From the NCBI RefSeq assembly GCF_002007215.1, contig NZ_MUHX01000006.1:1-64000 (forward strand): a DNA stretch of 64,000 nucleotides. Direction: 5' to 3'. Of this stretch, positions 1 to 64,000 are shown piece after piece. The notes below the pieces were generated by a model. The model was not told the DNA's origin. It did not search any database and saw only the letters and a list, made by a program, of their open reading frames with translations. Each line of letters opens with the position of its first letter. Position 1 is the stretch's first letter. Source of the stretch: Pyramidobacter sp. C12-8. Lineage in GTDB: Bacteria; Synergistota; Synergistia; Synergistales; Dethiosulfovibrionaceae. The translations under genes were made by a program, and so were the position numbers.

Positions 1-53
1 ATCGTTCCGATGTTCAGATGGGGCTTGCTGCGCTCAAATTTCTCTTTTGCCAT
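1..53 (-). CDS. tuf: Elongation factor Tu, N-terminal fragment (runs off the window)
   Basis: Reading the minus strand from the ATG at 53, the codons give MAKEKFERSKPHLNIGT, the highly conserved start of bacterial EF-Tu just before the G1 GTPase loop. EF-Tu is the GTPase that delivers aminoacyl-tRNA to the ribosome. A strong ribosome binding site (AGGGAGG in the minus direction, about 62-68) precedes the start. Only 17 residues are inside the window. The identity is secure because these residues are nearly invariant in the family. Whether this is the only tuf copy cannot be seen. Confidence 0.93.
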   Translation of the reverse strand, partial: MAKEKFERSKPHLNIGT

Positions 54-627
54 TGGTGTGGCCTCCCTAAAACTGAAAATTTTCGGGCCCTGCAGGGGCC
101 GCTTATCGAAAATCAAGCCTGCGTCATCTCTCCTGCGACCGCGTCACAAAGGACCGTCGCCGACAGCTTCTTTCTCCGTTCCAGCAGACGACTCCACCGC
201 GATGCGGGCGGAGAGGCCGCAGACGAACGTTCTGCTTTTCGCTCGTCCATACAAGAGTGAACAGGTTCTCTGGAATTTTATCAAAGTGCGCCCGTCTTGT
301 CCACGGCCCAATCTAAAAAAACAGCGTGTCTCACCTGAAGCCTCGCCCCGCGGATCGAATTAAATTCATCATTTTGGCAGAATATTTGATCTTTCATTAA
401 AAATTCATGCGCACTTCACAGCAAAAGATTCTCGCCCAACAAAATTTGACCTTCCCGTCATCGCCGATAAATCAATTAAAAAAAACGAACGGGCCGTTTT
501 CCGCGCACAGCGGCGCCGCGATCCCGGCACAACAGAGGGCGGATTTCGCCGGCGCGTTTCCGCATCGCGATCGAACCGTCCGGAGGACGCGACGGAGAAT
601 CGGCCGTCGGGCTCTCTTCATGCAAAA
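54..627. other. Intergenic region between tuf and murJ
   Basis: This stretch separates two minus-strand genes, so it should hold the tuf promoter and the murJ terminator. I see no tRNA, no convincing sigma70 promoter pair and no protein family in it. The short open frames here have no recognisable product. A relatively AT-rich patch lies around 360-490. Confidence 0.5.
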
Positions 628-643
628 TGTTCCACGTGGAACG
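628..643. promoter_or_regulatory. parS-like ParB binding site 1
   Basis: TGTTCCACGTGGAACG matches the GTTCCACGTGGAAC core of the 16-bp chromosomal parS palindrome used by ParB/Spo0J proteins, with one mismatch at the last base. It lies just beyond the 3' end of murJ, outside coding sequence. Three further copies occur in this window. Confidence 0.8.
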
Positions 644-678
644 CACCATCGAAGGCGACCGGCTCTTTCCCGCCGCCT

Positions 679-2139
679 TCATTCCCCTCTTTTTCGCCGC
701 AGCGCCAGCGCCAACAGCGCCCGCGGCCGCCAGACCGGCGGCACCGAATCGAAGAAACCCAGCCTTTCGCCGCCCAGGTAGTAGGCCGCTGCCAGCAGCC
801 CGCCGGCCAGGACCGCCGCGATCCCGTTTTCCCGCAGCGGCCAGAGCGCCACGCACGACAGCGCGAAGGCGAGCGACGGCTTCCACACCGCGCGGGCCGC
901 GTGCTTCAACGCTCCCGGCGCCAACAGCGCCGCATAGACCAGCGCCGAGCCGCCCCACGTCAGCCCCGTCGCCACGCAGAGCCCCGGCGCGCCCCACCGC
1001 GGCGCCAGCATCCAGTCCAGAAACGCGTTCAGCGCCAGCGCTCCGTAACTCACGGACAGGATCGTCTTCAGCCTGCACGCCGCCTGCGCGTAGCGCGACA
1101 AGAACTGCCCCCACAGCATCAGCGGCAGACTCCACGCCGCCGCGGCCATGCACGGCGCCGTCAGCGCCACCGCCGCCGCGTCGAAGGCGCCGTAGCCCAG
1201 AAAGATCCTCACCAGCGGCCGGCTCAGCGCCGACATCAGCGCCGCCGGCGGAAACATGTAAAGCCAGCCCGTGCACATCACCGCTTTGAGCTGCGCTTGC
1301 GGCGTTTCGGGACAAGCCATCAGCGCGCTGACGCGATGCAGATAGATCATTAGCGCCGGCGCGAGCACGCTCTGCGGCAGCGTGTAGATCAGCCCCGCGT
1401 AGCTGAGCGCGGAAATGTTTCCCGCCGGCAGCCCCGAGGCGAAATAGCGATCCACCAGCTGATACAGCCCGCTGGCGCCGACGATGCCGACGCAGAGCAG
1501 ACAATCCGCGCGCAGTTCGCGCAGCGCTTCTTTGCGCGCCGCGCCCGCAGCCCGCCAGGGGAAATCCCCCGTGGCCCGGAACGTGCCCCAGGCCAGAAGC
1601 GCCACCACCAAACTGTACATCGCCGGCACGGCGTACACGCCCCAGAAAAAAGACGCCGCCCAGATCGCCGGGATCAGCAGCGCATGCCCCAGCGCCGAGA
1701 GAGAGACCGAAAGACTGTACCTCCCCTTGAAATTGTTCCAGACCTCGAAAAAGGGCATCAGCGTCCACGCGCCCCCCCAAGGGATCAGGATCACCAGCAT
1801 TCGGGCAGCCGTCTTCAGCCGCGGCGGATCGAAACGCCGCGCGAAAAACGCCGCCAGCGGCGACGAAAAAGCCGCCGTCAGCGCCGCCAGCAGCAGCGCG
1901 CCGATCAACGCCAGACGAAAGACGCGCGCCATCAGCGCCGCCGCATCCGCCTCCGTCTGCTGCCGCACCAGCCGCGGCAGCAGCGCCGATTCCGTCACAT
2001 TCTGCACGATCTGGCACAGCAGCGAAAGGATCCCCATGCTGACGTAAAAAGCGTCCATGCCCGCCGATGCGCCGAACAGCCACGCCAGCATCAGCGTGCG
2101 CAGATACCCGACCGGTTTCGACAGCGCCCCCACCGTCAC
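679..2139 (-). CDS. murJ: MurJ/MviN-family lipid II flippase (5' end apparently frameshifted)
   Basis: This is a polytopic membrane protein of the MOP flippase superfamily. The N-terminal part (GYLRTLMLAWLFGASAG, then a DAFYVSM stretch) and many hydrophobic helices fit MurJ, which flips the peptidoglycan precursor lipid II to the periplasmic side. The 486 residues from a GTG at 2139 are slightly short for MurJ, and the usual first-helix residues are missing. A better start, ATG at 2215 with a GAGGTG ribosome site, is in another frame. One extra T in the T8 run at about 2181-2188 (minus sense) would join it to this frame and restore the expected N terminus. So the gene is frameshifted, slippage-dependent, or starts internally at GTG. 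The family call is fairly sure; the start is not. Confidence 0.75.
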   Translation of the reverse strand: MTVGALSKPVGYLRTLMLAWLFGASAGMDAFYVSMGILSLLCQIVQNVTESALLPRLVRQQTEADAAALMARVFRLALIGALLLAALTAAFSSPLAAFFARRFDPPRLKTAARMLVILIPWGGAWTLMPFFEVWNNFKGRYSLSVSLSALGHALLIPAIWAASFFWGVYAVPAMYSLVVALLAWGTFRATGDFPWRAAGAARKEALRELRADCLLCVGIVGASGLYQLVDRYFASGLPAGNISALSYAGLIYTLPQSVLAPALMIYLHRVSALMACPETPQAQLKAVMCTGWLYMFPPAALMSALSRPLVRIFLGYGAFDAAAVALTAPCMAAAAWSLPLMLWGQFLSRYAQAACRLKTILSVSYGALALNAFLDWMLAPRWGAPGLCVATGLTWGGSALVYAALLAPGALKHAARAVWKPSLAFALSCVALWPLRENGIAAVLAGGLLAAAYYLGGERLGFFDSVPPVWRPRALLALALRRKRGE

Positions 2140-2352
2140 CGAAACCAGCGCCCCGGCGCGCGCCTCCTGCGCGTCGCAGAAAAAAAATCGCGAATCTTGT
2201 GCCGCACGGCCATCGTTTCACCTCGCCCGCATCTTCCATTTCGGTAAGCATAACACAAAAAACGACATGGCGCGAAACACAGTTCATCGGCCGGTCGGGA
2301 TATTCGTTGACGCCGCACGTCAAAGACACTACAATAGACGTACAAAAAAAGG
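2086..2352. repeat. 266-bp direct repeat, copy 1 (murJ 5' end and divergent promoter)
   Basis: This segment is repeated almost identically at 3639-3904 (offset 1553). It covers the first codons of murJ, its upstream region and a plus-strand promoter. Visible differences are one base in the -10 hexamer (TACAAT here, TACAAG in copy 2) and one base in an A run near the end. Confidence 0.92.
2309..2337 (+). promoter_or_regulatory. Sigma70-type promoter for the Fic/Doc module
   Basis: TTGACG, a 17-bp spacer and TACAAT lie on the plus strand at the end of repeat copy 1, about 25 bp before the next open frame. They would transcribe the small open frame at 2363 and the antitoxin/toxin pair. The -10 box is damaged (TACAAG) in the second copy. 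Confidence 0.75.
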
Positions 2353-2362
2353 AGACGGTCAC

Positions 2363-2497
2363 ATGCCCAGACAAAGGCCCGACGTCTCCCTTCACGAAGA
2401 AAATCCGAAAAGACCCCGCAGAGCCCAAGGTATAAGGCGGGGCTTTCCGGCAAAAACGACGAAACGACTTCCGAAGCCGGAGGCACAACGCCGATAA
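2363..2497 (+). CDS. Small basic hypothetical protein (44 aa)
   Basis: An ATG preceded by a well-spaced AAAGGAGA site opens a 44-codon frame rich in Arg, Lys and Pro (it begins MPRQRPDVSLHEE). I recognise no family. It lies directly downstream of a clear promoter and 12 bp before the antitoxin gene, so it may be a translated leader of the toxin-antitoxin operon. Codon content alone does not prove that it makes a stable protein. A weak stem (CCCCGC/GCGGGG) lies inside it, so the stretch may act mainly as RNA. Confidence 0.4.
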   Translation: MPRQRPDVSLHEENPKRPRRAQGIRRGFPAKTTKRLPKPEAQRR

Positions 2498-2509
2498 GGA
2501 GGAATCCCC

Positions 2510-2671
2510 ATGACAACCACCGACAAAATCTTCGATAAAACCCTTTCGCGCCGTTACAAGGCGGGAATCGTCGCTCAGCGGGACAGCAAACTGGACGACG
2601 AAAAACGCGCGATTCTTCACAGCATTATAACCGAACGCAAAGACGCTCTCGATGCCCTTGCCAAATATTGA
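2510..2671 (+). CDS. Putative antitoxin of the Fic/Doc pair (53 aa)
   Basis: A GGAGG site precedes the ATG and the product has 53 residues, begins MTTTDKIFDKTLSRRYKAG and ends ALAKY. It is charged and predicted mostly helical. It overlaps the toxin start by 20 bp in another frame, a typical arrangement for toxin-antitoxin pairs, which is the main reason for calling it an antitoxin. It does not look like the usual Phd/YefM AbrB-like or MazE fold. The role is inferred from position. Confidence 0.6.
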   Translation: MTTTDKIFDKTLSRRYKAGIVAQRDSKLDDEKRAILHSIITERKDALDALAKY

Positions 2672-3044
2672 GTGGCTCTCGCCCGAAAGCATCGACGACG
2701 TGATCGAATCCCTGCGTTGTCGATACGCAGACGACCCGATCTCCATTATCAATGAAGAACCTATCGAATACGTTCTTCATCTCGAAGCTTTATCGTGCTA
2801 CTACGATGACGACGTGTACCGTTTGGCAGCGGTGATTTTTCGCTCCATCATACAAGGACACCCGCTGCAGGACGGAAACAAGCGAATGGGAATGTTGCTC
2901 GGCACGTACTTTTTAAAGATCAACGGTTATACGCTTACAGCCGGCAACGACGAATTTTTGAACACGGCGCTCGAAATCGCCAGAGGCGAACTTCATCTTC
3001 AAGGCATTTATCAATGGCTTCTCAAGCGCGCCCAACCAGGTTAA
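2652..3044 (+). CDS. Death-on-curing (Doc/Fic) family toxin
   Basis: The 130-residue protein carries the Fic-domain signature HPLQDGNKR at residues 70-78, in the usual position for short Doc proteins. Doc-type toxins phosphorylate EF-Tu, and other Fic enzymes AMPylate targets; which chemistry applies here cannot be told. The motif has Gly where phage P1 Doc has Ala, and it lacks the second Arg of classic AMPylators. The gene overlaps the 53-aa upstream gene, which would be its antidote. A second copy of the same promoter segment lies downstream of it. Confidence 0.8.
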   Translation: MPLPNIEWLSPESIDDVIESLRCRYADDPISIINEEPIEYVLHLEALSCYYDDDVYRLAAVIFRSIIQGHPLQDGNKRMGMLLGTYFLKINGYTLTAGNDEFLNTALEIARGELHLQGIYQWLLKRAQPG

Positions 3045-3144
3045 ACGTTCCGACGCGTCACAAAAGCGCGCACAAGATTCCCCATAATGTAAAGAAGCGC
3101 TGAAAAAAGACTTCCAGCGCTTCTTTTCATAGGGAGCAGGAGGA

Positions 3145-3179
3145 TAAAAAAGCGGAGCTGCCGAGGCAGCCCCGCTTTT
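3145..3179 (-). terminator. Rho-independent terminator at the porin-remnant 3' end
   Basis: The stem AGCGGAGCTGCC/GGCAGCCCCGCT is flanked by A and T runs. The same hairpin and the next 25 bp recur after the intact porin gene at 4711-4743, so this tail was inherited together with the porin fragment. Confidence 0.75.
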
Positions 3180-3198
3180 CGCGTTTGCGGAGATTCGA

Positions 3199-3638
3199 CT
3201 AGAAAGCAAGGAACGTACGGAAGCGGATCTGGTTGTCGTCGTACTTGAAACCCCACCCGGCATCGTCGCTCACATCGATGTCGTTATAGGCAAGTTCGAA
3301 GCGAAGGTTGGGGCTGTACTGGTAGCCGACGCCCACCGTCCACTCCTTAGCATCGCCAACTTTATCCATGTCGTACTTGGCGTAACGCTCAAAGGTATGC
3401 CACTTGTCGTTCCACTTCTGCTTAGCGCCGACAAAGATAACGTTCATATCCTGAAGGACAGGATTGGCTTCCAGCATATCCTTTACCCCGGGCGCGACAA
3501 ACACTTCGTCATTGAAAGCATAAGGCGTATTCTGAAGGACAAAGCCTTCGTCGAACTTGGCGTATTCAACCCACAGAGAGGTGAACTTGAGCGCGTCCTG
3601 GCTGACGTCGAGGGCAACCTTCCACGCCTTGGGATCAT
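3199..3638 (-). pseudogene. Truncated SLH-porin, C-terminal barrel fragment only
   Basis: The minus strand encodes about 146 residues matching the end of the neighbouring SLH porins: DDPKAWKVALDVSQ, FTSLWVEYAKFD, KQKWNDKWHTFERYAKYDMD, and a C-terminal IRFRTFLAF strand. Signal peptide, SLH domain, coiled coil and the first half of the barrel are absent. At 3638/3639 the porin sequence stops abruptly and is joined to the duplicated murJ-upstream segment. This is a recombination remnant and probably not expressed as a porin. Confidence 0.85.
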
Positions 3639-3904
3639 CAGCATCAGCGTGCGCAGATACCCGACCGGTTTCGACAGCGCCCCCACCGTCACCGAAACCA
3701 GCGCCCCGGCGCGCGCCTCCTGCGCGTCGCAGAAAAAAAATCGCGAATCTTGTGCCGCACGGCCATCGTTTCACCTCGCCCGCATCTTCCATTTCGGTAA
3801 GCATAACACAAAAAACGACATGGCGCGAAACACAGTTCATCGGCCGGTCGGGATATTCGTTGACGCCGCACGTCAAAGACACTACAAGAGACGTACAAAA
3901 AAGG
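3639..3904. repeat. 266-bp direct repeat, copy 2
   Basis: This is a near-perfect copy of 2086-2352, fused at its left edge to the porin remnant. It includes the same A8/T8 homopolymer as the murJ start, so the homopolymer length predates or was copied with the duplication. The promoter -10 is changed from TACAAT to TACAAG. Confidence 0.92.
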
Positions 3905-3923
3905 AAACACTATATGCTCCGGA

Positions 3924-3980
3924 CATCTTTCATGCCGACTTTCAATTCAACGTCCTCACTGAAAGCCGGCATGAAAGATG
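3924..3980. repeat. 21-bp inverted repeat with 15-bp loop
   Basis: CATCTTTCATGCCG begins the left arm (3924-3944) and the right arm (3960-3980) is its complement with one mismatch. No T run follows it, so it is not a standard terminator. It sits between the duplicated segment and the relB promoter and could be an operator, an element end or a cruciform. Confidence 0.7.
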
Positions 3981-4036
3981 CGGTAAAATGTTCTGTTCGA
4001 ATGACGCCTATTTCTAATACACAGCATTACGTAGTA

Positions 4037-4064
4037 TTGCACTGCGGTCAAAAAGTGTTATAAT
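4037..4064 (+). promoter_or_regulatory. Promoter of the RelB/YoeB module
   Basis: TTGCAC, a 16-bp spacer and TATAAT lie 22 bp upstream of the RelB start codon, followed by an AAGGAG ribosome site. This module therefore has its own promoter in addition to the damaged copy in the repeat. Confidence 0.75.
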
Positions 4065-4086
4065 TTTCTCGAAAGGAGTGATCTGT

Positions 4087-4344
4087 ATGGCACTCGCCAC
4101 AATGTCCGTGCGCGTCGACGAGGACACCAAAAAGCAAGTCGAGGCGTTCTGCGCCGACGTCGGCATGAATCCGTCCACCGCCGTCAACCTCTTTTTCAAG
4201 GCCATGCTCAGAGAAAACCGCATCCCCTTCGAGATCGAAAGAGATCCCTTTTACGCCCCGGCCAACATGGCGCACCTGCGCCGCAGCGTTGCCCAGGCCG
4301 AAGCGGGACGCCTCACCCCCCACGAATTGATCGAAGTCGACTGA
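4087..4344 (+). CDS. RelB/DinJ-family antitoxin
   Basis: The 85-residue protein begins MALATMSVRVDEDTKKQVEA and continues with NPSTAVNLFFKAML, the ribbon-helix-helix DNA-binding pattern of the RelB/DinJ family. It would neutralise the adjacent YoeB-like RNase and repress the operon. I chose the ATG at 4087 over the in-frame GTG at 4078 because AAGGAG at 4072-4077 is correctly spaced from it. The stop is 2 bp before the toxin ATG, so the two genes form one operon. Confidence 0.88.
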   Translation: MALATMSVRVDEDTKKQVEAFCADVGMNPSTAVNLFFKAMLRENRIPFEIERDPFYAPANMAHLRRSVAQAEAGRLTPHELIEVD

Positions 4345-4346
4345 GT

Positions 4347-4604
4347 ATGCAGAAGACATGGACAGATGAAGCGTGGGGCGATTATCTCTGGTGGCAAAGC
4401 CGCGACCGAAAGATTGTCGGGCGCATCAATCAGTTGCTGAAAGACATCGATCGCAACCCCTACGAAGGCATCGGCAAACCGGAACCGCTGAAATACGACC
4501 TGCAAAGGTACTGGAGCCGCCGCATCACCGCCGAGCACCGGCTCGTCTACCGCGTCGAAAACGATCATATCGTCGTCATCTCCTGCCGCACGCACTATGC
4601 CTGA
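4347..4604 (+). CDS. yoeB: YoeB/Txe-family mRNA interferase toxin
   Basis: The 85-residue product matches YoeB over its full length: KTWTDEAWGDYLWWQ at the start, KDIDRNPYEGIGKPEPLKYD in the middle, YWSRRITAEHRLVYRV, and the C-terminal SCRTHYA with the conserved His-Tyr. YoeB binds the ribosome and cleaves mRNA at the A site. It is coupled to the RelB-type antitoxin just upstream, which is typical of relB/yefM-yoeB modules. The stop codon lies inside a very long palindrome that probably forms the terminator. Confidence 0.93.
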   Translation: MQKTWTDEAWGDYLWWQSRDRKIVGRINQLLKDIDRNPYEGIGKPEPLKYDLQRYWSRRITAEHRLVYRVENDHIVVISCRTHYA

Positions 4605-4666
4605 CAATAAATCCGCGCCGTTCCGGGGCAGCGCTGCCCCGGAATGGCGCGGATTTATTGTCGGGC
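4599..4666. terminator. 68-bp near-perfect palindrome over the yoeB stop codon
   Basis: Two 34-base arms meet with no loop at 4632/4633 and differ at only two positions. It would form a strong hairpin in RNA from either strand and probably ends the toxin operon. A second perfect hairpin (4672-4705, arms GCCGGGACGGCG) follows. Confidence 0.8.
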
Positions 4667-4710
4667 ATCAGGCCGGGACGGCGCCGAATTCGACGCCGTC
4701 CCGGCATAGG

Positions 4711-4743
4711 AAAAGCGGAGCTGCCGAGGCAGCCCCGCTTTTT
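4711..4743 (-). terminator. Terminator of SLH-porin gene 1
   Basis: The GC-rich stem GCGGAGCTGCC/GGCAGCCCCGC is flanked by A4 and T5 and lies 19 bp beyond the porin stop codon (minus strand). Confidence 0.8.
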
Positions 4744-4761
4744 GCGTTTGCGGAGATTCGA

Positions 4762-6153
4762 CTAGAAGGTGAGGTAGGTGCGGAAGCGGATCTGGTTGTT
4801 GTCGTAGTTAGGATCGTTCCAACGACCATCCATGTCGGCGTAAGCCAGTTCGAAGTACAGATTGGGGGTGTACTGGTAACCGATGGCAACGCTCCACTCT
4901 TTGGCATCGCCAACCGTATCCATATCGTACTTGACGTAACGCTCGACCGTGCTCCACTTGTCGTTCCATTTCTGTTTGGCTTTGACAAAGAGAACGTCGG
5001 TGTCCTGAGCGCTCTTGAAGCTCGTATGATCGGGCCAGACGATGTCGCTGAAGCTCCAAGGGCTATTTTCAAGGATAAAGCCCTGATCGATCTTGGCATA
5101 CTCGACCCACAGAGAGGTGAACTTGAGCACGTCCTGATCGACGACAAGAGCCGCCCTCCAGGCCTTGGGATCGTCGACGCCAGCAACAAGCACACTGTCA
5201 GCCGCGATGTCTTCCATGTAGTAAGCACCGCGCAGTTCAAGGCCTTCCATGAACTTGAAACCGAGGTCAGCCCAGTAAGCCTTGTAGTTGGAGTCATCGA
5301 CATTCTGCCACAGACCATTGACGCTCAACCAGAACTTCTCGCTGAAGTCGAACTTCAGGCGGGCGCCGTAGTACTCGTTGCTGTCGTTAGCAGTATAGAC
5401 ATTATCGCCCTTATGGGAAGCAGCAAAACCCTCGACGGTGAACATGCCGCGGCTGTACTTCAGATCGAAGCCACGATAATGGTCATCCATGAAGAACGTG
5501 CTGTTGTCCGCGCCCCAGCCGTTATCGTCTTCCCAGTTCAGCTCGAACTGACCGCCCTTGAGCGTCAGGCCTTCCATGCCCATGAAATCGCGGGCAGTAA
5601 GCCACCAGCGGTCGAACGTGTCCTTGTGCCAGCGGGCGTCAAACGTGATGCCGTCGGTCAGATCTTTGTGCAGGAACAGACGGGCGCGGTTGAACTCGAA
5701 TCCGTCAGTCTTTTTGCCTTTTGTGTCCTCATCCTTATCCCAAGCATTGTAGTCGAAGCGCATCTGTCCGCTGATCTTCCATCCGCCCACGCCCTTTTCA
5801 AGAGCGCTCAGGCGGCTGTCGAAGCCGTCCACTTTCACGCCCAAGGCTTCCAGCTCGGGCTGGAACTCCACCACCAGCGCCTTCAGCTTCTCCAGGTCTT
5901 CGCCGCTCAGGCCGCCCGCGGCCATCATGCGCGCCACCATCGTCGCGATCTCGTAGCGCGTCATGGCGCGGTTGCCCTTGAACGTCCCGTTCGGATAACC
6001 TTCCAGGATGCCCTTCGCGCTCAGCTGCTCCACGGCGTCGTACGCCCAGTGGTTCATCGGCACGTCGCTGAACGGGTTCGCGGCGAACGCGGGCGCGGCT
6101 GCGGCCGCCAGCGACGCGGCGGCCACTACGGCGAGCATTTTCTTCATACTCAT
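4762..6153 (-). CDS. SLH-domain porin 1
   Basis: The 463-residue precursor has a signal peptide (residues 1 to about 24, ending AFA), one SLH domain (about 25-80, FSDVPMNHWAYDAVEQL and GYPNGTFKGNRAMTRYE) that should bind peptidoglycan or its polymers, a short coiled coil (about 83-118) and then an outer-membrane barrel ending in aromatic strands (QIRFRTYLTF). This layout is that of major SLH porins such as Omp-alpha/Slp types in diderms lacking OmpA. The start at 6153 is set by GGAGGAG 8-9 bases upstream. The first 128 codons and the 5' UTR are identical in sequence to those of porin 3, while the barrel differs. Confidence 0.88.
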   Translation of the reverse strand: MSMKKMLAVVAAASLAAAAAPAFAANPFSDVPMNHWAYDAVEQLSAKGILEGYPNGTFKGNRAMTRYEIATMVARMMAAGGLSGEDLEKLKALVVEFQPELEALGVKVDGFDSRLSALEKGVGGWKISGQMRFDYNAWDKDEDTKGKKTDGFEFNRARLFLHKDLTDGITFDARWHKDTFDRWWLTARDFMGMEGLTLKGGQFELNWEDDNGWGADNSTFFMDDHYRGFDLKYSRGMFTVEGFAASHKGDNVYTANDSNEYYGARLKFDFSEKFWLSVNGLWQNVDDSNYKAYWADLGFKFMEGLELRGAYYMEDIAADSVLVAGVDDPKAWRAALVVDQDVLKFTSLWVEYAKIDQGFILENSPWSFSDIVWPDHTSFKSAQDTDVLFVKAKQKWNDKWSTVERYVKYDMDTVGDAKEWSVAIGYQYTPNLYFELAYADMDGRWNDPNYDNNQIRFRTYLTF

Positions 6154-6268
6154 TCTCAAAACTCCTCCTCGAACGATTTTTTTGCGCGCTTCTCGAATTC
6201 GGCTTCGCGAGCGGGGGAGAAGTCTCTTCGGGAGTTTCCTCGTTGCCTCGCCGCTTCCTCTTCGGCCC
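5768..6268. repeat. 501-bp identical porin head, copy 1
   Basis: Bases 5768-6268 are identical to 11228-11728 (offset 5460) without a single mismatch. The repeat covers about 115 bp of 5' UTR and the first 128 codons of the porin gene. It ends sharply on both sides. Confidence 0.97.
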
Positions 6269-6332
6269 GTTTCGCCCAGCTTTTTTCGAGCGATCCTGTT
6301 TTCGTCGCAGAATCCTTCCTGCACGCGCCTTA

Positions 6333-6360
6333 ATATTAGCAAAAATTTTTTGTTTTGCAA
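6333..6360 (-). promoter_or_regulatory. Promoter of SLH-porin 1
   Basis: On the minus strand TTGCAA, 16 bp and TAATAT precede the gene, giving a 5' UTR of about 175 nt. The promoter lies just outside the shared 501-bp head, so porins 1 and 3 have different promoters. Confidence 0.65.
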
Positions 6361-6649
6361 CCCCTCGCCCAACGCCGAAGATTTTAGATTTCGATCGTTG
6401 ATTTTAATGGTCTCTTATTACGTTCACCGTAGAGCGTCCATATTTACAACGTAAACAATACAAAAAACTTCGACAATGTTCTATTTTTTATATCCAATCA
6501 AGTGATTACAATGGATTTTATCTCTATGACCTGAACAAAAAAATCCCTTTCGCAAAATTTCTTCACCAAAAATTTTCAGCGACTGGTCCGTATTTTTTCA
6601 GCGTTTTGTCCATGGACTGCGGAGAGCTCGTCTCCCGTAATTCCGCTTC
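6361..6649. other. AT-rich intergenic region upstream of porin 1
   Basis: This is markedly more AT-rich than the surrounding genes. I see no open frame with a recognisable product and no RNA gene. It may contain upstream elements for the porin 1 promoter. Confidence 0.4.
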
Positions 6650-6798
6650 TTGATAAAAAGCGTTAACATAGTTTGCAGGGCGCTGCGGGGAGTTCGCCCG
6701 CTCAGGACTGCCTCGACCGCTGCGCGGCCCGCGCAGCCCGCTTTGCGAATCGCCCTCGCAGCGCCCTTGCGTTCACCCTTTTAATTGAGAAACAGTAT
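6650..6798 (+). repeat. Structured repeat element, copy A (possible small RNA)
   Basis: About 145 bp are homologous to 22425-22565. An outer stem GGGCGCTGCG (6678-6687) pairs with CGCAGCGCCC (6757-6766). An inner TTCGC/GCGAA stem and an apical hairpin (GCTGCGC/GCGCAGC) lie within. The ends share AACATAG and TTTTAATTGAGAAA with the other copy. The orientation given is arbitrary. It could be a non-coding RNA, or a small non-autonomous mobile element. Confidence 0.7.
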
Positions 6799-6842
6799 AA
6801 AAAAGCCGCCGTCGCGCTCCTCAGCGCGGCGGCGGCTTTTTC
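6799..6842 (-). terminator. Bidirectional terminator after SLH-porin 2
   Basis: The GC-rich stem GCCGCCG...CGGCGGC is flanked by A6 and T5, 28 bp beyond the porin 2 stop. Confidence 0.8.
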
Positions 6843-6869
6843 CTCTTCAATTGACAATTGACGCGTCGG

Positions 6870-8288
6870 TTAAAAGCTCAGCATGGTGCGGAAGCGCACC
6901 TGCTTGCTGTCGTAATCCTTCATGTTGACGGCGCCGTCCTGATCGTTGTAGGCCAGTTCGAAATACAGGCCGGGGCTGTATTGATAGCCGACGCCGACAG
7001 TCCACTCGCGCGGCGCCGGCGACAGGCTGTCGACGTCGTAACGGGCATACCGTTCGAACGTGCTCCAGCGCTCGTTCCACTGCTGGCGCGCGCCCACGAA
7101 CCACACGCCGGTATCGCCCGCGAGCGAGAAATTGCGTCTCGCGCCGCGCCGCGGCCAGTCGACGTCGTCGTTGAACGACCAAGGGACGTTGTCGAGGCGG
7201 AAGCCCGCGTCGATCTGGGCGTATTCCAGCCAGATGCTGGTGAAGCGCAGTTTTTCCTGGCCGAGGTCGAGAATCACCTTCCAGGCTTTGGGATCGTCGG
7301 CTGCCGTGGGAACGCCGTAATAGTCCGCCAGCCCGTCGTTCAGATCCTGCCGGTAATAAGCGCCGCGGAAGGCGATGCCGTCGGAAAGCGCGTATCCCAA
7401 CCCGGCCCAGTACGTGTTGAAACCGGCGTCGTTCTCGTTGCGCCACAGGCCGTTCAGGCTCAGCCAGGCGCGCTCGCCCAGATTGACCTTGAGGCGGGCG
7501 CCGTAATGTTCGTCGCTCGCGTTGGCGGCGTAAACCGAATCACCGTCGTCGGCGCGCTGCGAGGCGGCGAACGCCGCCAGCTCCACGGCGCCGGCATCTT
7601 TCTTCAGGCTGGCGCCGCGATAGGCGGAGCCCATGAAGAACCCGTGGCGGTCATGATAGAGGCGGTCCTCGTCTTCCCAGTCAAGCGCAAATTGTCCGGC
7701 CTTGAAGGTCAGCCCCCAGCCGAGGAAATCGGCCGCCGTCACCCAAAAACGGTCGAACGTGCCGTCGCTCCAACGCGCGTCGAAGCCGACCCCGCCGCCA
7801 AGATCGCGGTGCAGGTAAAGCCGGGCCTCGTCGAACGTAAAGCCGTCGCTCAGCGCGCCCGAACCGGGCAGATCGTTGTCCCAGGCGTTGTAATCGAACC
7901 GCAGAGTCCCGCCGATCTTCCAGCCGCCCAGCCCCTTTTCGAGGGCGCCCAGACGGCCGTCGAGACGGTCGGTCCTCACGCCGAGGGCTTCCAGTTCGGG
8001 ACGGAATTCGGCCGCGAGATCGTTAAGACGGGCCCGGTCTTCGCCGCCCGCGCCGCCGTTGACCAGCGCGCGGGCCAACATGACGGCGATCTCGTAGCGG
8101 CTCATGGCGCGCCCGCCCTTGAACGCGCCGTCGGGATAGCCTTCGAGGATCCCCTTGGCGCCGAGTTCGGCCACGGCGTCATAAGCCCAGTGGCCGGCGG
8201 GCACGTCGTCGAACGGCTCGGCGCGCGCGGCGGAAAGCGCCGCCAACGCGAGCGCCGCCGCAAGCAAAAGAGTTCTGCGGATATTCAT
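6870..8288 (-). CDS. SLH-domain porin 2
   Basis: The 472-residue precursor begins MNIRRTLLLAAALALAAL with a signal peptide to about residue 23, then one SLH domain (FDDVPAGHWAYDAVAELG, GYPDGAFKGGRAMSRYE), a coiled-coil linker ending GGWKIGGTLRFDYNAWD, and a long beta-barrel region ending QVRFRTMLSF. It has the same architecture as porins 1 and 3 but a clearly diverged head, so it is an older paralogue not caught in the recent exchange. I chose the ATG at 8288 (GGTGAAG upstream). In-frame upstream codons would not give a signal peptide at the N terminus. Confidence 0.88.
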   Translation of the reverse strand: MNIRRTLLLAAALALAALSAARAEPFDDVPAGHWAYDAVAELGAKGILEGYPDGAFKGGRAMSRYEIAVMLARALVNGGAGGEDRARLNDLAAEFRPELEALGVRTDRLDGRLGALEKGLGGWKIGGTLRFDYNAWDNDLPGSGALSDGFTFDEARLYLHRDLGGGVGFDARWSDGTFDRFWVTAADFLGWGLTFKAGQFALDWEDEDRLYHDRHGFFMGSAYRGASLKKDAGAVELAAFAASQRADDGDSVYAANASDEHYGARLKVNLGERAWLSLNGLWRNENDAGFNTYWAGLGYALSDGIAFRGAYYRQDLNDGLADYYGVPTAADDPKAWKVILDLGQEKLRFTSIWLEYAQIDAGFRLDNVPWSFNDDVDWPRRGARRNFSLAGDTGVWFVGARQQWNERWSTFERYARYDVDSLSPAPREWTVGVGYQYSPGLYFELAYNDQDGAVNMKDYDSKQVRFRTMLSF

Positions 8289-8483
8289 TTTCGCTTCACC
8301 CCGCTTTTCGAAAGACAGAAAATTCCTGCGCCGCGACGGCGGACACGGGAGAAAAAGGCCGGCGGACCGGCCGATCGACGGCATTCGTCACCGCGCGGCC
8401 ACACGCTCGCGAACCGCGCGCCACTATAATACCATTTTTCGCAGCCGATGGCGAATCGTGGAATCAAAATCGATCATATTTGA

Positions 8484-8512
8484 TTGACCGTTTTGCCAAT
8501 TCTCGGTATGAT
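8484..8512 (+). promoter_or_regulatory. Sigma70-type promoter of the AAA ATPase gene
   Basis: TTGACC, 17 bp and TATGAT lie 56 bp upstream of the start codon at 8568, which has AGGAGG in front. Confidence 0.8.
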
Positions 8513-8567
8513 TGCTACGGACAAAAAATGCGTCTTGGAATAAAAATAGTCTGCAGGAGGAAAAAAG

Positions 8568-9932
8568 ATGAGAATCAAAAGAAATCGATACCTGAACGCG
8601 CTCATCCGAAAAAAAGACAACGGGCGCGTCAAAATTATTACCGGCATCAGACGCTGCGGCAAGTCTTATCTGCTTTTTGAACTCTATAAGGACTATCTGC
8701 TGGAAAACGGCGTTCGGAAAGAGCAGATCATCGAAATGCCGCTCGATGAAATCGAAAATATCCGGTTCCGAAATCCGTTCGAACTCGACGCGCATATCAA
8801 AGATAAAATTGCGGACACGTCCCGGCGGCACTACGTTTTTATTGACGAGATACAGTTATGCGCGGAGGTTCCCAATCCGTACGTGGATACCCCCGATGAA
8901 AAAGTAACGTTTATCGACACGGTGCTTGGCCTGATGAAGATCAAAAACGTGGACGTCTACGTCACCGGCAGCAACTCCAAAATGCTTTCCAAAGAGGTGC
9001 TGACGCAGTTCCGGGACAGAGGCGATGAAATACGGGTGTTTCCGCTGTCCTTTGCCGAGTTCTGTCCGGCATATGAAGAGGTCCGCTCAAGGTCTCCCAT
9101 TCCGGCTTCGTCATCCTCCTCGTTCTTCGACGCCCGTACCGGGGACGCATGGAGGGATTACTGCACGTACGGCGGCATGCCTTACCTTTTGTCTCTGGAA
9201 ACGCCGGAAGAAAAGAGTCAGTATCTGAAGAATTTGTTCGAAGAGACCTACATCAAAGACATTATCGAGCGGAACGACATCAGGAACGACAAGGAAATTC
9301 TTGAAATTCTGCTGGATTTCGTTTCGTCGGCGATCGGCTCGCTGACGAATCCATCCAAACTGGAAGCTCGCTTCCGTTCGGAAAAAAAGATCAAAGTTTC
9401 CCATAACACGATCGCAGGCTATCTCGATTACTTCAGGGAAGCCTACATTCTGGACAGCGCCAAGCGGTATGACATCAAAGGCGCGGGGTATTTCTCCACT
9501 CCGCTGAAATACTATTTCACGGATATTGGTCTGAGAAATGCACGGCTGAATTTCAGGCAGATCGAAGAAACTCACATTATGGAGAATATCATTTACAATG
9601 AGCTGATCCGCCGCGGATATAACGTCGACGTCGGCGTTGTACAGTATAACAGCCGCAGAAAAACCGAGAAGGGAGAAAAAAGGGCGACGATCCAGCTCGA
9701 AGTGGATTTTGTAGTAAACCAGGGGAATCGGAGATATTACATTCAATCAGCCCTCCATATCGACGAACCGCAAAAAAAGGAACAGGAAATCAACTCTCTG
9801 AACCGCATCGACGATTCTTTCAGAAAGATCGTTGTGACCAAGGACAATATCATTCCGTGGCATGACGAAAAAGGCATTCTGTACCTCGGCGTGCAGGATT
9901 TTCTGCTGAACGAACAGGCAATCGATCTGTAA
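8568..9932 (+). CDS. AAA family ATPase with DUF4143-type C-terminal domain
   Basis: The 454-residue protein has a P-loop GIRRCGKS at residues 26-33 and a Walker B strand VFIDEIQ at 90-96, followed by the sensor-type VTGSNSKMLSKE. The second half, with TYIKDIIERNDI, a winged-helix-like middle and a nuclease-like end (LEVDFVVNQGNRRYYIQ), fits the AAA_14/DUF4143 family. These proteins are common, often horizontally mobile, and their function is unknown. A Ser-rich insert (residues about 180-190) lies before the GGMPYLL motif. The gene stands alone with its own promoter and terminator between porin genes, and its GC content is lower than that of its neighbours, suggesting acquisition. Confidence 0.85.
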   Translation: MRIKRNRYLNALIRKKDNGRVKIITGIRRCGKSYLLFELYKDYLLENGVRKEQIIEMPLDEIENIRFRNPFELDAHIKDKIADTSRRHYVFIDEIQLCAEVPNPYVDTPDEKVTFIDTVLGLMKIKNVDVYVTGSNSKMLSKEVLTQFRDRGDEIRVFPLSFAEFCPAYEEVRSRSPIPASSSSSFFDARTGDAWRDYCTYGGMPYLLSLETPEEKSQYLKNLFEETYIKDIIERNDIRNDKEILEILLDFVSSAIGSLTNPSKLEARFRSEKKIKVSHNTIAGYLDYFREAYILDSAKRYDIKGAGYFSTPLKYYFTDIGLRNARLNFRQIEETHIMENIIYNELIRRGYNVDVGVVQYNSRRKTEKGEKRATIQLEVDFVVNQGNRRYYIQSALHIDEPQKKEQEINSLNRIDDSFRKIVVTKDNIIPWHDEKGILYLGVQDFLLNEQAIDL

Positions 9933-9979
9933 CAACAATTCCTGATCAAAACAATGAATTTCCAGAACGTTCCTGAACG

Positions 9980-10026
9980 AAAGACAAGGCGAGTGCGCCG
10001 GAAATGGCGCGCCGCCTTGTCTTTTT
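9980..10026 (+). terminator. Terminator of the ATPase gene
   Basis: AAAGACAAGGCG and CGCCTTGTCTTT form a stem around a GC-rich inner hairpin, ending in a T5 run. Confidence 0.8.
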
Positions 10027-10146
10027 GTTGTCGTCGCGTCTCCGCCCAGCGCAGATCTTCAATGAAACACCTTACACTATTTCTCAATTAAAATGCCGAA
10101 CTATACTCATTCTCGATATAAAGCGCGCCGTTCCTCCGAGAACGCG

Positions 10147-10183
10147 AAAAGGCGGCTGCCCGAAAGCAGCCGCCTCTGTTTTT
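10147..10183 (-). terminator. Terminator of SLH-porin 3
   Basis: AGGCGGCTGC (10150-10159) pairs with GCAGCCGCCT (10166-10175), and T-rich sequence follows in the minus direction. It lies just after the porin 3 stop. Confidence 0.75.
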
Positions 10184-10200
10184 GCAGACACGAATTGGAT

Positions 10201-11613
10201 TTAGAACGTCAGCAGGGTGCGGAAGCGGATGACTTTGTCGTCCGTGATTTTGTCGGCGCCCTTGGTCAGGCCGCTGCCGAAGTCCATGTTGTCGTAGGAC
10301 AGCTCGAAGTAGAGGTTGGGGGTGTACTGATAGCCGACGCCGACCGCCCACTCTTTGACCTTGTCGCCCGCATCGGGCTTGTACTGGCCGTAACGTCCGA
10401 AGGTGCTCCACTTGTCGTTCCACTCCTGCTTGGCGGCGACCAGCCACGCTTCGACGTCGCCCGTGCCGTTCCAGGCATATTCTTCGAAGTAATCGCCCAG
10501 CTTGCTGAACGCGTAGGGAAGATTCTGAGCCATAAAGCCGTCGTCGAACTTGGCGTACTCGGCCCACAGAGACGTGAACTTGAGCACGTCCTGGCTGACG
10601 TCGAGGGCGACCTTCCATGCCTTGGGATCGTCGGGATCGCCCGGCGCCACGTTGTCGATGTCCTGCATGTAGTACGCGCCCTTCAGTTCGAAGCCTTCGG
10701 CAAACTTGAAGCCGAGTCCGGCCCAGTAGGTTTTGTATTTATCCGTGTCGTCGTTCGTCCACAGGCCGTTGACGCTCAGCCAAAGCTTCTCGTTGAAGTT
10801 CAGCTTCAGACGGGCGCCGTAGTACTCGTCGCTGGCGTTGGCATCGTAGATGCTGACGCCGTCATCGCTTACGTTGGAAGCGGCGAAGCCGCTCACCTCG
10901 GCCAGGCCGAATGTCTTGCTGAGGCCGAAGCCGCGATAGGGTACCCCCATGAACAGGCCGCTGTCTTCGTGTTCGCCGTAGTACAGGCCGTCGTCGTCTT
11001 CCCAGTCGATGTCGAACTGACCGGCCTTAAGAGTAAGACCTTCCCAGCCGAGGAAGTCCTCGGCGGTCAGCCAGAAGCGGTCAAAGACGCCGTCGCCGTA
11101 TTCGGCGTCGAAGCTCAGACCGTCGGCCAGATCCTTGTGCAGGAACAGGCGCGCGCTGTCGAACTCGAAGCCGTGCTTGTTGAGCGTCAGATCGTTGTCG
11201 CCGGATACGAAGTCGAACTGCATTTCGCCGCTGATCTTCCATCCGCCCACGCCCTTTTCAAGAGCGCTCAGGCGGCTGTCGAAGCCGTCCACTTTCACGC
11301 CCAAGGCTTCCAGCTCGGGCTGGAACTCCACCACCAGCGCCTTCAGCTTCTCCAGGTCTTCGCCGCTCAGGCCGCCCGCGGCCATCATGCGCGCCACCAT
11401 CGTCGCGATCTCGTAGCGCGTCATGGCGCGGTTGCCCTTGAACGTCCCGTTCGGATAACCTTCCAGGATGCCCTTCGCGCTCAGCTGCTCCACGGCGTCG
11501 TACGCCCAGTGGTTCATCGGCACGTCGCTGAACGGGTTCGCGGCGAACGCGGGCGCGGCTGCGGCCGCCAGCGACGCGGCGGCCACTACGGCGAGCATTT
11601 TCTTCATACTCAT
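10201..11613 (-). CDS. SLH-domain porin 3
   Basis: The 470-residue precursor has the same signal peptide, SLH domain and coiled coil as porin 1 (identical for 128 codons), then a different barrel with conserved islands (FTSLWAEYAKFDDGF, WSTFGRYGQYKPD, VGYQYTPNLYFELSYD) and a C-terminal VIRFRTLLTF. It is expected in the outer membrane, anchored to the cell wall through SLH and forming a diffusion channel. The ATG at 11613 has the same GGAGGAG site as porin 1. Its barrel is also the closest relative of the truncated fragment at 3199-3638 (both have DDPKAWKVALDVSQD). Confidence 0.88.
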   Translation of the reverse strand: MSMKKMLAVVAAASLAAAAAPAFAANPFSDVPMNHWAYDAVEQLSAKGILEGYPNGTFKGNRAMTRYEIATMVARMMAAGGLSGEDLEKLKALVVEFQPELEALGVKVDGFDSRLSALEKGVGGWKISGEMQFDFVSGDNDLTLNKHGFEFDSARLFLHKDLADGLSFDAEYGDGVFDRFWLTAEDFLGWEGLTLKAGQFDIDWEDDDGLYYGEHEDSGLFMGVPYRGFGLSKTFGLAEVSGFAASNVSDDGVSIYDANASDEYYGARLKLNFNEKLWLSVNGLWTNDDTDKYKTYWAGLGFKFAEGFELKGAYYMQDIDNVAPGDPDDPKAWKVALDVSQDVLKFTSLWAEYAKFDDGFMAQNLPYAFSKLGDYFEEYAWNGTGDVEAWLVAAKQEWNDKWSTFGRYGQYKPDAGDKVKEWAVGVGYQYTPNLYFELSYDNMDFGSGLTKGADKITDDKVIRFRTLLTF

Positions 11614-11728
11614 TCTCAAAACTCCTCCTCGAACGATTTTTTTGCGCGCTTCTCGAATTCGGCTTCGCGAGCGGGGGAGAAGTCTCTTCGGGAGTTTCCT
11701 CGTTGCCTCGCCGCTTCCTCTTCGGCCC
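11228..11728. repeat. 501-bp identical porin head, copy 2
   Basis: This is the partner of 5768-6268, same orientation and no mismatches. Sequence beyond 11728 (promoter side) and below 11228 (barrel side) diverges at once. Confidence 0.97.
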
Positions 11729-11786
11729 TGTCGCCGCCTCTTTGAAAAGCGAATCCCGTCGCAAAAACAGGATCTAACGCATGATC

Positions 11787-11815
11787 ATTATAGTTAGTCT
11801 GTCATAACTAATCAA
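11787..11815 (-). promoter_or_regulatory. Promoter of SLH-porin 3 with overlapping inverted repeat
   Basis: The minus strand has TTGATT, 17 bp and TATAAT. The inverted repeat TAGTTA/TAACTA (about 11791-11810) spans the spacer and touches the -10 box, as an operator would. The 5' UTR is about 165 nt. Confidence 0.7.
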
Positions 11816-11870
11816 TGCTCGGGAACTTTAAATCCCCTTTTCAAAATAAAGCCATTTCGGCCAATCAAAC

Positions 11871-11915
11871 AAAAACCACTACGGAGGCCCCGTGTCTCCG
11901 TGGTGGTTTTTGTTT
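11871..11915. terminator. Hairpin with A and T flanks in the porin 3-pstS gap
   Basis: ACCACTACGGAG pairs with CTCCGTGGTGGT, flanked by A5 and T5. It has the form of a bidirectional terminator, and its CACGGAG/CTCCGTG core resembles repeats at 15.4 and 19.9 kb. The rest of 11730-12094 shows no gene. Confidence 0.65.
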
Positions 11916-12103
11916 CAAAACATGAAGTTATGAATTAAGCACGCCTCGATAGGATTCGGGAATACACGACAAACAGCTTAAATCGCTTAGATTTCTTTGC
12001 GGAGTTCTCAGTTATTCGGCAGTATCACGGAAGGTCCTTTTCGTCTAAGATATTCTTTATGGTTGTATAGATTATTTTCATTTCAAAGGAGCAGATGAAA
12101 AAC

Positions 12104-12934
12104 ATGAATATGAAAAAGATTTTCCTTTCCGCCGCGCTGGCTCTCGCCGCAGCTTCGGCGGCGGCCGCCGCGCCGCTGGACGCCTTCAAGGGCATGTCCG
12201 GTACGATGGACATCGCCGGCGGGACGGCGCACATCCCCGTGATGAAGGAAGCGGCCAAGCGCATCATGGGCGTCAATCCCGAGATCCGCATCACCGTGGC
12301 CGGCGGCGGCTCGGGCGTGGGCGTCAAGCAGGCGGGCGAAGGTCTGGTCGCCATCGGCAACACGGGCCGCCCTCTGAAAGAAAAGGAAATCGCCCAGTAC
12401 GGGCTGAAGACGTTCCCCTTCGCCATCGACGGCGTGGCGGTCGTGGTCAATCCCGCCAATCCCGTCGGCGCGCTGACGAAGGAACAGGTGGCGGCGATCT
12501 ACGCCGGTACGGTCAAGGACTGGTCGGAAGTGGGCGGCACGGCGGGCGCCATCAACGTGTTCGGGCGCGAAGACGGTTCGGGCACGCGCGAAGTGTTCAC
12601 CGACAAGGTGATCAACAAGGGCGAGCTGGCCCCCGGCGTGAACGTGGTCAACTCCAACGGCGCGATGAAGACGGCCGTCGGCGGCGACGAGCGCGCCATC
12701 GGCTACGTGGGCATCGGCCACATCGACGCCTCCGTGAAAGCGCCGACGCTGGACGGCATGACGGCGACGCAGGAGAACGCGGCCGACGGTTCCTACACGG
12801 TGGTGCGCGACCTGTTCATGAACACGAAGGGCGAGCCGGAAGGCCTGACGAAGGCGTTCATCGACTACATCTACACCGACGAGGGCGCCGAGATCATCCG
12901 CAAAAGCGGCTACATTCCCCTGCCCCGCAAATAA
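12104..12934 (+). CDS. pstS: Phosphate ABC transporter substrate-binding protein
   Basis: The protein has a signal peptide and the PstS pattern: MSGTMDIAGGTAHIPVMKEAA, VAGGGSGVGVKQ, IGNTGRPLKEKE and GREDGSGTREVF, residues that cradle phosphate in the family. At about 276 residues it is the short PstS type. It captures phosphate in the periplasm for PstCAB. The start is ambiguous: ATG at 12095 is only 3 bases from AGGAG, while ATG at 12104 (MNMKKIFL) is 12 bases away. I use 12104; both keep the signal peptide. No clear PhoB box was seen upstream. The genes pstC, pstA and pstB follow after a 154-bp gap. Confidence 0.88.
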   Translation: MNMKKIFLSAALALAAASAAAAAPLDAFKGMSGTMDIAGGTAHIPVMKEAAKRIMGVNPEIRITVAGGGSGVGVKQAGEGLVAIGNTGRPLKEKEIAQYGLKTFPFAIDGVAVVVNPANPVGALTKEQVAAIYAGTVKDWSEVGGTAGAINVFGREDGSGTREVFTDKVINKGELAPGVNVVNSNGAMKTAVGGDERAIGYVGIGHIDASVKAPTLDGMTATQENAADGSYTVVRDLFMNTKGEPEGLTKAFIDYIYTDEGAEIIRKSGYIPLPRK

Positions 12935-12970
12935 CGGGACGCGGGAAAAGTTCTCGCAGCGCACAATTCA

Positions 12971-13000
12971 CGCGGGGAAAGCTTCGGCGCTTTCCCCGCG
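12971..13000 (+). terminator. Hairpin between pstS and pstC
   Basis: CGCGGGGAAAGC pairs perfectly with GCTTTCCCCGCG around a 6-base loop, with no T run. In pst operons such intercistronic stems often protect the abundant pstS message or reduce read-through; that role is inferred here. Confidence 0.6.
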
Positions 13001-13088
13001 TCGTCGTATCCATATCGTGACGAGCGTTCTGCCGCTTTTCGCGTCGGGGCGATAAATATTCGGGGCAATAAAAAAGGAAGATGATTCG

Positions 13089-13937
13089 ATGACGGAAAAC
13101 GGAGCGCCGCCGTGGCTCTCGGCCGCGGCGGCCTGCGTGGGGGCGCTGATGGCGTCGGTGTTCGGCTTTATCATCGTCTGCGCGCTGCAGGCGGCGCTCG
13201 GCGGCGACGCGGCGGCGCTGATGGGCGACGCGTGGCGGCCCGACGCCGGGCAGTACGGCATCGCGCCGATGGTCTGGGCGACGCTGGTCCTGTCGCTGTC
13301 GGCGCTGGCGCTGTCGTGGTGTCTGTCGCTGGGCTGCGCCTGTTTCATGCACGGGCTGGCGCCCCGCGGGGCGGCGTGCGCTCTCGGCGCGGTGATCCGC
13401 TTCATGACGGCGGTGCCGACGGTGGTGTACGGTTTCGTTTCGGTGTTCCTGCTCGTGCCGCTGGTGCGGCGCTCTCTGGGCGGATCGGGGCTGTGCTGGC
13501 TGTCGGCGGGGCTGGTCCTCAGCCTGCAGATCCTGCCGGCGATGACGCTGGTGATCGACGGCGCGCTCCGCGCCATGGAGGAGCGCACGGCGCTGACGAC
13601 GGCGGCACTCGGGCTGTCGCCCGCGCAGTCGCTGGCGTGGATCGGGCTGCCGGCGTCGCGCCGCGCGCTGCTCAGCGCCGCGACGCTGGGATTCGGCCGG
13701 GCCGTGGGCGACACGCTGATCCCGACGATGCTGGCCGGCAACGCCGTGCAGTATGCGCGCACGCCGCTGCAGGCCATGCGGACGCTCTCCGCTCACATCG
13801 GTCTGATCACCTCGACGGACGTGACCGGACAGGCGTACCATTCGCTGTTCGCGGCCGGCGGCCTGCTGCTGTTTTTCAGCGCCGCGGCCAGTTTGACGGT
13901 GCGTCGCCTGAAGACGCAAAAGGAGAAAAGCGCATGA
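13089..13937 (+). CDS. pstC: Phosphate ABC transporter permease PstC
   Basis: The 282-residue protein has about six membrane segments, the conserved FMTAVPTVVYGFVSVFLLVPL stretch and the EAA-like loop ALGLSPAQSLAWIGLPASRRALLSA followed by GFGRAVGDTLIPTMLAGN, all typical of PstC/PstA permeases. With PstA it would form the membrane channel. Its stop overlaps the pstA start (ATGA at 13934-13937), indicating coupled translation. This gene looks intact, in contrast to its partner. Confidence 0.87.
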   Translation: MTENGAPPWLSAAAACVGALMASVFGFIIVCALQAALGGDAAALMGDAWRPDAGQYGIAPMVWATLVLSLSALALSWCLSLGCACFMHGLAPRGAACALGAVIRFMTAVPTVVYGFVSVFLLVPLVRRSLGGSGLCWLSAGLVLSLQILPAMTLVIDGALRAMEERTALTTAALGLSPAQSLAWIGLPASRRALLSAATLGFGRAVGDTLIPTMLAGNAVQYARTPLQAMRTLSAHIGLITSTDVTGQAYHSLFAAGGLLLFFSAAASLTVRRLKTQKEKSA

Positions 13938-14673
13938 GGAGCCGGGCGCTGCTGATTCTTTCGTGGGGCGCGGCGCTGATCGTGCCCGCCGCCGTCGGCG
14001 CCATGCTGTGGCATCTGTGCGCCGAAGGCGCCCCGGAGCTGGGGCTGGAACTGTTCTTCGGCGACGCGCCGCCGCTAAAGGCGATACTCGGTCAGTTTCC
14101 CGTCTGGGACGGCATCTGGCCGGCGGCCGCGGGCACGCTGTCGCTGCTGGCGCTGACGATGGCGCTGGCGTTGCTCCCCGGCGGCGGCTGTTCGCGCCCG
14201 AGGCCACCACGTGCCTGCTGCTGTCGGCGTTCTGTCTGGCGCTGCTGGTGCTGCCGCCGCTGATCATCACGACGCGGACGGTGCTGGAAAGCCTTCCCGA
14301 CGGACTGCGGCTGACGGGCGAGGCGTTGGGACTGACGCCCTGGCAGACGGCGCGCCATCTGCTGCTGCCCGCGGGCGGACGGGGCATCCTCGGCGGCGTG
14401 ATGCTGGCGCTGGGACGCGCCGCCGAGGACACGGCGGTGATCATGGTCACGGGGGCGGTCGCCAACGCGGGGCTGCCCGCCGGGTTGACGGCCAAGTACG
14501 AGGCGCTGCCGTTCTTCATCTTCTACATCTCGGCGCAGTACGCCGACCAGAACGATCTGCGGCGCGGCTTCGGCGCGGCGCTGGTACTGCTGATCCTCTC
14601 GGGCGCGCTGCTGCTGTGCGCCCATGCCCTGCAAAGGAGCCTCGAACGAAAATGGAAAGGAGAGCGCCCATGA
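13934..14673 (+). pseudogene. pstA: Phosphate ABC transporter permease PstA, damaged by frameshift and internal deletion
   Basis: The frame opened by the ATG at 13934 codes for a normal PstA start (membrane segment, then FPVWDGIWPAAAGTLSLLALTMALAL) but degenerates after about 14175. A different frame then continues with PstA sequence from LFAPEATTCLLLSAFCLALL through LPPLIITTRTVLESLP, ALGLTPWQTARHLLLP and ALGRAAEDTAVIMVTG to the end at 14673. Joining the frames still gives only about 246 residues, and the central region with the GxPSxxxG signature is missing, so a deletion of roughly 50 codons accompanies the frameshift at 14175-14200. PstA should be non-functional unless the sequence is an assembly error. 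pstB follows with a 4-bp overlap. Confidence 0.82.
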
Positions 14674-15425
14674 GTCTGTGCGCGCGCATCGAAAACCTGA
14701 ACGTCTGCGCCGGCGCGCAGAACATTCTCAGCGGTCTGTCGCTGGAATGTCCCGACCGGGCGATCACGGTGCTGGTCGGTCGCAGCGGCTCGGGCAAGAC
14801 GACGCTGCTGCGGTCGCTGAACCGGCTGAACGACTGTTTTCCGGCGCTGCGCACGTCGGGCCGCGTGGAGCTGAAAATCGGCGGCCGCCTGCGGGCCGTC
14901 GACGACGCGTCGCTGCCGCTGCCGGAGCTGCGCCGCCGCGCCGGCATGGTCTTTCAGTCGCCCAATCCGCTGCCGTTGAGCGTCGCCCGCAACGTGCTGC
15001 TGCCCTTGCAGCTGACGCTGGGGCTAAAGGGAACGGAGGCCGAGGGGCGCATGAAGCAGGCGCTCGAGCAGGTGGGGCTGTGGGAAGAGGTCGCCGGCCG
15101 CCTGCATCAGTCCGCGGCATCGCTGTCGGGCGGCCAGCAGCAGCGCCTCTGTCTGGCGCGCACGCTGGCTCTGGAACCCGACGTGCTGCTGCTGGACGAA
15201 CCGACCGCGTCGCTCGACCGCCGCGCCGCCGAGGTCGTCGAAGATCTGCTGCTGTCGCTGAAAGAACGTTATCCGATCGTGATGGTCTCGCACAGCCTGC
15301 TCCAGGCGCGCCGCCTCGCCGACCGCCTCGCCGTGCTGCGCGGCGGCGCGCTGCGCCAAATTTTCGACGCCGCCGAACTGCCCGCGGGCGGCGAAGGCGA
15401 GCTGTTCATCGAACGTCTGCTGTAA
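14670..15425 (+). CDS. pstB: Phosphate ABC transporter ATP-binding protein
   Basis: The 251-residue ABC ATPase has Walker A GRSGSGKTT at residues 37-45, the signature LSGGQQQR, Walker B VLLLDEPTASLD and the switch His in VMVSHSL. The LNRLND segment after the P-loop and the FQSPNPLPLSVARNV Q-loop are characteristic of PstB. It would power phosphate uptake through PstC/PstA. No phoU follows, and the next gene is on the other strand. With a broken pstA the role of this intact ATPase is unclear. Confidence 0.9.
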   Translation: MSLCARIENLNVCAGAQNILSGLSLECPDRAITVLVGRSGSGKTTLLRSLNRLNDCFPALRTSGRVELKIGGRLRAVDDASLPLPELRRRAGMVFQSPNPLPLSVARNVLLPLQLTLGLKGTEAEGRMKQALEQVGLWEEVAGRLHQSAASLSGGQQQRLCLARTLALEPDVLLLDEPTASLDRRAAEVVEDLLLSLKERYPIVMVSHSLLQARRLADRLAVLRGGALRQIFDAAELPAGGEGELFIERLL

Positions 15426-15600
15426 ACAAAAACCGCCACGGAGACACGAAGATACAAAGAAAGGCGGGAAACGGTCGCCGCGCCGCGGCAAAAACATGAG
15501 GGAAGCCGGCAGGAGAACAATTTCCTGCCGGCTTCCCTCGTATTTCTATAGTTCATGTTTTTCGCTTTTCTCAGTGTCTCCGTGGCAGCTTTTGTCTTGA
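15425..15600. repeat. Intergenic inverted-repeat region (CCACGGAGACAC family)
   Basis: CCGCCACGGAGACAC near 15432 and GTGTCTCCGTGGCAGC near 15575 form distant inverted repeats. Between them lies a perfect hairpin, GGGAAGCCGGCAGGA pairing with its complement (about 15499-15540). Related CACGGAG sequences occur at 11.88 and 19.93-20.07 kb. It may serve as terminator between the convergent genes. Confidence 0.65.
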
Positions 15601-15618
15601 CCTTCGCCCCTACGCCTC

Positions 15619-16329
15619 TCAGCCTTCACCGCAGACGGCTTCGGCGACGCGGCGGCAGAAGAGCGCGGCCTTTTCCCGATCCGGCTGCAGCATGGTCAGC
15701 GCCGCGGCAGCCACGGGGCGCTTGCCGTCGGGACAGAGGATCCCCGCGTCGTATTCGCTGCCGGGAAACGAAGCGCCGAAATGCGCCAGGCATTTTTCTC
15801 CCACGGACGCGAACTTGTCATCGCCCCGAAATTCCGACATCAGCGCCAGCAGGCGCCGGCAACTGGCCTCCGACAGGCCTTCGCGGCCGATCAAACGGCG
15901 GAAGAACGCGGCCGCGTCCTCGGCGCAGGTGACGTTGCCCCGCAGCGATTCGTTCTCGCCCACCGGGCGACGGATCTCCGTCTGCGTCATGCCGGCGCGG
16001 CGGGCCGCGGCGTTGACCGCTTCCATGCCGAGCGCGCCGATCAGCGCGTTGGCCGCTTCCACGCTGCCGCCGCAGACGTCGCGGGCCGCGTTTTCCCAGC
16101 TCATGGAAGCGCCGGGAAGCGGTTCTTCCAGCTTGAGTCCGTCCGCCTCGACGCGCTCGAAAAGATTCCACAGCGCCGGCAGCGCCGCCATCAGCCCGGC
16201 GGGCACAAACCGGCCGCCGTTATAGACAAGCTGCAGGTCCGCCGCGCCGTCGTAAACGGCCGCCGCCGGCGCGCCGCCGTCGGCGCCGGCGATCGCCCGC
16301 AGAACGCCGCCTTTCCAGTTTTCAGGCAT
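15619..16329 (-). CDS. Class A beta-lactamase-fold (serine hydrolase-like) protein, probably catalytically inactive
   Basis: The 236-residue protein resembles class A beta-lactamase-like proteins in its middle (ENAARDVCGGSVEAANALIGALGMEAVN, where enzymes have an SDN-type motif before the ...NxLxxxxG helix) and in the region RLIGREGLSEASCRRLLALM. At the usual SxxK position it reads FVPAGLMAAL, with neither Ser nor Lys. No signal peptide is visible, so it may be cytoplasmic. The start at 16329 has AGGAGGAG at good spacing. The fold assignment is moderate and the function unknown. Confidence 0.55.
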   Translation of the reverse strand: MPENWKGGVLRAIAGADGGAPAAAVYDGAADLQLVYNGGRFVPAGLMAALPALWNLFERVEADGLKLEEPLPGASMSWENAARDVCGGSVEAANALIGALGMEAVNAAARRAGMTQTEIRRPVGENESLRGNVTCAEDAAAFFRRLIGREGLSEASCRRLLALMSEFRGDDKFASVGEKCLAHFGASFPGSEYDAGILCPDGKRPVAAAALTMLQPDREKAALFCRRVAEAVCGEG

Positions 16330-16544
16330 GAAAACTCCTCCTTATGAATGATCCTGCAAGAGTGTAAACGCTCCCGCCGCCGCTGTCAATTTTCCGCGGC
16401 GGCTTTTTGGGCTTCCCGCGGTCCTTGCAATTTTTCGCTTTGTGTGTCAAAATATTCGTAGAAGCAAAGAAGTGTTTTTTGCTCGGAATTCACCCGCTGC
16501 CGGAGAACGATGCGGCGGCCGTTAATCTTAAGGAGGTCATTCAC

Positions 16545-17057
16545 ATGCAGGAAAGAAAAGGCGTCGTCACGATGAAGGGGAATCCGCTCACGCTGGTCGG
16601 ACCGGAGCTGAAAGTCGGCGACAAGGCGCCCGATTTCATCGTGGTCGACACGGCCATGGCGCCCAAATCGCTGAAGGATTACGAGGGCAAGATCAAGGTG
16701 CTCTCCGTGACGCCGTCGCTGGACACGCCCGTCTGCGATCTGCAGGCCACGTGGTTCAACGAGGACACGGCCGAGCTGGGCGACGTGTACGTGCTCAACG
16801 TTAGCATGGATCTGCCCTTCGCGTTGAAGCGCTACTGCGCCGCCAAGGGCTTCGACAAGGTGGCGACGCTCTCCGACCACCGCGAGGCGTCGTTCGGCAC
16901 GGCCTACGGCGTGCTGCTCAAGGAACTGCGCCTGCTGGCCCGCGCCGTGTTCGTGGTCGACTGCGACGACGTGATCCGCTATATCGAAGTGGTGCCCGAG
17001 GCCACCAACTCCATCGACTACGACAAGCTGCTGGAGGCCGTCAAGGCGCTGGCGTAA
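16545..17057 (+). CDS. tpx: Thiol peroxidase
   Basis: The 170-residue peroxiredoxin of the Tpx class reduces hydrogen peroxide and organic hydroperoxides using thioredoxin. The peroxidatic Cys is C64 in SLDTPVCDLQ and the resolving Cys is C98 in KRYCAAKGFDKV, the spacing expected for atypical two-Cys Tpx. The start is set by AAGGAGG seven bases before ATG 16545. It stands alone, with a strong terminator at 17090-17134. In an anaerobe it would serve oxidative stress defence. Confidence 0.95.
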   Translation: MQERKGVVTMKGNPLTLVGPELKVGDKAPDFIVVDTAMAPKSLKDYEGKIKVLSVTPSLDTPVCDLQATWFNEDTAELGDVYVLNVSMDLPFALKRYCAAKGFDKVATLSDHREASFGTAYGVLLKELRLLARAVFVVDCDDVIRYIEVVPEATNSIDYDKLLEAVKALA

Positions 17058-17089
17058 GGACAAAACACGAATACCGCTCCACAAAAACG

Positions 17090-17134
17090 CCCCTCGAAAG
17101 CCGGAACGTTTCCGGCCTTCGAGGGGTATTTTCG
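17090..17134 (+). terminator. Terminator of tpx
   Basis: CCCCTCGAA...TTCGAGGGG with an inner GCCGGAA/TTCCGGC stem, followed by a short T-rich stretch. Confidence 0.85.
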
Positions 17135-17148
17135 CGGCATTTTTCGTG

Positions 17149-17583
17149 TGCGGCACAAGAAGAAAAGCCTGTCGTGTCACTCTGGTCGACCGAAAGAGCC
17201 GCCTTCTCCTGCGCCGCGAAGCGGAAAGCAAGACCGCCGACGACTGCGTCGACAGGACCATCATCGACCTGCTGAAAGATCTGCCGCATAAGAACATCAC
17301 GCCCGACCGTGGCTGCGAGTTCTCCAACTGCGAACAGATCAACACCGGTCTTGGGGGAATCGAATTCTATTATCCCGAGCCGCATCAACCATGGCAGAGG
17401 GGAACGAACGAGAACGCCAACGGGCTTTTGAGGGAATACTTCTCAAGAGGAAGGACGTCACGGATATCCCCGACGAAATTATCCAAATGTATGTCAGCCG
17501 CTTCAACACGCGACCTCGTAAATGTCTTGGCTGGAAACCTCCTGATGAGATTTTCCACTCGACTTCGTTGCTCTTGGCTTGAA
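17149..17583 (+). pseudogene. IS30-family transposase remnant
   Basis: The sequence encodes the catalytic half of an IS30-type transposase: VTLVDRKSRLLL (first Asp), NITPDRGCEFSN (second Asp) and PWQRGTNENANGLLREYF (Glu). After about 17445 the match shifts to another frame, continuing VTDIPDEIIQMYVSRFNTRPRKCLGWKPPDEIFH to a stop at 17583. The N-terminal helix-turn-helix part is missing and no terminal inverted repeats were recognised. This is a dead insertion sequence. Confidence 0.88.
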
Positions 17584-17610
17584 TATTCGCACCGGCGCGT
17601 GATATATTTA

Positions 17611-17626
17611 TAGTTAGCTGCAACTA
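17611..17626. promoter_or_regulatory. Inverted repeat upstream of the methyltransferase-ZIP operon
   Basis: TAGTTAGCTGCAACTA overlaps or follows a possible -10 (TATATT/TATAGT) about 40 bp before the methyltransferase. The TAGTT(A)/(T)AACTA half-sites resemble those at 11791-11810 and 21505-21520. It is a possible operator; the regulator is unknown. Confidence 0.4.
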
Positions 17627-17663
17627 ATTCAAATTCGAAAAAGACGAATGGGAGGCGATCGGC

Positions 17664-18296
17664 ACGAAAAATTACGAAGAACTTTCCCGCCGTCATTTCA
17701 ACAGACAGGCCGCCGTCTACGACGAAAACACCGGCATGTACTATTCCGGCCCGGCCAGGGTCAGCGGCGCCGACGCGCTGGCGTATCTCCGGGAGATACG
17801 ATACGAATCGCTGCTCGACGTCGGCTGCGGCACGGGCTTTCTTCTCGACGGACTGGCCCGGCAGCGGCGCGCCGTTTACAAGGGGCTTGACATCTCGGAA
17901 GGGATGATCGACGTCGCGCGCGGGAAAAAGATCCCCGGCGCGGAATTCGTTTTGGGAAGCGCCGACAAACTGCCCTGGAAGGACGGCGTTTTCGACGTCG
18001 TCACGTGCATCCAGAGCTTTCACCATTATCCCTACGCCGACGAGGCCGTGCGGGAAGTTTATCGCGTTTTGAGGCCGGGAGGGCTGTATCTGCTCTCCGA
18101 CACGGGCGTCGGCGGACTGGGGGCGTGGCTCGACAACCGCATCATTTTCCCGCTGCTGCGAAGCGGCGACTGCCGCAGCGAAAACCGGCACGCCGCCGCG
18201 GCGCGCATGGAGCGTCACGGCTTCGCGGTGATCAGAAACGAACGGCTGCGCGGGCTGATCTATACCGTCGTCGGCCGCAAGCCGAAAGCGGATTGA
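17664..18296 (+). CDS. Class I SAM-dependent methyltransferase (apparent ACG start)
   Basis: The protein has the SAM-binding motif I LLDVGCGTGFLLDGLA, motif II-like GLDISEGMIDVA and the post-I IQSFHHYPYADEAVREVYRVLRPGG pattern of the UbiE/COQ5-like Methyltransf_11 group. Substrate unknown. The open frame has no ATG, GTG or TTG before codon 25. An ACG at 17664, eight bases after GGGAGG, gives the natural-looking N terminus KNYEELSRRHFNRQAAVYDE, so I place the start there, with about 210 residues. Initiation at the internal ATG 17736 would cut off the first helix. It is followed by a second methyltransferase and a ZIP transporter, probably one operon. Confidence 0.75.
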   Translation, partial: TKNYEELSRRHFNRQAAVYDENTGMYYSGPARVSGADALAYLREIRYESLLDVGCGTGFLLDGLARQRRAVYKGLDISEGMIDVARGKKIPGAEFVLGSADKLPWKDGVFDVVTCIQSFHHYPYADEAVREVYRVLRPGGLYLLSDTGVGGLGAWLDNRIIFPLLRSGDCRSENRHAAAARMERHGFAVIRNERLRGLIYTVVGRKPKAD

Positions 18297-18319
18297 CAGG
18301 AAGGGGGCGCATTTGTATC

Positions 18320-19111
18320 ATGAAAGCCGATTACAAAAATTGGGTGCCGAAGGGGCTGATCGCGGCGCTGCTGGCCGCGTCGGCGACGGGCGGGCTGTGT
18401 TTCGCCGCCTTCGGAGCCGCCGGCTGGGGCGTAGGACGGACGGCCCGGATCGCTTGGACCGTCGCCGCCGGGACGATCTGCGCGCTCTGCGGCCTTCTCG
18501 CGGCGCAGTTCATCGTCATGTACCGCGCCTTTTCCTATAATGGCAAACGGCAGCTGGCGCGCCAGATCGTGGAGGGCACGGCGCGGTACGTCGAACTGCC
18601 GCCGGGAGGCCGCGGACTGGACGTGGGCTGCGGCAGCGGCGCGCTGACGATCGCCTGCGCCAAGCGCAATCCGCAGGGTTCCATGCTGGGCATCGACCGC
18701 TGGGGACGCGAGTACGCCTCGTACAACAAGCCGCTTTGCGAGCGCAACGCGGCGGCCGAGGGCACGAGCAACGTCGGCTTCGCCCGCGGCGACGCGCTGA
18801 AGCTGGACTTTCCCGACGAAAGTTTCGACGCCGTGACCAGCAACTACGTGTATCACAACGTGCGCGGCGCCGACAAACGGGAACTGCTTCTGGAAACGCT
18901 GCGCGTGCTGAAGAAGGGCGGCGTCTTCGCCATCCACGACCTGATGACGCCGTCGCGCTACGGCGACATGCGGGAGTTCGTCCGCGAACTGAAGCGGCGG
19001 GGGTATGAAGAAGTTCAGCTGCTCGACACGACCACAGGCATGTTCATGAGCCCGGCGGAGGCCCGACGTCTGATGCTCACGGGCTCGGCGCTGCTGACGG
19101 GAAGAAAATGA
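18320..19111 (+). CDS. Membrane-anchored SAM-dependent methyltransferase
   Basis: The 263-residue protein has two hydrophobic segments near the N terminus (about 12-35 and 44-70) and then a class I methyltransferase domain: GLDVGCGSGALTIACAK (motif I), MLGIDRWG, FARGDALKLDFPDESFDAVTSNYVYHNV and LRVLKKGGVFAIHDLM. It probably acts at the inner face of the membrane on an unknown substrate. It starts 23 bp after the previous methyltransferase and ends 16 bp before the ZIP gene, so the three are likely co-transcribed. Confidence 0.8.
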   Translation: MKADYKNWVPKGLIAALLAASATGGLCFAAFGAAGWGVGRTARIAWTVAAGTICALCGLLAAQFIVMYRAFSYNGKRQLARQIVEGTARYVELPPGGRGLDVGCGSGALTIACAKRNPQGSMLGIDRWGREYASYNKPLCERNAAAEGTSNVGFARGDALKLDFPDESFDAVTSNYVYHNVRGADKRELLLETLRVLKKGGVFAIHDLMTPSRYGDMREFVRELKRRGYEEVQLLDTTTGMFMSPAEARRLMLTGSALLTGRK

Positions 19112-19127
19112 CGGGAGTGAAATCATC

Positions 19128-19916
19128 GTGACAAACGCTGTTCACGTGACCGCGGGGCTTTTGATCCCGTTTCTGGGCACGAGCCTGGGCGCGGCCTGCG
19201 TCTTCTTCATGAAGGGCAACCTGAGGGAAAACGTGCAGAAGAGCCTTACCGGCTTCGCTGCCGGCGTGATGGTGGCCGCTTCCGTGTGGAGCCTGCTGAT
19301 CCCGGCCATCGATCTGGCGGCGGACTACGGCCGGGGCGCCGTCGTGCCGTCGGTCGCCGGCTTCTGGCTGGGGATCCTGTTTCTGCTGCTGCTCGACCAC
19401 GCCATTCCGCACCTGCACCAGTTCAGTGAGGAGGCGGAGGGGCCGCGCAGCCGTCTGGCACGCACGACGATGATGGTTCTGGCGGTGACGATCCACAACG
19501 TGCCCGAGGGCATGGCCGTCGGCGTGGTCTACGCCGGCCTGCTGTCGGGCACGGCGAACATCACGCCGATGAGCGCGCTGGCGCTGGCTGTCGGCATCGC
19601 CATCCAGAACTTTCCGGAAGGCGCGATCATCTCCATGCCGCTCCACGCCGAAGGGCAGAACAAATGGAAAGCGTTCACGGGCGGCGTGCTCTCCGGCGCC
19701 GTCGAGCCGCTGGGCGCGGCCGGCACGCTGCTGGCCATCGGCCTTGTCGTACCGGCCATGCCCTATCTGCTCAGTTTCGCCGCCGGCGCCATGCTCTATG
19801 TCGTCGTCGAAGAACTGATCCCGGAGATGTCGCAGGGCCCCCACTCCGACTGCGGCACGCTCTCGTTCGCTCTGGGATTCAGCGTCATGATGGCGCTGGA
19901 CGTGATGCTGGGGTGA
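19128..19916 (+). CDS. ZIP-family divalent metal transporter
   Basis: The 262-residue polytopic membrane protein carries the two ZIP metal-site motifs: VTIHNVPEGMAVGV in one helix and AIQNFPEGAIISM in the next, plus LYVVVEELIPE near the end and a His-containing loop (DHAIPHLHQFSEE). ZIP proteins import zinc, iron or manganese. The GTG start at 19128 follows GGGAG. It is the last gene of the methyltransferase operon. The inverted repeat at the operon promoter would fit metal control, but this is an inference. Confidence 0.9.
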   Translation: MTNAVHVTAGLLIPFLGTSLGAACVFFMKGNLRENVQKSLTGFAAGVMVAASVWSLLIPAIDLAADYGRGAVVPSVAGFWLGILFLLLLDHAIPHLHQFSEEAEGPRSRLARTTMMVLAVTIHNVPEGMAVGVVYAGLLSGTANITPMSALALAVGIAIQNFPEGAIISMPLHAEGQNKWKAFTGGVLSGAVEPLGAAGTLLAIGLVVPAMPYLLSFAAGAMLYVVVEELIPEMSQGPHSDCGTLSFALGFSVMMALDVMLG

Positions 19917-19929
19917 GAACGGCGGCGGG

Positions 19930-20080
19930 ACAAAAAATGCCGCGGAGACGCCAGGCCACGGAGAGACGCGGCAAACGCCGCGTCATCACGCTGATAAAAG
20001 CGGGATCGGCCAGCCCGGTTCACCGATCGCGCGTATCGTGTTTTTCCGTTTTTTTTCTGTGCCTCCGTGCTGGCCTTCGT
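19930..20080. repeat. Intergenic CACGGAG-type repeat, second full copy
   Basis: ACAAAAAATGCCGCGGAGAC and CCACGGAGAGACG at the left, and a T-rich stretch followed by GTGCCTCCGTGCTGGC at the right, parallel the arrangement at 15425-15600. No gene is seen. Confidence 0.5.
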
Positions 20081-20126
20081 TCCCATCCCCACGCATCGAT
20101 AAACAGCTCATGATAAATTAATTCAA

Positions 20127-20175
20127 GAAGCCTCCGGAAAATCCCGCGTTCCTGCGGAACTTCCGGAGGCTTTTT
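20127..20175. terminator. Terminator between the ZIP gene and the Tp47-like gene
   Basis: AAGCCTCCGGAA pairs with TTCCGGAGGCTT, followed by T5 in the plus direction and A-rich sequence in the minus direction. Confidence 0.85.
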
Positions 20176-20202
20176 CATGCCGCGCCGGGCGCGGACAGTC
20201 GG

Positions 20203-21480
20203 CTAGCGGCGCGCGGCTTCGAAGCTCAGGTCGGGATAACCGGCGGCGCGGACGGTCACGGCGCTGCGCTCCTTGAAGAGCGGCGCGGAAAGGTCGAGGC
20301 GGCCTTCGCCGTCGATGACCTTCGCTTTCTTCGGATTGACCGCTGTGCCGTCGATCGTCAGCTCGCGGACGCAGCGCAGATAGTTCTTGAAATCGTCTTC
20401 TCCGCCGACGGGGACGAGGCGTCCGCCTTCCGCGTCCCAAGCGGCGGGCAGCGCGTCGGTCGAGAGCACGAAAATCGCGGTCAGCGTCTCGTACACGCCC
20501 TTTTCGTCCGTGATTTTCATCTCGTATTCGCCGGGCTTGTTCTGCGCGGACCAAACGATGCGGCCGTCTGCGGCCGCGCCGCCGTCAAGCGCGCCGGCGT
20601 CGTACACGGGAACGTAGTCCCTGGGCAGCTCGCCTTCGATCGCAAACGCCGTGCCGCCGGCCGCGAGCGCGGCGTTCTCCGCCTTCAGACGGCAGCCGGT
20701 GAGGACGGGCAGATAAACCTGCGCGTCCACATTGTAGACGGCCTTGTCGGTGATGTAGGTCAGGCCGGTGATCGTCGTGCCGGTCAGGGTCTTGTAGTGC
20801 GCGGGGAAGGTGGGATTGACGTCCTTGATGAATTTGGTGTGGCCCACGTTCCAGCCCAGCTCGCGGCCGCCGCGCCAGATGTTCTCCAGGCGGCGCATGC
20901 CGTAGTCGCTCTGCGCCGTGCGGACGATCACGCCGTACAGCGTTTCCTTCTCGGGGTCGGTGTCGAAGCCGTCCAGCTTCATCTGGTAGTCGCCGCGCCG
21001 GGTCATGGTCCTGACGCTGCCCTTCACGTCCGCGACGGCCACTTCCGGCAGCCCCTGCACCTTGCCGAAGGCGGGCGCGCCGCCGGCAACGCTCATTTCC
21101 TTGAAGAACGCGGGAACCTGCGCCAGTTCGGTCCAGGCGTAGCTGCCGAGGGCGAACAATTCGTCGGCCGAAGCGGCGCGAGCAAATCCCTTCAGCGCCG
21201 CCTCGTCAGTCTTGACGGGGAACGTCACGCCTTCGATGACCAGCGCTTTGTCGTCGCCGGTGTGGTAGGTGCCTCCGACCAGCTTCGCGTTCCTCGCCTT
21301 GGCGACGGTCGCCGAGGTGACCGCATCCACCGGCACGGGGTTCTTCGTCAGTTCCGCCCTGTAAAAATCGTCGTAGGGAACGTTCATCAGCACGAAAACC
21401 GGCGCGCTCTCGGCGCTCCCCGCTCCGCACGCCGCCAATGCCAGCGCGGCGATTGCCGCTGTCAGTCCTTTTTTCAACAT
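20203..21480 (-). CDS. Tp47-like lipoprotein (penicillin-binding lipoprotein-type domains)
   Basis: The 425-residue protein has a lipoprotein signal with lipobox LAAC at residues 15-18. The body contains VLMNVPYDDFYRAEL, VDAVTSATVAKARN, GGTYHTG and VIEGVTFPVK, then SDYGMRRLENIWRGGRELGWNVGHTK and two Ig-like parts. These features recall the treponemal Tp47 (TpN47) lipoprotein family also seen in anaerobes; the match is by pattern only. Function is unknown. An inverted repeat lies 25 bp upstream. It is monocistronic, with a strong terminator. I am sure that it is a lipoprotein, less sure of the family. Confidence 0.6.
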   Translation of the reverse strand: MLKKGLTAAIAALALAACGAGSAESAPVFVLMNVPYDDFYRAELTKNPVPVDAVTSATVAKARNAKLVGGTYHTGDDKALVIEGVTFPVKTDEAALKGFARAASADELFALGSYAWTELAQVPAFFKEMSVAGGAPAFGKVQGLPEVAVADVKGSVRTMTRRGDYQMKLDGFDTDPEKETLYGVIVRTAQSDYGMRRLENIWRGGRELGWNVGHTKFIKDVNPTFPAHYKTLTGTTITGLTYITDKAVYNVDAQVYLPVLTGCRLKAENAALAAGGTAFAIEGELPRDYVPVYDAGALDGGAAADGRIVWSAQNKPGEYEMKITDEKGVYETLTAIFVLSTDALPAAWDAEGGRLVPVGGEDDFKNYLRCVRELTIDGTAVNPKKAKVIDGEGRLDLSAPLFKERSAVTVRAAGYPDLSFEAARR

Positions 21481-21504
21481 AGCTCAGCCTCCTTGGATAT
21501 TGTA

Positions 21505-21520
21505 GTTAGATAAATCTAAC
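21505..21520. promoter_or_regulatory. 16-bp palindrome upstream of the Tp47-like gene
   Basis: GTTAGATAAATCTAAC has perfect 7-bp arms around AA and lies 25 bp before the minus-strand start at 21480, where an operator would block transcription. The half-site is akin to the TAGTTA repeats at 11.8 and 17.6 kb. Confidence 0.5.
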
Positions 21521-21718
21521 ATCAGCGTCATCATAGCATTTCCCGCCGCCGCGTGTCAACGAAAATCCCCATGCTGAAGCCGCCGGCAAATTTTTCTCGG
21601 GAAGCGGGCGATATTTCCCGCTCCGCCGCCGAAGACAATGTTTTTCGCGCGCGTTCGGCGGTATAATAATCGCGAAAAGATTCGCGCGCTACGCTTCAAG
21701 CGAGAGGAGGCCCGGACA

Positions 21719-22252
21719 ATGACGTACACAAAATATTACGATTCGCCGCTCGGCAGAATGCTCATGGCCGCCGACGGCGCGGCGCTGACGGGGCTGTGGT
21801 TCGAGGGGCAGAAACATTTCGCCCGTACGCTGGCGGGACAGCACGCCGAGGGCGACCTGCCCGTGTTCGCCGAAACGGCGGCGTGGCTGGACACGTATTT
21901 CGCGGGCCAGAACCCCGGCCCCGTTCCGCCGCTGAGCCTGCACGGCAGCGAATTCCAACTGGCCGTGTGGGACGCGCTCGTGGCCATCCCCTACGGAACC
22001 GTCAGGACTTACGGCGACATCACCCGCCGGATCGCTTCGGAACGGGGACTCAGCCATATGTCGGCGCGGGCCGTCGGCGGCGCGGTCGCTCACAATCCCA
22101 TCTCCGTCATCGTGCCCTGTCACCGCGTCGTCGGCGCCGGCGGCAGCCTGACCGGCTACGCCGGAGGCCTCGCCAGAAAACAGACCCTGCTGCGCCTCGA
22201 AGGCGTCGACCTGAGCCGCTTCTTCGTCCCCAAAACGGGAACGGCGCTGTAA
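21719..22252 (+). CDS. ogt: Methylated-DNA--protein-cysteine methyltransferase
   Basis: The 177-residue protein has the active-site motif IVPCHRVVG with acceptor Cys C134, preceded by AIPYGTVRTYGDI and ARAVGGAVAHNPIS, the DNA-binding helix-turn-helix and Arg finger of Ogt/MGMT proteins. It repairs O6-alkylguanine by irreversible transfer to itself. AGGAGG precedes ATG 21719 and a TATAAT at 21662-21667 is a plausible -10. It is monocistronic with a strong terminator at 22333-22377. Confidence 0.93.
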   Translation: MTYTKYYDSPLGRMLMAADGAALTGLWFEGQKHFARTLAGQHAEGDLPVFAETAAWLDTYFAGQNPGPVPPLSLHGSEFQLAVWDALVAIPYGTVRTYGDITRRIASERGLSHMSARAVGGAVAHNPISVIVPCHRVVGAGGSLTGYAGGLARKQTLLRLEGVDLSRFFVPKTGTAL

Positions 22253-22332
22253 AGAGCGATTCGCCAAAACTCGAAAAACGCCGTCAACGGCAGATTTCGC
22301 CGCAGACCGTTTCACGCAGAACGGCAAAAGAT

Positions 22333-22377
22333 CGCGCCGCGCTCCCCTGACAAAAGGGGAACGCGGCGCGGCTTTTT
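22333..22377 (+). terminator. Terminator of ogt
   Basis: CGCGCCGCG and CGCGGCGCG arms with an inner CCCC/GGGG pair, followed by T5. Confidence 0.85.
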
Positions 22378-22424
22378 GAAAAGACACCTCCGGCATGACG
22401 GAGTTCCGCCATGTCATACTATTC

Positions 22425-22565
22425 TTGATAGAAAGTATAAACATAGTTTTCTGGGCGCTGCGAGGGAGTTCAGTCACTCAGAACTACCTCGACTGCTGCG
22501 CAGCTCGCTTTGTGAATTTTCCCCGCAGCACCCTTATGTTCGGCTTTTTAATTGAGAAAATAATA
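22425..22565 (+). repeat. Structured repeat element, copy B
   Basis: Homologous to 6650-6798. The stem GGGCGCTGCG (22453-22462) pairs with CGCAGCACCC (22524-22533, one mismatch). Outer AACATA (22440-22445) pairs with TATGTT (22535-22540), and inner TTCA pairs with TGAA. The apical hairpin is shorter (GCTG/CAGC) than in copy A. It lies between convergent transcription units. Confidence 0.7.
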
Positions 22566-22607
22566 TCATTCGGAAGGCATAACGCCTCCCCATATTCGCG
22601 GCCTTGC

Positions 22608-22645
22608 AAAAAGTCCCGAACCTGACGCAGATCCGGGACTTCGAT
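22608..22645 (-). terminator. Terminator of the ggt-M14 cluster
   Basis: AAGTCCCG (22611-22618) pairs with CGGGACTT (22634-22641), and the minus-strand transcript continues into a run of T. It lies just beyond the M14 gene stop. Confidence 0.65.
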
Positions 22646-22665
22646 TCTCTCAGGACGAACGTCGT

Positions 22666-23982
22666 CTAGTCGGCAGCCTTCTTGGCGGCTTCGATTTCTT
22701 CGGCCGTGGCGTCGGCGTCGCGCAGATAGCGGCCGATGCCGTTCTGCATGATATCGTCATAGGAAGGCATGTTGGTGATCACGATCTTGCGCTCGCCTTC
22801 GGGGCCTTTCGCCAGCATCCGCTGCGCCTCGGCGTCGTCGATCTTCAGCGCCGCACCGGGCTTCAGTTCGCCGAGATCCTTGGGATAACCGCCGTACTCG
22901 TTGCGGGCGTCTTCGCCCAGGTCGGAGTAGATCTCCGCCAGAGACAGATCGGTGGCCACGTTGCGGCCGGTGCGCTCGTTCAGAGTGACGCCCTCGCTCT
23001 TGTAGTCGACCTTCAGCAGCTTGTCCTCGAGCAGATGGCGGTACACTTCGTCCTTGCCGTTGATGATCAGCTCTTCATAGGTGACGCCGCGGGCGGAACC
23101 CTGGCTGGGGTTGGGCGTCTCCGAAAGGAAAGCGATGGCGGGCGTGTAGTCGCCAAGCTCGCGGTGCGAAAATCCGTGCAGCGGGATGGGCGAGATTTCG
23201 ACGCGCATCCTGATGTTCTGTTCCTCGAGCATCAGCGCCATCTCCGAGGTCAGGTCGATGCCTTTCTGATGCACGCAGATGGCGTTGACCAGAGGCTTTT
23301 CGGGCGGAGCTTCGTGATGGTCGATGATCATGTCGGCGCCCTCGTCCCAGCACATGCGGTTGAAAGCGTAGGCGACCTGCTGGGTCAGCAGACCGTGAGG
23401 ATTGCCGGGATGGGCGCGGTCAAGGTTGCGGATCTCGTCGGCGGCCAGATTCTGCCCCGAGGGATAATGCAGGTACATGTCGGGGTCGGGGAACTGGTCG
23501 ACGGGGTTGGAACCGCGGTTGCCGTAGCGGAAATAACGGACCTTGCCGCTGGGCGTGGCGATGTGGAAATAGGGCACATGGCCGAGCCCGGGCTCGCAGG
23601 TGCTGAAGCCGGAGTTGTTGGAGTGAGGCACCACCATGACCTTGCCCTCGGTGACCACGGCGTTCTCGACGAAGAGAATGGCCGCCAGCAGTCCGCCGGG
23701 CTCGGTGGGATGCGTGCCGCCCATGATGATGAAATTTCCGCCGGGCTTGCCGCTGTCGAGGACGTAGACCTTGGAGTCGCCGTTGGTCCCTTTCAGGAAA
23801 GGATTGTAATCGCTCAGCATCTTCACGCTGGTGACGCCGGGGCCTCTGTAAATGGGCTCGACGTTGAACTGATGGCGGAATTCCTTGCCGACGGTGAAGA
23901 TCCCGGCGCCGAGTGCGGCCGCGAGGATCAGTCCGGTGAGGAAATTGCCGCGGCCTTTGTTCGCAGAATTGTTTTCAGACAT
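22666..23982 (-). CDS. Aspartoacylase/succinylglutamate desuccinylase-like M14 hydrolase
   Basis: The 438-residue protein has an N-terminal membrane anchor (residues about 14-28) and then an M14-type zinc hydrolase domain: MGGTHPTEPGG supplies the first His and Glu of the zinc site, and DMIIDHHEAPPEKP a later His. The family removes acyl groups from amino acids or trims peptides. The anchor suggests activity on the outer face of the inner membrane, though orientation is uncertain. It is the last gene of a minus-strand cluster with a permease and gamma-glutamyltransferase, which fits breakdown of N-acyl or gamma-glutamyl amino acids. Confidence 0.75.
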   Translation of the reverse strand: MSENNSANKGRGNFLTGLILAAALGAGIFTVGKEFRHQFNVEPIYRGPGVTSVKMLSDYNPFLKGTNGDSKVYVLDSGKPGGNFIIMGGTHPTEPGGLLAAILFVENAVVTEGKVMVVPHSNNSGFSTCEPGLGHVPYFHIATPSGKVRYFRYGNRGSNPVDQFPDPDMYLHYPSGQNLAADEIRNLDRAHPGNPHGLLTQQVAYAFNRMCWDEGADMIIDHHEAPPEKPLVNAICVHQKGIDLTSEMALMLEEQNIRMRVEISPIPLHGFSHRELGDYTPAIAFLSETPNPSQGSARGVTYEELIINGKDEVYRHLLEDKLLKVDYKSEGVTLNERTGRNVATDLSLAEIYSDLGEDARNEYGGYPKDLGELKPGAALKIDDAEAQRMLAKGPEGERKIVITNMPSYDDIMQNGIGRYLRDADATAEEIEAAKKAAD

Positions 23983-24006
23983 TTTTCATTCTCCCTCTTG
24001 AACCGA

Positions 24007-24171
24007 TCAGTGAAGCAGAAACAGACGCAGAAGGAAAGGAATAAGGAGGATGGCGCAGCCGATCTGCTTGGCAAGGCTTTTCTGGGTGAACAGGTTATAG
24101 ATGAACAACACCGAGAAGAAGGCGACCATGACCAGATAGGCGTACTTCATGATAATGTACTGGATTGCCAT
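24007..24171 (-). CDS. 54-residue membrane protein between permease and hydrolase genes
   Basis: The ATG at 24171 follows a GAGAGGAG site and the frame runs 54 codons to TGA at 24007-24009. The product has two hydrophobic segments (about residues 10-27 and 38-54, LIPFLLRLFLLH at the end) separated by the polar linker TQKSLAKQ. It starts 18 bp after the DctM-type permease stop and ends 24 bp before the M14 gene, so it is embedded in the operon. I recognise no family. It could be a small accessory subunit of the permease. Confidence 0.65.
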   Translation of the reverse strand: MAIQYIIMKYAYLVMVAFFSVLFIYNLFTQKSLAKQIGCAILLIPFLLRLFLLH

Positions 24172-24189
24172 AATGAGAAGACTCCTCTC

Positions 24190-25554
24190 TTACTTCAGGG
24201 GAATGCCCAGACCGCGCAGGAAGACCACGATCTCGTTGGCATAGACCATGACGACAACGCTGATGATCAACGACAGGACGGCGGGGAGAACGCATTTCTT
24301 GAGCATCTTGCCCTGATTCTCAAGCCCTACGGCGCGGGCGGCAAACTGCGCGGAAACCGAAGTCGGCGGCAGCAGCGCGCCCACGCACATGATCAGCGTC
24401 AGGGCGGAGGTGACCCAGATCGCGTTCTTGTTCGTGAAGGCCATGATCAGCGGGATGCCGAGCACGCCGGCGCAGCCGAAGGGCATCAGCAGACCGCCGA
24501 CGATGGGCGCGACCACCGCGATGGACAGATAAAGCAGCGGTCCCTTCAATCCGAGGGCGCCAAGCACCGTGGCGCCGCGGGCGCCGGTCAGCCCCATGAT
24601 CTGAATCATCATGCCGACGGCGGCAAAGAGCGCCATGACCTCGACGGACTCGGACATGGACTGGACGGATACCTTCCAGAAGTTGATCTTCTTTTTGCTG
24701 CACAGCAGCGCCATGACGATGCCCATGCAGAACACCAGCGGCGTGCCGGGGTCGATCTGCGGATAGTAACTCTTGACGATCATGTAGCCGATCAGGAACA
24801 CCAGCGGGAACTGAGGCAGGAATCCCCTCACCGCGGGATCGCCGGGGATCTTGGCGAGAACGGCTTCCCTGTCGACCTTGCCGACCGAGCGGCGGGCGAT
24901 GTACAGCACCGAGAAAACGGCCAGCGGCAGCGTCAGGATCAGCAGCGGGATCGCAAAGCCCTCGTAAGGCATGTAGACGCCCGTGCCGATCAGCATGGCG
25001 GGCACGTTGACGGGCGGCGCCACCATGCCGAACAGCGAGCCGAGAGCGATGATCGCCGCGGCGTCGTCGCGCGAAACGCCGATCTCCAGCAGAATGGGCA
25101 GCACGAGCACGCCGGTGCTCAGGACCGACGCGGGGGCCGAACCGGTGAGCATGGCCGGCAGCATGATCAGGATCATGATCAGGACCAGCAGAAGCGTAGG
25201 CGACTTGTGGAAGCCGCTGACGATCTCGCGGGTCAGCAGATTCAAGGCTCCGTTCTCCTTGAGGATGCTCATGAAGAGCATGCCGGCCGCCACCGTCAGC
25301 ATCAGGTTGAGGAACAGCATGGAGCCCTCCATGAAGTGCCTCAGCAGCGACGGCACGGTCTCGCTGTTGCCGACGAAGACGCTGGCGATGGACGTGAAGT
25401 AGTCGCGTTTCAGAAGGGGATCGGTCATGCCGCCGACGACGGCCCCTGCGATCGACGCGACGACCAGCAGAACGGCGACGGGGATCTTACGCATGAACGA
25501 ACCTGCCACCAGGATCGCCAGCATGACTCCCAAAACGATTAACGAATTGGTCAT
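24190..25554 (-). CDS. TRAP-type large permease (DctM-like) transporter
   Basis: The 454-residue polytopic membrane protein has about twelve hydrophobic segments. Conserved stretches such as MLTGSAPASVLSTGVLVLPI, ALGSLFGMVAPPVNVPAML, VGGLLMPFGCAGVLGIPL and GALLPPTSVSAQFAA belong to the DctM/ion transporter superfamily of TRAP large subunits. No standard DctP binding protein or DctQ small subunit is adjacent; the 54-aa gene downstream and the periplasmic protein at 27687 are the only candidates. It probably imports an organic acid or amino-acid derivative. The start at 25554 has GGAGG upstream. Confidence 0.78.
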   Translation of the reverse strand: MTNSLIVLGVMLAILVAGSFMRKIPVAVLLVVASIAGAVVGGMTDPLLKRDYFTSIASVFVGNSETVPSLLRHFMEGSMLFLNLMLTVAAGMLFMSILKENGALNLLTREIVSGFHKSPTLLLVLIMILIMLPAMLTGSAPASVLSTGVLVLPILLEIGVSRDDAAAIIALGSLFGMVAPPVNVPAMLIGTGVYMPYEGFAIPLLILTLPLAVFSVLYIARRSVGKVDREAVLAKIPGDPAVRGFLPQFPLVFLIGYMIVKSYYPQIDPGTPLVFCMGIVMALLCSKKKINFWKVSVQSMSESVEVMALFAAVGMMIQIMGLTGARGATVLGALGLKGPLLYLSIAVVAPIVGGLLMPFGCAGVLGIPLIMAFTNKNAIWVTSALTLIMCVGALLPPTSVSAQFAARAVGLENQGKMLKKCVLPAVLSLIISVVVMVYANEIVVFLRGLGIPLK

Positions 25555-25641
25555 TCTCTTTCGTACCTCCAGAAAGGTAAAACTGTGACTTCGGCCTCGC
25601 TGCCCCACGGCAGCACTTTCACGCGCGGAACTTCGAACCGG

Positions 25642-25681
25642 CCGCCGCGTTCCGTCCGCGACCGCGGACGGAACGCGGCGG
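25642..25681. terminator. 19-bp perfect hairpin between mdcA-like and permease genes
   Basis: CCGCCGCGTTCCGTCCGCG and its exact complement are separated by two bases. No T run follows in the minus direction. In the cluster message it could act as a processing stem or attenuator between the mdcA-like gene and the permease. Confidence 0.65.
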
Positions 25682-25689
25682 ACCGTTAT

Positions 25690-27420
25690 TCATTGACGGG
25701 ATAAATCCTCTTTCCCGGGGAGGAACTTCGCGGGCGGATCATAGAGCCCGCCGGACCACTCCACCAGCTCCATGATGTTCTTGGCGGCCAGGCGGTCGCG
25801 GGTCGCCGTAGCCGCGTCGATGCCAAGATCGGCGGGCGTTTTGACGATGCCGAGCTCGCGCATCCGGCGGCGCTCCTCCTCGCTGCCCTGCAGCCCTACG
25901 GGGGTCTTGCCGGCGACGCTGCGGATGGCGGCCCGGCGCTCTTCGATGTCGCGGCAACGGTGCAGATACGCGATACCCTGTTCGGTGACGATGTGAGTGA
26001 GATCGTCGCCATAGATCATGACGGGCTCGATGGGCAGGTTGGCGTTTTTCATCAGTTTCTCGGCGTCAAGATGTTCCACGAACGCGGGGATTTCCTTGAA
26101 CTGGCCGGGATTCTTCGTGTCCCTGATCTTGGCGACCGTGTTCAGGATCTGCACGACCAGGCGGCGGCCGCGGTGCAGATCGGGCCCGATGGCAGAGGCT
26201 TGGGCGCCGACTTCGGCGCCCGCCTTGAGCCATGCGGCCGTCGAGTGACGACGGCCGCGGGAATCGCAGCCCATGTTGGGCGCGCCGCCGAAACCGGCGA
26301 CCTTCGTCGCCGTGGCCGTGCTGCTGTTGCCGTAAGGATCGATCTGCAGCGTCGCGCCGACGAACGCATCGATGGCGTAATGGCCGGCGACCTGCGACAT
26401 GCAGCGGTTCGACCTCATCGAGCCGTCGGGACCGATGAAGAACACGTCGGGACGGGCCGCCACGTAACGTTCCATGCCCAGTTCGCCGCCGAAACTGTGG
26501 ACCGACTTGACCCAGCCCGACTCGATGGCGGGAATCAGCGTCGGATGCGGATTGAGGATCCAGTTCGTGCAGATCTTGCCCTTCAGCCCCAGTTCCTCGC
26601 CGTACGTGGGCAGCAGCAGTTCGATGGCCGCGGTGTCGTAGCCGACGCCGTGGTTCAGGTTCTGGATGCCGTATTCGGCGTAAATGCCCTTGATGGTCAT
26701 CATCGCCGTCAGCACGCGGGCGTCGGTGATCTTGGCGGGATCGCGCGTGAACAGCGGCTCGATGTAGAACGGCCGGGGCGATTTGACGATGAAATCGACG
26801 AAATCGGCGGGGATGTCCACGCGCGGCAGCCGGTCCACGATCTCGTTGACCTGGACGACGACGATGCCCTGACGGAACTTGGTGGCCTCGACGATCGTCG
26901 GCGTATCTTCGGTGCTGAAACCGGTGTAGAGGTTGCCCTCTCGGTCGGCGGCATCAGCCACGACCAGCGCCACGCGGGGCGTCAGATCGAGGAAATAGCG
27001 GCCGTAAAGTTCAAGATAGGTGTGAATGGCCCCGAGATCCAGCTTGCCGGCGCCGAGCAGCTCGGCGATGCGGCCGGACTGAGGCCCGGAGAACGAGAAA
27101 TCGAGCTTCTTGGCGATGCCCTTTTCGAACACGTCGAGGTGCTCGGGCAGCGTCAGGACCGACTGCACCATGTGCAGATCGTGCACTTTGGCAGGATCGA
27201 CGGCACACAGGCATTGAGCCAGAAAATCAGCCTGCTTCTGATTGTCGCCTTCGATGTTGACGCGGTCGAAAGGGCGGATAACCGCTTCGAGCAGAGCGAC
27301 GGCATCCTCCGCCGCGACGACCTTGCCGCTGCCGACGATCTTCGCCGCCGCGGCAAGACGCTCGTCAGTATCGCGCTTGATCGTATCCCAGGTACGGGAA
27401 GTATCGTGATTGATCATCAT
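25690..27420 (-). CDS. mdcA: Malonate decarboxylase alpha subunit-like (acyl-ACP/CoA transferase)
   Basis: The 576-residue protein follows MdcA closely: IEGDNQKQADFLAQCLCAVD, VHDLHMVQSVLTLPEHLDVFEKGIAKKLDFSF, GAIHTYLELYGRYFLDLTPRVAL, LNHGVGYDTAAIELLLPTYGEELGLKGKIC, ILNPHPTLIPAIESGWVKSVHSFG, GSMRSNRC and GNSSTATATKVAGFGGAPNMG. In malonate decarboxylase MdcA exchanges acetyl for malonyl on the carrier protein. The partner genes mdcB-H are not in this window, so it either works with distant subunits or acts as a stand-alone transferase in the surrounding catabolic operon. AAGGAG precedes the start. Confidence 0.85.
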   Translation of the reverse strand: MMINHDTSRTWDTIKRDTDERLAAAAKIVGSGKVVAAEDAVALLEAVIRPFDRVNIEGDNQKQADFLAQCLCAVDPAKVHDLHMVQSVLTLPEHLDVFEKGIAKKLDFSFSGPQSGRIAELLGAGKLDLGAIHTYLELYGRYFLDLTPRVALVVADAADREGNLYTGFSTEDTPTIVEATKFRQGIVVVQVNEIVDRLPRVDIPADFVDFIVKSPRPFYIEPLFTRDPAKITDARVLTAMMTIKGIYAEYGIQNLNHGVGYDTAAIELLLPTYGEELGLKGKICTNWILNPHPTLIPAIESGWVKSVHSFGGELGMERYVAARPDVFFIGPDGSMRSNRCMSQVAGHYAIDAFVGATLQIDPYGNSSTATATKVAGFGGAPNMGCDSRGRRHSTAAWLKAGAEVGAQASAIGPDLHRGRRLVVQILNTVAKIRDTKNPGQFKEIPAFVEHLDAEKLMKNANLPIEPVMIYGDDLTHIVTEQGIAYLHRCRDIEERRAAIRSVAGKTPVGLQGSEEERRRMRELGIVKTPADLGIDAATATRDRLAAKNIMELVEWSGGLYDPPAKFLPGKEDLSRQ

Positions 27421-27626
27421 CTGAAGTCTCCTTGAATTTTTTACAGCCCTCCGCTTCTCTTGCGCATTTCACACACAAGAGAGGAGAGCTCGCACAGCGC
27501 CGCACTCGGACAGGACGACGGGCTGCGTGATGCGTAATTTTCGGCGTCATGTCGGCAGGAAAGCCGAAAGAGAGCGGGACAGTCTTCCAACGACGCTCGA
27601 AGAATCCGCTCCTGCCCCGTTAAAAC

Positions 27627-27663
27627 ATCATGACTCACTCCCGCGAAAGAAGAATGAGTCATG
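27627..27663 (-). terminator. Hairpin after the small periplasmic protein gene
   Basis: CATGACTCA and TGAGTCATG are 9-bp arms; the minus-strand transcript continues ATGTTTTAAC. It is a plausible weak terminator or processing site between this gene and the mdcA-like gene. The rest of 27421-27686 shows no gene. Confidence 0.55.
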
Positions 27664-27686
27664 ACGTTCAGATCTATGCTTCTGTA

Positions 27687-28244
27687 TTACTTGAGCATCT
27701 CCGGCATGATCTTGCGGAGGTCGCCGGTCTTCTGAATCGTGTACATGGGAACGTTCTTCTCAGTGCTGAGGTTGGTAAAGTAACCGTCAGCATTGCCGTC
27801 CTCACGAACGATCATGAAGTTGGCGTCGCCGGCAAAAGTCAGGAAAGGGGCCGAATTCGGACCGCGGCGGTCGGGGCCGCCGATGTGGAGCGCCACGACG
27901 TACGCGTTGTTCTTCTTGGCTTCGGCGATGAGCTCGGTGCAGCGGGCCAGTTCGGAAGGAATGTCCAGACCGGCGGCGCCAAGCCCCTTGCCGCTGCCGC
28001 CGAGAACCACGAACAGCGTCTTGTACTTTGTCCAGTCAACGTCTTTGGCAAAAACCGCCATCTCGTAGTCGACCTGATACTTTTTCGTCATCAGCTTCAC
28101 GGCGTTGGCGTCCTGGCTCTGACCGAAGGGGGTCAAAAGGACGGGCTGCTGAACCGTGGGAAGCGCCGGCTGATCGGCAAAAGCGGCCGCGCCGAAAGCG
28201 AGAAAGCTGGCGCAGAGAAGCGCCGCAAGCGTAAATTTCTTCAT
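27687..28244 (-). CDS. Small secreted protein of unknown function (185 aa)
   Basis: The ATG at 28244 gives MKKFTLAALLCASFLAFGAAAFA, a clear signal peptide cut near residue 24. The mature part contains QQPVLLTPFGQSQDANAVKLM, LFVVLGGSGKGLGAAGLD and VVALHIGGPDRRGPNS, and looks like a compact alpha/beta domain in the periplasm. I do not recognise a named family with certainty. It lies 52 bp after ggt and upstream of the mdcA-like gene, so it probably serves the same pathway, possibly as a binding protein for the TRAP-like permease. Confidence 0.65.
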   Translation of the reverse strand: MKKFTLAALLCASFLAFGAAAFADQPALPTVQQPVLLTPFGQSQDANAVKLMTKKYQVDYEMAVFAKDVDWTKYKTLFVVLGGSGKGLGAAGLDIPSELARCTELIAEAKKNNAYVVALHIGGPDRRGPNSAPFLTFAGDANFMIVREDGNADGYFTNLSTEKNVPMYTIQKTGDLRKIMPEMLK

Positions 28245-28296
28245 CGTTGCGAAAATCTCCTTTAACGGATAGATTTGAGCGCCAGGCAAGAGAAAC

Positions 28297-30030
28297 TTAC
28301 CAGGCGAAGGTGTAGGCGTTTCTGGTGGGATCGGCGCCGACGCTCCAGAAGCCGTTCTCGCGCACGCCAAGGCCGAGAGAACCGGTGTTGGTCACGGGGA
28401 CCATCTTGTAGCCCATGGCCTTCAGCTCGTCGAGCACCTTGGGATCGACCTGGGTCGGATAGTTGACCATGTAGGAAATCTGCTTGGGATATTTGTTCAG
28501 GCTGGCCGTGTCGCCGGCGGCGTCCGTAGCGATGCGGGGAGTCTCGACGGCCGCCTGGGGGCGCATGCCGAACTCGACGACGTTCAGGAATCCCTGGACC
28601 TTCGTCTGTTCCTGACGGTCGGCGTTGGGCGTGCCGAAAGCCATGTAAGGTTCGCCGTCCTTCAGAGCGATCGAAGGCGTGATCGTCTGCACGGTGCGCT
28701 TGTGAGCCTCGAGCGCGTTGGGCAGATCCATGTCGGGCGAGTACTGGATGCGGCGGTCGTTCATCATGATGCCGTGCACCATCATGCTGGAACCGAAGAA
28801 ATGGTTGATGGAGTGCGTCACGGCCACGATGTTGCCTTCGGCGTCGCAGACGAACATATGCGTCGTGTCGGGACCCTTCTTCTCGTAGTCGACGAAGTAC
28901 TTCTGGTCGCCCAGCGGGATCTCGTCGACGGCCTTGTTCATGTCGATCTGCTTGGTCATTTCCTTGGCGAACTCCTTGGTCAGGAGCGCGGCGGGGAACT
29001 TGTGGAAGCGGGGATCGGCGCTGAAGCGGTTGCGGTGGTTGATGGCGATCTGCAGAGCCTGGGTGAGGACGTTGATGTAATCCTTGCTGTTGTGCCCCAT
29101 GGCCTTGAGGTCATAGTTCTCGAGCATGTTGAGCGTCTCGATCAGAACGGTGCCCTGGCTGTTGGGAGGCGTGCAGTACACGTCGATGCCGCGGTAGTTG
29201 GTGGTGATGGGCGTGGTCTCCTCGGCATGGAACTCGTTGAAGTCCTCGATGGAGAAATCGCCGCCGTTTTCGTTGTTCCACTTGACGATCTCTTCGGCGA
29301 CAGGGCCGCGATAGAAGTAGTCGTCGGCCGCCTTGAAGCCGTCGGCAAGCGTCTTGCCTTCGGCCGCCTTGGCCGCCACCTCGCCCATCGTCTTCATCAG
29401 ATCGGCATAGTCCTTGTTCACATAGACGTCGCCGGCTTTCAGCGCTTTGCCGTTGGGGAAGAACACGGCCTTGGCCTGATCGTTCATGGGGCCGGCGTTC
29501 TTCTCGATCATGTTGGCCAGGAAGTCGTCGACGATGATGCCGTTCTCGGCCATGTCGACCACGGGCGCGAGGATGTCCTTCAGGGGCATCGTGCCGTACT
29601 TGGCCAGGAACGTCATCCAGCCCGACCACTCGCCGGGGATGTGCATGGAGAAAATGCCCTTGGCGGGAATCTCGGCGTCTCTCTCGAGCTGCTCCTTGGC
29701 CTTGTTGGGAGCCCAGCCGGTGCCGTTGAAGCTGAAAACCTTCTTGTCCTTGGCGGAATAACCGATCAGCTGCAGGTCGCCGCCGAAGATGTGACACATC
29801 ATGACCTCGCTGTAGCTCTGCGCCGCAGCCATGGCCAGCGCCGCGTCGAACGCGGTGCCGCCGGCCTGCAGGATCTTCATGCCGGCCAGTGCCGCGGCGG
29901 GACTGCCCGCGTGAGCGACGGCGCGGCCGCTGATCGTGGGACGCGTCTGCTTGTACATCAGATTCGCGCTCGCGCTGCCGGCAAAAACGCTCAGGCCCAG
30001 CGCAACTGCTGCCAAAACTTTCTTGTTCAT
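28297..30030 (-). CDS. ggt: Gamma-glutamyltransferase
   Basis: The 577-residue precursor has a signal peptide (residues 1 to about 22) and full gamma-glutamyltranspeptidase features: AVAHAGSPAAALAGMKILQAGGTAFDAALAM at the N terminus, PNSQGTVLIETLNML, and the autocleavage/nucleophile region PDTTHMFVCDAEGN with Thr at about 389, followed by SINHFFGSSMMVHG. The enzyme cleaves gamma-glutamyl bonds, for example of glutathione, in the periplasm. It appears to be the first gene of the minus-strand cluster, downstream of a DtxR-type palindrome and the LysR gene. The ribosome site is GGGGGAAG. Confidence 0.92.
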   Translation of the reverse strand: MNKKVLAAVALGLSVFAGSASANLMYKQTRPTISGRAVAHAGSPAAALAGMKILQAGGTAFDAALAMAAAQSYSEVMMCHIFGGDLQLIGYSAKDKKVFSFNGTGWAPNKAKEQLERDAEIPAKGIFSMHIPGEWSGWMTFLAKYGTMPLKDILAPVVDMAENGIIVDDFLANMIEKNAGPMNDQAKAVFFPNGKALKAGDVYVNKDYADLMKTMGEVAAKAAEGKTLADGFKAADDYFYRGPVAEEIVKWNNENGGDFSIEDFNEFHAEETTPITTNYRGIDVYCTPPNSQGTVLIETLNMLENYDLKAMGHNSKDYINVLTQALQIAINHRNRFSADPRFHKFPAALLTKEFAKEMTKQIDMNKAVDEIPLGDQKYFVDYEKKGPDTTHMFVCDAEGNIVAVTHSINHFFGSSMMVHGIMMNDRRIQYSPDMDLPNALEAHKRTVQTITPSIALKDGEPYMAFGTPNADRQEQTKVQGFLNVVEFGMRPQAAVETPRIATDAAGDTASLNKYPKQISYMVNYPTQVDPKVLDELKAMGYKMVPVTNTGSLGLGVRENGFWSVGADPTRNAYTFAW

Positions 30031-30137
30031 TGTACTTCCCCCTCACAAAGATGAAATACTCTCCTCTGCTCCATCCGGAGCGCCCTTGCTTAAAACTTTA
30101 TATGCCACGCCCAACATTATCGGGAGGACATACCATA

Positions 30138-30152
30138 AGGTTATAATAACCT
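30138..30152. promoter_or_regulatory. 15-bp palindrome upstream of ggt
   Basis: AGGTTATAATAACCT is a perfect palindrome of AGGTTA and TAACCT with a 3-bp spacer, the same half-site and spacing as DtxR/IdeR iron boxes. It lies 108 bp before the ggt start. Which regulator binds it is unknown; the neighbouring LysR protein is another candidate. The remainder of 30031-30476 shows no gene. Confidence 0.45.
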
Positions 30153-30476
30153 GACGAAATTCTAGCACAGGCCATTCGATAAAATTGTCATTGAAGCTAA
30201 CTGACACGTTGAGAATCTATTTAAAATACAGCGGCAGTTTAAGAAGGACGGCTCGCTCTTCCCTATTCGCCCCGGACACGCGGTCCATTATAAGCAGACC
30301 TCCTTCATGCGTCTAATACATCAGTTATATATCGCTTATGCTTCAAATTTATGATTATGGCTTTGTTTTCGCAAGAAAGGGGCATTTGCGATCTTCGTTC
30401 GCCCGTTACAAAATTTTCACGCCGCTCCTTTCATTTACGGTGCGCCGTCAATCAAACCCCTTGATTGCGATGCGCA

Positions 30477-31409
30477 TCACAGCATCATCGTGTTGTACGA
30501 AAAAACGTGCTCGCGCCATTCCGTGCCCATGGCGTATTCCCAGAAGAGCCTCATGCCGCCGGTGAAGGAACTGCTTTCGCGCCGCAGCATGTAGACGTAA
30601 CGCGCCACCTGCAGACGGCGCACCGGCACGACCATGATGTCATGGTTTTCGCGGTTGGCCGCCAGCAGCGAGCGCGCCACAAAACCGACGCCGGCGCCGA
30701 GCGTCACCGACGACAGCACGTCGTTGTTGCCCGACACCTGCATGACGACGTTCATCTGCGCCAACGACAGGCCGACGCGGTTCAGCGCCTGGATCAGCAG
30801 GCGCATCAGATTGCCCGAGGCGTCGCGCACGATCAACGGCAGGCGTTTCAGTTCGCGCAGCGTAATCGGTCCCGACAGTCCCATGCGGACCGGAGCGATC
30901 AAAACAAGCGGATCGTAAAAGAACCGCTCGAAAACGATGCCGTCGTCCTGCGGTCGAGTGCCGGTCACGCCGAGATCGAACTCCCCCTCTTTGAGACGAC
31001 GCGCCAGTTCGGTGCCTCGAAACGTTTTGACCTGTACCGTAAGCGTAGGGTTCTCCTCGCGGAATTTATTGGTCAGCACAGGCAGGAGCGAGCTGCCCGG
31101 CGTCGGCGTGACGCCGATTCTGACGGGCGTCTGCGGCGCATCCGACGACAGCGTGACGGCCGACAGCATGCCCCGATAATCGGCCAGCGCCTTTCGAGCG
31201 AACGTGGCAAAGATTTCGCCGGCCGCCGTCGGACGAACGGGACGCCGCTGCCCAGGCGTGCGTTCCAACAGCCTCTGCCCCACTTCCGCCTCCAGCACGT
31301 TCAGCGAAGCCGTGATGCTCGGCTGGCTCAGGTGCAGCAGACGGCCGGCGGCAGCAAAAGAACCGCAGCTCAAAATCGTCGCAAAAAGGTGAAGCTGTTC
31401 GAATCGCAT
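30477..31409 (-). CDS. LysR-family transcriptional regulator
   Basis: The 310-residue protein has the LysR helix-turn-helix at residues 1-60 (LHLFATILSCGSFAAAGRLLHLSQPSIT, LEAEVGQRLLERT) and a co-inducer domain with VRIGVTPTPGSSLLP and GVTGTRPQD. LysR proteins usually control the divergent operon, here tctCBA and the amidohydrolase, and often their own promoter. It is followed, 447 bp away, by ggt on the same strand. Ligand unknown, presumably a carboxylate handled by the tct system. Confidence 0.9.
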   Translation of the reverse strand: MRFEQLHLFATILSCGSFAAAGRLLHLSQPSITASLNVLEAEVGQRLLERTPGQRRPVRPTAAGEIFATFARKALADYRGMLSAVTLSSDAPQTPVRIGVTPTPGSSLLPVLTNKFREENPTLTVQVKTFRGTELARRLKEGEFDLGVTGTRPQDDGIVFERFFYDPLVLIAPVRMGLSGPITLRELKRLPLIVRDASGNLMRLLIQALNRVGLSLAQMNVVMQVSGNNDVLSSVTLGAGVGFVARSLLAANRENHDIMVVPVRRLQVARYVYMLRRESSSFTGGMRLFWEYAMGTEWREHVFSYNTMML

Positions 31410-31469
31410 CTGTCGGCCTCTCTTCTCTCGAAAATTTCTTATTGAAAAAACTTATAACTTCTAAAATCA

Positions 31470-31498
31470 AGTATACACGCACGGGACGATTTTGCCAG
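31470..31498 (-). promoter_or_regulatory. Promoter of the lysR gene
   Basis: On the minus strand CTGGCA, 17 bp and TATACT lie about 60 bp before the LysR start codon. Confidence 0.6.
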
Positions 31499-31573
31499 CC
31501 TTCAGAAAAATTAAATATATATTTTTTCGATAGGTCATTCGCAAAACGCAAAAAACAGATACCTAGCAAGTCT

Positions 31574-31628
31574 TTGATTTTACTGGACCGGGCTGATATA
31601 TTGAGACCGTGAACGAAATGGCGTTCAC
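31574..31628 (+). promoter_or_regulatory. tct promoter and adjacent inverted repeat
   Basis: TTGATT (31574-31579), 17 bp and TATATT (31597-31602) form a good promoter. GTGAACG/CGTTCAC (31609-31628) lies right after it, within the expected 5' UTR, as an operator might. Confidence 0.65.
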
Positions 31629-31659
31629 ACATACGAAATTATTCAACAGGGGGACGATC

Positions 31660-32634
31660 ATGATGAAAAAGAGCATCTTAGCAAAAGTTGTGTCTGTCGC
31701 CGCGCTGTTCATCACATGCGGTGCGGCCTTCGCCGCCGGCAAATACGACAACTGGCCGGAAAAGGATATTCACATCGTCTACTACACCCGCCCCGGTTCG
31801 GGCGGCGACACGTTCCTTCGCAACATGGCCGTCGCCGTCAAGAACAAGCTGAACGGGCACAACATCGTGATCGAGAATCTCATCGATCCTTCCGGCGCCG
31901 TGCCTTGGGGGCGTGTGCAGAGAGCGCCCCAGGACGGCTACACGCTGGCCTGCCTGAGCACCACGGTGGTCACCGCCGATCTGATCGGTCATTCGCCCGT
32001 CAAATATCCCGACTTCGCCTATGTTTGCGCGCTGGGCAACGATCCTCAGTACGTCTTCACCCGTAAGGACATGCAGTTCGACACGTTGCCCGAGCTGATC
32101 GACTACGCGAAAAAGAATCCCGGCAAGCTTAACTGGGGCACCGCGGCACCAACCAGCGCCAGCACGATCTGCTCCGCCGAGATCATCCGCACGACGGGGA
32201 TCGACGTGAACCGGATCGTTTTCGACACCGGCGGCGACACGCTGGTCAATATTCTCGGCGGTTTCTGCGACGTGGGCGTCGGCGAATACGTCGACATGCG
32301 TCCGCAGGTCGAAGCCGGCAACCTCAAGCTGATTGCGTTGCTTGCCAGAGACCGCAACAGCCTCAACGTGCCTACCACCGTCGAGAATGGTTTCAACATC
32401 GTCTTCGAGCGTCTGCGCGGTCTCGCCGCTCCCGCCGGCACCGATCCCGAACTGGTGGCCCGTATGGCCGAAGTTTTCAAGGCCGCCCTTGACGACGAGA
32501 AGTTCAAAAAGTATCTGGCCGACGAGGCTATCGAGGGCAAGTTCGTCGATGGCGCCGCGTTCCTCGCCTCCTATGACGGCGTGGCCGCAACCATCAAAGA
32601 CAACGAAGCGGCTCTGCGCGGCAAGAAAAATTAG
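31660..32634 (+). CDS. tctC: Tripartite tricarboxylate transporter substrate-binding protein
   Basis: The 324-residue precursor has a signal peptide (about 1-27) and the TctC/BugT pattern: WPEKDIHIVYYTRPGSGGDTFLRNMA, NLIDPSGAVPWGRVQ, DGYTLACLSTT and LNWGTAAPTSASTI. It binds a carboxylate in the periplasm and delivers it to TctA/TctB. CAGGGGG precedes ATG 31660. It is the first gene of a four-gene operon divergent from the LysR regulator. Substrate unknown; a di- or tricarboxylate is likely. Confidence 0.9.
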   Translation: MMKKSILAKVVSVAALFITCGAAFAAGKYDNWPEKDIHIVYYTRPGSGGDTFLRNMAVAVKNKLNGHNIVIENLIDPSGAVPWGRVQRAPQDGYTLACLSTTVVTADLIGHSPVKYPDFAYVCALGNDPQYVFTRKDMQFDTLPELIDYAKKNPGKLNWGTAAPTSASTICSAEIIRTTGIDVNRIVFDTGGDTLVNILGGFCDVGVGEYVDMRPQVEAGNLKLIALLARDRNSLNVPTTVENGFNIVFERLRGLAAPAGTDPELVARMAEVFKAALDDEKFKKYLADEAIEGKFVDGAAFLASYDGVAATIKDNEAALRGKKN

Positions 32635-32757
32635 TCTTGTCGAAATTCTGGCAGATTCGCCGCCGCGGCGCGGCGAGTCTGCTCTTTCGTATCGAAATCG
32701 ACGGTTCGCCGCGATTTTGGGAACTGATTTTTATTTTTCGTTCAAGGAGGAATCCCT

Positions 32758-33228
32758 TTGAGCAGTTTTCTCAGCAAGGATCGCCTGATCGGCCTCTTTT
32801 GCTTCGCCTTTGCCGGTTACGTCTGGTACGAAGCGGGGACGTTCCCCACATCCGACTTCGACGCGGTCGGTCCCACGCTGTATCCGCGTTTTCTCGCCAC
32901 GGTCATCGGTCTGGCGGCGCTGATCATTTTCCTGAAGGCAAAGCCCGAAAACGCCGCCGGCGCTTCGCGCCCCAAGTACGGATCGTTCCTGTACGTGATC
33001 CTGCTTTCCGCCGCCTACGCTACCCTGCTGAATCCGCTCGGTTTTATCCCTACGACGATTCTGTTCCTGCTGTGCATGGTGATTTACTTCGACCCCAGCG
33101 AGATGAAGGTCCGGCTGCGCAACGCCGCGCTTTATGCGGTGCTGTTCAGCGTTTTCCTGTATCTCTTCTTCGCCAAACTGCTGGGCGTACTTTTGCCCGG
33201 CGGCGTACTTCACGGTCTGCTCGGCTGA
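32758..33228 (+). CDS. tctB: Tripartite tricarboxylate transporter small membrane subunit
   Basis: The 156-residue protein has four hydrophobic segments and the TctB opening DRLIGLFCFAFAGYVWYEAGTFP with VGPTLYPRFLA. It starts with TTG at 32758 after an AAGGAGG site. It lies between tctC and tctA as in classic tct operons and would stabilise the TctA channel. Confidence 0.87.
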   Translation: MSSFLSKDRLIGLFCFAFAGYVWYEAGTFPTSDFDAVGPTLYPRFLATVIGLAALIIFLKAKPENAAGASRPKYGSFLYVILLSAAYATLLNPLGFIPTTILFLLCMVIYFDPSEMKVRLRNAALYAVLFSVFLYLFFAKLLGVLLPGGVLHGLLG

Positions 33229-33247
33229 TTTCAAGGAGGTTTTTCTC

Positions 33248-34738
33248 ATGTTGGCTCTTTTCGGTCAGGGCCTGATGCAGGCCGCGACGCCTCTCAACAT
33301 CATGTACATCGCTTTCGGCGTCATCTGGGGCATCATCGGCGGCGCCATCCCCGGCATTTCCGCTTCGGTGGCTATGTCGCTGCTGCTGCCGCTTACGTTC
33401 GGCATGGACCCCGCGCATTCGCTGCCCATGCTGGCGGCTGTTTACGTGGGAGCGGAGTACGGCGGCTCGATCCCCGCCATTCTGATCAAGACGCCCGGCA
33501 CGGGCGCCGCGGCGGCCACAGTGCTCGACGGTTACGAGATGCAGCGCAAGGGGCTGGGCGGCAAGGCGCTGTGCATTTCGCTGTATGCCGGTGTGCTTGG
33601 CGGCCTGGTTTCCGTCATCATCCTGGTGTTTTCCACGCTGCCGCTGGCGCGTTTCGCTCTGAAGTTCGGACCCAGCCAGTACTTCTGGATGGCCATGATG
33701 GGGCTTTCCATCGTCGGCGCCGTGTCCGGCAAGGATCCCATGAAAGGCATCATCTCCGCCGCGTTCGGCCTGTTCCTCGCCATCATCGGCATGGATAAGT
33801 TCACGTCGACGCAGCGTTTCACGTTTGGCGTGTTCCGGCTTTCCGAGGGGCTTGACCTGATTCCCGTGCTGGTCGGGCTGTTCGCCCTCAGCGAGGTGTT
33901 CCGCCAAATTTTTTCGGGCGAGATTTTCAACGTCATCAAGGACAGGATCAAGATGACCTACCCCAGCAAGAAGGAGCTCGCCGGCGTCACTCCCATCGTT
34001 CTGGCCTGCGGCGCCATGGGATCCGTGGTCGGCGCTCTGCCCGGCGCAGGGGCCACGATCGCCTCGTGGATCGGGTATTCCGAGACGAAGATGTTCTGCA
34101 AGAACAATGAGACGTTCGGCACTGGCGACATCCGCGGCGTCGCCGCTCCCGAATCGGCCAACAACGCCGTTCCCGCCGGCGGCCTGATTCCGCTGCTGGC
34201 GCTCGGCATTCCCGGCTCGAACTCGACGGCTATTCTCATGGTGGGATTCAGCCTGGCGGGCATCTCCTGCGGCCCGATGCTGTTCATCAATCAGCCGCAG
34301 GTTCCCTATGGTCTGATGGCCAGCATGTTCGTGGCGCAGATCGTGCTGCTCTTCGTGGGGCTGATGATGCTCCGTCCCTGCGTGTACATCACCTCCATCA
34401 AGAAAATTTACCTCACTTCGGCTATCATGTTGTTCGCCTTCATCGGCGCGTTCTCCACGACCAACGACATTTACTCCGTAATTCTCGTGCTGGTCTTCGG
34501 CCTGATCGGTTTCGTCATGAAGGAACTGGGGTTCGCGCCGGCGGCCACGGTGCTCGGATTCGTTCTCGGCGAACTGGTGGAGGGCAACCTGCGCCGCACC
34601 ATGCAGATGTCCCGCGGCTCCATGGATATTTTCTTCGCCGGCGGTCTGAACAAGTTCTTCATCGCTCTGACGATCCTCGGCGTGCTGTTCCCCTACATCT
34701 CCAAGTGGATCAGCTCTCGCCGCAAGGCCGCGGCTTAA
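33248..34738 (+). CDS. tctA: Tripartite tricarboxylate transporter large permease
   Basis: The 496-residue membrane protein has the TctA hallmarks: GVIWGIIGGAIPGISASVAMSLLLPLTFGMDP, GGSIPAILIKTPGTGAAAATVLDG, LACGAMGSVVGALPGAGATIASW and GVAAPESANNAVPAGGLIPLLALGIPGS. It forms the transport channel driven by a cation gradient. AAGGAGG precedes ATG 33248, 19 bp after tctB. The downstream amidohydrolase starts 16 bp after its stop, so it is co-transcribed. Confidence 0.93.
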   Translation: MLALFGQGLMQAATPLNIMYIAFGVIWGIIGGAIPGISASVAMSLLLPLTFGMDPAHSLPMLAAVYVGAEYGGSIPAILIKTPGTGAAAATVLDGYEMQRKGLGGKALCISLYAGVLGGLVSVIILVFSTLPLARFALKFGPSQYFWMAMMGLSIVGAVSGKDPMKGIISAAFGLFLAIIGMDKFTSTQRFTFGVFRLSEGLDLIPVLVGLFALSEVFRQIFSGEIFNVIKDRIKMTYPSKKELAGVTPIVLACGAMGSVVGALPGAGATIASWIGYSETKMFCKNNETFGTGDIRGVAAPESANNAVPAGGLIPLLALGIPGSNSTAILMVGFSLAGISCGPMLFINQPQVPYGLMASMFVAQIVLLFVGLMMLRPCVYITSIKKIYLTSAIMLFAFIGAFSTTNDIYSVILVLVFGLIGFVMKELGFAPAATVLGFVLGELVEGNLRRTMQMSRGSMDIFFAGGLNKFFIALTILGVLFPYISKWISSRRKAAA

Positions 34739-34754
34739 AGCGGAGGCTTCTACG

Positions 34755-35921
34755 ATGGCAGATTTCGACTTCAGCCACGAAGCTTTTTATGACAATCACA
34801 CGCACCGTCTGTTTATGGACAGGACATCCGTCACGGCCGAAGAGTTCGCGCTCAATTACTATCACGGCGTGCGTGATGCCGAAGACGACGCGGGGCGTCC
34901 CTGCCCGTCCGCCGCGGCGTTCAGTCACATGCCGTACCAGAGCGTCGTACGGACGCTGGTTCACGCCATGTCGCACCGCTTCGGCTGCGAGGAGTCGCTG
35001 CAAGGCGTCGTAGCCTTCCGCAACAGCCGCACGAAAACGCCGGAGGACCTGCGCCGCTACACGCGCATGCTCTACGCCGACCAAAAGGTCTGCGGCTGCA
35101 CGCTCGACTGCGAGCTGCCCATGGGGCACCACGACACGATGTGCTTTCCCTGCCGCGTGAACCGCCTGTTTCAGTACGAAAATGTCTTCAGCGAACAACT
35201 TCAAACGGCGGATTCTTACAAAGCGCTGTTGGATCAAGTGCTGCAGAGCATCAACGACGCGGCTCGGCAGGGGTTTGCCGGACTCAAAGGGCATATCGGC
35301 GAAAAGTTCGGCGGCATGGCCGTGCGCGACATAACAGCGCAGGATGCGGAAAAATCCTTCGACGCCGCGAAATCCGGCAAAAAGGAAGCCGTCGACACGG
35401 TTTATCACGCTATGTTCCCTCATATTCTCACGATCTGTCAGGATTTGAACGTGCCGCTGCATCTTCATTCCGGCAGCACGGGATTCAAAAATCGTACTGA
35501 CTTCTATCAGGTTGATCCGATCCTGATGGCGCCGTTCCTCAAGGAAAAACGTTTCTTCCACGCAAAAATCGTTTTCCTGCATCAGAGTTTTCCCTTCACG
35601 CGCAACGCCGCCATCATGGCCTGCAACTTCCCCAACGTGTACCTCGACCTGAGCCAGACGCTGCCCTGGCAGCCGCTGTTGTTTGCGCGCTGCCTCGAAG
35701 ACGCGCTTTCGATCACGCCGCACGACAAGATCATGCTCGGCACGGGACAGCACTGGTACGCCGAAATGGTCTGGATCGCCGCTTTCATCGCCAAGAAAGC
35801 GCTGACGCGCGTCATGAGGCAGTTCACGGAAGACGGTCTGCTCTCCGAACGTCAGGCAAAAGAAAGCGCCCGCATGGTGCTGAGCGAGAACGCGCTGAAA
35901 CTCTACGGGCAGAGGGACTGA
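34755..35921 (+). CDS. Amidohydrolase-family metal-dependent hydrolase
   Basis: The 388-residue protein has the amidohydrolase_2 layout: DNHTHR near residue 14 (HxH metal ligands), a GFAGLKGHIGEKFGG strand, PLHLHSGSTG (a third His) and VFLHQSFPF, then a late LGTGQHWYAEMVW where an Asp is usual. Such enzymes hydrolyse amides or decarboxylate aromatic acids. Its position at the end of the tct operon suggests that it acts on the imported compound. Exact reaction unknown. Confidence 0.78.
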   Translation: MADFDFSHEAFYDNHTHRLFMDRTSVTAEEFALNYYHGVRDAEDDAGRPCPSAAAFSHMPYQSVVRTLVHAMSHRFGCEESLQGVVAFRNSRTKTPEDLRRYTRMLYADQKVCGCTLDCELPMGHHDTMCFPCRVNRLFQYENVFSEQLQTADSYKALLDQVLQSINDAARQGFAGLKGHIGEKFGGMAVRDITAQDAEKSFDAAKSGKKEAVDTVYHAMFPHILTICQDLNVPLHLHSGSTGFKNRTDFYQVDPILMAPFLKEKRFFHAKIVFLHQSFPFTRNAAIMACNFPNVYLDLSQTLPWQPLLFARCLEDALSITPHDKIMLGTGQHWYAEMVWIAAFIAKKALTRVMRQFTEDGLLSERQAKESARMVLSENALKLYGQRD

Positions 35922-35949
35922 TCCGCGCTTTGCCGCACGCGGCGAAAAA

Positions 35950-35999
35950 AACAAAAGGCCCTTTCAGATTCGCGACGGAGCCTGAAAGGGCCGATTTTA
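35950..35999 (+). terminator. Terminator of the tct operon
   Basis: GGCCCTTTCAG (35957-35967) pairs with CTGAAAGGGCC (35982-35992), flanked by A-rich and T-rich sequence. Confidence 0.85.
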
Positions 36000-36042
36000 T
36001 TTCACATGCATCACATCTGATCGTCCAAGGAGGAATCCCTCT

Positions 36043-36939
36043 ATGTACAGTAAAAAATCACGAGCCGCGGTCTTGCGCGATCTCTTCAGAAACAATCGGG
36101 TCGTCGTCGCACCGGCCGCAGGCGACGCGCTTGGCGCCCGCATGGTGGAGGACGCCGGCTTCGAGGCCGTGGTCGTCAGCGGGTCGTCCATGTCCAACCT
36201 CGAGCTGGGCAGCGCCGACGTGGGCATCCTCTCCTACGGCGAACTGCGCAACAACTTTCTCAACATCCTCGGCGCTACGACGATCCCGATGATCGTCGAC
36301 GCCGACACGGGGTACGGCGGCACGCTGCCCATCCGCCGCATGGTGCGCGAGTACGAGGCCATGGACATCGCCGGCATCCAGATCGAGGATCAGGTTTTCC
36401 CGAAGATGTGCGCCTATTACAGCAACACGGCCGTGGTCAGCGCCGAGGAAATGGTGGAACGTCTGCGCGCCGTGTTCGCCGCGCGCCTCAATCCCGATTT
36501 CTTCGTGATCGCCCGCACCGACGCGGCCAAATCGCTCGGCTTCGACGAGGCGCTGCGCCGCGCCCAGATCTATCGTAACGCCGGAGCGGACATGATCTTC
36601 ATCACCGTGCCGCCCAAGGCCGAGGACATGAAGCGCATCGCCGCCCTGCCCTTTCCCGTCTGCACGAGCATCGTCGAAGGCACCGTCAACGAGGACTTCA
36701 CCGTCGACCAGCTGGCGGACATGGGGTTCAAGCTCGTCAAGTTCCCGCAGACGCTGATCCGCGCTTCCATGAAAGCCATGCACGACGCGCTCGCGAGCCT
36801 GCGCGAGACCGGCGGCACCAAAGCCTACCGCGACCGCATCGCCACGCAGAAAGAGCGCGGGCTCTACACCCATATCGGCGATTTCAGCGATTTTCAGGCG
36901 CGGATCGAGAGAAACAGCTCCTTCACAGTCGAAGAGTAG
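36043..36939 (+). CDS. Isocitrate lyase/PEP mutase superfamily protein with atypical active-site loop
   Basis: The 298-residue protein follows the superfamily barrel: AGDALGARMVEDAGFEAVVVSG, PMIVDADTGYGG (metal-binding Asp residues), GIQIEDQVFPKMC and FFVIARTDA. Lyases of the group carry KKCGH or KRCGH after the EDQ; here the loop reads KMCAYY, so a lyase reaction of the isocitrate type is doubtful. Related decarboxylases and hydrolases exist, for example oxaloacetate decarboxylases. AGGAGG lies 8 bases before the ATG. It follows the tct-amidohydrolase operon but has a terminator on each side. Confidence 0.8.
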   Translation: MYSKKSRAAVLRDLFRNNRVVVAPAAGDALGARMVEDAGFEAVVVSGSSMSNLELGSADVGILSYGELRNNFLNILGATTIPMIVDADTGYGGTLPIRRMVREYEAMDIAGIQIEDQVFPKMCAYYSNTAVVSAEEMVERLRAVFAARLNPDFFVIARTDAAKSLGFDEALRRAQIYRNAGADMIFITVPPKAEDMKRIAALPFPVCTSIVEGTVNEDFTVDQLADMGFKLVKFPQTLIRASMKAMHDALASLRETGGTKAYRDRIATQKERGLYTHIGDFSDFQARIERNSSFTVEE

Positions 36940-36953
36940 CGATCGTTCGCCAA

Positions 36954-36969
36954 TGTTCCACGCGGAACA
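36954..36969. promoter_or_regulatory. parS-like site 2 (one mismatch)
   Basis: TGTTCCACGCGGAACA differs from the perfect palindrome by one central base. It lies between a stop codon and the following terminator. Confidence 0.7.
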
Positions 36970-36978
36970 CTCCGCATG

Positions 36979-37018
36979 AAAAACGCCCGACGGCTGCTGA
37001 ACCGTCGGGCGTTTCGTT
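36979..37018. terminator. Terminator between convergent genes
   Basis: AAACGCCCGACGG (36981-36993) pairs with CCGTCGGGCGTTT (37002-37014). It can serve both the plus-strand mutase-like gene and the minus-strand oxidase. Confidence 0.85.
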
Positions 37019-37084
37019 ATGATCGCCTTGTCTCGTTTTTTTCGTTTTCGCCTTTTTCCGGCGGCCGTCTTCGGCGCGCTTCGC

Positions 37085-38113
37085 CTAAAAATACGCGGGC
37101 ACGCTCACCATGTCGCGGCCGATCTCGGCAAGCGTCGCCGCGCCGGTCATGAGCATGGTTCCCGTCAGCTCGGACTGGATTTTTTTCAAATAGATCTCCA
37201 CGCCCTCGGCTCCGCCGCCGAAGGCCGACATGGTGACGGGGCGTCCGATCAGCACGGCGTCGGCGCCCAGCGCCAGCATTTTGAAGATGTCGACGCCGCT
37301 TCTGACGCCGCCGTCGACGAAGACCTTCATGCGGCCGTTCACGGCTTGCGCGATCTCGGGCAGCACTTCCACGGTGGACTGGCCGTGATCGAGCACGCGG
37401 CCGCCGTGGTTGGAGACGACGATGCCGTAGCAGCCGGCTTCGAGCGCTTTCAGCGCGCCCTTGACGGACATGATGCCCTTGACGATGAACGGCGTTTTCC
37501 CCGCGGCCTCGACGAGAGCGTGAAGATCGGCGACGCTCTTGGGATAGACGGATTCGCCGCGCAGCTTCACGTTGACCAGGCCGGCGGCGTCCACATCCAT
37601 GGCCACGGCCATCACGCCGGCGGCGACGGCGTCGGCCATGCGCGCAAGCGCCTGCTTCATGGCCCAGGGTTTGATGGTGGGCACGCCCCAGCCGTCCAGC
37701 GCCTTGATCGCCTCCAGCGGACCGTAAAAGGCCTCGTCGGGCGAATCGCCGGTGAAGGCGGCGCTGCCGGCGGCGTGCGCCCCTCTGACGACGCGTTCGC
37801 CGTTGGCGGCTTCGCCAATGTCGGAGCCGTAGTTGAGTTTCATGCCGCCGATCGGCGCGGCGAACACGGGCATGGCGAACGTGCGTCCGAAGAACTCGCA
37901 GCTCGTGTCCTGACCGCGGTCGGCGTAGAGCGTGTCGAGCACGAGCTTCACTTCCGCAAGGGCGGCGACGTTGCGCACGAACGTGGCGCCGGTTCCCTTG
38001 CCGCCCACGCCGGGCACCTCGCCGCGGCAGGCGCGCCCGTCGCACACCGGACAGACGCGGCACTTGGCCGCCAGAACTTTGCGCGCCGTTTCCAGCACTT
38101 CTTTGTAATCCAT
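37085..38113 (-). CDS. FMN-dependent alpha-hydroxy-acid oxidase/dehydrogenase
   Basis: The 342-residue barrel has the family signatures VVSNHGGRVLDHGQST (catalytic His and Arg), VFVDGGVRSGVDIFKMLALGADAVLIGRP (FMN phosphate binding) and MDVDAAG. An N-terminal Cys cluster CRVCPVCDGRACRG (about 19-32) is typical of the version in anaerobes. It oxidises 2-hydroxy acids such as lactate. The start is the ATG at 38113, with GGGGGG upstream. It is monocistronic. The 282 bp upstream (38150-38435) contain no recognisable gene. Confidence 0.85.
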   Translation of the reverse strand: MDYKEVLETARKVLAAKCRVCPVCDGRACRGEVPGVGGKGTGATFVRNVAALAEVKLVLDTLYADRGQDTSCEFFGRTFAMPVFAAPIGGMKLNYGSDIGEAANGERVVRGAHAAGSAAFTGDSPDEAFYGPLEAIKALDGWGVPTIKPWAMKQALARMADAVAAGVMAVAMDVDAAGLVNVKLRGESVYPKSVADLHALVEAAGKTPFIVKGIMSVKGALKALEAGCYGIVVSNHGGRVLDHGQSTVEVLPEIAQAVNGRMKVFVDGGVRSGVDIFKMLALGADAVLIGRPVTMSAFGGGAEGVEIYLKKIQSELTGTMLMTGAATLAEIGRDMVSVPAYF

Positions 38114-38435
38114 CACAAATCCCCCCGCAATCCATAAGATATTGAACAAAAATCCGTTTCCCCGCCGTCATTATACATCACGAGGCAAGCCCCCAAAGGG
38201 AGAGGCGTCCACGGTGCAGAAGCGTTCTCGGCATTGCCGGAGAAATCGTTTCCGGCGCACGTCTCCCGCCTTCTTGAAACAGCCACCGTGAAAACTTTTC
38301 GACCGCTTCGGGGGCGGTCCTCGGCAAGAGACGGCACAGGCGCTCGAAAACAAATTGAAAATGCCGTGCGCCTTTCTCCGCGCTCTGCCGCGTCAGTTTC
38401 CGTTCCGCGCAAACGCCTCTCGAAAGATACCCATT

Positions 38436-38981
38436 CTATTCCAAAATCATCGCCCACAGCTCGCGCAACCGCTTCTCGAAGCGGGCCGCCGCGCGGGCCG
38501 GTTCTTCCCAGCGGGTATCGACGGCACAGCGGATTTTGCGCCAGCGATCGGAAATATCCTCGGGCATGAGAACGTGAAACTCGTAGCTGAGCATGTCGTC
38601 GTCGATTTCAAAAACCAACGCCTGTTCGCTCTCGTCCGGCGCCTCGTCGAGAAATTTGCGCCAGATGACGTCGAGCAATCGGTCTTCAGCGGCGCGAAGC
38701 TGCGGCATCAGCGTCTTCACGGGGCGCGTCACGTCCGACAGATAAGCTTCGGCCGCATCGTGAAGCAGGCAGGCCAGCCGGACGCGCGCCGAAAGTCCGC
38801 GGGCTTCCGCTTCGTATGAACAAGCCAGACTGTGCTGCGCCACCGAGTAAAAGCGCCGCACGTGTCCGTTGCCGCGGCAAATCAGCGACAGGGCGTGGGC
38901 GATGTCTTCCGCCAGGATCTGCTCCGGCCGCGGCGCCAGCGGATCGAAATGGATGCCGCCGTACGTCGTTATATAGCTCAT
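38436..38981 (-). CDS. HD-domain phosphohydrolase (YfbR-like)
   Basis: The 181-residue protein has H...HD...D metal-binding residues: VAQHSLACSYE, ACLLHDAAEAYLSDVTRPVK and a later acidic EIDDDML. The sequence HDAAEAYL is shared with YfbR-type 5'-deoxynucleotidases and related HD hydrolases. Substrate unknown, probably a nucleotide. On the minus strand TTGAAG, 18 bp and TATACT (39016-39045) form its promoter, and AGGAG lies 8 bases before the ATG. Confidence 0.82.
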   Translation of the reverse strand: MSYITTYGGIHFDPLAPRPEQILAEDIAHALSLICRGNGHVRRFYSVAQHSLACSYEAEARGLSARVRLACLLHDAAEAYLSDVTRPVKTLMPQLRAAEDRLLDVIWRKFLDEAPDESEQALVFEIDDDMLSYEFHVLMPEDISDRWRKIRCAVDTRWEEPARAAARFEKRLRELWAMILE

Positions 38982-39015
38982 GCTTCATTCTCCTTGCACT
39001 TATCTTGTGCAGGTC

Positions 39016-39045
39016 AGTATAACATCTTACGCGCTCCGACTTCAA
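39016..39045 (-). promoter_or_regulatory. Promoter of the HD-hydrolase gene
   Basis: TTGAAG, 18 bp and TATACT on the minus strand, 35 bp before the start codon. Confidence 0.65.
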
Positions 39046-39261
39046 CGACCGGGAGCGAAGTTCGCCGTCGGAACCGGCGACATGACGGCCACCGTCGGCC
39101 CTCGCGGGGACGACGTCGCGCTCGGCGTCATCCGCACCATGGACGACTTTCTGACGGCCGGCGCCGTCTCCAGCGGATTCCTCGCCGAAAATCACGTGGT
39201 CACGAGGGAATCGCTGCGGCGCGAGCGGCACGGACGACGGCGTTATATGCCGTATCTGTAG
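39046..39261 (+). pseudogene. Possible gene remnant of unknown family
   Basis: A plus-strand frame ending at 39261 encodes GTGDMTATVGPRGDDVALGVIRTMDDFL and ENHVVTRESLRRERHG, with protein-like composition, but it has no ribosome site or proper start after the divergent promoter. It may be the C-terminal scrap of a lost gene. I cannot name the family. Confidence 0.3.
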
Positions 39262-39286
39262 TCCTTTTTCCGCGCGATCGCAAAAA

Positions 39287-39337
39287 CGGACGGCTCGGCC
39301 GCTCATGAAGAAAATTTCATGAACGGCCGAGCCGTTC
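39287..39337. terminator. Terminator of the hydroxyacid dehydrogenase gene
   Basis: CGGCTCGGCCG and CGGCCGAGCCG arms with inner TCATGA/TCATGA pairing form a long near-perfect hairpin just beyond the minus-strand stop. Confidence 0.8.
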
Positions 39338-39342
39338 TGCGT

Positions 39343-40317
39343 TCAAGCGTCTTTTTTCACGTCGACAACATGGCTCAGAGGTCTGCCGCGCGTCCAGGCG
39401 CGCAGGTTGTCCCCGGCGATGCGCACGATGCGGTTCAGCGTTTCGGGCAGATAAAAGAATCCGGCCACGTGCGGCGTGATGATGACGTTGTCGAACCCCC
39501 ACAGCTCGTCGCCGGCGGGCAGCGGCTCCGGCTCCGTCACGTCCAAGGCCGCGCCGCCGAGATGCTTGGCGCGCAGCGCCTTTTTCAGCGCTTCCGGGTC
39601 GACGGCGCTGCCGCGGCCGACGTTGATGAGGAAAGCGCCTTTTTTCATCAGGCCGAGGCGGCGCTCGTCCATCAGGTGTTCCGTCGCGGCGCCGCCGGGC
39701 AGGACCATGGCGACGATATCGGCGCGGGGCAGCAGCCGATCGAGCTCGTCGATGGCGTGCAGTTCGTCGAGATAATCCGGCTTCTCGCCGACGCGGCGGC
39801 GCACGCCGAGGACGTGAGCGCCCAGCGCGTGCACCTTGCGCGCGTAAGAGCCGCCGATGTCGCCCAGACCGAGGACGAGGATCGTCGCCCCCTCCACGGA
39901 GATGATGCTGCCGCGCGCGCTCCATTCGCGCCGCGTCTGATTGAGGGCGTACTGCTCGAGGCGGCGCACCAGCGCGAACGTCAGCGCCAGCATGTGCTCC
40001 GACACGGTCAGCCCGTAAGCGCCCGAAGCACTGGTGAGCCGGCAGCCCGGGGGAAGCGCGCCGGGCTGCGCGTAGGGATCGGCGCCGGCGGAATTGAGCT
40101 GCAGCCATTCGAGCTTCGGCGCGCCTTTGGCCAGTTCCGGCGGCAGGTTGCCGATGACGACGTTCACGTCTTCCAGATCGGTGGCGCTCAGACCGCCTTC
40201 CTGATAGACAAACCGGCAGTCGAAATTTCCGCCCCCGGCCCGCTCCTCCAGCCACATCTTGTGTTCTTCCGTGACGGGCATCACGGTGACGAGGATCTTT
40301 TTCGTTGTCTTGCTCAT
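39343..40317 (-). CDS. D-isomer-specific 2-hydroxyacid dehydrogenase
   Basis: The 324-residue protein has the NAD-binding motif ILVLGLGDIGGSYARKVHALG, the catalytic-region INVGRGSAVDPEALKKAL (Arg), DVTEPEPLPAGDELWG (Glu) and ITPHVAGFF (His). It reduces 2-oxo acids to D-2-hydroxy acids with NAD(P)H. The start ATG 40317 follows GGGAGTG; the in-frame upstream extension lacks a ribosome site. It is monocistronic. Substrate unknown, possibly a branched or phosphonate-like 2-oxo acid. Confidence 0.9.
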   Translation of the reverse strand: MSKTTKKILVTVMPVTEEHKMWLEERAGGGNFDCRFVYQEGGLSATDLEDVNVVIGNLPPELAKGAPKLEWLQLNSAGADPYAQPGALPPGCRLTSASGAYGLTVSEHMLALTFALVRRLEQYALNQTRREWSARGSIISVEGATILVLGLGDIGGSYARKVHALGAHVLGVRRRVGEKPDYLDELHAIDELDRLLPRADIVAMVLPGGAATEHLMDERRLGLMKKGAFLINVGRGSAVDPEALKKALRAKHLGGAALDVTEPEPLPAGDELWGFDNVIITPHVAGFFYLPETLNRIVRIAGDNLRAWTRGRPLSHVVDVKKDA

Positions 40318-40515
40318 TTTGGTCACTCCCTTGATGTGTGCGTGCCGTTTTTTCACTTTGTTGAGGCCGCTGCGGCAGCGGCTTTCCTTCCGCACGCCGA
40401 AAACGCCTGCCGACGTTCCAAGATCATTTTAGCAGGAGCGCCCCGCAAAAAGAAGCGCCGCTCAAAAGACGGCAGCATGCAAAATTCCCCTCGCCATAAA
40501 GCCCAGTCCATGTGT

Positions 40516-40535
40516 TATAGTGATGACATCATCAC
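40516..40535 (+). promoter_or_regulatory. -10 element and perfect operator-like palindrome before the flavodoxin gene
   Basis: TATAGT at 40516-40521 is followed by GTGATGACATCATCAC (40520-40535), a palindrome with 7-bp arms around CA. A repressor bound here would block transcription start. No good -35 box was seen. Confidence 0.55.
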
Positions 40536-40577
40536 AGCGGTCCATAAGGCCGCGATCCTGCGAACGAGGTGATCCCG

Positions 40578-41210
40578 ATGAGAAAACTGATGATGGCCCT
40601 GCTGGCGTTGCTGCTCGTTGCCGCCGGCGGCGCCGCGTGGAAATGGGAGTCCGTCGTCGGCTGGCTGAACACGAGCCGCGCGCGCGTAGACGCCACCGCC
40701 GCGGAAAAAGACGTGCTCGGTTCAACCGCCAAAAACGGCAAGAAAATTCTCGTCGCGTATTTCTCCTGGGGCGGCAACACGCGCACGGCAGCCCGCGCCA
40801 TTCATGAAAAAATCGGCGGCGATATCTTCGAGATCCGCACCGAAACGCCCTACCCCGCCGGTTACAGCGACACCGTGGCTCAGGCCAAAAAGGAAAAAGC
40901 CGAAAACATCCGTCCCAAATTGACCGCCTCCGTCCCCGACATCGGAGACTACGACCTGATCCTGCTGGGCTATCCGATCTGGTGGTTCGTGGAGCCGATG
41001 CCCATCCGCTCCTTCCTCGACGCCCACAACCTCGATGGCAAAACCATCCTGCCCTTTGCCACCAGCGGCGGCAGTTCGATCCAGAAGAGCGTCGAGAGCC
41101 TGCGGGCGTCAGCCCCCAAAGCCGACATCCGCGACGGTCATCTCTGCAACGTGCCAAGCTCCATCGACGCCTGGCTCGAAGACGTCGGAGCGATGACCGG
41201 CCGGCGGTAA
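40578..41210 (+). CDS. Membrane-anchored or exported flavodoxin
   Basis: The 210-residue protein begins with a hydrophobic segment (LMMALLALLLVAAGGAAW) that serves as signal or anchor, then a flavodoxin domain from about residue 55: KILVAYFSWGGNTRTAARAI binds the FMN phosphate, and YDLILLGYPIWWFVEPMPIRSFL and PFATSGGSSIQKSVESL complete the flavodoxin_4 pattern. It would carry electrons outside the cytoplasm or at the membrane face. The ATG at 40578 has GAGGTG upstream; I prefer it to the GTG at 40569. A palindromic operator sits at its promoter. Confidence 0.85.
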   Translation: MRKLMMALLALLLVAAGGAAWKWESVVGWLNTSRARVDATAAEKDVLGSTAKNGKKILVAYFSWGGNTRTAARAIHEKIGGDIFEIRTETPYPAGYSDTVAQAKKEKAENIRPKLTASVPDIGDYDLILLGYPIWWFVEPMPIRSFLDAHNLDGKTILPFATSGGSSIQKSVESLRASAPKADIRDGHLCNVPSSIDAWLEDVGAMTGRR

Positions 41211-41737
41211 CGACGAAGGGCCGCCGTCCGCGGCAAAAACAGCGCGGACGGCGGCCTGACCTGCACCTGCCCTCGGCCCAACCTCCTGCGCGAAAAACAT
41301 CCCCCAGTTCCCCGTCTGGTAATATCCAGCGCGGCGCCGCGGAGCAATTCATCAGGTCGATCGCTCGAACCTGGCGACAATCTACCGGCCCGCGTAATGC
41401 GCTGCCTCGAGCCGGAATCCCTCTTCAATACAATCTATATACTATCGACGCCTCTGCGGACGAGATCCTCGACTCCTTTGACATCCGCCGCACCAACGCG
41501 ATGATTGGAGACTTGAACAGCGTCATCCAGGATATCAAGCGCTGCGCGAGGGGGATTCGGTAACCTTGAATATTTCAAGACCATGATCTACCTTGTCTGC
41601 GGCAAATTGCAGCCGAACTGCGCCGCTCTGTTTCGACTGGCACGACGCGTGGATTTCTCAAAAAAGCAGTCTCTTGTCGCAGGAAACGTCCTTCTCGCTT
41701 TCTTCTGTTCCCCACTCTGAACCGCGAGGAACCCGCC
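41211..41737. other. Intergenic region with hairpin and possible gene scrap
   Basis: A GC-rich hairpin (GGCCGCCGTCCGCG with its complement, about 41219-41259) follows the flavodoxin gene. A plus-strand frame ending at 41563 encodes SADEILDSFDIRRTNAMIG near its end; it has protein-like character but no start and no family I recognise. Nothing else is seen. Confidence 0.35.
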
Positions 41738-41795
41738 CAAAAAGACATCGGGGTGTCCCGCACGATGACCGTGCGGACACCCCGATGTCTTTTTG
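41738..41795. terminator. Long hairpin terminator before the binding-protein gene end
   Basis: AAAAAGACATCGGGGTGTCC and GGACACCCCGATGTCTTTTT form a stem of about 25 bp with one bulged C, flanked by A and T runs. It probably ends the minus-strand binding-protein gene. A perfect parS site lies 10 bp away. Confidence 0.85.
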
Positions 41796-41804
41796 TCCGC
41801 GGGA

Positions 41805-41820
41805 TGTTCCACGTGGAACA
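41805..41820. promoter_or_regulatory. parS-like site 3 (perfect)
   Basis: TGTTCCACGTGGAACA is a perfect 16-bp palindrome, extended to GATGTTCC...GGAACATC. It sits between the terminator and the stop codon of the binding-protein gene. Confidence 0.85.
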
Positions 41821-41830
41821 TCCCGTTCGT

Positions 41831-42580
41831 TCACTCGTTGAACCACTTGTCGCGCAGGGCCTGAAGTTCGCCGTTTTTGTCCATTTCCTCAATGATCCGG
41901 CTCACGGCGGCCGTCAGTTCCACATTTTCCTTGGAGATGGCGATCGCCTTGTCGGCGCCGGTAATCTGCTTGTTGAAGGCGATGGTGATCTTGCCGTCGA
42001 AATCCTTGGCCTTGACGTAGGCCTTGGCGGCGGGAATGTCCATGAAGGTCGCGTCGACACGCCCCAGCGCCACTTCGCGCACGCACTCGTCGAATTTCTG
42101 ATACGTCTTGACTTCGACGTTGCCGAGAGCGCGCGCAAAGGTCTCCTGCACAGTGCCGATCTGTACGGCTACGGTCTTGCCGGCCAGATCGTCGGTGCTC
42201 TTGGGCTGATAGTCGACGCGAGTGATGAAAGCGCTGTAGGAAATCTCGTAAGGCGACGAAAAGCTGACGCGCTTGGCGCGCTCCGGCGTCGCCGAAAGGC
42301 CGGCCGAGACCAGGTCGATCTTGTCGGCCATCAGCGACGGAAGCAGCGAATCAAAGGGCATATCGAGCCACTGCAATTTTTTGCCCAGCTTTTTGGCGAT
42401 GGCTTCGGTCATGTCGATATCAAATCCGACCAAGTCGCCGGACTGCCCATGAAACTCATACGGCGGATAGGCGCCGGACGTGCCGACGATCAGCGTCTCC
42501 TTGTCCATTGCCGAAACGGCGAAAGCCGCCGTGGCGGCCAGAACGGACAAAGCGGCCCCTCCAAGAATACGTTTCCACAT
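41831..42580 (-). CDS. Amino-acid ABC transporter substrate-binding protein
   Basis: The 249-residue precursor has a signal peptide (about 1-24) and the SBP_bac_3 pattern: LIVGTSGAYPPYEFHGQSGDLVGFDIDMTEAIAKKLGKKL, DLVSAGLSATPERAKRVSFSSPY and GKTVAVQIGTVQE. It binds a polar amino acid in the periplasm. No permease or ATPase gene is adjacent, so it is an orphan component. A very good promoter lies upstream, and the divergent argG suggests an arginine-related ligand, which is only an inference. Confidence 0.88.
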   Translation of the reverse strand: MWKRILGGAALSVLAATAAFAVSAMDKETLIVGTSGAYPPYEFHGQSGDLVGFDIDMTEAIAKKLGKKLQWLDMPFDSLLPSLMADKIDLVSAGLSATPERAKRVSFSSPYEISYSAFITRVDYQPKSTDDLAGKTVAVQIGTVQETFARALGNVEVKTYQKFDECVREVALGRVDATFMDIPAAKAYVKAKDFDGKITIAFNKQITGADKAIAISKENVELTAAVSRIIEEMDKNGELQALRDKWFNE

Positions 42581-42615
42581 GCTGTTACCTCCTAAAAGAC
42601 AGTTTATTTTATCAC

Positions 42616-42632
42616 AGGTTATAAACTAACCT
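42616..42632. promoter_or_regulatory. Inverted repeat AGGTTA-5-TAACCT in the 5' UTR of the binding-protein gene
   Basis: The arms AGGTTA (42616-42621) and TAACCT (42627-42632) lie just downstream of the promoter. The same half-site occurs upstream of ggt with a 3-bp spacer. Confidence 0.4.
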
Positions 42633-42640
42633 TGAATCAG

Positions 42641-42669
42641 ATCATAATCCATCAAAGTTTATTTGTCAA
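42641..42669 (-). promoter_or_regulatory. Consensus promoter of the binding-protein gene
   Basis: TTGACA, 17 bp and TATGAT on the minus strand, in an AT-rich region. An ArgR-box-like TGAATAATTATT lies about 10 bp beyond the -35. Confidence 0.8.
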
Positions 42670-42865
42670 TAGATAATGAATAATTATTTACTTCCGTTTC
42701 GAGTCTCGGAGATTCCGGAGCAAAACGTTGAAATCTTCGGCATGAAAGGCGTATCCGTTCGCTGAAAAAAACGATGCGGCGTTGGCGTCCCGCGCTCATT
42801 GCGCATGAAACGGCGGACGATAATAAATATAAGTTCATTTATTACATCTCGATGAAAATTCGATA

Positions 42866-42893
42866 TTGACCAGAAAATAAATTATGGTATAGT
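42866..42893 (+). promoter_or_regulatory. Promoter of argG
   Basis: TTGACC, 16 bp and TATAGT on the plus strand, giving a leader of about 215 nt before the canonical argG start. Confidence 0.7.
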
Positions 42894-42979
42894 AACACAC
42901 GACAATATCAACTCATATTTTAAGACCTGCGGGTCGCACGCGGTGGCCCATGCTCGGCAAAGGAAGGAGGCAAAACGGG

Positions 42980-43117
42980 ATGACGCGTCGGCCGCGACGC
43001 AGAACGTCGTCCCGACGGCGAATCGAACGAACGAAGAAAACTGGGCGGCTGGTTCCCGTGCAGGACGGCACATTTGCGCGCCGCCCCAAAAACCACACAG
43101 ATAGGGAGGAACGATCC
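42980..43117 (+). CDS. Arginine-rich leader translated in frame into argG
   Basis: GGAAGGAGG (42962-42970) is nine bases before an ATG at 42980. The 46 codons that follow have no stop and join argG in frame at its own ATG (43118). Fourteen of the 46 are Arg, nine of them within the first 17 codons ([14 protein letters not shown], then IER), using CGT, CGG, CGA, CGC, AGA and AGG. A second normal ribosome site (AGGGAGG) inside it serves the usual argG start. This looks like an arginine-sensing leader or an N-terminal extension of the enzyme. Confidence 0.6.
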
Positions 43118-44335
43118 ATGAAGAAGAGCATCAGAAAAATCGTATTGGCGTACTCAGGCGGCCTCGACACCTCGATCATCATCCCCTGGCTGAAGGAGAA
43201 CTACGACAATCCCGAGATCATTGCCGTTTCGGGCGACGTCGGACAGGGCGACGAGCTGGAAGGGTTGGAGGAAAAAGCCATCAAAACCGGCGCCGCCAAG
43301 TTGATCGTGGCCGACCTCGTCGACGAAATGGTGGACGGGATCATCATCCCGGCGCTGAAGATGGGGGCAAAATACGAAAAGTATCTGCTCGGCACCGCCT
43401 TCGCGCGCCCGGTGATCGGCAAGAAGCTCGCCGAGATCGCGCTGGCGGAAGGAGCCGACGCGATCTGCCACGGCGCGACGGGCAAAGGGAACGACCAGGT
43501 CCGCTTCGAGCTCGCCATCAAACGTTTCGCGCCGGACATGCCGATCATCGCGCCCTGGCGCGAGTGGGACATCAAATCCCGCGACGAGGAGATCGACTAC
43601 GCCGAGGCGCATCACGTGCCGCTGCGGATCTCGCGCGAGACGAACTACTCGAAGGACAAGAACCTGTGGCACCTGAGCCACGAGGGCCTCGACCTCGAAG
43701 ATCCCGCCAACGAGCCGCAATACGACAAGCCGGGGTTCCTCGAGATGAGCGTTTCGCCGATGCAGGCCCCGGACGCGCCGGAATACGTCAGCGTCGACTT
43801 CGAGGCCGGCGCGCCGACGGCGTTCAACGGCGAGAAGATGAAGGCGTCGGACATCATCAGGAAGCTGAACGAGGCCGGAGGCAAGAACGGCATCGGCATT
43901 ACCGACATCGTCGAGAACCGCCTGGTCGGCATGAAGGATCGCGGCATTTACGAGACGCCGGGCGGGAGCATCCTTTATTTTGCGCACGAGCAGCTGGAAA
44001 TGATCACGGTGGACAAGGACACGCTGCACGTCAAGCAGAAGCTGGCCGTCGATTTCGCCGACCTCATTTACAACGGCAAGTGGTACACGCCGCTGCAGGA
44101 GGCGCTGACGGCGTTCGCCGACGAAGCGAACAAATACGTGACCGGCTCGGTCAAACTCAAGCTGTACAAGGGCAACATCATCCCGGCCGGAACGACCTCG
44201 CCGTATTCGCTGTATTCCGAAAAGCTGGTCACCTTCGGCGAGAGCGATTACGATCAGGCACAGGCGGCCGGCTTCATCAACCTCTGGGGACTGCCCGTGA
44301 AGGTGCAGGCGCTGCGCGAACAGGGCCGTCTGTAG
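43118..44335 (+). CDS. argG: Argininosuccinate synthase
   Basis: The 405-residue enzyme joins citrulline and aspartate with ATP in arginine biosynthesis. The PP-loop [18 protein letters not shown] (residues about 10-27) binds ATP, and [32 protein letters not shown] and [21 protein letters not shown] are conserved family blocks. The normal-length start is ATG 43118 with AGGGAGG upstream; an upstream in-frame start would add 46 Arg-rich residues. No argH is adjacent. Confidence 0.95.
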
Positions 44336-44531
44336 CGTTCCGGGGCCATTGCCGCCGGGCGCGGGGGACAAGATCCGGAGAAAACGCGGATCGGCGCCGA
44401 AAAAATTTTCGCCGCCATGTGCCGCGGGCATAGCGGCCTATTGAACAAAGACATTCGACTTCTTCGAATGGAAGCGTATGATCGACTCACGGGTCGGCAA
44501 GGCTCGAATTCAGTCGGCACAGGAGGCACCA

Positions 44532-44747
44532 ATGAAAAAACAAACCGCCGGGCGCGGCTGGTACCAGGAGGAAGGCAAAGACCCCGCCGAACTGACGCCC
44601 GGCCAGGTCGTCGTCATCCCCCCAAACGTCAAGCACCGGCACGGCGCGGGACGGCTGGTTCTCGCACGTTTCCGTGGAAGTCCCCGGCGAGGAGACAGCC
44701 ACCGAATGGCTCGAACCGGTCGAGTCGGAACTGTACCGCTCGCGGTG
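44532..44747 (+). pseudogene. Truncated, frameshifted cupin-domain protein
   Basis: AGGAGG precedes an ATG, and the frame reads TAGRGWYQEEGKDPAELTPGQVVVIPPNVKHRHG, the second half of a small cupin. Near 44650 the reading shifts: another frame continues DGWFSHVSVEVPGEETATEWLEPV to a stop at about 44747. The first cupin motif is missing and the ATG opens in the middle of the domain. A dead fragment, perhaps of a cupin-type detoxification protein. Confidence 0.7.
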
Positions 44748-44754
44748 ATTTTTT

Positions 44755-44788
44755 CGCAGTCTGCTTTCGGGCAGGCTGCTTTTTTTAA
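44755..44788 (+). terminator. Terminator upstream of the his operon
   Basis: GCAGTCTGC/GGCAGGCTGC stem followed by T7, directly before the hisZ promoter. Confidence 0.75.
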
Positions 44789-44802
44789 TCCGCCGAGGCT
44801 TC

Positions 44803-44831
44803 TTGACTTTATCATGGTAAAGTGATAACAT
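44803..44831 (+). promoter_or_regulatory. Promoter of the his operon
   Basis: TTGACT, 17 bp and TAACAT. The leader to hisZ is only about 100 nt, with no T-box or His-rich leader peptide. Confidence 0.8.
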
Positions 44832-44871
44832 GCCATTCGTAAATTTTCCCGGAAGGACGGAACGGTTCCCC

Positions 44872-44943
44872 ATGACTTACCTCAGCTCAGAACTTACCGA
44901 CCGACTTGGCGCGGCTCGGGCGGGAAAAGCGGTGAAAGAATGA
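44872..44943 (+). CDS. Small upstream open frame overlapping hisZ
   Basis: A 23-codon frame (MTYLSSELTDRLGAARAGKA to KE) ends in TGA that overlaps the hisZ ATG as ATGA. An in-frame ATG at 44830, close to the expected transcript start, would lengthen it by 14 codons. It contains no His. The overlap would couple its translation to hisZ, which lacks a strong ribosome site of its own. Confidence 0.45.
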   Translation: MTYLSSELTDRLGAARAGKAVKE

Positions 44944-46073
44944 ACATCGACTCGAATTCCCTCAAGTACGACGAGCGCGCCATTTTCGCGCTGCGCTCGC
45001 TTTACTCGAAATACGGCTACTCCTATTACAAAATGAGCAAGTTCGAGGAGTACGATCTGTACGTGCGCAACAAGGATTTCCTCGTCAGCGACAGCGTCAT
45101 CACCTTTACAGACACGAACGGGCGCCTGATGGCCCTCAAACCCGACGTGACGCTCTCCATCATCCGCCACATCAAAGACGAGCCCGGCGTCGTCCAGAAA
45201 CTCTTCTACAACGAGAACGTCTACCGCGTCTCGCAGAAGACCCGCACGTTCAAAGAGATCATGCAGGTCGGTCTGGAGTGCGTGGGCGCCATCGACGCGT
45301 ACTGTATCGGCGAAGTGCTGATGCTCGCCGCCGAAAGTCTGCGCTGCATCTCGCCGCGCTGCGTGCTCGATGTCGCTCATCTTGGCATCATCGCCGCCAT
45401 CATCGACGACTTCTCCTTTTCCGAAAGCGTCCGCCGCGCCGTCCTCAAGTGCATCAACGAAAAAAACGTGCACGAGCTGAGCCTGATCTGCGCTCAGTCC
45501 GGCGTCGAGGAGAACAAGGCCGCCGCCCTCCGCCGGCTGGTGTCGCTCTGCGACCGTCCGGCCGCGGCCATGCCGAAGCTGCGCGCCCTGCTGAGCCGTT
45601 CCGGCAGCGCGCGGCTTGCCGAACAGCTGGACGAGCTGGAACGCATCGTCGTACAGTTCAAAGGGACTGACCTCGAGGACATGCTGCGCGTGGACTTCTC
45701 CGTCGCCAACGACCTCAATTACTACAACGGCATCGTCTTCCGCGGCTTCGTCGAAGGCGTGCCGACGGGCGTCCTTTCCGGCGGCCAGTACGATCGACTC
45801 ATGCGCAAGATGAAGCACCAGTCGGGCGCCATCGGTTTCGCCATTTATCTGGACCTGCTCGAACGGCTCGACCACGCCGAACGCGCCTACGACGTGGACA
45901 CGCTCCTTCTCTACGACCGCCGCGACGATCCCCGCGCGCTGCGCGCCGCCGCGGCCAAGCTGACGTCCGGCGGACACAGCGTCATGGCCCAAAAGGAACT
46001 GCCCGAGGGCATCAAGTTCAGGCAGCTGATGAGACTTGACGGAAACGAGGCGAAGCTCCTTGAACATGCTTAA
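44940..46073 (+). CDS. hisZ: ATP phosphoribosyltransferase regulatory subunit
   Basis: The 377-residue protein is a histidyl-tRNA-synthetase-like paralogue without the anticodon domain: LMALKPDVTLSIIRHIKDEPG, KLFYNENVYRVSQKTRTFKEIMQVGLECVG and YYNGIVFRGFVEGVPTGVLSGGQYDRLM correspond to class II synthetase motifs. HisZ pairs with the short HisG to make the allosteric first enzyme of histidine synthesis, and the next gene is indeed a short HisG. Its stop overlaps hisG by 8 bp. Confidence 0.92.
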   Translation: MNIDSNSLKYDERAIFALRSLYSKYGYSYYKMSKFEEYDLYVRNKDFLVSDSVITFTDTNGRLMALKPDVTLSIIRHIKDEPGVVQKLFYNENVYRVSQKTRTFKEIMQVGLECVGAIDAYCIGEVLMLAAESLRCISPRCVLDVAHLGIIAAIIDDFSFSESVRRAVLKCINEKNVHELSLICAQSGVEENKAAALRRLVSLCDRPAAAMPKLRALLSRSGSARLAEQLDELERIVVQFKGTDLEDMLRVDFSVANDLNYYNGIVFRGFVEGVPTGVLSGGQYDRLMRKMKHQSGAIGFAIYLDLLERLDHAERAYDVDTLLLYDRRDDPRALRAAAAKLTSGGHSVMAQKELPEGIKFRQLMRLDGNEAKLLEHA

Positions 46074-46695
46074 CGTGGCACTGCCCAAGGGACGCCTGGG
46101 CGAGCGGGTCTACGCCATGTTCGCGCGGGCCGGACTGGAATGCGGCGGCGTGCTCGAGCCGGGGCGCCGTCTGATTTTCGAAAACCCGCACAAGGGCGTG
46201 CGCTATTTCTGGGTCAAGCCCTCCGATGTCGCCATTTACGTCGAGCGGGGAGCAGCCGACCTCGGCGCGGCAGGCAAGGACATCCTGCTCGAACACGAGC
46301 CCGACGTTTACGAGCTGCTCGACCTCCATACCGGCGTCTGCCGCATGGCCGTCGCCGCGCGGGCAGACTTCCGCGACAACCCCGACCGCACGCTGCGCGT
46401 CGCCAGCAAGTTCGTGCACATCGCCCAGAACTATTACGCCGCCAAAGGGCGCGACATCGACATCATCCGCATCAACGGTTCGGTGGAGCTGGCGCCGATC
46501 CTCGGCCTTTCCGACGTGATCGTCGACATCGTCGAAACGGGCACGACGCTGAAGGAAAACCATCTGCGCGTGCTCGACACGGTCGTCTCCATCAGCGCGC
46601 GGCTTATCGCCAACAAGGCGAGCTTCAAATTCAAAAACGGACAGATCTTGGAGATCATGCGGGCCATGACCGCCATGACGGAGGCAGAACAATGA
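46066..46695 (+). CDS. hisG: ATP phosphoribosyltransferase, short form
   Basis: The 209-residue catalytic subunit makes phosphoribosyl-ATP from ATP and PRPP. LNVALPKGRLGERV opens the protein, AIYVERGAADLGAAGKDIL follows, and DVIVDIVETGTTLKENHL is the PRPP-binding motif. The C-terminal regulatory domain of long HisG is absent, consistent with the adjacent hisZ. ATG 46066 overlaps the hisZ end; the last codons overlap hisD (ATGA). Confidence 0.95.
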   Translation: MLNVALPKGRLGERVYAMFARAGLECGGVLEPGRRLIFENPHKGVRYFWVKPSDVAIYVERGAADLGAAGKDILLEHEPDVYELLDLHTGVCRMAVAARADFRDNPDRTLRVASKFVHIAQNYYAAKGRDIDIIRINGSVELAPILGLSDVIVDIVETGTTLKENHLRVLDTVVSISARLIANKASFKFKNGQILEIMRAMTAMTEAEQ

Positions 46696-47972
46696 TCAGA
46701 ATATTGAAATGCGGCGAGGTCGCCGACGGGGATATCCTCGCGCGCGCCATCCCGACGGCGGACGTCGAGGGCGTCGTGGCGGAGATCATCGCCGACGTGC
46801 GGAAAAACGGCGACGCGGCGCTGAAAAAATACGCCGAGAAATTCGACGGCGCCAGGCTCGAGACGCTGGCGGTGACGCCGGCGGAGATCGAGGCCGCCAT
46901 GGCGCAGGTCGCGCCGGAGTTCATCGGCATCCTCGAGAAGGCGGCGGGGAACGTCCGCGCCTTTCATTCGCGCCAAGTCAGGAACGGCTTCATCATCAAC
47001 GACGAGCCAGGCGTCGTCATCGGCCAGAAGGTCATCCCCATGGATCGCGCCGGCATTTACGTGCCCGGCGGCACGGCCGCCTACCCTTCGACGGTGCTGA
47101 TGGATCTCATTCCCGCCAAGATCGCCGGCGTGCGCGAGATCATCATGACGACGCCGCCGCGCCGGGACGGTTCGGTCGATCCCGCTATCCTCGCCGCCGC
47201 TCGCGTCGCCGGAGCCGACCGGATCTTCAAGAGCGGCGGCGCTCAGGCCATCGCCGCTTTGGCTTACGGAACGGAAAGCGTGCCGCGCGTGGACAAGATC
47301 GTCGGCCCCGGCAACGCGTTCGTCGCCGAGGCGAAGAAACAGGTCTTCGGCGCCGTCTCCATCGACATGATCGCCGGCCCCAGCGAGATCCTCGTCATCG
47401 CCGACGGCCGGACCAATCCGCGTTGGTGCGCCGCCGATCTGCTCTCGCAGGCCGAGCACGACACAATGGCCAGCGCCGTGCTGATCACGGATTCCATGGC
47501 GCTGGCCCGGGCCGTCCAGGCCGAGATCGAGCGCCAGCTCCCCGAACTGGAGCGGAGCGAGATCGCCCGCGCCGCCATCGAGAACAACGGCAAGATCATC
47601 GTCGCCGACACGCTGACGAAAGCCGTCGAGATCGCCAACACGATCGCGCCGGAACACCTGGAGCTGTGCGTCGACGCTCCGTTCGACTATCTTGACGGCA
47701 TCCGTCACGCCGGTTCGGTGTTTCTCGGCCGCCACTGTCCCGAGGCGCTGGGCGATTATTTCGCCGGCCCCAACCACACCCTGCCCACCGGCGGCACGGC
47801 GCGTTTTTCAAGCCCGCTGTCGGTGGACGACTTCGTGAAGAAATCGCAGTACATCTATTACACGCGCGACGCTTTGTGCAAAGCGGCGCCGGACGTTGCC
47901 GGCTTCGCGCGCCAGGAGGGGCTGACGGGACACGCCCGCAGCGTCCTGAGCCGAACGGAGGAAAATCGATGA
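46692..47972 (+). CDS. hisD: Histidinol dehydrogenase
   Basis: The 426-residue zinc enzyme performs the last two oxidations to histidine. Conserved blocks: IPMDRAGIYVPGGTAAYPSTVLMDLIPAKIAGV, FKSGGAQAIAALAYGTESVPRVDKIVGPGNAFVAEAKK, SIDMIAGPSEILVIAD, SQAEHDTMASAVLIT (metal and base residues), and HAGSVFLGRHCPEALGDYFAGPNHTLPT. The gene overlaps hisG and hisC by 4 bp each. Confidence 0.96.
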   Translation: MIRILKCGEVADGDILARAIPTADVEGVVAEIIADVRKNGDAALKKYAEKFDGARLETLAVTPAEIEAAMAQVAPEFIGILEKAAGNVRAFHSRQVRNGFIINDEPGVVIGQKVIPMDRAGIYVPGGTAAYPSTVLMDLIPAKIAGVREIIMTTPPRRDGSVDPAILAAARVAGADRIFKSGGAQAIAALAYGTESVPRVDKIVGPGNAFVAEAKKQVFGAVSIDMIAGPSEILVIADGRTNPRWCAADLLSQAEHDTMASAVLITDSMALARAVQAEIERQLPELERSEIARAAIENNGKIIVADTLTKAVEIANTIAPEHLELCVDAPFDYLDGIRHAGSVFLGRHCPEALGDYFAGPNHTLPTGGTARFSSPLSVDDFVKKSQYIYYTRDALCKAAPDVAGFARQEGLTGHARSVLSRTEENR

Positions 47973-49030
47973 GCCGCTTTTTCAGCAGCAAATACGCCGG
48001 GCTGGTCCCCTATGTACCGGGCGAACAGCCGCGCAGCCAGGAGTTCATCAAACTGAACACGAACGAATCGCCTTTCCCCCCCTCCTCGCGGGCCATCCGC
48101 GCCGCCGCGGAGGCCGCGCGCCGGCTGAACCTCTACTCCGACCCCGAGTGCCGCGCCCTGAACGCGAAACTGGCCGAGGTCTACCATCTCGCGCCCGAGG
48201 AGATCCTGTGCACCAACGGTTCCGACGAGATCCTCAACTTCGCCTTCATGGCCTTCTGCGACGCAGAGCACCCCGCCGCCTTTCCCAACGTCACCTACGG
48301 CTTTTACAAGGTCTTCGCGGCGCTGAACGGCGTGCCGTACGAAGAGGTCCCGCTGCGCGAAGACTTTTCCGCGAACGTGAACGACTACGTCGGCCTGAAC
48401 AAGACCATCTTCATCGCCAATCCCAACGCCCCCACGGGGCTGGCCCTGCCGCTCGCCGACGTCGAACGCCTCGTCAGGGGCAATCCCGGCAGCGTCGTCG
48501 TCGTCGACGAGGCCTACGTCGACTTCGGCGGCGAAAGCGCGCTGCCGCTGATCCACAAGTACGACAATCTGCTCGTGACCATGACGTTTTCCAAGTCGCG
48601 CTCCATGGCCGGAGCCCGCCTCGGCTTCGGCGCCGCGTGCAAGGAGCTGATCGCCGACCTGAACGCGATCAAATACGCCACCAATCCCTACAACGTCAAC
48701 GGCATGACCATGGCCGCCGGCATCGGCGCGCTGGAAGACGAGGAATACACGCGCGCCAACTGCCACGCCGTCATGGAGACGCGCGAGGACGTCACCGCCG
48801 CGCTGCGCGAAATGGGCTTTGAACTCGGAGACTCGAAGGCCAATTTCGTGTTTCCCCGCCATCCCAAAATCGACGGTCACAAGCTCTACGAGGAACTGCG
48901 CGCCCGCGGCATCCTCGTGCGCCATTTCGACACGCCGCTGCTGGCCCGGCACAACCGCATCACCATCGGCAGCCGCGAGCAGATGAACCGCCTGCTGGAC
49001 ACGCTTGGAACTATTTTGGAGGAATGCTGA
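47969..49030 (+). CDS. hisC: Histidinol-phosphate aminotransferase
   Basis: The 353-residue PLP enzyme of the class I/II fold has KLNTNESPFPPSSRAI at the start, NGSDEILNFAF, IANPNAPTG, VVVDEAYVDFGG and TFSKSRSMAGARLGFG with the PLP lysine in FSKS. It converts imidazole-acetol phosphate to histidinol phosphate. ATG 47969 overlaps the hisD stop, and hisB begins directly after its stop. Confidence 0.95.
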   Translation: MSRFFSSKYAGLVPYVPGEQPRSQEFIKLNTNESPFPPSSRAIRAAAEAARRLNLYSDPECRALNAKLAEVYHLAPEEILCTNGSDEILNFAFMAFCDAEHPAAFPNVTYGFYKVFAALNGVPYEEVPLREDFSANVNDYVGLNKTIFIANPNAPTGLALPLADVERLVRGNPGSVVVVDEAYVDFGGESALPLIHKYDNLLVTMTFSKSRSMAGARLGFGAACKELIADLNAIKYATNPYNVNGMTMAAGIGALEDEEYTRANCHAVMETREDVTAALREMGFELGDSKANFVFPRHPKIDGHKLYEELRARGILVRHFDTPLLARHNRITIGSREQMNRLLDTLGTILEEC

Positions 49031-49618
49031 ATGCGTCATGCCGAAATCATCCGCCAGACCGCCGAGACCGACATCGCCCTGAGGCTGGAACTTGACGGCA
49101 CGGGACAAAGCGAGATCGACAGCGGCGTGGGCTTTCTGGACCACATGCTGACGCTGCTGGCGCAGCACGGCCGTTTCGATCTGAAGCTGACCTGCCGCGG
49201 CGACACGAGCGTGGACGACCATCACAGCGTCGAAGACATCGGCATCTGTCTCGGCCGAGCCTTCGCGCAGGCGCTTGGCGAAAAGCGCGGCATCTCGCGC
49301 TACGGTTTCTGCGCCCTGCCCATGGACGAGGCTCTGGTCCTCGCCGCCGTGGATTTCTCCGGACGCGCGTGCCTCGGTTACGACCTGCCGGTCCCCGCGC
49401 AAAAGGTGGGCTCCTTCGACACCGAGCTGGTGCAGGAATTCTGGCAGGCTTTCGCGCGCTGCGCCGGCTGCTCCCTGCATCTGCGCCGGCTGGCCGGCGG
49501 CAACTCGCATCACATCATCGAGGGCGCGTTCAAGGCGGCAGCCCGCAGTCTGCGTCAGGCCGTGGCCATCGAGGCCGATTGCGCCGACGAGATCCCGTCC
49601 ACCAAGGGGGTGCTCTGA
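49031..49618 (+). CDS. hisB: Imidazoleglycerol-phosphate dehydratase
   Basis: The 195-residue protein is the monofunctional dehydratase. It carries the diagnostic metal-binding motifs GFLDHMLTLLAQHGRFDL, DDHHSVEDIGICLG and GGNSHHIIEGAFKAAARSLRQA. No phosphatase domain is attached; that activity comes from the PHP protein at the operon end. The ribosome site GGAGGA lies in the end of hisC. Confidence 0.96.
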   Translation: MRHAEIIRQTAETDIALRLELDGTGQSEIDSGVGFLDHMLTLLAQHGRFDLKLTCRGDTSVDDHHSVEDIGICLGRAFAQALGEKRGISRYGFCALPMDEALVLAAVDFSGRACLGYDLPVPAQKVGSFDTELVQEFWQAFARCAGCSLHLRRLAGGNSHHIIEGAFKAAARSLRQAVAIEADCADEIPSTKGVL

Positions 49619-49619
49619 A

Positions 49620-50243
49620 GTGATCGCCATCGTCGATTACGGCGTGGGCAACCTCTTTTCGCTGCGCAGCTCGTTCGCGGCCCTCGGCGCGGCGGTGACC
49701 GTCACGGCCGACGCGGCTGAACTGCGCCGTGCGGAGAAGATCATCCTGCCCGGCGTCGGCGCCTTCGGCGACGCGGCCGACAAATTGCGCGCCTCGGGGC
49801 TCGACCGTCCTCTGCTGGACGAGGCCGCGTCCGGCAAGCCGCTTCTGGGCATCTGCCTGGGCATGCAGCTGCTGTTCGACACAGGTTTCGAGTACGGCGA
49901 ACACGCCGGGCTCGGCCTGATTCCCGGCGAAGTACGCGCCATCGCCGAAGCGGTCCCGCCGGGACTGAAGATCCCCCACATCGGCTGGAACGCGCTGAGG
50001 TTCAGAAAACCGACGCCGCTGTTCAAGTACGTCACGGAAGGCGACTGCGTCTACTTCGTACACTCGTTCGCCGCGCGAGGCTGCGACGATTACGTCACGG
50101 CCGAGACCGAATACGGCGCCTGGCTGACGGCGGCGGTCGCGCGGGACAACGTGTTCGGCTGCCAATTCCACCCCGAAAAGAGCGGTTCCGTCGGCCTCGG
50201 CATCCTGCGCGCTTTCTGCGAGCTGGGGGGCCCCTCATGCTGA
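49620..50243 (+). CDS. hisH: Imidazole glycerol phosphate synthase, glutaminase subunit
   Basis: The 207-residue class I amidotransferase starts with GTG at 49620 (VIAIVDYGVGNLFSL). The triad is C79 in GICLGMQLL, with H184 and E186 in GCQFHPEKSGSVG. It supplies ammonia to HisF. The gene begins just beyond the hisB stop and overlaps hisA by 7 bp. Confidence 0.95.
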   Translation: MIAIVDYGVGNLFSLRSSFAALGAAVTVTADAAELRRAEKIILPGVGAFGDAADKLRASGLDRPLLDEAASGKPLLGICLGMQLLFDTGFEYGEHAGLGLIPGEVRAIAEAVPPGLKIPHIGWNALRFRKPTPLFKYVTEGDCVYFVHSFAARGCDDYVTAETEYGAWLTAAVARDNVFGCQFHPEKSGSVGLGILRAFCELGGPSC

Positions 50244-50950
50244 TCTATCCGGCCATCGACCTTTACGCCGGCAAAGCGGTGCGGCTGCAGCGCGGCGATT
50301 ATGCGCAGATGACCGTCTACAGCGACCGTCCCGAAACCGTCGCCGCCGACTTCGCCGCCCAGGGGGCGAGACAGATCCATCTGGTCGACCTCGAAGGCGC
50401 CCGAAGCGGCGGCACGCCCAACCTCGAGACGATCGTCGCCGTCAAAAACAGTTCCGGCCTCTTCTGTCAGGTGGGCGGCGGCATCCGCAGCATGGACGCG
50501 ATCGCCGCGTATCTGGATGCCGGCGTCGATCGCGTCATCCTCGGCACGGCCGCGGCGACCCAGGCGCATTTCGCGGCCCGGGCCGTCGCACGATACGGCG
50601 TGCGCATCGCCGTGGGCGTGGACATCAAAGACGGCTTCGCAGCCGTCAAAGGTTGGACGGAAAAATCGCCGCTGAAAGCGTTCGAGTTCTGCCGGCGCAT
50701 GCAGTCCGACGGCGTTGCCACGCTGGTCTGCACCGACATCTCCCGGGACGGCATGATGCAGGGGACGAACGTGGCGCTGTACAAAACTCTTTCGACCGAA
50801 CTGAAAATGCGGATCATCGCCTCCGGCGGCGTCTCGTCGCTGGACGACGTCAAGCGACTGACCGCGCTGGGACTGTACGGCGCGATCATCGGCAAGGCCT
50901 ATTACACGAAAGCGATTTCCATCGCGGCAGCGATCGAGGTGGCCCAATGA
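50237..50950 (+). CDS. hisA: Phosphoribosylformimino-AIC ribotide isomerase
   Basis: The 237-residue barrel has IYPAIDLYAGKAVRLQRGDY, HLVDLEGARSGG, VGGGIRSMDAI and DISRDGMMQGTNV with the catalytic acid residues. It isomerises ProFAR to PRFAR. The stop overlaps the hisF start (ATGA at 50947). Confidence 0.95.
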   Translation: MLIYPAIDLYAGKAVRLQRGDYAQMTVYSDRPETVAADFAAQGARQIHLVDLEGARSGGTPNLETIVAVKNSSGLFCQVGGGIRSMDAIAAYLDAGVDRVILGTAAATQAHFAARAVARYGVRIAVGVDIKDGFAAVKGWTEKSPLKAFEFCRRMQSDGVATLVCTDISRDGMMQGTNVALYKTLSTELKMRIIASGGVSSLDDVKRLTALGLYGAIIGKAYYTKAISIAAAIEVAQ

Positions 50951-51705
50951 TTACCAAACGGATCATCCCTTGTCTCGACGTCAAGGACGGGCGCGTCGTC
51001 AAGGGCGTCAACTTTGCGGGACTTCACGACGTGTCGTCGCCGCCCGATCTGGCGCAGTTCTACAGTTCCTGCGGCGCCGACGAGTTGGTGTTTTACGACA
51101 TCACCGCGTCGTCGGACGGGCGCAGGCTTTTCACGGAAATCCTGCGCGAGACGGCGCGCCGCGTTTTCATCCCGCTCACCGTCGGCGGCGGCATCAGCGC
51201 CGTGGCTGACTTCGAACGCGCGCTCTCCTGCGGCGCCGACAAAGTCAGCGTCAACAGCGGCGCCATCGCGCGCCCGCAATTGATCCGCGAAGCGGCGGCA
51301 TTGTACGGCGACCAGTGCGTCGTTCTCTCCGTCGACGTCAAACGCGTGGACGGCGCTTTTCACGTGTTCGCCCGCGGCGGGCGCGACGATACCGGCATGG
51401 ACGCCGTCGCATGGATCGAGCGCTGCGTCGGCGACGGCGCCGGCGAAGTGGTGGTCAACTCAATCGACACCGACGGCGTGAAAAAAGGATTCGATCTGGA
51501 ACTGCTCGCCGCCGTCTGCGAAGCCGTATCGGTGCCCGTGATCGCTTCCGGCGGCGCCGGCAGCATCGGCGATTTCATCACGCTGTTCAAAACGCTGCCC
51601 AAGGTCGACGCCGGGCTGGCGGCGTCCATCTTTCATTTCGGCGAGGTGAAGATCGCCGACCTCAAGGCGGAAATGGCCCGAAACCGCATTCCCGTCAGGC
51701 TTTGA
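50947..51705 (+). CDS. hisF: Imidazole glycerol phosphate synthase, cyclase subunit
   Basis: The 252-residue barrel has RIIPCLDVKDGRVVKGVNF, ELVFYDITASSDGR, LTVGGGISAVADFERALSCGADKVSVNSGA and VIASGGAGSIGDF. It makes imidazole glycerol phosphate and AICAR using ammonia channelled from HisH. hisIE follows after 19 bp. Confidence 0.96.
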   Translation: MITKRIIPCLDVKDGRVVKGVNFAGLHDVSSPPDLAQFYSSCGADELVFYDITASSDGRRLFTEILRETARRVFIPLTVGGGISAVADFERALSCGADKVSVNSGAIARPQLIREAAALYGDQCVVLSVDVKRVDGAFHVFARGGRDDTGMDAVAWIERCVGDGAGEVVVNSIDTDGVKKGFDLELLAAVCEAVSVPVIASGGAGSIGDFITLFKTLPKVDAGLAASIFHFGEVKIADLKAEMARNRIPVRL

Positions 51706-51724
51706 CTGAGAAAAGGACGATTGC

Positions 51725-52375
51725 ATGATTTCCATCGACGAACTGAAATTCGACGAAAAAGGGCTGATCCCCGCGATCGTGGCCGATGCGGCCACAAAGC
51801 GCGTGCTCACGCTGGCCTACATGAACCGCGAGAGCCTGGCGATCAGCATGGCCAAGGGACTGACCTGTTTCTGGAGCCGTTCGCGCCGGCGCCTGTGGCT
51901 CAAAGGCGAGAGCAGCGGCAACTACCAGCACATCGTCTCCATCACGGCCGACTGCGACAAGGACGCGCTGCTCGTCATGGTCGATCCCGACGGGCCGGCC
52001 TGCCACCTCGGCACGGCTTCGTGCTTCTCCAACCCCCTCTGGCAAAGCGAGAGCCGCGGCGAATTCTCGCTGGAAGAGCTGATGCGGCTCATTGCCTCCC
52101 GCAAAACCGAGAAGAAGGAAAATTCCTACACCACGTATCTGTTCGAGAAGGGGCTCGACAAGATCCTCAAGAAAGTCGGCGAGGAATCTGCCGAGGTGAT
52201 CATTGCCGCCAAAGCGGAGGACAGGAAAGAGACCGTCTACGAGATCGCCGACCTCGCCTATCACGTGCTGGTGCTCATGATCCAGGCCGGGATCTCGCTC
52301 GACGACGTCATGCACGAGCTTGCCTCGCGGCATGTCATCGACCGCAAGGTGAAGCAGGAGAAAATGACCTCATGA
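51725..52375 (+). CDS. hisIE: Bifunctional phosphoribosyl-AMP cyclohydrolase/phosphoribosyl-ATP pyrophosphohydrolase
   Basis: This 216-residue fusion has HisI at residues 1 to about 115 (PAIVADAATKRVLTLAYMNRESL, WSRSRRRLWLKGESSGN, ADCDKDALLVMV, GPACHLGTASCF with zinc cysteines) and HisE from about 120 (GLDKILKKVGEESAEVIIAAKAE, YEIADLAYHVLVLM). It performs steps two and three of the pathway. AAAGGA lies upstream. The stop overlaps the next ATG. Confidence 0.95.
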   Translation: MISIDELKFDEKGLIPAIVADAATKRVLTLAYMNRESLAISMAKGLTCFWSRSRRRLWLKGESSGNYQHIVSITADCDKDALLVMVDPDGPACHLGTASCFSNPLWQSESRGEFSLEELMRLIASRKTEKKENSYTTYLFEKGLDKILKKVGEESAEVIIAAKAEDRKETVYEIADLAYHVLVLMIQAGISLDDVMHELASRHVIDRKVKQEKMTS

Positions 52376-53163
52376 TCCGCGAGGACTTTCACGTCCATAC
52401 GACGTTCTGCGACGGCGAAGACCGCGCCGAGGCCGTCGTTCAGGCCGCCATCGCCATGGGCATGACGCGGCTGGGCTTCTCCGGGCACAGCCACACGCCC
52501 TGCGACGAATCGTACTGCATGTCCGTGGCAGGGACCGCCGCCTACACGAGCGAGATCGCGGCGCTGCGCGAAAAGTACCGGCAGCGGTTGGTCATCTGCT
52601 GCGGCATCGAACAGGATTACTTCGCCGATCTGCCCGCCGACGGCTACGACTACGTCATCGGCTCGGTGCATTATCTGAAGATCGGCGGCGACTATGTGCC
52701 CGTCGACGAGAGTCCCGAAATTTTTCAGCAGGCCGCCCAAAAATATTTCGGCGGCGACTTTTACGCGATGGCCGAACTGTACTATCGGCAGGAGGCCGAC
52801 GTGGTCAGCCGCACTCACGCCGATCTGATCGGCCATTTCGACCTGATCGGCAAGTTCAACGAGGGCGGAAGATTTTTCGACGAAAGTCATCCGCGCTACG
52901 TCCGCGCCGCCACCGAAGCCCTCGACGCCCTGCTGGAAACGGGGCGTCCTTTCGAGATCAACAGCGGCGCCGTCTCCCGCGGCTGGCGCACGACGCCCTA
53001 TCCGTCGCCGCCGCTGCTGAAACGCATCGCCGCCAAAGGCGGCCGCGTCGTCCTGTCCAGCGACAGTCACCGCGCCGCCACGCTGTGCTGCAAGTTCGAC
53101 GAGTGCGAACGGCTCTGCGCATCCTTGGGGCTGAAACCGGAGCGCTTCCGTCTTCGGCGGTGA
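52372..53163 (+). CDS. hisJ: Histidinol-phosphatase, PHP family
   Basis: The 263-residue PHP-domain protein has the metal-site motifs REDFHVHTTFCDGEDR, GFSGHSHTP, GIEQDYF, SVHYLK, HFDLIGKF and SSDSHRAATLCCKF. PHP-type HisJ/HisK removes phosphate from histidinol phosphate, the one step not covered by the other his genes. It completes the operon, which ends with the terminator at 53217-53250. Confidence 0.92.
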   Translation: MIREDFHVHTTFCDGEDRAEAVVQAAIAMGMTRLGFSGHSHTPCDESYCMSVAGTAAYTSEIAALREKYRQRLVICCGIEQDYFADLPADGYDYVIGSVHYLKIGGDYVPVDESPEIFQQAAQKYFGGDFYAMAELYYRQEADVVSRTHADLIGHFDLIGKFNEGGRFFDESHPRYVRAATEALDALLETGRPFEINSGAVSRGWRTTPYPSPPLLKRIAAKGGRVVLSSDSHRAATLCCKFDECERLCASLGLKPERFRLRR

Positions 53164-53216
53164 ACAGAAAAAAATCGGCATCGGCCGGAAACGGCCTCTG
53201 GGCGCTCCATGCGCAA

Positions 53217-53250
53217 ACGCCGGCGGTCGTCTGACCGCCGGCGTTTTTCG
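53217..53250 (+). terminator. Terminator of the his operon
   Basis: AACGCCGGCGGT and ACCGCCGGCGTT with a 6-base loop, followed by T5. It is followed by a perfect parS site. Confidence 0.88.
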
Positions 53251-53258
53251 TGGGACAC

Positions 53259-53274
53259 TGTTCCACGTGGAACA
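53259..53274. promoter_or_regulatory. parS-like site 4 (perfect, extended)
   Basis: TGTTCCACGTGGAACA lies within the longer palindrome CACTGTTCC...GGAACAGTG. It is in the narrow gap between the his terminator and the mutM stop. Confidence 0.87.
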
Positions 53275-53281
53275 GTGTCGT

Positions 53282-54166
53282 TCATCGAACGTCCTTTATT
53301 CTTTCCGCCGCTTCCCGCCGAAGCGAAGGCGCTTTTGTTCCATTCCGCTTTTGGCAGCGCGGACAAAACACGCTGGAACGGCCGCCGACGACGGCGCGCC
53401 GCAACGCCGCGCCGCAGACGGGGCAGGGGTCGCCGTCGTGTCCGTAAACTTTCAGCAGCGGCGTGTTGCGATATTCCTTGCCGCGTCCGCGCAGAAACTC
53501 CTCCGCCGAAACGGCGATCCGCTCCACGTGAAAGCGCATCACCTCGCGGACCGCCCGCGTCAGGCGTTCCCATTCGGGACGGCTCAGCGAACACGCGGCG
53601 CGCGTCGGCCGGATCCGCGCGGCGAAAAGGATTTCGTCGCTGTAAATGTTGCCGATGCCGGCGACGACGCTCTGATCGAGCAGGCAGGTCTTGACGGCGC
53701 GGCGAGAGGCGCCCAGCCGCTCTTTCAGCCAGACGGGCGTCAACGCGGCGTCGAAGGGTTCCAGGCCGAGACCGTTCATGCCGGTGCAGTCCTTCTCGCC
53801 CTTTCGCAGCAGCCAGAAACGGCCGAAACGGCGCATGTCGGCAAAGCGCAGCTGCAGATGTCCGCTCAGCGAAAAAATGGCATGCGTATGCTTCTCCGCG
53901 GGAAATTCCGGCGGCACGACCAGCAGCTGCCCCGTCATGCGCAGGTGCAACACCATCTCGGCGCCGTCGTCGAGGAAGAAGCGCAGGAATTTGCCGCGCC
54001 GTCCCATCCCCGTCACCGCACGTCCCGTCACGAGGCTGACGAAATCGTCCGGCGCCGGATGGGCGATCACCTCGCGCCGGTCCAGCGTTACTCTTTCGAT
54101 GCGGCGTCCGCAGATTTGCGGCGCCGTCACGTTCTTTACCGTTTCGACCTCCGGCAGTTCAGGCAC
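53282..54166 (-). CDS. mutM: Formamidopyrimidine-DNA glycosylase
   Basis: The 294-residue DNA repair enzyme removes oxidised purines. The start is a GTG at 54166, which places the catalytic Pro at position 2 and Glu at 3 (PELPEVETV) as required; the in-frame TTG at 54172 would bury the Pro. GGGAGG lies 7 bases upstream. Other marks are the AGIGNIYSDEILFAA helix-two-turn-helix and the C-terminal zinc finger CPVCG...FCPRCQ. It is monocistronic and convergent with the his operon. Confidence 0.93.
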   Translation of the reverse strand: MPELPEVETVKNVTAPQICGRRIERVTLDRREVIAHPAPDDFVSLVTGRAVTGMGRRGKFLRFFLDDGAEMVLHLRMTGQLLVVPPEFPAEKHTHAIFSLSGHLQLRFADMRRFGRFWLLRKGEKDCTGMNGLGLEPFDAALTPVWLKERLGASRRAVKTCLLDQSVVAGIGNIYSDEILFAARIRPTRAACSLSRPEWERLTRAVREVMRFHVERIAVSAEEFLRGRGKEYRNTPLLKVYGHDGDPCPVCGAALRRAVVGGRSSVFCPRCQKRNGTKAPSLRREAAERIKDVR

Positions 54167-54277
54167 AGTCAATCCTCCCGTCCTTCCCGCTCCGGGTTTT
54201 CCAGGGCCGCCGCGAGAACGCGCCTGCGCCCTGTTCGTCCCGTTCGAGAAATCGCTGAGATTTTAACACAGATTTGA

Positions 54278-54307
54278 TTTACAATCACTCATGCAAGTGT
54301 TTATAAT
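54278..54307 (+). promoter_or_regulatory. Promoter of the glycogen operon
   Basis: TTTACA, 18 bp and TATAAT, about 55 bp upstream of the debranching enzyme start at 54363, which has GGAGG. Confidence 0.72.
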
Positions 54308-54362
54308 ACAGGTGGAAGATAATATCAATGCCGCACTTCAGGGCTCGGAGGAGGGAACAGAC

Positions 54363-56372
54363 ATGAACTTCAAATACAACAAAGCGATCTGCCAGAACCT
54401 GCGCGAATCGCTGCGCCTGGAGTGGCTGGAAACCAACGGTCTGGGAGATTACGCCTCCAGCTCCATCGTTTCGTGCAACACGCGCCGTTATCACGGACTT
54501 TTCGTCGCCAATCTCGACCGCCCGGCGGGACGTCACGTGCTGCTGTCGGCGCTGGAAGAATCGCTGCTGCTTGGCGGGCACGAGTTTTTCTTCTCCTGCC
54601 GCCAGCATCCCGGCAACTTCTTCCCCAAGGGGCACGAATATCTGCGCGAGGCCGAGATCGGCGCCTGGCCGCTGTTTCGCTACCGCATCGGCGATGCCGT
54701 GCTGACGCGCGAGATCGTCATGCCGCACGGCGAACACCGCGTGCTGATCCGCTATTCGCTGGAAGGCGGCGCCGCGCTGGCGAAGCTGAGAATCAAGCTG
54801 CTGCTCGCCTACCGGAATTTTCACGCGCTCACGCACGCCAACATGAATCTGCACGTGCGCACCTGGCCGGAGACCGCGGGCTTCAAGGTTGAACCTTACG
54901 ACGGGATGCCGCCGCTGTTCATGCAGACCGACGGCCGTTTCACGTTTTTGCCGTCGCCCGATTGGTACTACAACGCCGAATACCTGATCGAGCGCGAGCG
55001 CGGCTTCCCTTACGCGGAAGACCTGTTCCAGCCCGGCCTGTTCGAAATCGAGCTTTCGCCGCAGCGTCCCGTGATCCTCAGCGCGGCGCTGCAGCCGACC
55101 GGCAAAGCCGGACGGCTGGCGCGGCTCTGGAACGATGAAACGCGGCGCCGCCTCAGCCGCGGCGAGGACAGGAGCCTGACCGCCCATCTCGAGCGGGAGG
55201 GCGAAAAATTCCTCATCGACAGCCCGCGCAACGGAAAAACCGTGATCGCCGGCTATCCATGGTTCGACGCCTGGGGGCGCGACACTTTCATCGCTCTGCC
55301 GGGGCTGACGTTCTGCGCCGGACGCAGCCAGGAGGGCGTGGACATTCTTGCGGGCGCGGGAGGAGCCATAAAGGACGGTCTGATCCCCAACTGTTACGGC
55401 GCCGACGGCGTCCATCACAGTTACAATTCCGCCGACGCCTCGCTCTGGTACGTCTGGGCCGTCCAACAGATGGCCGAGCAGGCCGCCAATGGGCTGCAGC
55501 TCGTCAAAAAGCTGTGCTGGCAGCCCATCAAAGAGATCATTGCCGCGTACGCGGACGGACGCGCTCCCCACACGCACATGGATGAAGCGGGACTGCTCCA
55601 TGTCGGCGCCCCCGACACCCAGCTCACCTGGATGGACGCGTCGGTCGGCGGGCGGCCGGTGACGCCGCGCTGGGGCTGCCCGGTGGAGATCAACGCGCTG
55701 TGGTACAACGCCCTCGTTTTTGCCGGCAAGACCGCCGCCGCCCTGGGCGAAACGCCGCCGTGGGACAAAAAGCGTCTTGCGGCGCTGAAAAAGGAATTCC
55801 AGCGCCGCTTCTGGAGCGAGGAGCGCGGCTACCTGGCCGACGTGTGGCGCGCGGACGGCGCCGATTGGAGCTTCCGTCCCAACCAGCTTTTTGCCGCCTC
55901 GCTGCCCGAACCGGTGCTCGACCGGCCGCTGGCGGCGGAGATGCTGGGGCGGGTACGCACGCTGCTGCTCACGCCGTATGGACTGCGCACCCTGTCGCCC
56001 GCCGACGCCAACTACCGATCGCTTTATGAAGGGTCGCCGGAGGAACGCGATTCCGCCTACCATCAGGGCACCGTCTGGCCGTGGCTGCTGGGAGCCTACG
56101 GCGATACCCTGCTCTTCGCTTTATGGGATCGGCCGGCGGCCGCCCGGCATCTGCTGGGGACGATCACGCCGCTGTGCACCGCCCATCTGCGCGAGTACGG
56201 CGTCGGTTCAGTGGCCGAAATTTTCGACGCCGCGCCGCCGTATCGCCCCAACGGCGCCGTCGCCCAGGCCTGGAGCGTGGCGGAACTGCTGCGCGTCCTG
56301 AAAAAGATGCAGCGCGCCGCTCCGGGCGTGTATCGTCGCTGGGAGACGAACCTGCGAGAGGAGGCGAGGTAA
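54363..56372 (+). CDS. Glycogen debranching enzyme (amylo-alpha-1,6-glucosidase type)
   Basis: The 669-residue protein has the N-terminal GDE_N domain (LEWLETNGLGDYASSSIVSCNTRRYHGLFVA) and, from about residue 290, the GH133-type (alpha/alpha)6 catalytic domain with YPWFDAWGRDTFIALPGL, PNCYGADGVHHSYNSADASLWYVWAV, TWMDASVGGRPVTPRWGCPVEINALWYNAL and YHQGTVWPWLLGAY. It removes alpha-1,6 branches of glycogen. Its stop directly abuts the next ATG, so it is the first gene of a four-gene glycogen operon. Confidence 0.92.
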   Translation: MNFKYNKAICQNLRESLRLEWLETNGLGDYASSSIVSCNTRRYHGLFVANLDRPAGRHVLLSALEESLLLGGHEFFFSCRQHPGNFFPKGHEYLREAEIGAWPLFRYRIGDAVLTREIVMPHGEHRVLIRYSLEGGAALAKLRIKLLLAYRNFHALTHANMNLHVRTWPETAGFKVEPYDGMPPLFMQTDGRFTFLPSPDWYYNAEYLIERERGFPYAEDLFQPGLFEIELSPQRPVILSAALQPTGKAGRLARLWNDETRRRLSRGEDRSLTAHLEREGEKFLIDSPRNGKTVIAGYPWFDAWGRDTFIALPGLTFCAGRSQEGVDILAGAGGAIKDGLIPNCYGADGVHHSYNSADASLWYVWAVQQMAEQAANGLQLVKKLCWQPIKEIIAAYADGRAPHTHMDEAGLLHVGAPDTQLTWMDASVGGRPVTPRWGCPVEINALWYNALVFAGKTAAALGETPPWDKKRLAALKKEFQRRFWSEERGYLADVWRADGADWSFRPNQLFAASLPEPVLDRPLAAEMLGRVRTLLLTPYGLRTLSPADANYRSLYEGSPEERDSAYHQGTVWPWLLGAYGDTLLFALWDRPAAARHLLGTITPLCTAHLREYGVGSVAEIFDAAPPYRPNGAVAQAWSVAELLRVLKKMQRAAPGVYRRWETNLREEAR

Positions 56373-57857
56373 ATGCGCGTGCTCATGCTTGGCTGGGAAT
56401 TTCCGCCCGACAAGAGCGGAGGCCTTGGCACCGCCTGTTACGGCATCACGCAGGCGCTGCTGCGGAAAGGCACCGACGTGCTTTTCGTCATGCCGCAGAC
56501 TCGCCTGACCGAGCACCCCGAGTCGCACGTCAAACTGCGTTCCGCCTCGGGAACCCTGATCCCCGTCGTCTCGCGGAGCGAACCGGAAGCGGGGGGCGCC
56601 ACGGCCGCACCGGACAGCCATTCTCAAAACGCTGCAAGGCCGCGGCAAAACTGCGGCATCGCGGAGCTTCAGCAGTTTGCCGCGCGGATGGTCGTGCGCG
56701 GCATCAGGTCGAGCCTTCGTCCCTACGACAGCGCGGCAAGTTACGAACAACGACTCGCCCGGCACGGCAAAGGCCGCCGAACCTCAAGCGCCGCCGGCGG
56801 GAAAAATGAGATCTTCCGCCGCCTCGGGCTGCCGCAGCTTGGCGGGAGCGTTTGGCCCGCCGACGCCGCAGCGGCGGCTTCACAGCCGCAGGACGCGGCC
56901 GTCCGCTGGAAGCCGGTCGAAATCCACGGCGGCTACGGGCAGGACCTGATGTCCGAAGTGTACCGCTACAGTCTCGCGGCCGCGCAGATCGCGCGCGAAG
57001 AAAAATTCGACGTGATCCACGTGCACGACTGGATGACTTACCCGGCGGGGATCCTCATCAAGCAGATCACCGGCAAGCCGCTGATCACTCACATCCACGC
57101 GCTGGAGCACGACCGCAGCGGCGAAAACGTCAATCCCGAGATCGCCCACATCGAGTGGGCCGGCATGACCGCCGCCGATCGTGTGGTCGCCGTAAGCTAT
57201 TACACCAAGAACAAAGTGATGCGCCTTTACCGGATCCCCGACGAAAAAATCGACGTCGTCCACAACGCCGTCAACCGCAACGAATCGCAGTTGGGCTGGC
57301 GAAGCATCCCGCCGCACCGGGAGAAGCGCGTGCTCTTCATGGGCCGCATCACCTATCAGAAAGGGCCCGACTACTTCGTCGAAGCCGCGCGGCTCGTGCA
57401 CGAGCGCATGCCCGACGTGCACTTCGTCATGGCCGGCAGCGGCGACATGTTCCACCGCATGGTGCGCCGCATCGCCCAGCTGGGGATGGGGACCGCATTC
57501 CACTTTCCCGGCTTCCAGTCCGGCGTGAACGTGGAACGGATGTATGCCAGCTGCGACCTCTACGTCATGCCCAGCGTCTCCGAACCTTTCGGCATCGCCC
57601 CGCTGGAGGCCATGATCTGCGACACGCCGGTGATCCTTTCGCGTCAGTCCGGCGTCGCCGAAGTGGTGCGCAACGCGCTGAAGGTGGACTTTTGGGACGT
57701 TCAGGAAATGGCCAACAAAATCTGCGCCGTGCTTGCCTACCCGAAACTGGCCGAAGCGATGGTGAAGAACAGCCGCGAGGATCTGCGCCGCATCCGCTGG
57801 TCTGCCGCCGCCGATCGCCTGAACGCAATGTATCGTGACTGCATCCGGAGGAGTTGA
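56373..57857 (+). CDS. GT4-family glycosyltransferase (glycogen synthase-like)
   Basis: The 494-residue protein opens with VLMLGWEFPPDKSGGLGTACYGI, the donor-loop motif of starch/glycogen synthase-like GT4 enzymes, and has the C-terminal Rossmann domain KRVLFMGRITYQKGPDYFVEAA, and PSVSEPFGIAPLEAMICDTPVI with the catalytic Glu pair. Residues about 65-180 form a long Ala/Ser/Gln-rich insert of low complexity. It probably builds or extends alpha-1,4-glucan. The gene abuts its upstream neighbour with zero spacing. Confidence 0.85.
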   Translation: MRVLMLGWEFPPDKSGGLGTACYGITQALLRKGTDVLFVMPQTRLTEHPESHVKLRSASGTLIPVVSRSEPEAGGATAAPDSHSQNAARPRQNCGIAELQQFAARMVVRGIRSSLRPYDSAASYEQRLARHGKGRRTSSAAGGKNEIFRRLGLPQLGGSVWPADAAAAASQPQDAAVRWKPVEIHGGYGQDLMSEVYRYSLAAAQIAREEKFDVIHVHDWMTYPAGILIKQITGKPLITHIHALEHDRSGENVNPEIAHIEWAGMTAADRVVAVSYYTKNKVMRLYRIPDEKIDVVHNAVNRNESQLGWRSIPPHREKRVLFMGRITYQKGPDYFVEAARLVHERMPDVHFVMAGSGDMFHRMVRRIAQLGMGTAFHFPGFQSGVNVERMYASCDLYVMPSVSEPFGIAPLEAMICDTPVILSRQSGVAEVVRNALKVDFWDVQEMANKICAVLAYPKLAEAMVKNSREDLRRIRWSAAADRLNAMYRDCIRRS

Positions 57858-57862
57858 GCGCT

Positions 57863-59044
57863 ATGCCATCGATCTGTTTCTATTTCCAGGTTCATCAGCC
57901 GTACCGGCTGCGACACTACAGCTTCTTCGACATCGGGCAGGATCATTTCTACGAGGACGCCGAAGCCAACCGCACGATCCTCGACAAGGTGGCGCAGAAA
58001 TGTTATCTGCCCATGAACGAACTGCTGCTGAAAATGATCCGCCGCTGGGAAGGGCGCTTCCGCGTCGCGTTTTCGCTCTCCGGCGTGGCCATGGATCAGT
58101 TCGAGGAGTACCAGCCGGAGATTCTCGACAGCTTCCGCGCTCTTGTCGACACGGGCTGCGTCGAACTGATCTCGGAGACCTACGCCCACTCTCTGGCCGC
58201 GCTGTACGACGCCGACGAGTTCCGCGCGCAGGTCGCGCTGCACGACGAGCTGATCAAAAAGCACTTCGGCGTGACGCCGCGCGTGTTCCGCAACACCGAG
58301 CTGATCTACCGCAACGACATCGCGCGCATGGTCGAGGACATGGGCTACGAGGCGATCCTCACCGAAGGCGCCGACCACATCCTCGGCTGGCGCAGTCCCA
58401 ACTACATGTACCAGCCGTCAAGCTGCACGAAGCTGAAGCTGCTGCTCAAGAACTACCGGCTGTCCGACGACATCGCCTTCCGCTTCTCCAACCGCGGCTG
58501 GGACCAGTGGCCGCTCACCGCCGAAAAGTTCGCGGACTGGGCGCACGCCGTCAACGGAGCCGGCGAGCTGATCAATCTCTTCATGGACTACGAGACGTTC
58601 GGCGAACACCAATGGGCCGAAACGGGCATCTTCGACTTCATGGAGGCGCTGCCGGCAGCCGTTTTCGCCGATCCAAACTTCGATTTCGTCACGCCCTCGC
58701 AGGCGGCCGAGCGTTACTCGCCCATCGCCCGCATCGACGTGCCCAACGCCATCTCCTGGGCCGACGTGGAACGCGACCTCACCGCCTGGATCGGCAACGA
58801 CATGGAGCGCGACGCCATCGAGACCGTTTACTCGCTCAAGGAAAAAGTCCTGGCCGACGGCGGCGAAGGCATCGTGCGCACCTGGCGGCGGCTGCAGACG
58901 TCGGACCATTTCTACTACATGTGCACCAAATGGTTCTCCGACGGCGACGTGCACAAGTATTTCAATCCCTACGGCACGCCCTACGACGCCTACATCAATT
59001 ACATGAACGTGCTGTCCGACTTCAAAATGACGCTGGACAGCTAA
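57863..59044 (+). CDS. Glycoside hydrolase family 57 (alpha-amylase/4-alpha-glucanotransferase type)
   Basis: The 393-residue protein has the five GH57 regions: FQVHQPYR at residues 8-15, ISETYAHSL, the nucleophile E146 in VFRNTELIY, the acid D242 in MDYETFGEHQ, and TSDHFYYMCTKWFSDGDVH near the end. GH57 enzymes act on alpha-1,4-glucan. AGGAGTTG precedes ATG 57863, six bases after the GT4 stop. In this operon it likely trims or reshapes glycogen. Confidence 0.92.
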   Translation: MPSICFYFQVHQPYRLRHYSFFDIGQDHFYEDAEANRTILDKVAQKCYLPMNELLLKMIRRWEGRFRVAFSLSGVAMDQFEEYQPEILDSFRALVDTGCVELISETYAHSLAALYDADEFRAQVALHDELIKKHFGVTPRVFRNTELIYRNDIARMVEDMGYEAILTEGADHILGWRSPNYMYQPSSCTKLKLLLKNYRLSDDIAFRFSNRGWDQWPLTAEKFADWAHAVNGAGELINLFMDYETFGEHQWAETGIFDFMEALPAAVFADPNFDFVTPSQAAERYSPIARIDVPNAISWADVERDLTAWIGNDMERDAIETVYSLKEKVLADGGEGIVRTWRRLQTSDHFYYMCTKWFSDGDVHKYFNPYGTPYDAYINYMNVLSDFKMTLDS

Positions 59045-59077
59045 AAATCACGAGAGATCCGAGTAAAGGGGTATTTT

Positions 59078-62000
59078 ATGACGCATAAGGATTCAGCCCA
59101 GCTTCCCGCCACGCTCTTCGAAGTCTCATGGGAAGTGTGCAACAAAGTCGGCGGCATTTACACCGTGGTCGCCACCAAGGCCCGGCAGGCCGTGGATCGC
59201 TTCGGACAGAACTATTTTCTGCTCGGTCCGGCGCGCGACAAGAACCCGGGATTCATCGAGGCTTCCGCCGAAGGCGAGGAAGGCCGCCTGTGGGAGACGT
59301 TCCGACGCGCCGCGGCGCTTCACAATCTGAAATGCCGCTTCGGGCGCTGGGACATCCCCGGTTCGCCCAAAGCGGTCCTGGTGGATTGGAAGGACCGCTA
59401 CAATCAGAATCAGATCCTTTACGACCTGTGGCGCGACTTCGGCGTCGATTCGCTGACGGGCGCGTGGGACTACGTGGAGCCGGTGATGTTCAGCATGGCC
59501 TGCGGCGAGGCGATCGCGGCGTTCTCGCAGGTCATCTCCGACGAGAACGAAGGCGAACGCGCCGTCACCGCCCATTTTCACGAGTGGATGTGCGGCGCCG
59601 GCCTGCTCTATCTGAAAAAGCACGCGCCCTCCATTTCCACGGTATTCACCACCCACGCCACCGTGCTGGGACGCTCCATGGCGGGGGCGGGGCGCGACAT
59701 CTACGCCGAGATGGACCAGATCAACGCAGCGCGCGAAGCCGCCAACTTCAACGTCACCGCCAAATGTTCCATGGAAACGGCCGCCGCGCGCGAAGCCGAC
59801 TGTTTCACGACGGTCAGCGCCCTCACGGCTCACGAGGCGGCGGCGTTTCTCGGCCGCCGCCCCGACCTGGTGACGCCGAACGGCCTGAGCCTGAGCGCCA
59901 TTCCCGATTACAGCGGCGACCGTTCCGCGCCCGCCGCCAACAAGAAGAAAATTCTCGCCGCCGTCGCCCGGCTGCTGCGCCGCCCGCTGCCGGAAAACAG
60001 CCGCCTGTTCCTTATCTCCGGGCGTTACGAGTTCCGCAACAAAGGCATCGACCTGTTTCTCGACGCCGCCGCGGCGCTGAACCGCTCGCGTTCCGCGGGC
60101 GAACCGCCCATCGTCGCCTTGTGCGCCGTCATGAACGGACACAACGGCACCGACGAACGGGCGCTCTCGGGCAATCCCGCCCAGAAACCCGACGACGCGC
60201 CCTTCTGGATCACGGCCCATCGGGTGTTCGACAAGGTTCACGACCCGATCCTGAACGCCTGCGCCCGCCTCGGGCTGGACAACCGTCCCGAAAACGCCGT
60301 GCAGGTCGTCCTCAATCCCGCCTTGCTGGACGGGCAGGACGGCCTCTTCGGCATGACCTACGACGAGGTGCTGTCGGCTTGCGACGCAGGGATCTTCCCC
60401 TCGTGGTACGAGCCGTGGGGCTATACGCCTCAGGAGGCCGCGGCCAATTCCGTGCCGACCGTCACCAGCGATCTGGCGGGCTTCGGCCTGTGGGCGCGCG
60501 AACAGGGCGAGAACGAGGGCATCGCCGTCATCGAACGCAGTCACGCGCCTTACGAGGCGACGGTGAAAAAACTGACCTTTTTGATGGGCGAGCTGGCTTC
60601 GCTGCCGGAGGAAGCGCTGCTGAAGCGCCGCGCCGCCGCCCGCGCGCTGGCCGAAAAGACCGACTGGTCCACCTTTTATCAGCATTACGACGACGCCTAC
60701 GCTCTCGCCGCGAATCAGGCCCGCCAGCGCGTGGCCACGCGGCCGGTTTCGCGCATGGACGACGAGATCCTGACGCGCGTTTTCACCGGCACGCCGTCGG
60801 TGACGCCGCTGCTGCACGGTTTCACCAGCTCGGTCAAGCTGCCGGACAAGCTGAGCCGCCTCGGCGAACTGGCCCACAATCTCTGGTGGACGTGGCATCC
60901 CGAATACGAGCCGCTGTTCCGCCGCGTCGATCCGGCGCTGTGGGACAAAATCGGTCACAATGCCGTCGAACTGCTGGGGAAAACTGATCACAGCCGCTTT
61001 GTCGAGCTGGCGCAGAACGAAGGATACGTGCAGCTTTACGGCCGCGCTCTGGAACGATTCGACGCCGACATGAAGGCGCCTTTCGACACGTCGGTCCCCG
61101 AATTGACGGCCACGACGCCCGTCGCCTACTTTTCGACCGAGTACGGCATTCACGAAAGTCTGCCCATTTACTCCGGGGGGCTCGGCGTGCTTTCCGGCGA
61201 TCACCTCAAATCGGCCAGCGACCTGCGCATCCCGCTGGTCGCCGTGGGGCTGCTTTACAAATGCGGTTACTTCCAGCAGAAAATCGCTGCCGACGGCCAC
61301 CAGACGGCGCTTTATCCGGAGAACAATTTCCGGCTGCTGCCCATCGGCCGCGTCAAAAACGAAAAGACCGGCGAACACCTTTACGTGTCGCTTGACCTGC
61401 CGGGGCGCACGCTTTTCGCCCGCGTCTGGAAAGTCCAGGTCGGGCGCGTGCCGCTCTATCTGCTCGACACCGACACGCCCAAGAACACCGAGGAAGACCG
61501 CCGCATCACCGAGCGCCTCTACGTGGCCGACCGCGACACACGCATCCGCCAGGAGATCCTGCTCGGCATGGGCGGTCCGCGCGCGCTGGCGGCGCTGGGC
61601 TATCATCCGCGCGCCTACCACATGAACGAAGGGCACTCGGCCTTCATGATCCTGGAACGCATCCGCCACCTCTGTCTGACCCGCGGCCTCAGCTTCGCCG
61701 CCGCCCGCGAGGTGGTGCGCGGCGACAGCGTCTTCACCACTCACACGCCCGTGGACGCCGGCAACGAACGTTTCTCCGCCGAACTCATGCACCGCTATTT
61801 CGACGAGCTGGCGCGGCGCATCGGCGTCAGCCGCGACGAGCTGATGAACCTGGGCACCCGTCCGGGAACGTCCGGCGATTTCGAGCTGACGCTGCTGGCG
61901 CTGAACCACGCCATGCGCAGCAACGGCGTCAGCCGCCTCCATGGCGGCGTGTCGCGCGCCATGTGGCAGTTCAACTGGAAAGGCGTGCCCACGGAAGAAA

Positions 62001-63334
62001 TCCCCATCGGCTACATCACAAACGGAGTGCACCTGAACAGCTTTGCGGGGCGCCCCGCGGCGGCGCTGCTCGCAACGGCGGTGGGCGCGGACTGGAGCGC
62101 GTTGCCGCCGCAGTCGCCGCAATGGCAAAAAGTGGAACAGATCGCCGACGCCGATTTCTGGCAGGCCAAGCAGGAGCAGAAAAAAGCCCTGTTGGAGCTG
62201 CTCAAGAAGACGTCGCCCAAGGCGTTCCACAAGGCCTCTTCCGAATGGCAGCAGCAGCCGCTGGTGATCGGCTTCGCGCGCCGTTTCGCGCCCTACAAAC
62301 GCGCCACGCTCGTCCTCGCCGATCTGGCGCGGCTGACGAAGATCCTCTCGGATGCCCGGCGTCCCGTGATCCTCGTTTTTTCCGGCAAAGCCCATCCGGC
62401 CGACACGCAGGGCAACGACCTGATCCAGAAAGTCGTGCTCGCCAGCCGAAACGAACTCTTCGGCAAACTCTTTTTCATCCCCAACTACAACCTCGACATC
62501 ACCAGAATCATGGTGCAGGGCTGCGACGTGTGGCTGAACACGCCGCGCCGCCCCTACGAAGCCAGCGGCACCAGCGGCCAGAAAGCGGCCCCCAACGGCA
62601 CGCTCAACCTGAGCGTGTCCGACGGCTGGTGGTGCGAAGGCGACAACGGCCTCAACGGCTGGACCATCGGCCCCCGCGTCACCTCCATTCACGACGCGCC
62701 CGCCGAACAAAGCGACTACGCCGACGCCGAAAGCCTCTACGCGCTGCTGGAAGACGAAGTGGCGCCGCTCTACTTCGAACGCGCCGGCGACGGCCTCCCC
62801 CACGGCTGGATCGCGCGCATGAAAAACAGCGTCGCTACGCTGAGTCCGCAGTACAGCAGCGCTCGCATGGTGCGCCAGTACTTCGAAGAATGCTACCGGC
62901 CGGCCGCGCAGCGCCACGTGAAAATGCGCGCCCAAAACCGCCTGCTGCCCCGCACGCTCGCGGCCTGGAAAGCCGACGTCGGAGCGCGCTTCGCCGGCGT
63001 GCGCATCGATCAGATCCAGGTTCAGGGCCTCGTGCAGAACGCCGTGGCCTGCACCGATCCGCTCAGCGTCACCGCGTACGTGGTGCCCGGCGCCATGAAA
63101 CCCGAAGAACTGCAGCTCCAATTCGTGGCCGGACGCAGCGACGAGCGCAACTTCATCGAAAAACCCGACGTGCTCGCGCTCTCCTGCACCGGCAGCGACG
63201 ACCAGGGGCGCCTCGTCTATCAAGGCGCCTACACCCCCACCCACAACGGCCGCTACCTCTACGGCCTGCGCGTCCTCGCCTACAGCCCCGATCTTGACAA
63301 CCTGTTCGACACGGGCCTGATCCAGTGGGGCTAA
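59078..63334 (+). CDS. Fusion of GT3 glycogen synthase and GT35 alpha-glucan phosphorylase (1418 aa)
   Basis: Residues 1 to about 560 are a GT3 (animal/fungal-type) glycogen synthase: LFEVSWEVCNKVGGIYTVV, HFHEWMCGAGLLYLKKHAP, TTHATVLGRSMAG, DLVTPNGLS and FPSWYEPWGYTPQEAAANSVPTV. From about 590 a GlgP-type phosphorylase begins with LGELAHNLWWTWHPEYEPLF (DUF3417 start), then YFSTEYGIHESLPIYSGGLG, GFARRFAPYKRATL and, near residues 1160-1190, the PLP-Lys region GTSGQKAAPNGTLNLS. One polypeptide thus carries synthesis and phosphorolysis. No frameshift or stop interrupts it. It is the last gene of the operon. Confidence 0.92.
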   Translation: MTHKDSAQLPATLFEVSWEVCNKVGGIYTVVATKARQAVDRFGQNYFLLGPARDKNPGFIEASAEGEEGRLWETFRRAAALHNLKCRFGRWDIPGSPKAVLVDWKDRYNQNQILYDLWRDFGVDSLTGAWDYVEPVMFSMACGEAIAAFSQVISDENEGERAVTAHFHEWMCGAGLLYLKKHAPSISTVFTTHATVLGRSMAGAGRDIYAEMDQINAAREAANFNVTAKCSMETAAAREADCFTTVSALTAHEAAAFLGRRPDLVTPNGLSLSAIPDYSGDRSAPAANKKKILAAVARLLRRPLPENSRLFLISGRYEFRNKGIDLFLDAAAALNRSRSAGEPPIVALCAVMNGHNGTDERALSGNPAQKPDDAPFWITAHRVFDKVHDPILNACARLGLDNRPENAVQVVLNPALLDGQDGLFGMTYDEVLSACDAGIFPSWYEPWGYTPQEAAANSVPTVTSDLAGFGLWAREQGENEGIAVIERSHAPYEATVKKLTFLMGELASLPEEALLKRRAAARALAEKTDWSTFYQHYDDAYALAANQARQRVATRPVSRMDDEILTRVFTGTPSVTPLLHGFTSSVKLPDKLSRLGELAHNLWWTWHPEYEPLFRRVDPALWDKIGHNAVELLGKTDHSRFVELAQNEGYVQLYGRALERFDADMKAPFDTSVPELTATTPVAYFSTEYGIHESLPIYSGGLGVLSGDHLKSASDLRIPLVAVGLLYKCGYFQQKIAADGHQTALYPENNFRLLPIGRVKNEKTGEHLYVSLDLPGRTLFARVWKVQVGRVPLYLLDTDTPKNTEEDRRITERLYVADRDTRIRQEILLGMGGPRALAALGYHPRAYHMNEGHSAFMILERIRHLCLTRGLSFAAAREVVRGDSVFTTHTPVDAGNERFSAELMHRYFDELARRIGVSRDELMNLGTRPGTSGDFELTLLALNHAMRSNGVSRLHGGVSRAMWQFNWKGVPTEEIPIGYITNGVHLNSFAGRPAAALLATAVGADWSALPPQSPQWQKVEQIADADFWQAKQEQKKALLELLKKTSPKAFHKASSEWQQQPLVIGFARRFAPYKRATLVLADLARLTKILSDARRPVILVFSGKAHPADTQGNDLIQKVVLASRNELFGKLFFIPNYNLDITRIMVQGCDVWLNTPRRPYEASGTSGQKAAPNGTLNLSVSDGWWCEGDNGLNGWTIGPRVTSIHDAPAEQSDYADAESLYALLEDEVAPLYFERAGDGLPHGWIARMKNSVATLSPQYSSARMVRQYFEECYRPAAQRHVKMRAQNRLLPRTLAAWKADVGARFAGVRIDQIQVQGLVQNAVACTDPLSVTAYVVPGAMKPEELQLQFVAGRSDERNFIEKPDVLALSCTGSDDQGRLVYQGAYTPTHNGRYLYGLRVLAYSPDLDNLFDTGLIQWG

Positions 63335-63357
63335 CGATCTCTCTTGCCACAGAAGTA

Positions 63358-63409
63358 CAACGGCTGTCTCATCTTCCCATTTGAGAAGATGAGACAGCCG
63401 TTGTTGTTA
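63358..63409 (+). terminator. Terminator of the glycogen operon
   Basis: Perfect 19-bp arms (CAACGGCTGTCTCATCTTC and its complement) with a 7-base loop, followed by TTGTTGTT. Confidence 0.9.
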
Positions 63410-63455
63410 TGACAGGTCACGTTCTATGGGATGATATGATGTTTTTTTACAACAC

Positions 63456-64000
63456 CTAGAATCCATAGAACTTTAATATACTGTTTTTAAAAGCCGTTTC
63501 ATTGTGGCGTACATGCAACAGATTCTGCGCCGCAAGGACTTTTGTCCGGCGCAGTTCCGGCGCGCTGCGCATCTCTTCCATTGCTCTCGCATAATCATCG
63601 GCCGATGCATCCTGTCCCACGAGCCAACCGGTTTGATCGTTGATAAAATCGCTGATGCCACCGATGTCGGGCGCAATTGTGGGCAAGCCGGCTGCAGCAG
63701 CTTCGAGGAGAACATTGGGCAGGCCGTCATACGCGCTGGTGTAGAGAAAGCAGAAGCACTCTTTGACCGGCAGAGAGACAAAACCACTATATTTTCCGCC
63801 AAGAGTGACGTTCGGCAGAGATTTGAAAGAACTGTACAGGTGTCTGTCCTCTTCCGCATACGGTTCACCATAAACGAAGAAATGAGTCTCGGGCATTTTT
63901 TTGACGATTTCCAGCAAAAGCTCCGGGCGTTTTTGCTGGCAGAAGCGCCCGGCCCAGAGAACGGATTTCCCGCTGCAAAAAGGATTTTCCCCATCGGAAG
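63456..64000 (-). CDS. GT4-family glycosyltransferase, C-terminal part (starts beyond the window)
   Basis: The minus-strand frame is open from 64000 to the TAG at 63456 and encodes about 181 residues: SVLWAGRFCQQKRPELLLEIV, THFFVYGEPY, TSAYDGLPNVLLEAAAAGLPTIA and GGISDFINDQTGWLV. These are the donor-binding half of a GT-B, GT4 glycosyltransferase, as used for cell-surface polysaccharides. Base composition is somewhat more AT-rich than the glycogen genes. Its N terminus and neighbours are not visible. Confidence 0.88.
   Translation of the reverse strand, partial: SDGENPFCSGKSVLWAGRFCQQKRPELLLEIVKKMPETHFFVYGEPYAEEDRHLYSSFKSLPNVTLGGKYSGFVSLPVKECFCFLYTSAYDGLPNVLLEAAAAGLPTIAPDIGGISDFINDQTGWLVGQDASADDYARAMEEMRSAPELRRTKVLAAQNLLHVRHNETAFKNSILKFYGF

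Follow-up and report, generated by a model that had tools for sequence, protein, structure and literature searches.

The 64,000-nucleotide stretch of Pyramidobacter sp. C12-8 DNA analysed here (the window) contains two look-alike non-coding sequences, and the question raised by this locus is whether these are members of a structured RNA family, conserved for their fold, or copies of a mobile element. The results of the current study indicate, with a probability of about 0.93, that the repeat is a family of MITEs whose IS630-type partner has been identified. The arguments for this reading, and the alternatives to it, are set out below.

The two copies in the window

A first-pass annotation of the window, made from the letters of the sequence, had described two non-coding sequences with common ends and a nested stem, and both are present and alignable with one another. 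The copies lie where they had been placed (6650-6798 and 22425-22565), with their true ends slightly outside these positions (Table 1), and the inspection of their flanks for target-site duplications, which that annotation had proposed, placed each copy inside a 3-bp direct repeat, TAA for copy A and TCA for copy B. The neighbours of copy A are two tandem SLH-domain genes, with a terminator-like hairpin adjoining, and those of copy B are a 6-O-methylguanine-DNA methyltransferase gene and one unnamed gene convergent with it, with a terminator-like hairpin on the left. The short apical hairpin of copy B identifies it as a member of a common 148-150-bp length class. Compared with 200 dinucleotide shuffles, the folds of the two copies have z-scores of -4.11 and -3.89, and none of the 200 shuffles folded as well.

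Table 1 Coordinates of the MITE copies, target-site duplications and truncated end in the window.
Feature	Position	Strand	Remarks
MITE copy A, 157 bp	6641..6797	+	terminal repeat decayed on the left (TTCCGCTTCTTGATAAAAA) and reading TTTTAATTGAGAAACAGTA on the right
Target-site duplication TAA, left of copy A	6638..6640	.	
Target-site duplication TAA, right of copy A	6798..6800	.	abuts the inverted repeat of the terminator-like hairpin at 6800-6841
MITE copy B, 149 bp, short-apex length class	22417..22565	+	between convergent genes
Target-site duplication TCA, left of copy B	22414..22416	.	
Target-site duplication TCA, right of copy B	22566..22568	.	
Truncated MITE end (CACTATTTCTCAATTAAAATGCCGAAC)	10075..10102	+	TTA directly before

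A dispersed family with a 3-bp target duplication

The genome of the window (G000) is a draft assembly of 2.67 Mb in 182 contigs, and was compared with another genome of this species (G140), which contains a 2.78-Mb contig, with two sister-species genomes (G001 and G003) and with the genome of a related species of the same genus (G004). The further copies in the genome and in related species that the first-pass annotation had suggested looking for were readily found, as a search with either window copy detected more than 40 full or partial dispersed copies in G000, and the copies number dozens in two sister species. The terminal pattern TACTATTTCTYRATTAAAA, with up to three mismatches allowed, occurs at 118 sites in G000 compared to one for a reversed control pattern, and the repeat is therefore a family rather than a pair. 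The element is a near-complete palindrome whose ends, written in the inward direction, are TACTATTTCTYAATTAAAA and TACTAWTTCTTGATARAAA; both have the form TACTA..., and a TNA flanks both sides. Full-length copies measure 144-163 bp, mostly 156-159 bp or 148-150 bp, and are accompanied by deletion derivatives of 69-119 bp, several of which are still palindromic. Tandem truncated ends (TACTATTTCTCAATTAATACTATTTCTTAATT) are present at L068:4978-5013 (G000:C166:76977-77012) and L077:2634-2669, each being an element inserted in the terminal repeat of another with TTA or TAA as target.

The target-site duplication was assessed in 72 intact copies from three genomes. An exact 3-bp flanking duplication is present in 40 of these, against a shuffle mean of 14.9 and with none of 2000 shuffles reaching 40, and duplication lengths of 1, 2 and 4-7 bp show no excess over shuffles in the same copies. 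The flanking bases are T at -3 in 67, A at -1 in 68 and T at +1 in 71 of the 72 copies, and the preference of the target and its neighbours is YTNAR. The exact duplication is missing from the other 32 copies, which we read as decay or recombination.

Comparison between species provides precise empty sites. Neither G003 (CCCGC-AATGTCATTCGG) nor G001 has an insertion at the copy B site, where TCA occurs once. About 50 bp from this site G001 carries a separate insertion of the family with a TGA duplication, for which G000 and G003 have the empty site. Copy A is missing from G001 and G003; its flank there is diverged, and the alignment picks up again at the same TAA, ahead of the terminator-like hairpin. 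The repeat thus combines the properties by which MITEs are recognised: it is short (within the 50-500 bp of MITEs, and too small for a transposase gene), dispersed and multi-copy, has terminal inverted repeats (TIRs) and a target-site duplication, shows insertion polymorphism with empty sites, and has an autonomous element with the same ends.

The family was detected in three of 61 genomes by DNA search, and the end pattern, with at most one mismatch, is present in six of 188 genomes of the phylum, namely G000, G140, G001, G003, G004 (with a variant end) and one genome of another family, whose single hit has no MITE in the surrounding sequence. On the 61-genome search and the 188-genome pattern scan, the MITE family is confined to the genus. 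A scan of public genome contigs for the exact TIR pattern, which may omit records near the genome of the window, gave 36 scattered matches in unrelated taxa, and these were taken as chance. The sister MITE family found in G004 is about 160 bp long, has the end TACTATTTCGCGATTAAAA and TGA flanks, and occupies five sites (loci L253, L259 and L264 near 1501).

The IS630-family partner

Every paired TIR found in G000 lies 69-175 bp from its counterpart, none of the pairs being IS-sized or leaving room for a transposase, and the 182-contig draft assembly has no detectable match to the partner IS; mobilisation in the strain of the window therefore needs a lost or unassembled IS copy. In G140, the variant end TACTATTTCTCATTTAAAG, present at six sites, is one end of an IS of 1,114-1,116 bp, of which this genome has nine near-identical copies. 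Relatives of the IS are present in G001 and G003, the G001 copy being degenerate. The G140 end TACTATTTCTCATTTAAAG agrees with the MITE end TACTATTTCTCAATTAAAA at 17 of 19 bases, and the end of the G001 copy is exactly TACTATTTCTTAATTAAAA, matching the MITE end at 19 of 19 bases. At one end of the IS, the match to the MITE extends over only about 19 bp, and at the opposite end about 9 bp are shared.

The eight G140 copies of the IS that were examined all have an identical TNA duplication (TTA, TCA, TAA, TCA, TAA, TAA, TAA and TCA), and two G140 insertions are precisely absent in G000, with a single target copy each (TACTAACACAG and GTGTCAAGAGG). These empty sites rule out that the TA at the ends of the IS is the actual duplication, because an empty site has one TNA and that reading needs TNA-TA-TNA. 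The comparison of the two genomes shows that the partner IS moved recently within the species. G140 also contains the arrangement gtttTCA[IS]TCA[MITE]TCAgc, in which the MITE is identical at 149 of 149 positions to the MITE at another locus; this points to recent movement of both the IS and the MITE at the same kind of target.

The partner IS (L274:1345-2459 and the other G140 copies) has two overlapping frames of 169 and 259 amino acids with an A7 run at the overlap, replaced by A6 in one copy (L272). The first frame matches HTH_33 (47.1 bits), and the second matches NCBIfam NF033545 (140.9 bits, cut-off 100) and Pfam DDE_3 (75.7 bits, cut-off 28.6). The A7 run at the frame overlap suggests that the transposase may be made by programmed frameshifting. 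The IS thus has a DDE transposase of the IS630 type and lacks the 2-bp TA duplication of that family; it is an IS630 member by its transposase, with a target rule that differs.

Other transposases were considered as the driver of the MITE. Some IS5-family groups, such as IS1031, make 3-bp TNA target duplications, IS5-family (DUF4096) copies are present in G001 and G003, and one DUF4096 relic in G000 adjoins a weakly TIR-like sequence, but a MITE driven by such an element is very unlikely, as the IS5-type ends (GAGCGTGTTCAC) are unrelated to the MITE, the flanks are CTAG-like, the IS5-type element has itself inserted into MITE copies, and the IS630 element fits the MITE in both end sequence and duplication. 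The DUF4096 elements of G001 and G003 were accordingly rejected as partners, the terminal repeat not being shared. The same fate befell a DDE_Tnp_1 match at C155:79969, as the stretch examined around it has no MITE-type TIR. The IS5-family element is about 820 bp long and is located at L186 and L188-L192 (G001, G003), lying inside MITE copies in L186 and L192. The relic is at L187:1416-1690 (G000:C100), with TACTAGATCTTATTAAAATGCTG just before it, the weak likeness of which to the MITE end may be chance.

The palindromic structure, intergenic location and many copies of the MITE would also suit REP/REPIN-like palindromes moved by a RAYT (tyrosine transposase), but the MITE carries TIRs, is flanked by 3-bp duplications and has precise empty sites, and the probability of this alternative is negligible. 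REPs are not known to have any of these three features. Outside the window, two identical GCGATGTTCCACGTGGAACATCGC sites lie 2 kb apart at L090:1549-1572 and 3599-3622 (G000:C155), with a similar sequence beside the MITE copy L030; these resemble parS centromere sites.

RNA structure or DNA palindrome

The first-pass annotation had drawn attention to a compensating change between the window copies (TTCGC/GCGAA versus TTCA/TGAA), and offered two explanations, a small RNA family and a structured non-autonomous mobile element. Covariation was examined in 90 copies, using Fitch reconstruction on a FastTree tree. Same-branch double changes from one Watson-Crick pair to another on paired columns number 22; re-pairing of the arms leads to an expectation of 2.9, with a maximum of 9, and slid controls never exceed 6. 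The compensating change is therefore genuine, and the arms of the MITE stay complementary above chance level. This excess of compensating changes and the stable fold of both window copies favour a small-RNA or structured-RNA family that is selected for its fold and has spread as a repeat, but several observations make that explanation highly improbable. In RNA, G.U is better tolerated than A.C, and a DNA palindrome is indifferent to the strand that is read. The one-sided changes from a Watson-Crick pair are strand-symmetric, with 177 to G.U and 172 to A.C, which does not suggest RNA selection, with the caveat that these counts would also come out equal if the core had been inverted or if both transcripts were under selection. 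The R-scape analysis that had been proposed, run in a home-made version with a tree-based null that preserves the substitutions on every branch, found none of 56 pairs significant, and the strongest covariation is between unpaired columns that are diagnostic of subfamilies. The annotation had not recognised the repeat as a known RNA, and the whole window indeed has no Rfam match at gathering score. Furthermore, the insertions are polymorphic between species, both window copies being absent from the sister species, and copy B is flanked by convergent genes and has a terminator-like hairpin on its left.

The mobile element offered by the first-pass annotation is thus upheld by the TIRs, the 3-bp duplications, the empty sites and the autonomous partner, and the small RNA, or selection on RNA structure, finds no support in the Rfam, G.U/A.C, covariation and sister-species results given above. 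What appeared to be an RNA family is explained as a mobile element. The case warns against taking compensating changes in a palindromic repeat as proof of selection on RNA, and the symmetry between G.U and A.C is a simple way to tell a DNA palindrome from RNA selection.

Proposed model and gene neighbourhood

We propose that the repeat is a type II MITE of about 157-158 bp, of which a class of 148-150 bp and shorter deletion derivatives also exist, and which is most likely moved in trans by the transposase of the 1,114-1,116-bp IS630-family IS with the same ends. The transposase would cut a TNA target, with the preference YTNAR, leaving a 3-nt stagger that results in a 3-bp duplication, and the MITE would move by a cut-and-paste route. 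The compensating changes would arise from DNA-level correction between the arms of the palindrome, possibly through a hairpin or template switching.

The neighbourhood of 68 MITE copies was surveyed with gene calls from a rough home-made predictor. None of the 68 copies lies inside a gene, and their neighbours are convergent in 32 cases, tandem in 26 and divergent in 3, with 7 unresolved; in the window, convergent gaps make up about a fifth of intergenic bases. Twelve of the 68 copies abut a predicted stop codon at their start, and in these cases the TNA target was the TAA or TGA stop codon. This location between genes and mostly at their 3' side probably reflects the survival of harmless insertions. 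A doubtful alternative is that copies were co-opted to act at 3' ends in both directions (as mRNA stabiliser, terminator or RNase III site), as for some Correia or ERIC copies. It draws on the distribution among the 61 classified copies, on the twelve that begin right after a stop and on the precedent of RNase processing of MITE transcripts (review PMC10969869), and the strand symmetry would be expected if the hairpin served both of the convergent transcripts. The same distribution, however, follows if insertions in genes and promoters are selected against, and the window copies are polymorphic between species.

We lean towards a wider interpretation, in which a lineage of IS630/Tc1-mariner-type transposases switched from the usual 2-bp TA to a 3-bp TNA target, with the TA now fixed within the ends of the element itself. 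This lineage would drive a large family of palindromic MITEs, the survivors of which sit chiefly at the 3' ends of genes and in some cases took the stop codon as their target. The changed stagger is directly testable, as this is a natural IS/MITE pair that was apparently recently active in this species.

Comparison with known systems

A TA target and a 2-bp duplication are regarded as characteristic of the IS630/Tc1-mariner family. For instance, ISY100, of the IS630 family, inserts almost only at TA and duplicates it (PMC2170065). The Pyramidobacter pair resembles IS630/Tc1-mariner elements (ISY100, IS630) and their MITEs in its IS630-scoring transposase, in the overlap of two frames at an A7 run and in the small non-autonomous relatives with shared ends, but differs from IS630 and ISY100 in having a 3-bp TNA duplication in eight of eight IS copies and an exact 3-bp repeat at 40 of 72 MITEs. 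A search limited to published papers found none that combines IS630, TNA and target site duplication. The IS5-family TNA groups have the same 3-bp TNA duplication, and differ from the Pyramidobacter partner in transposase family and ends.

MITEs are well documented in bacteria, and those such as Correia, RUP and Chunjie are 50-500 bp long, with TIRs, mostly intergenic locations, tens to more than 100 copies and size variants (PMC10969869). The Pyramidobacter MITE is similar to these in size, TIRs, intergenic placement, copy number and size variants, and is unrelated to them in sequence and host. Correia elements are located mainly upstream of genes (PMC10969869), whereas the Pyramidobacter MITE is mainly found 3' of genes. 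REP and ERIC sequences are likewise palindromic, intergenic and often 3' of genes, but the Pyramidobacter MITE is set apart by its TIRs, its clear TNA duplication and its empty sites. It is an ordinary kind of element, except for a 3-bp TNA duplication in a family known for a 2-bp TA.
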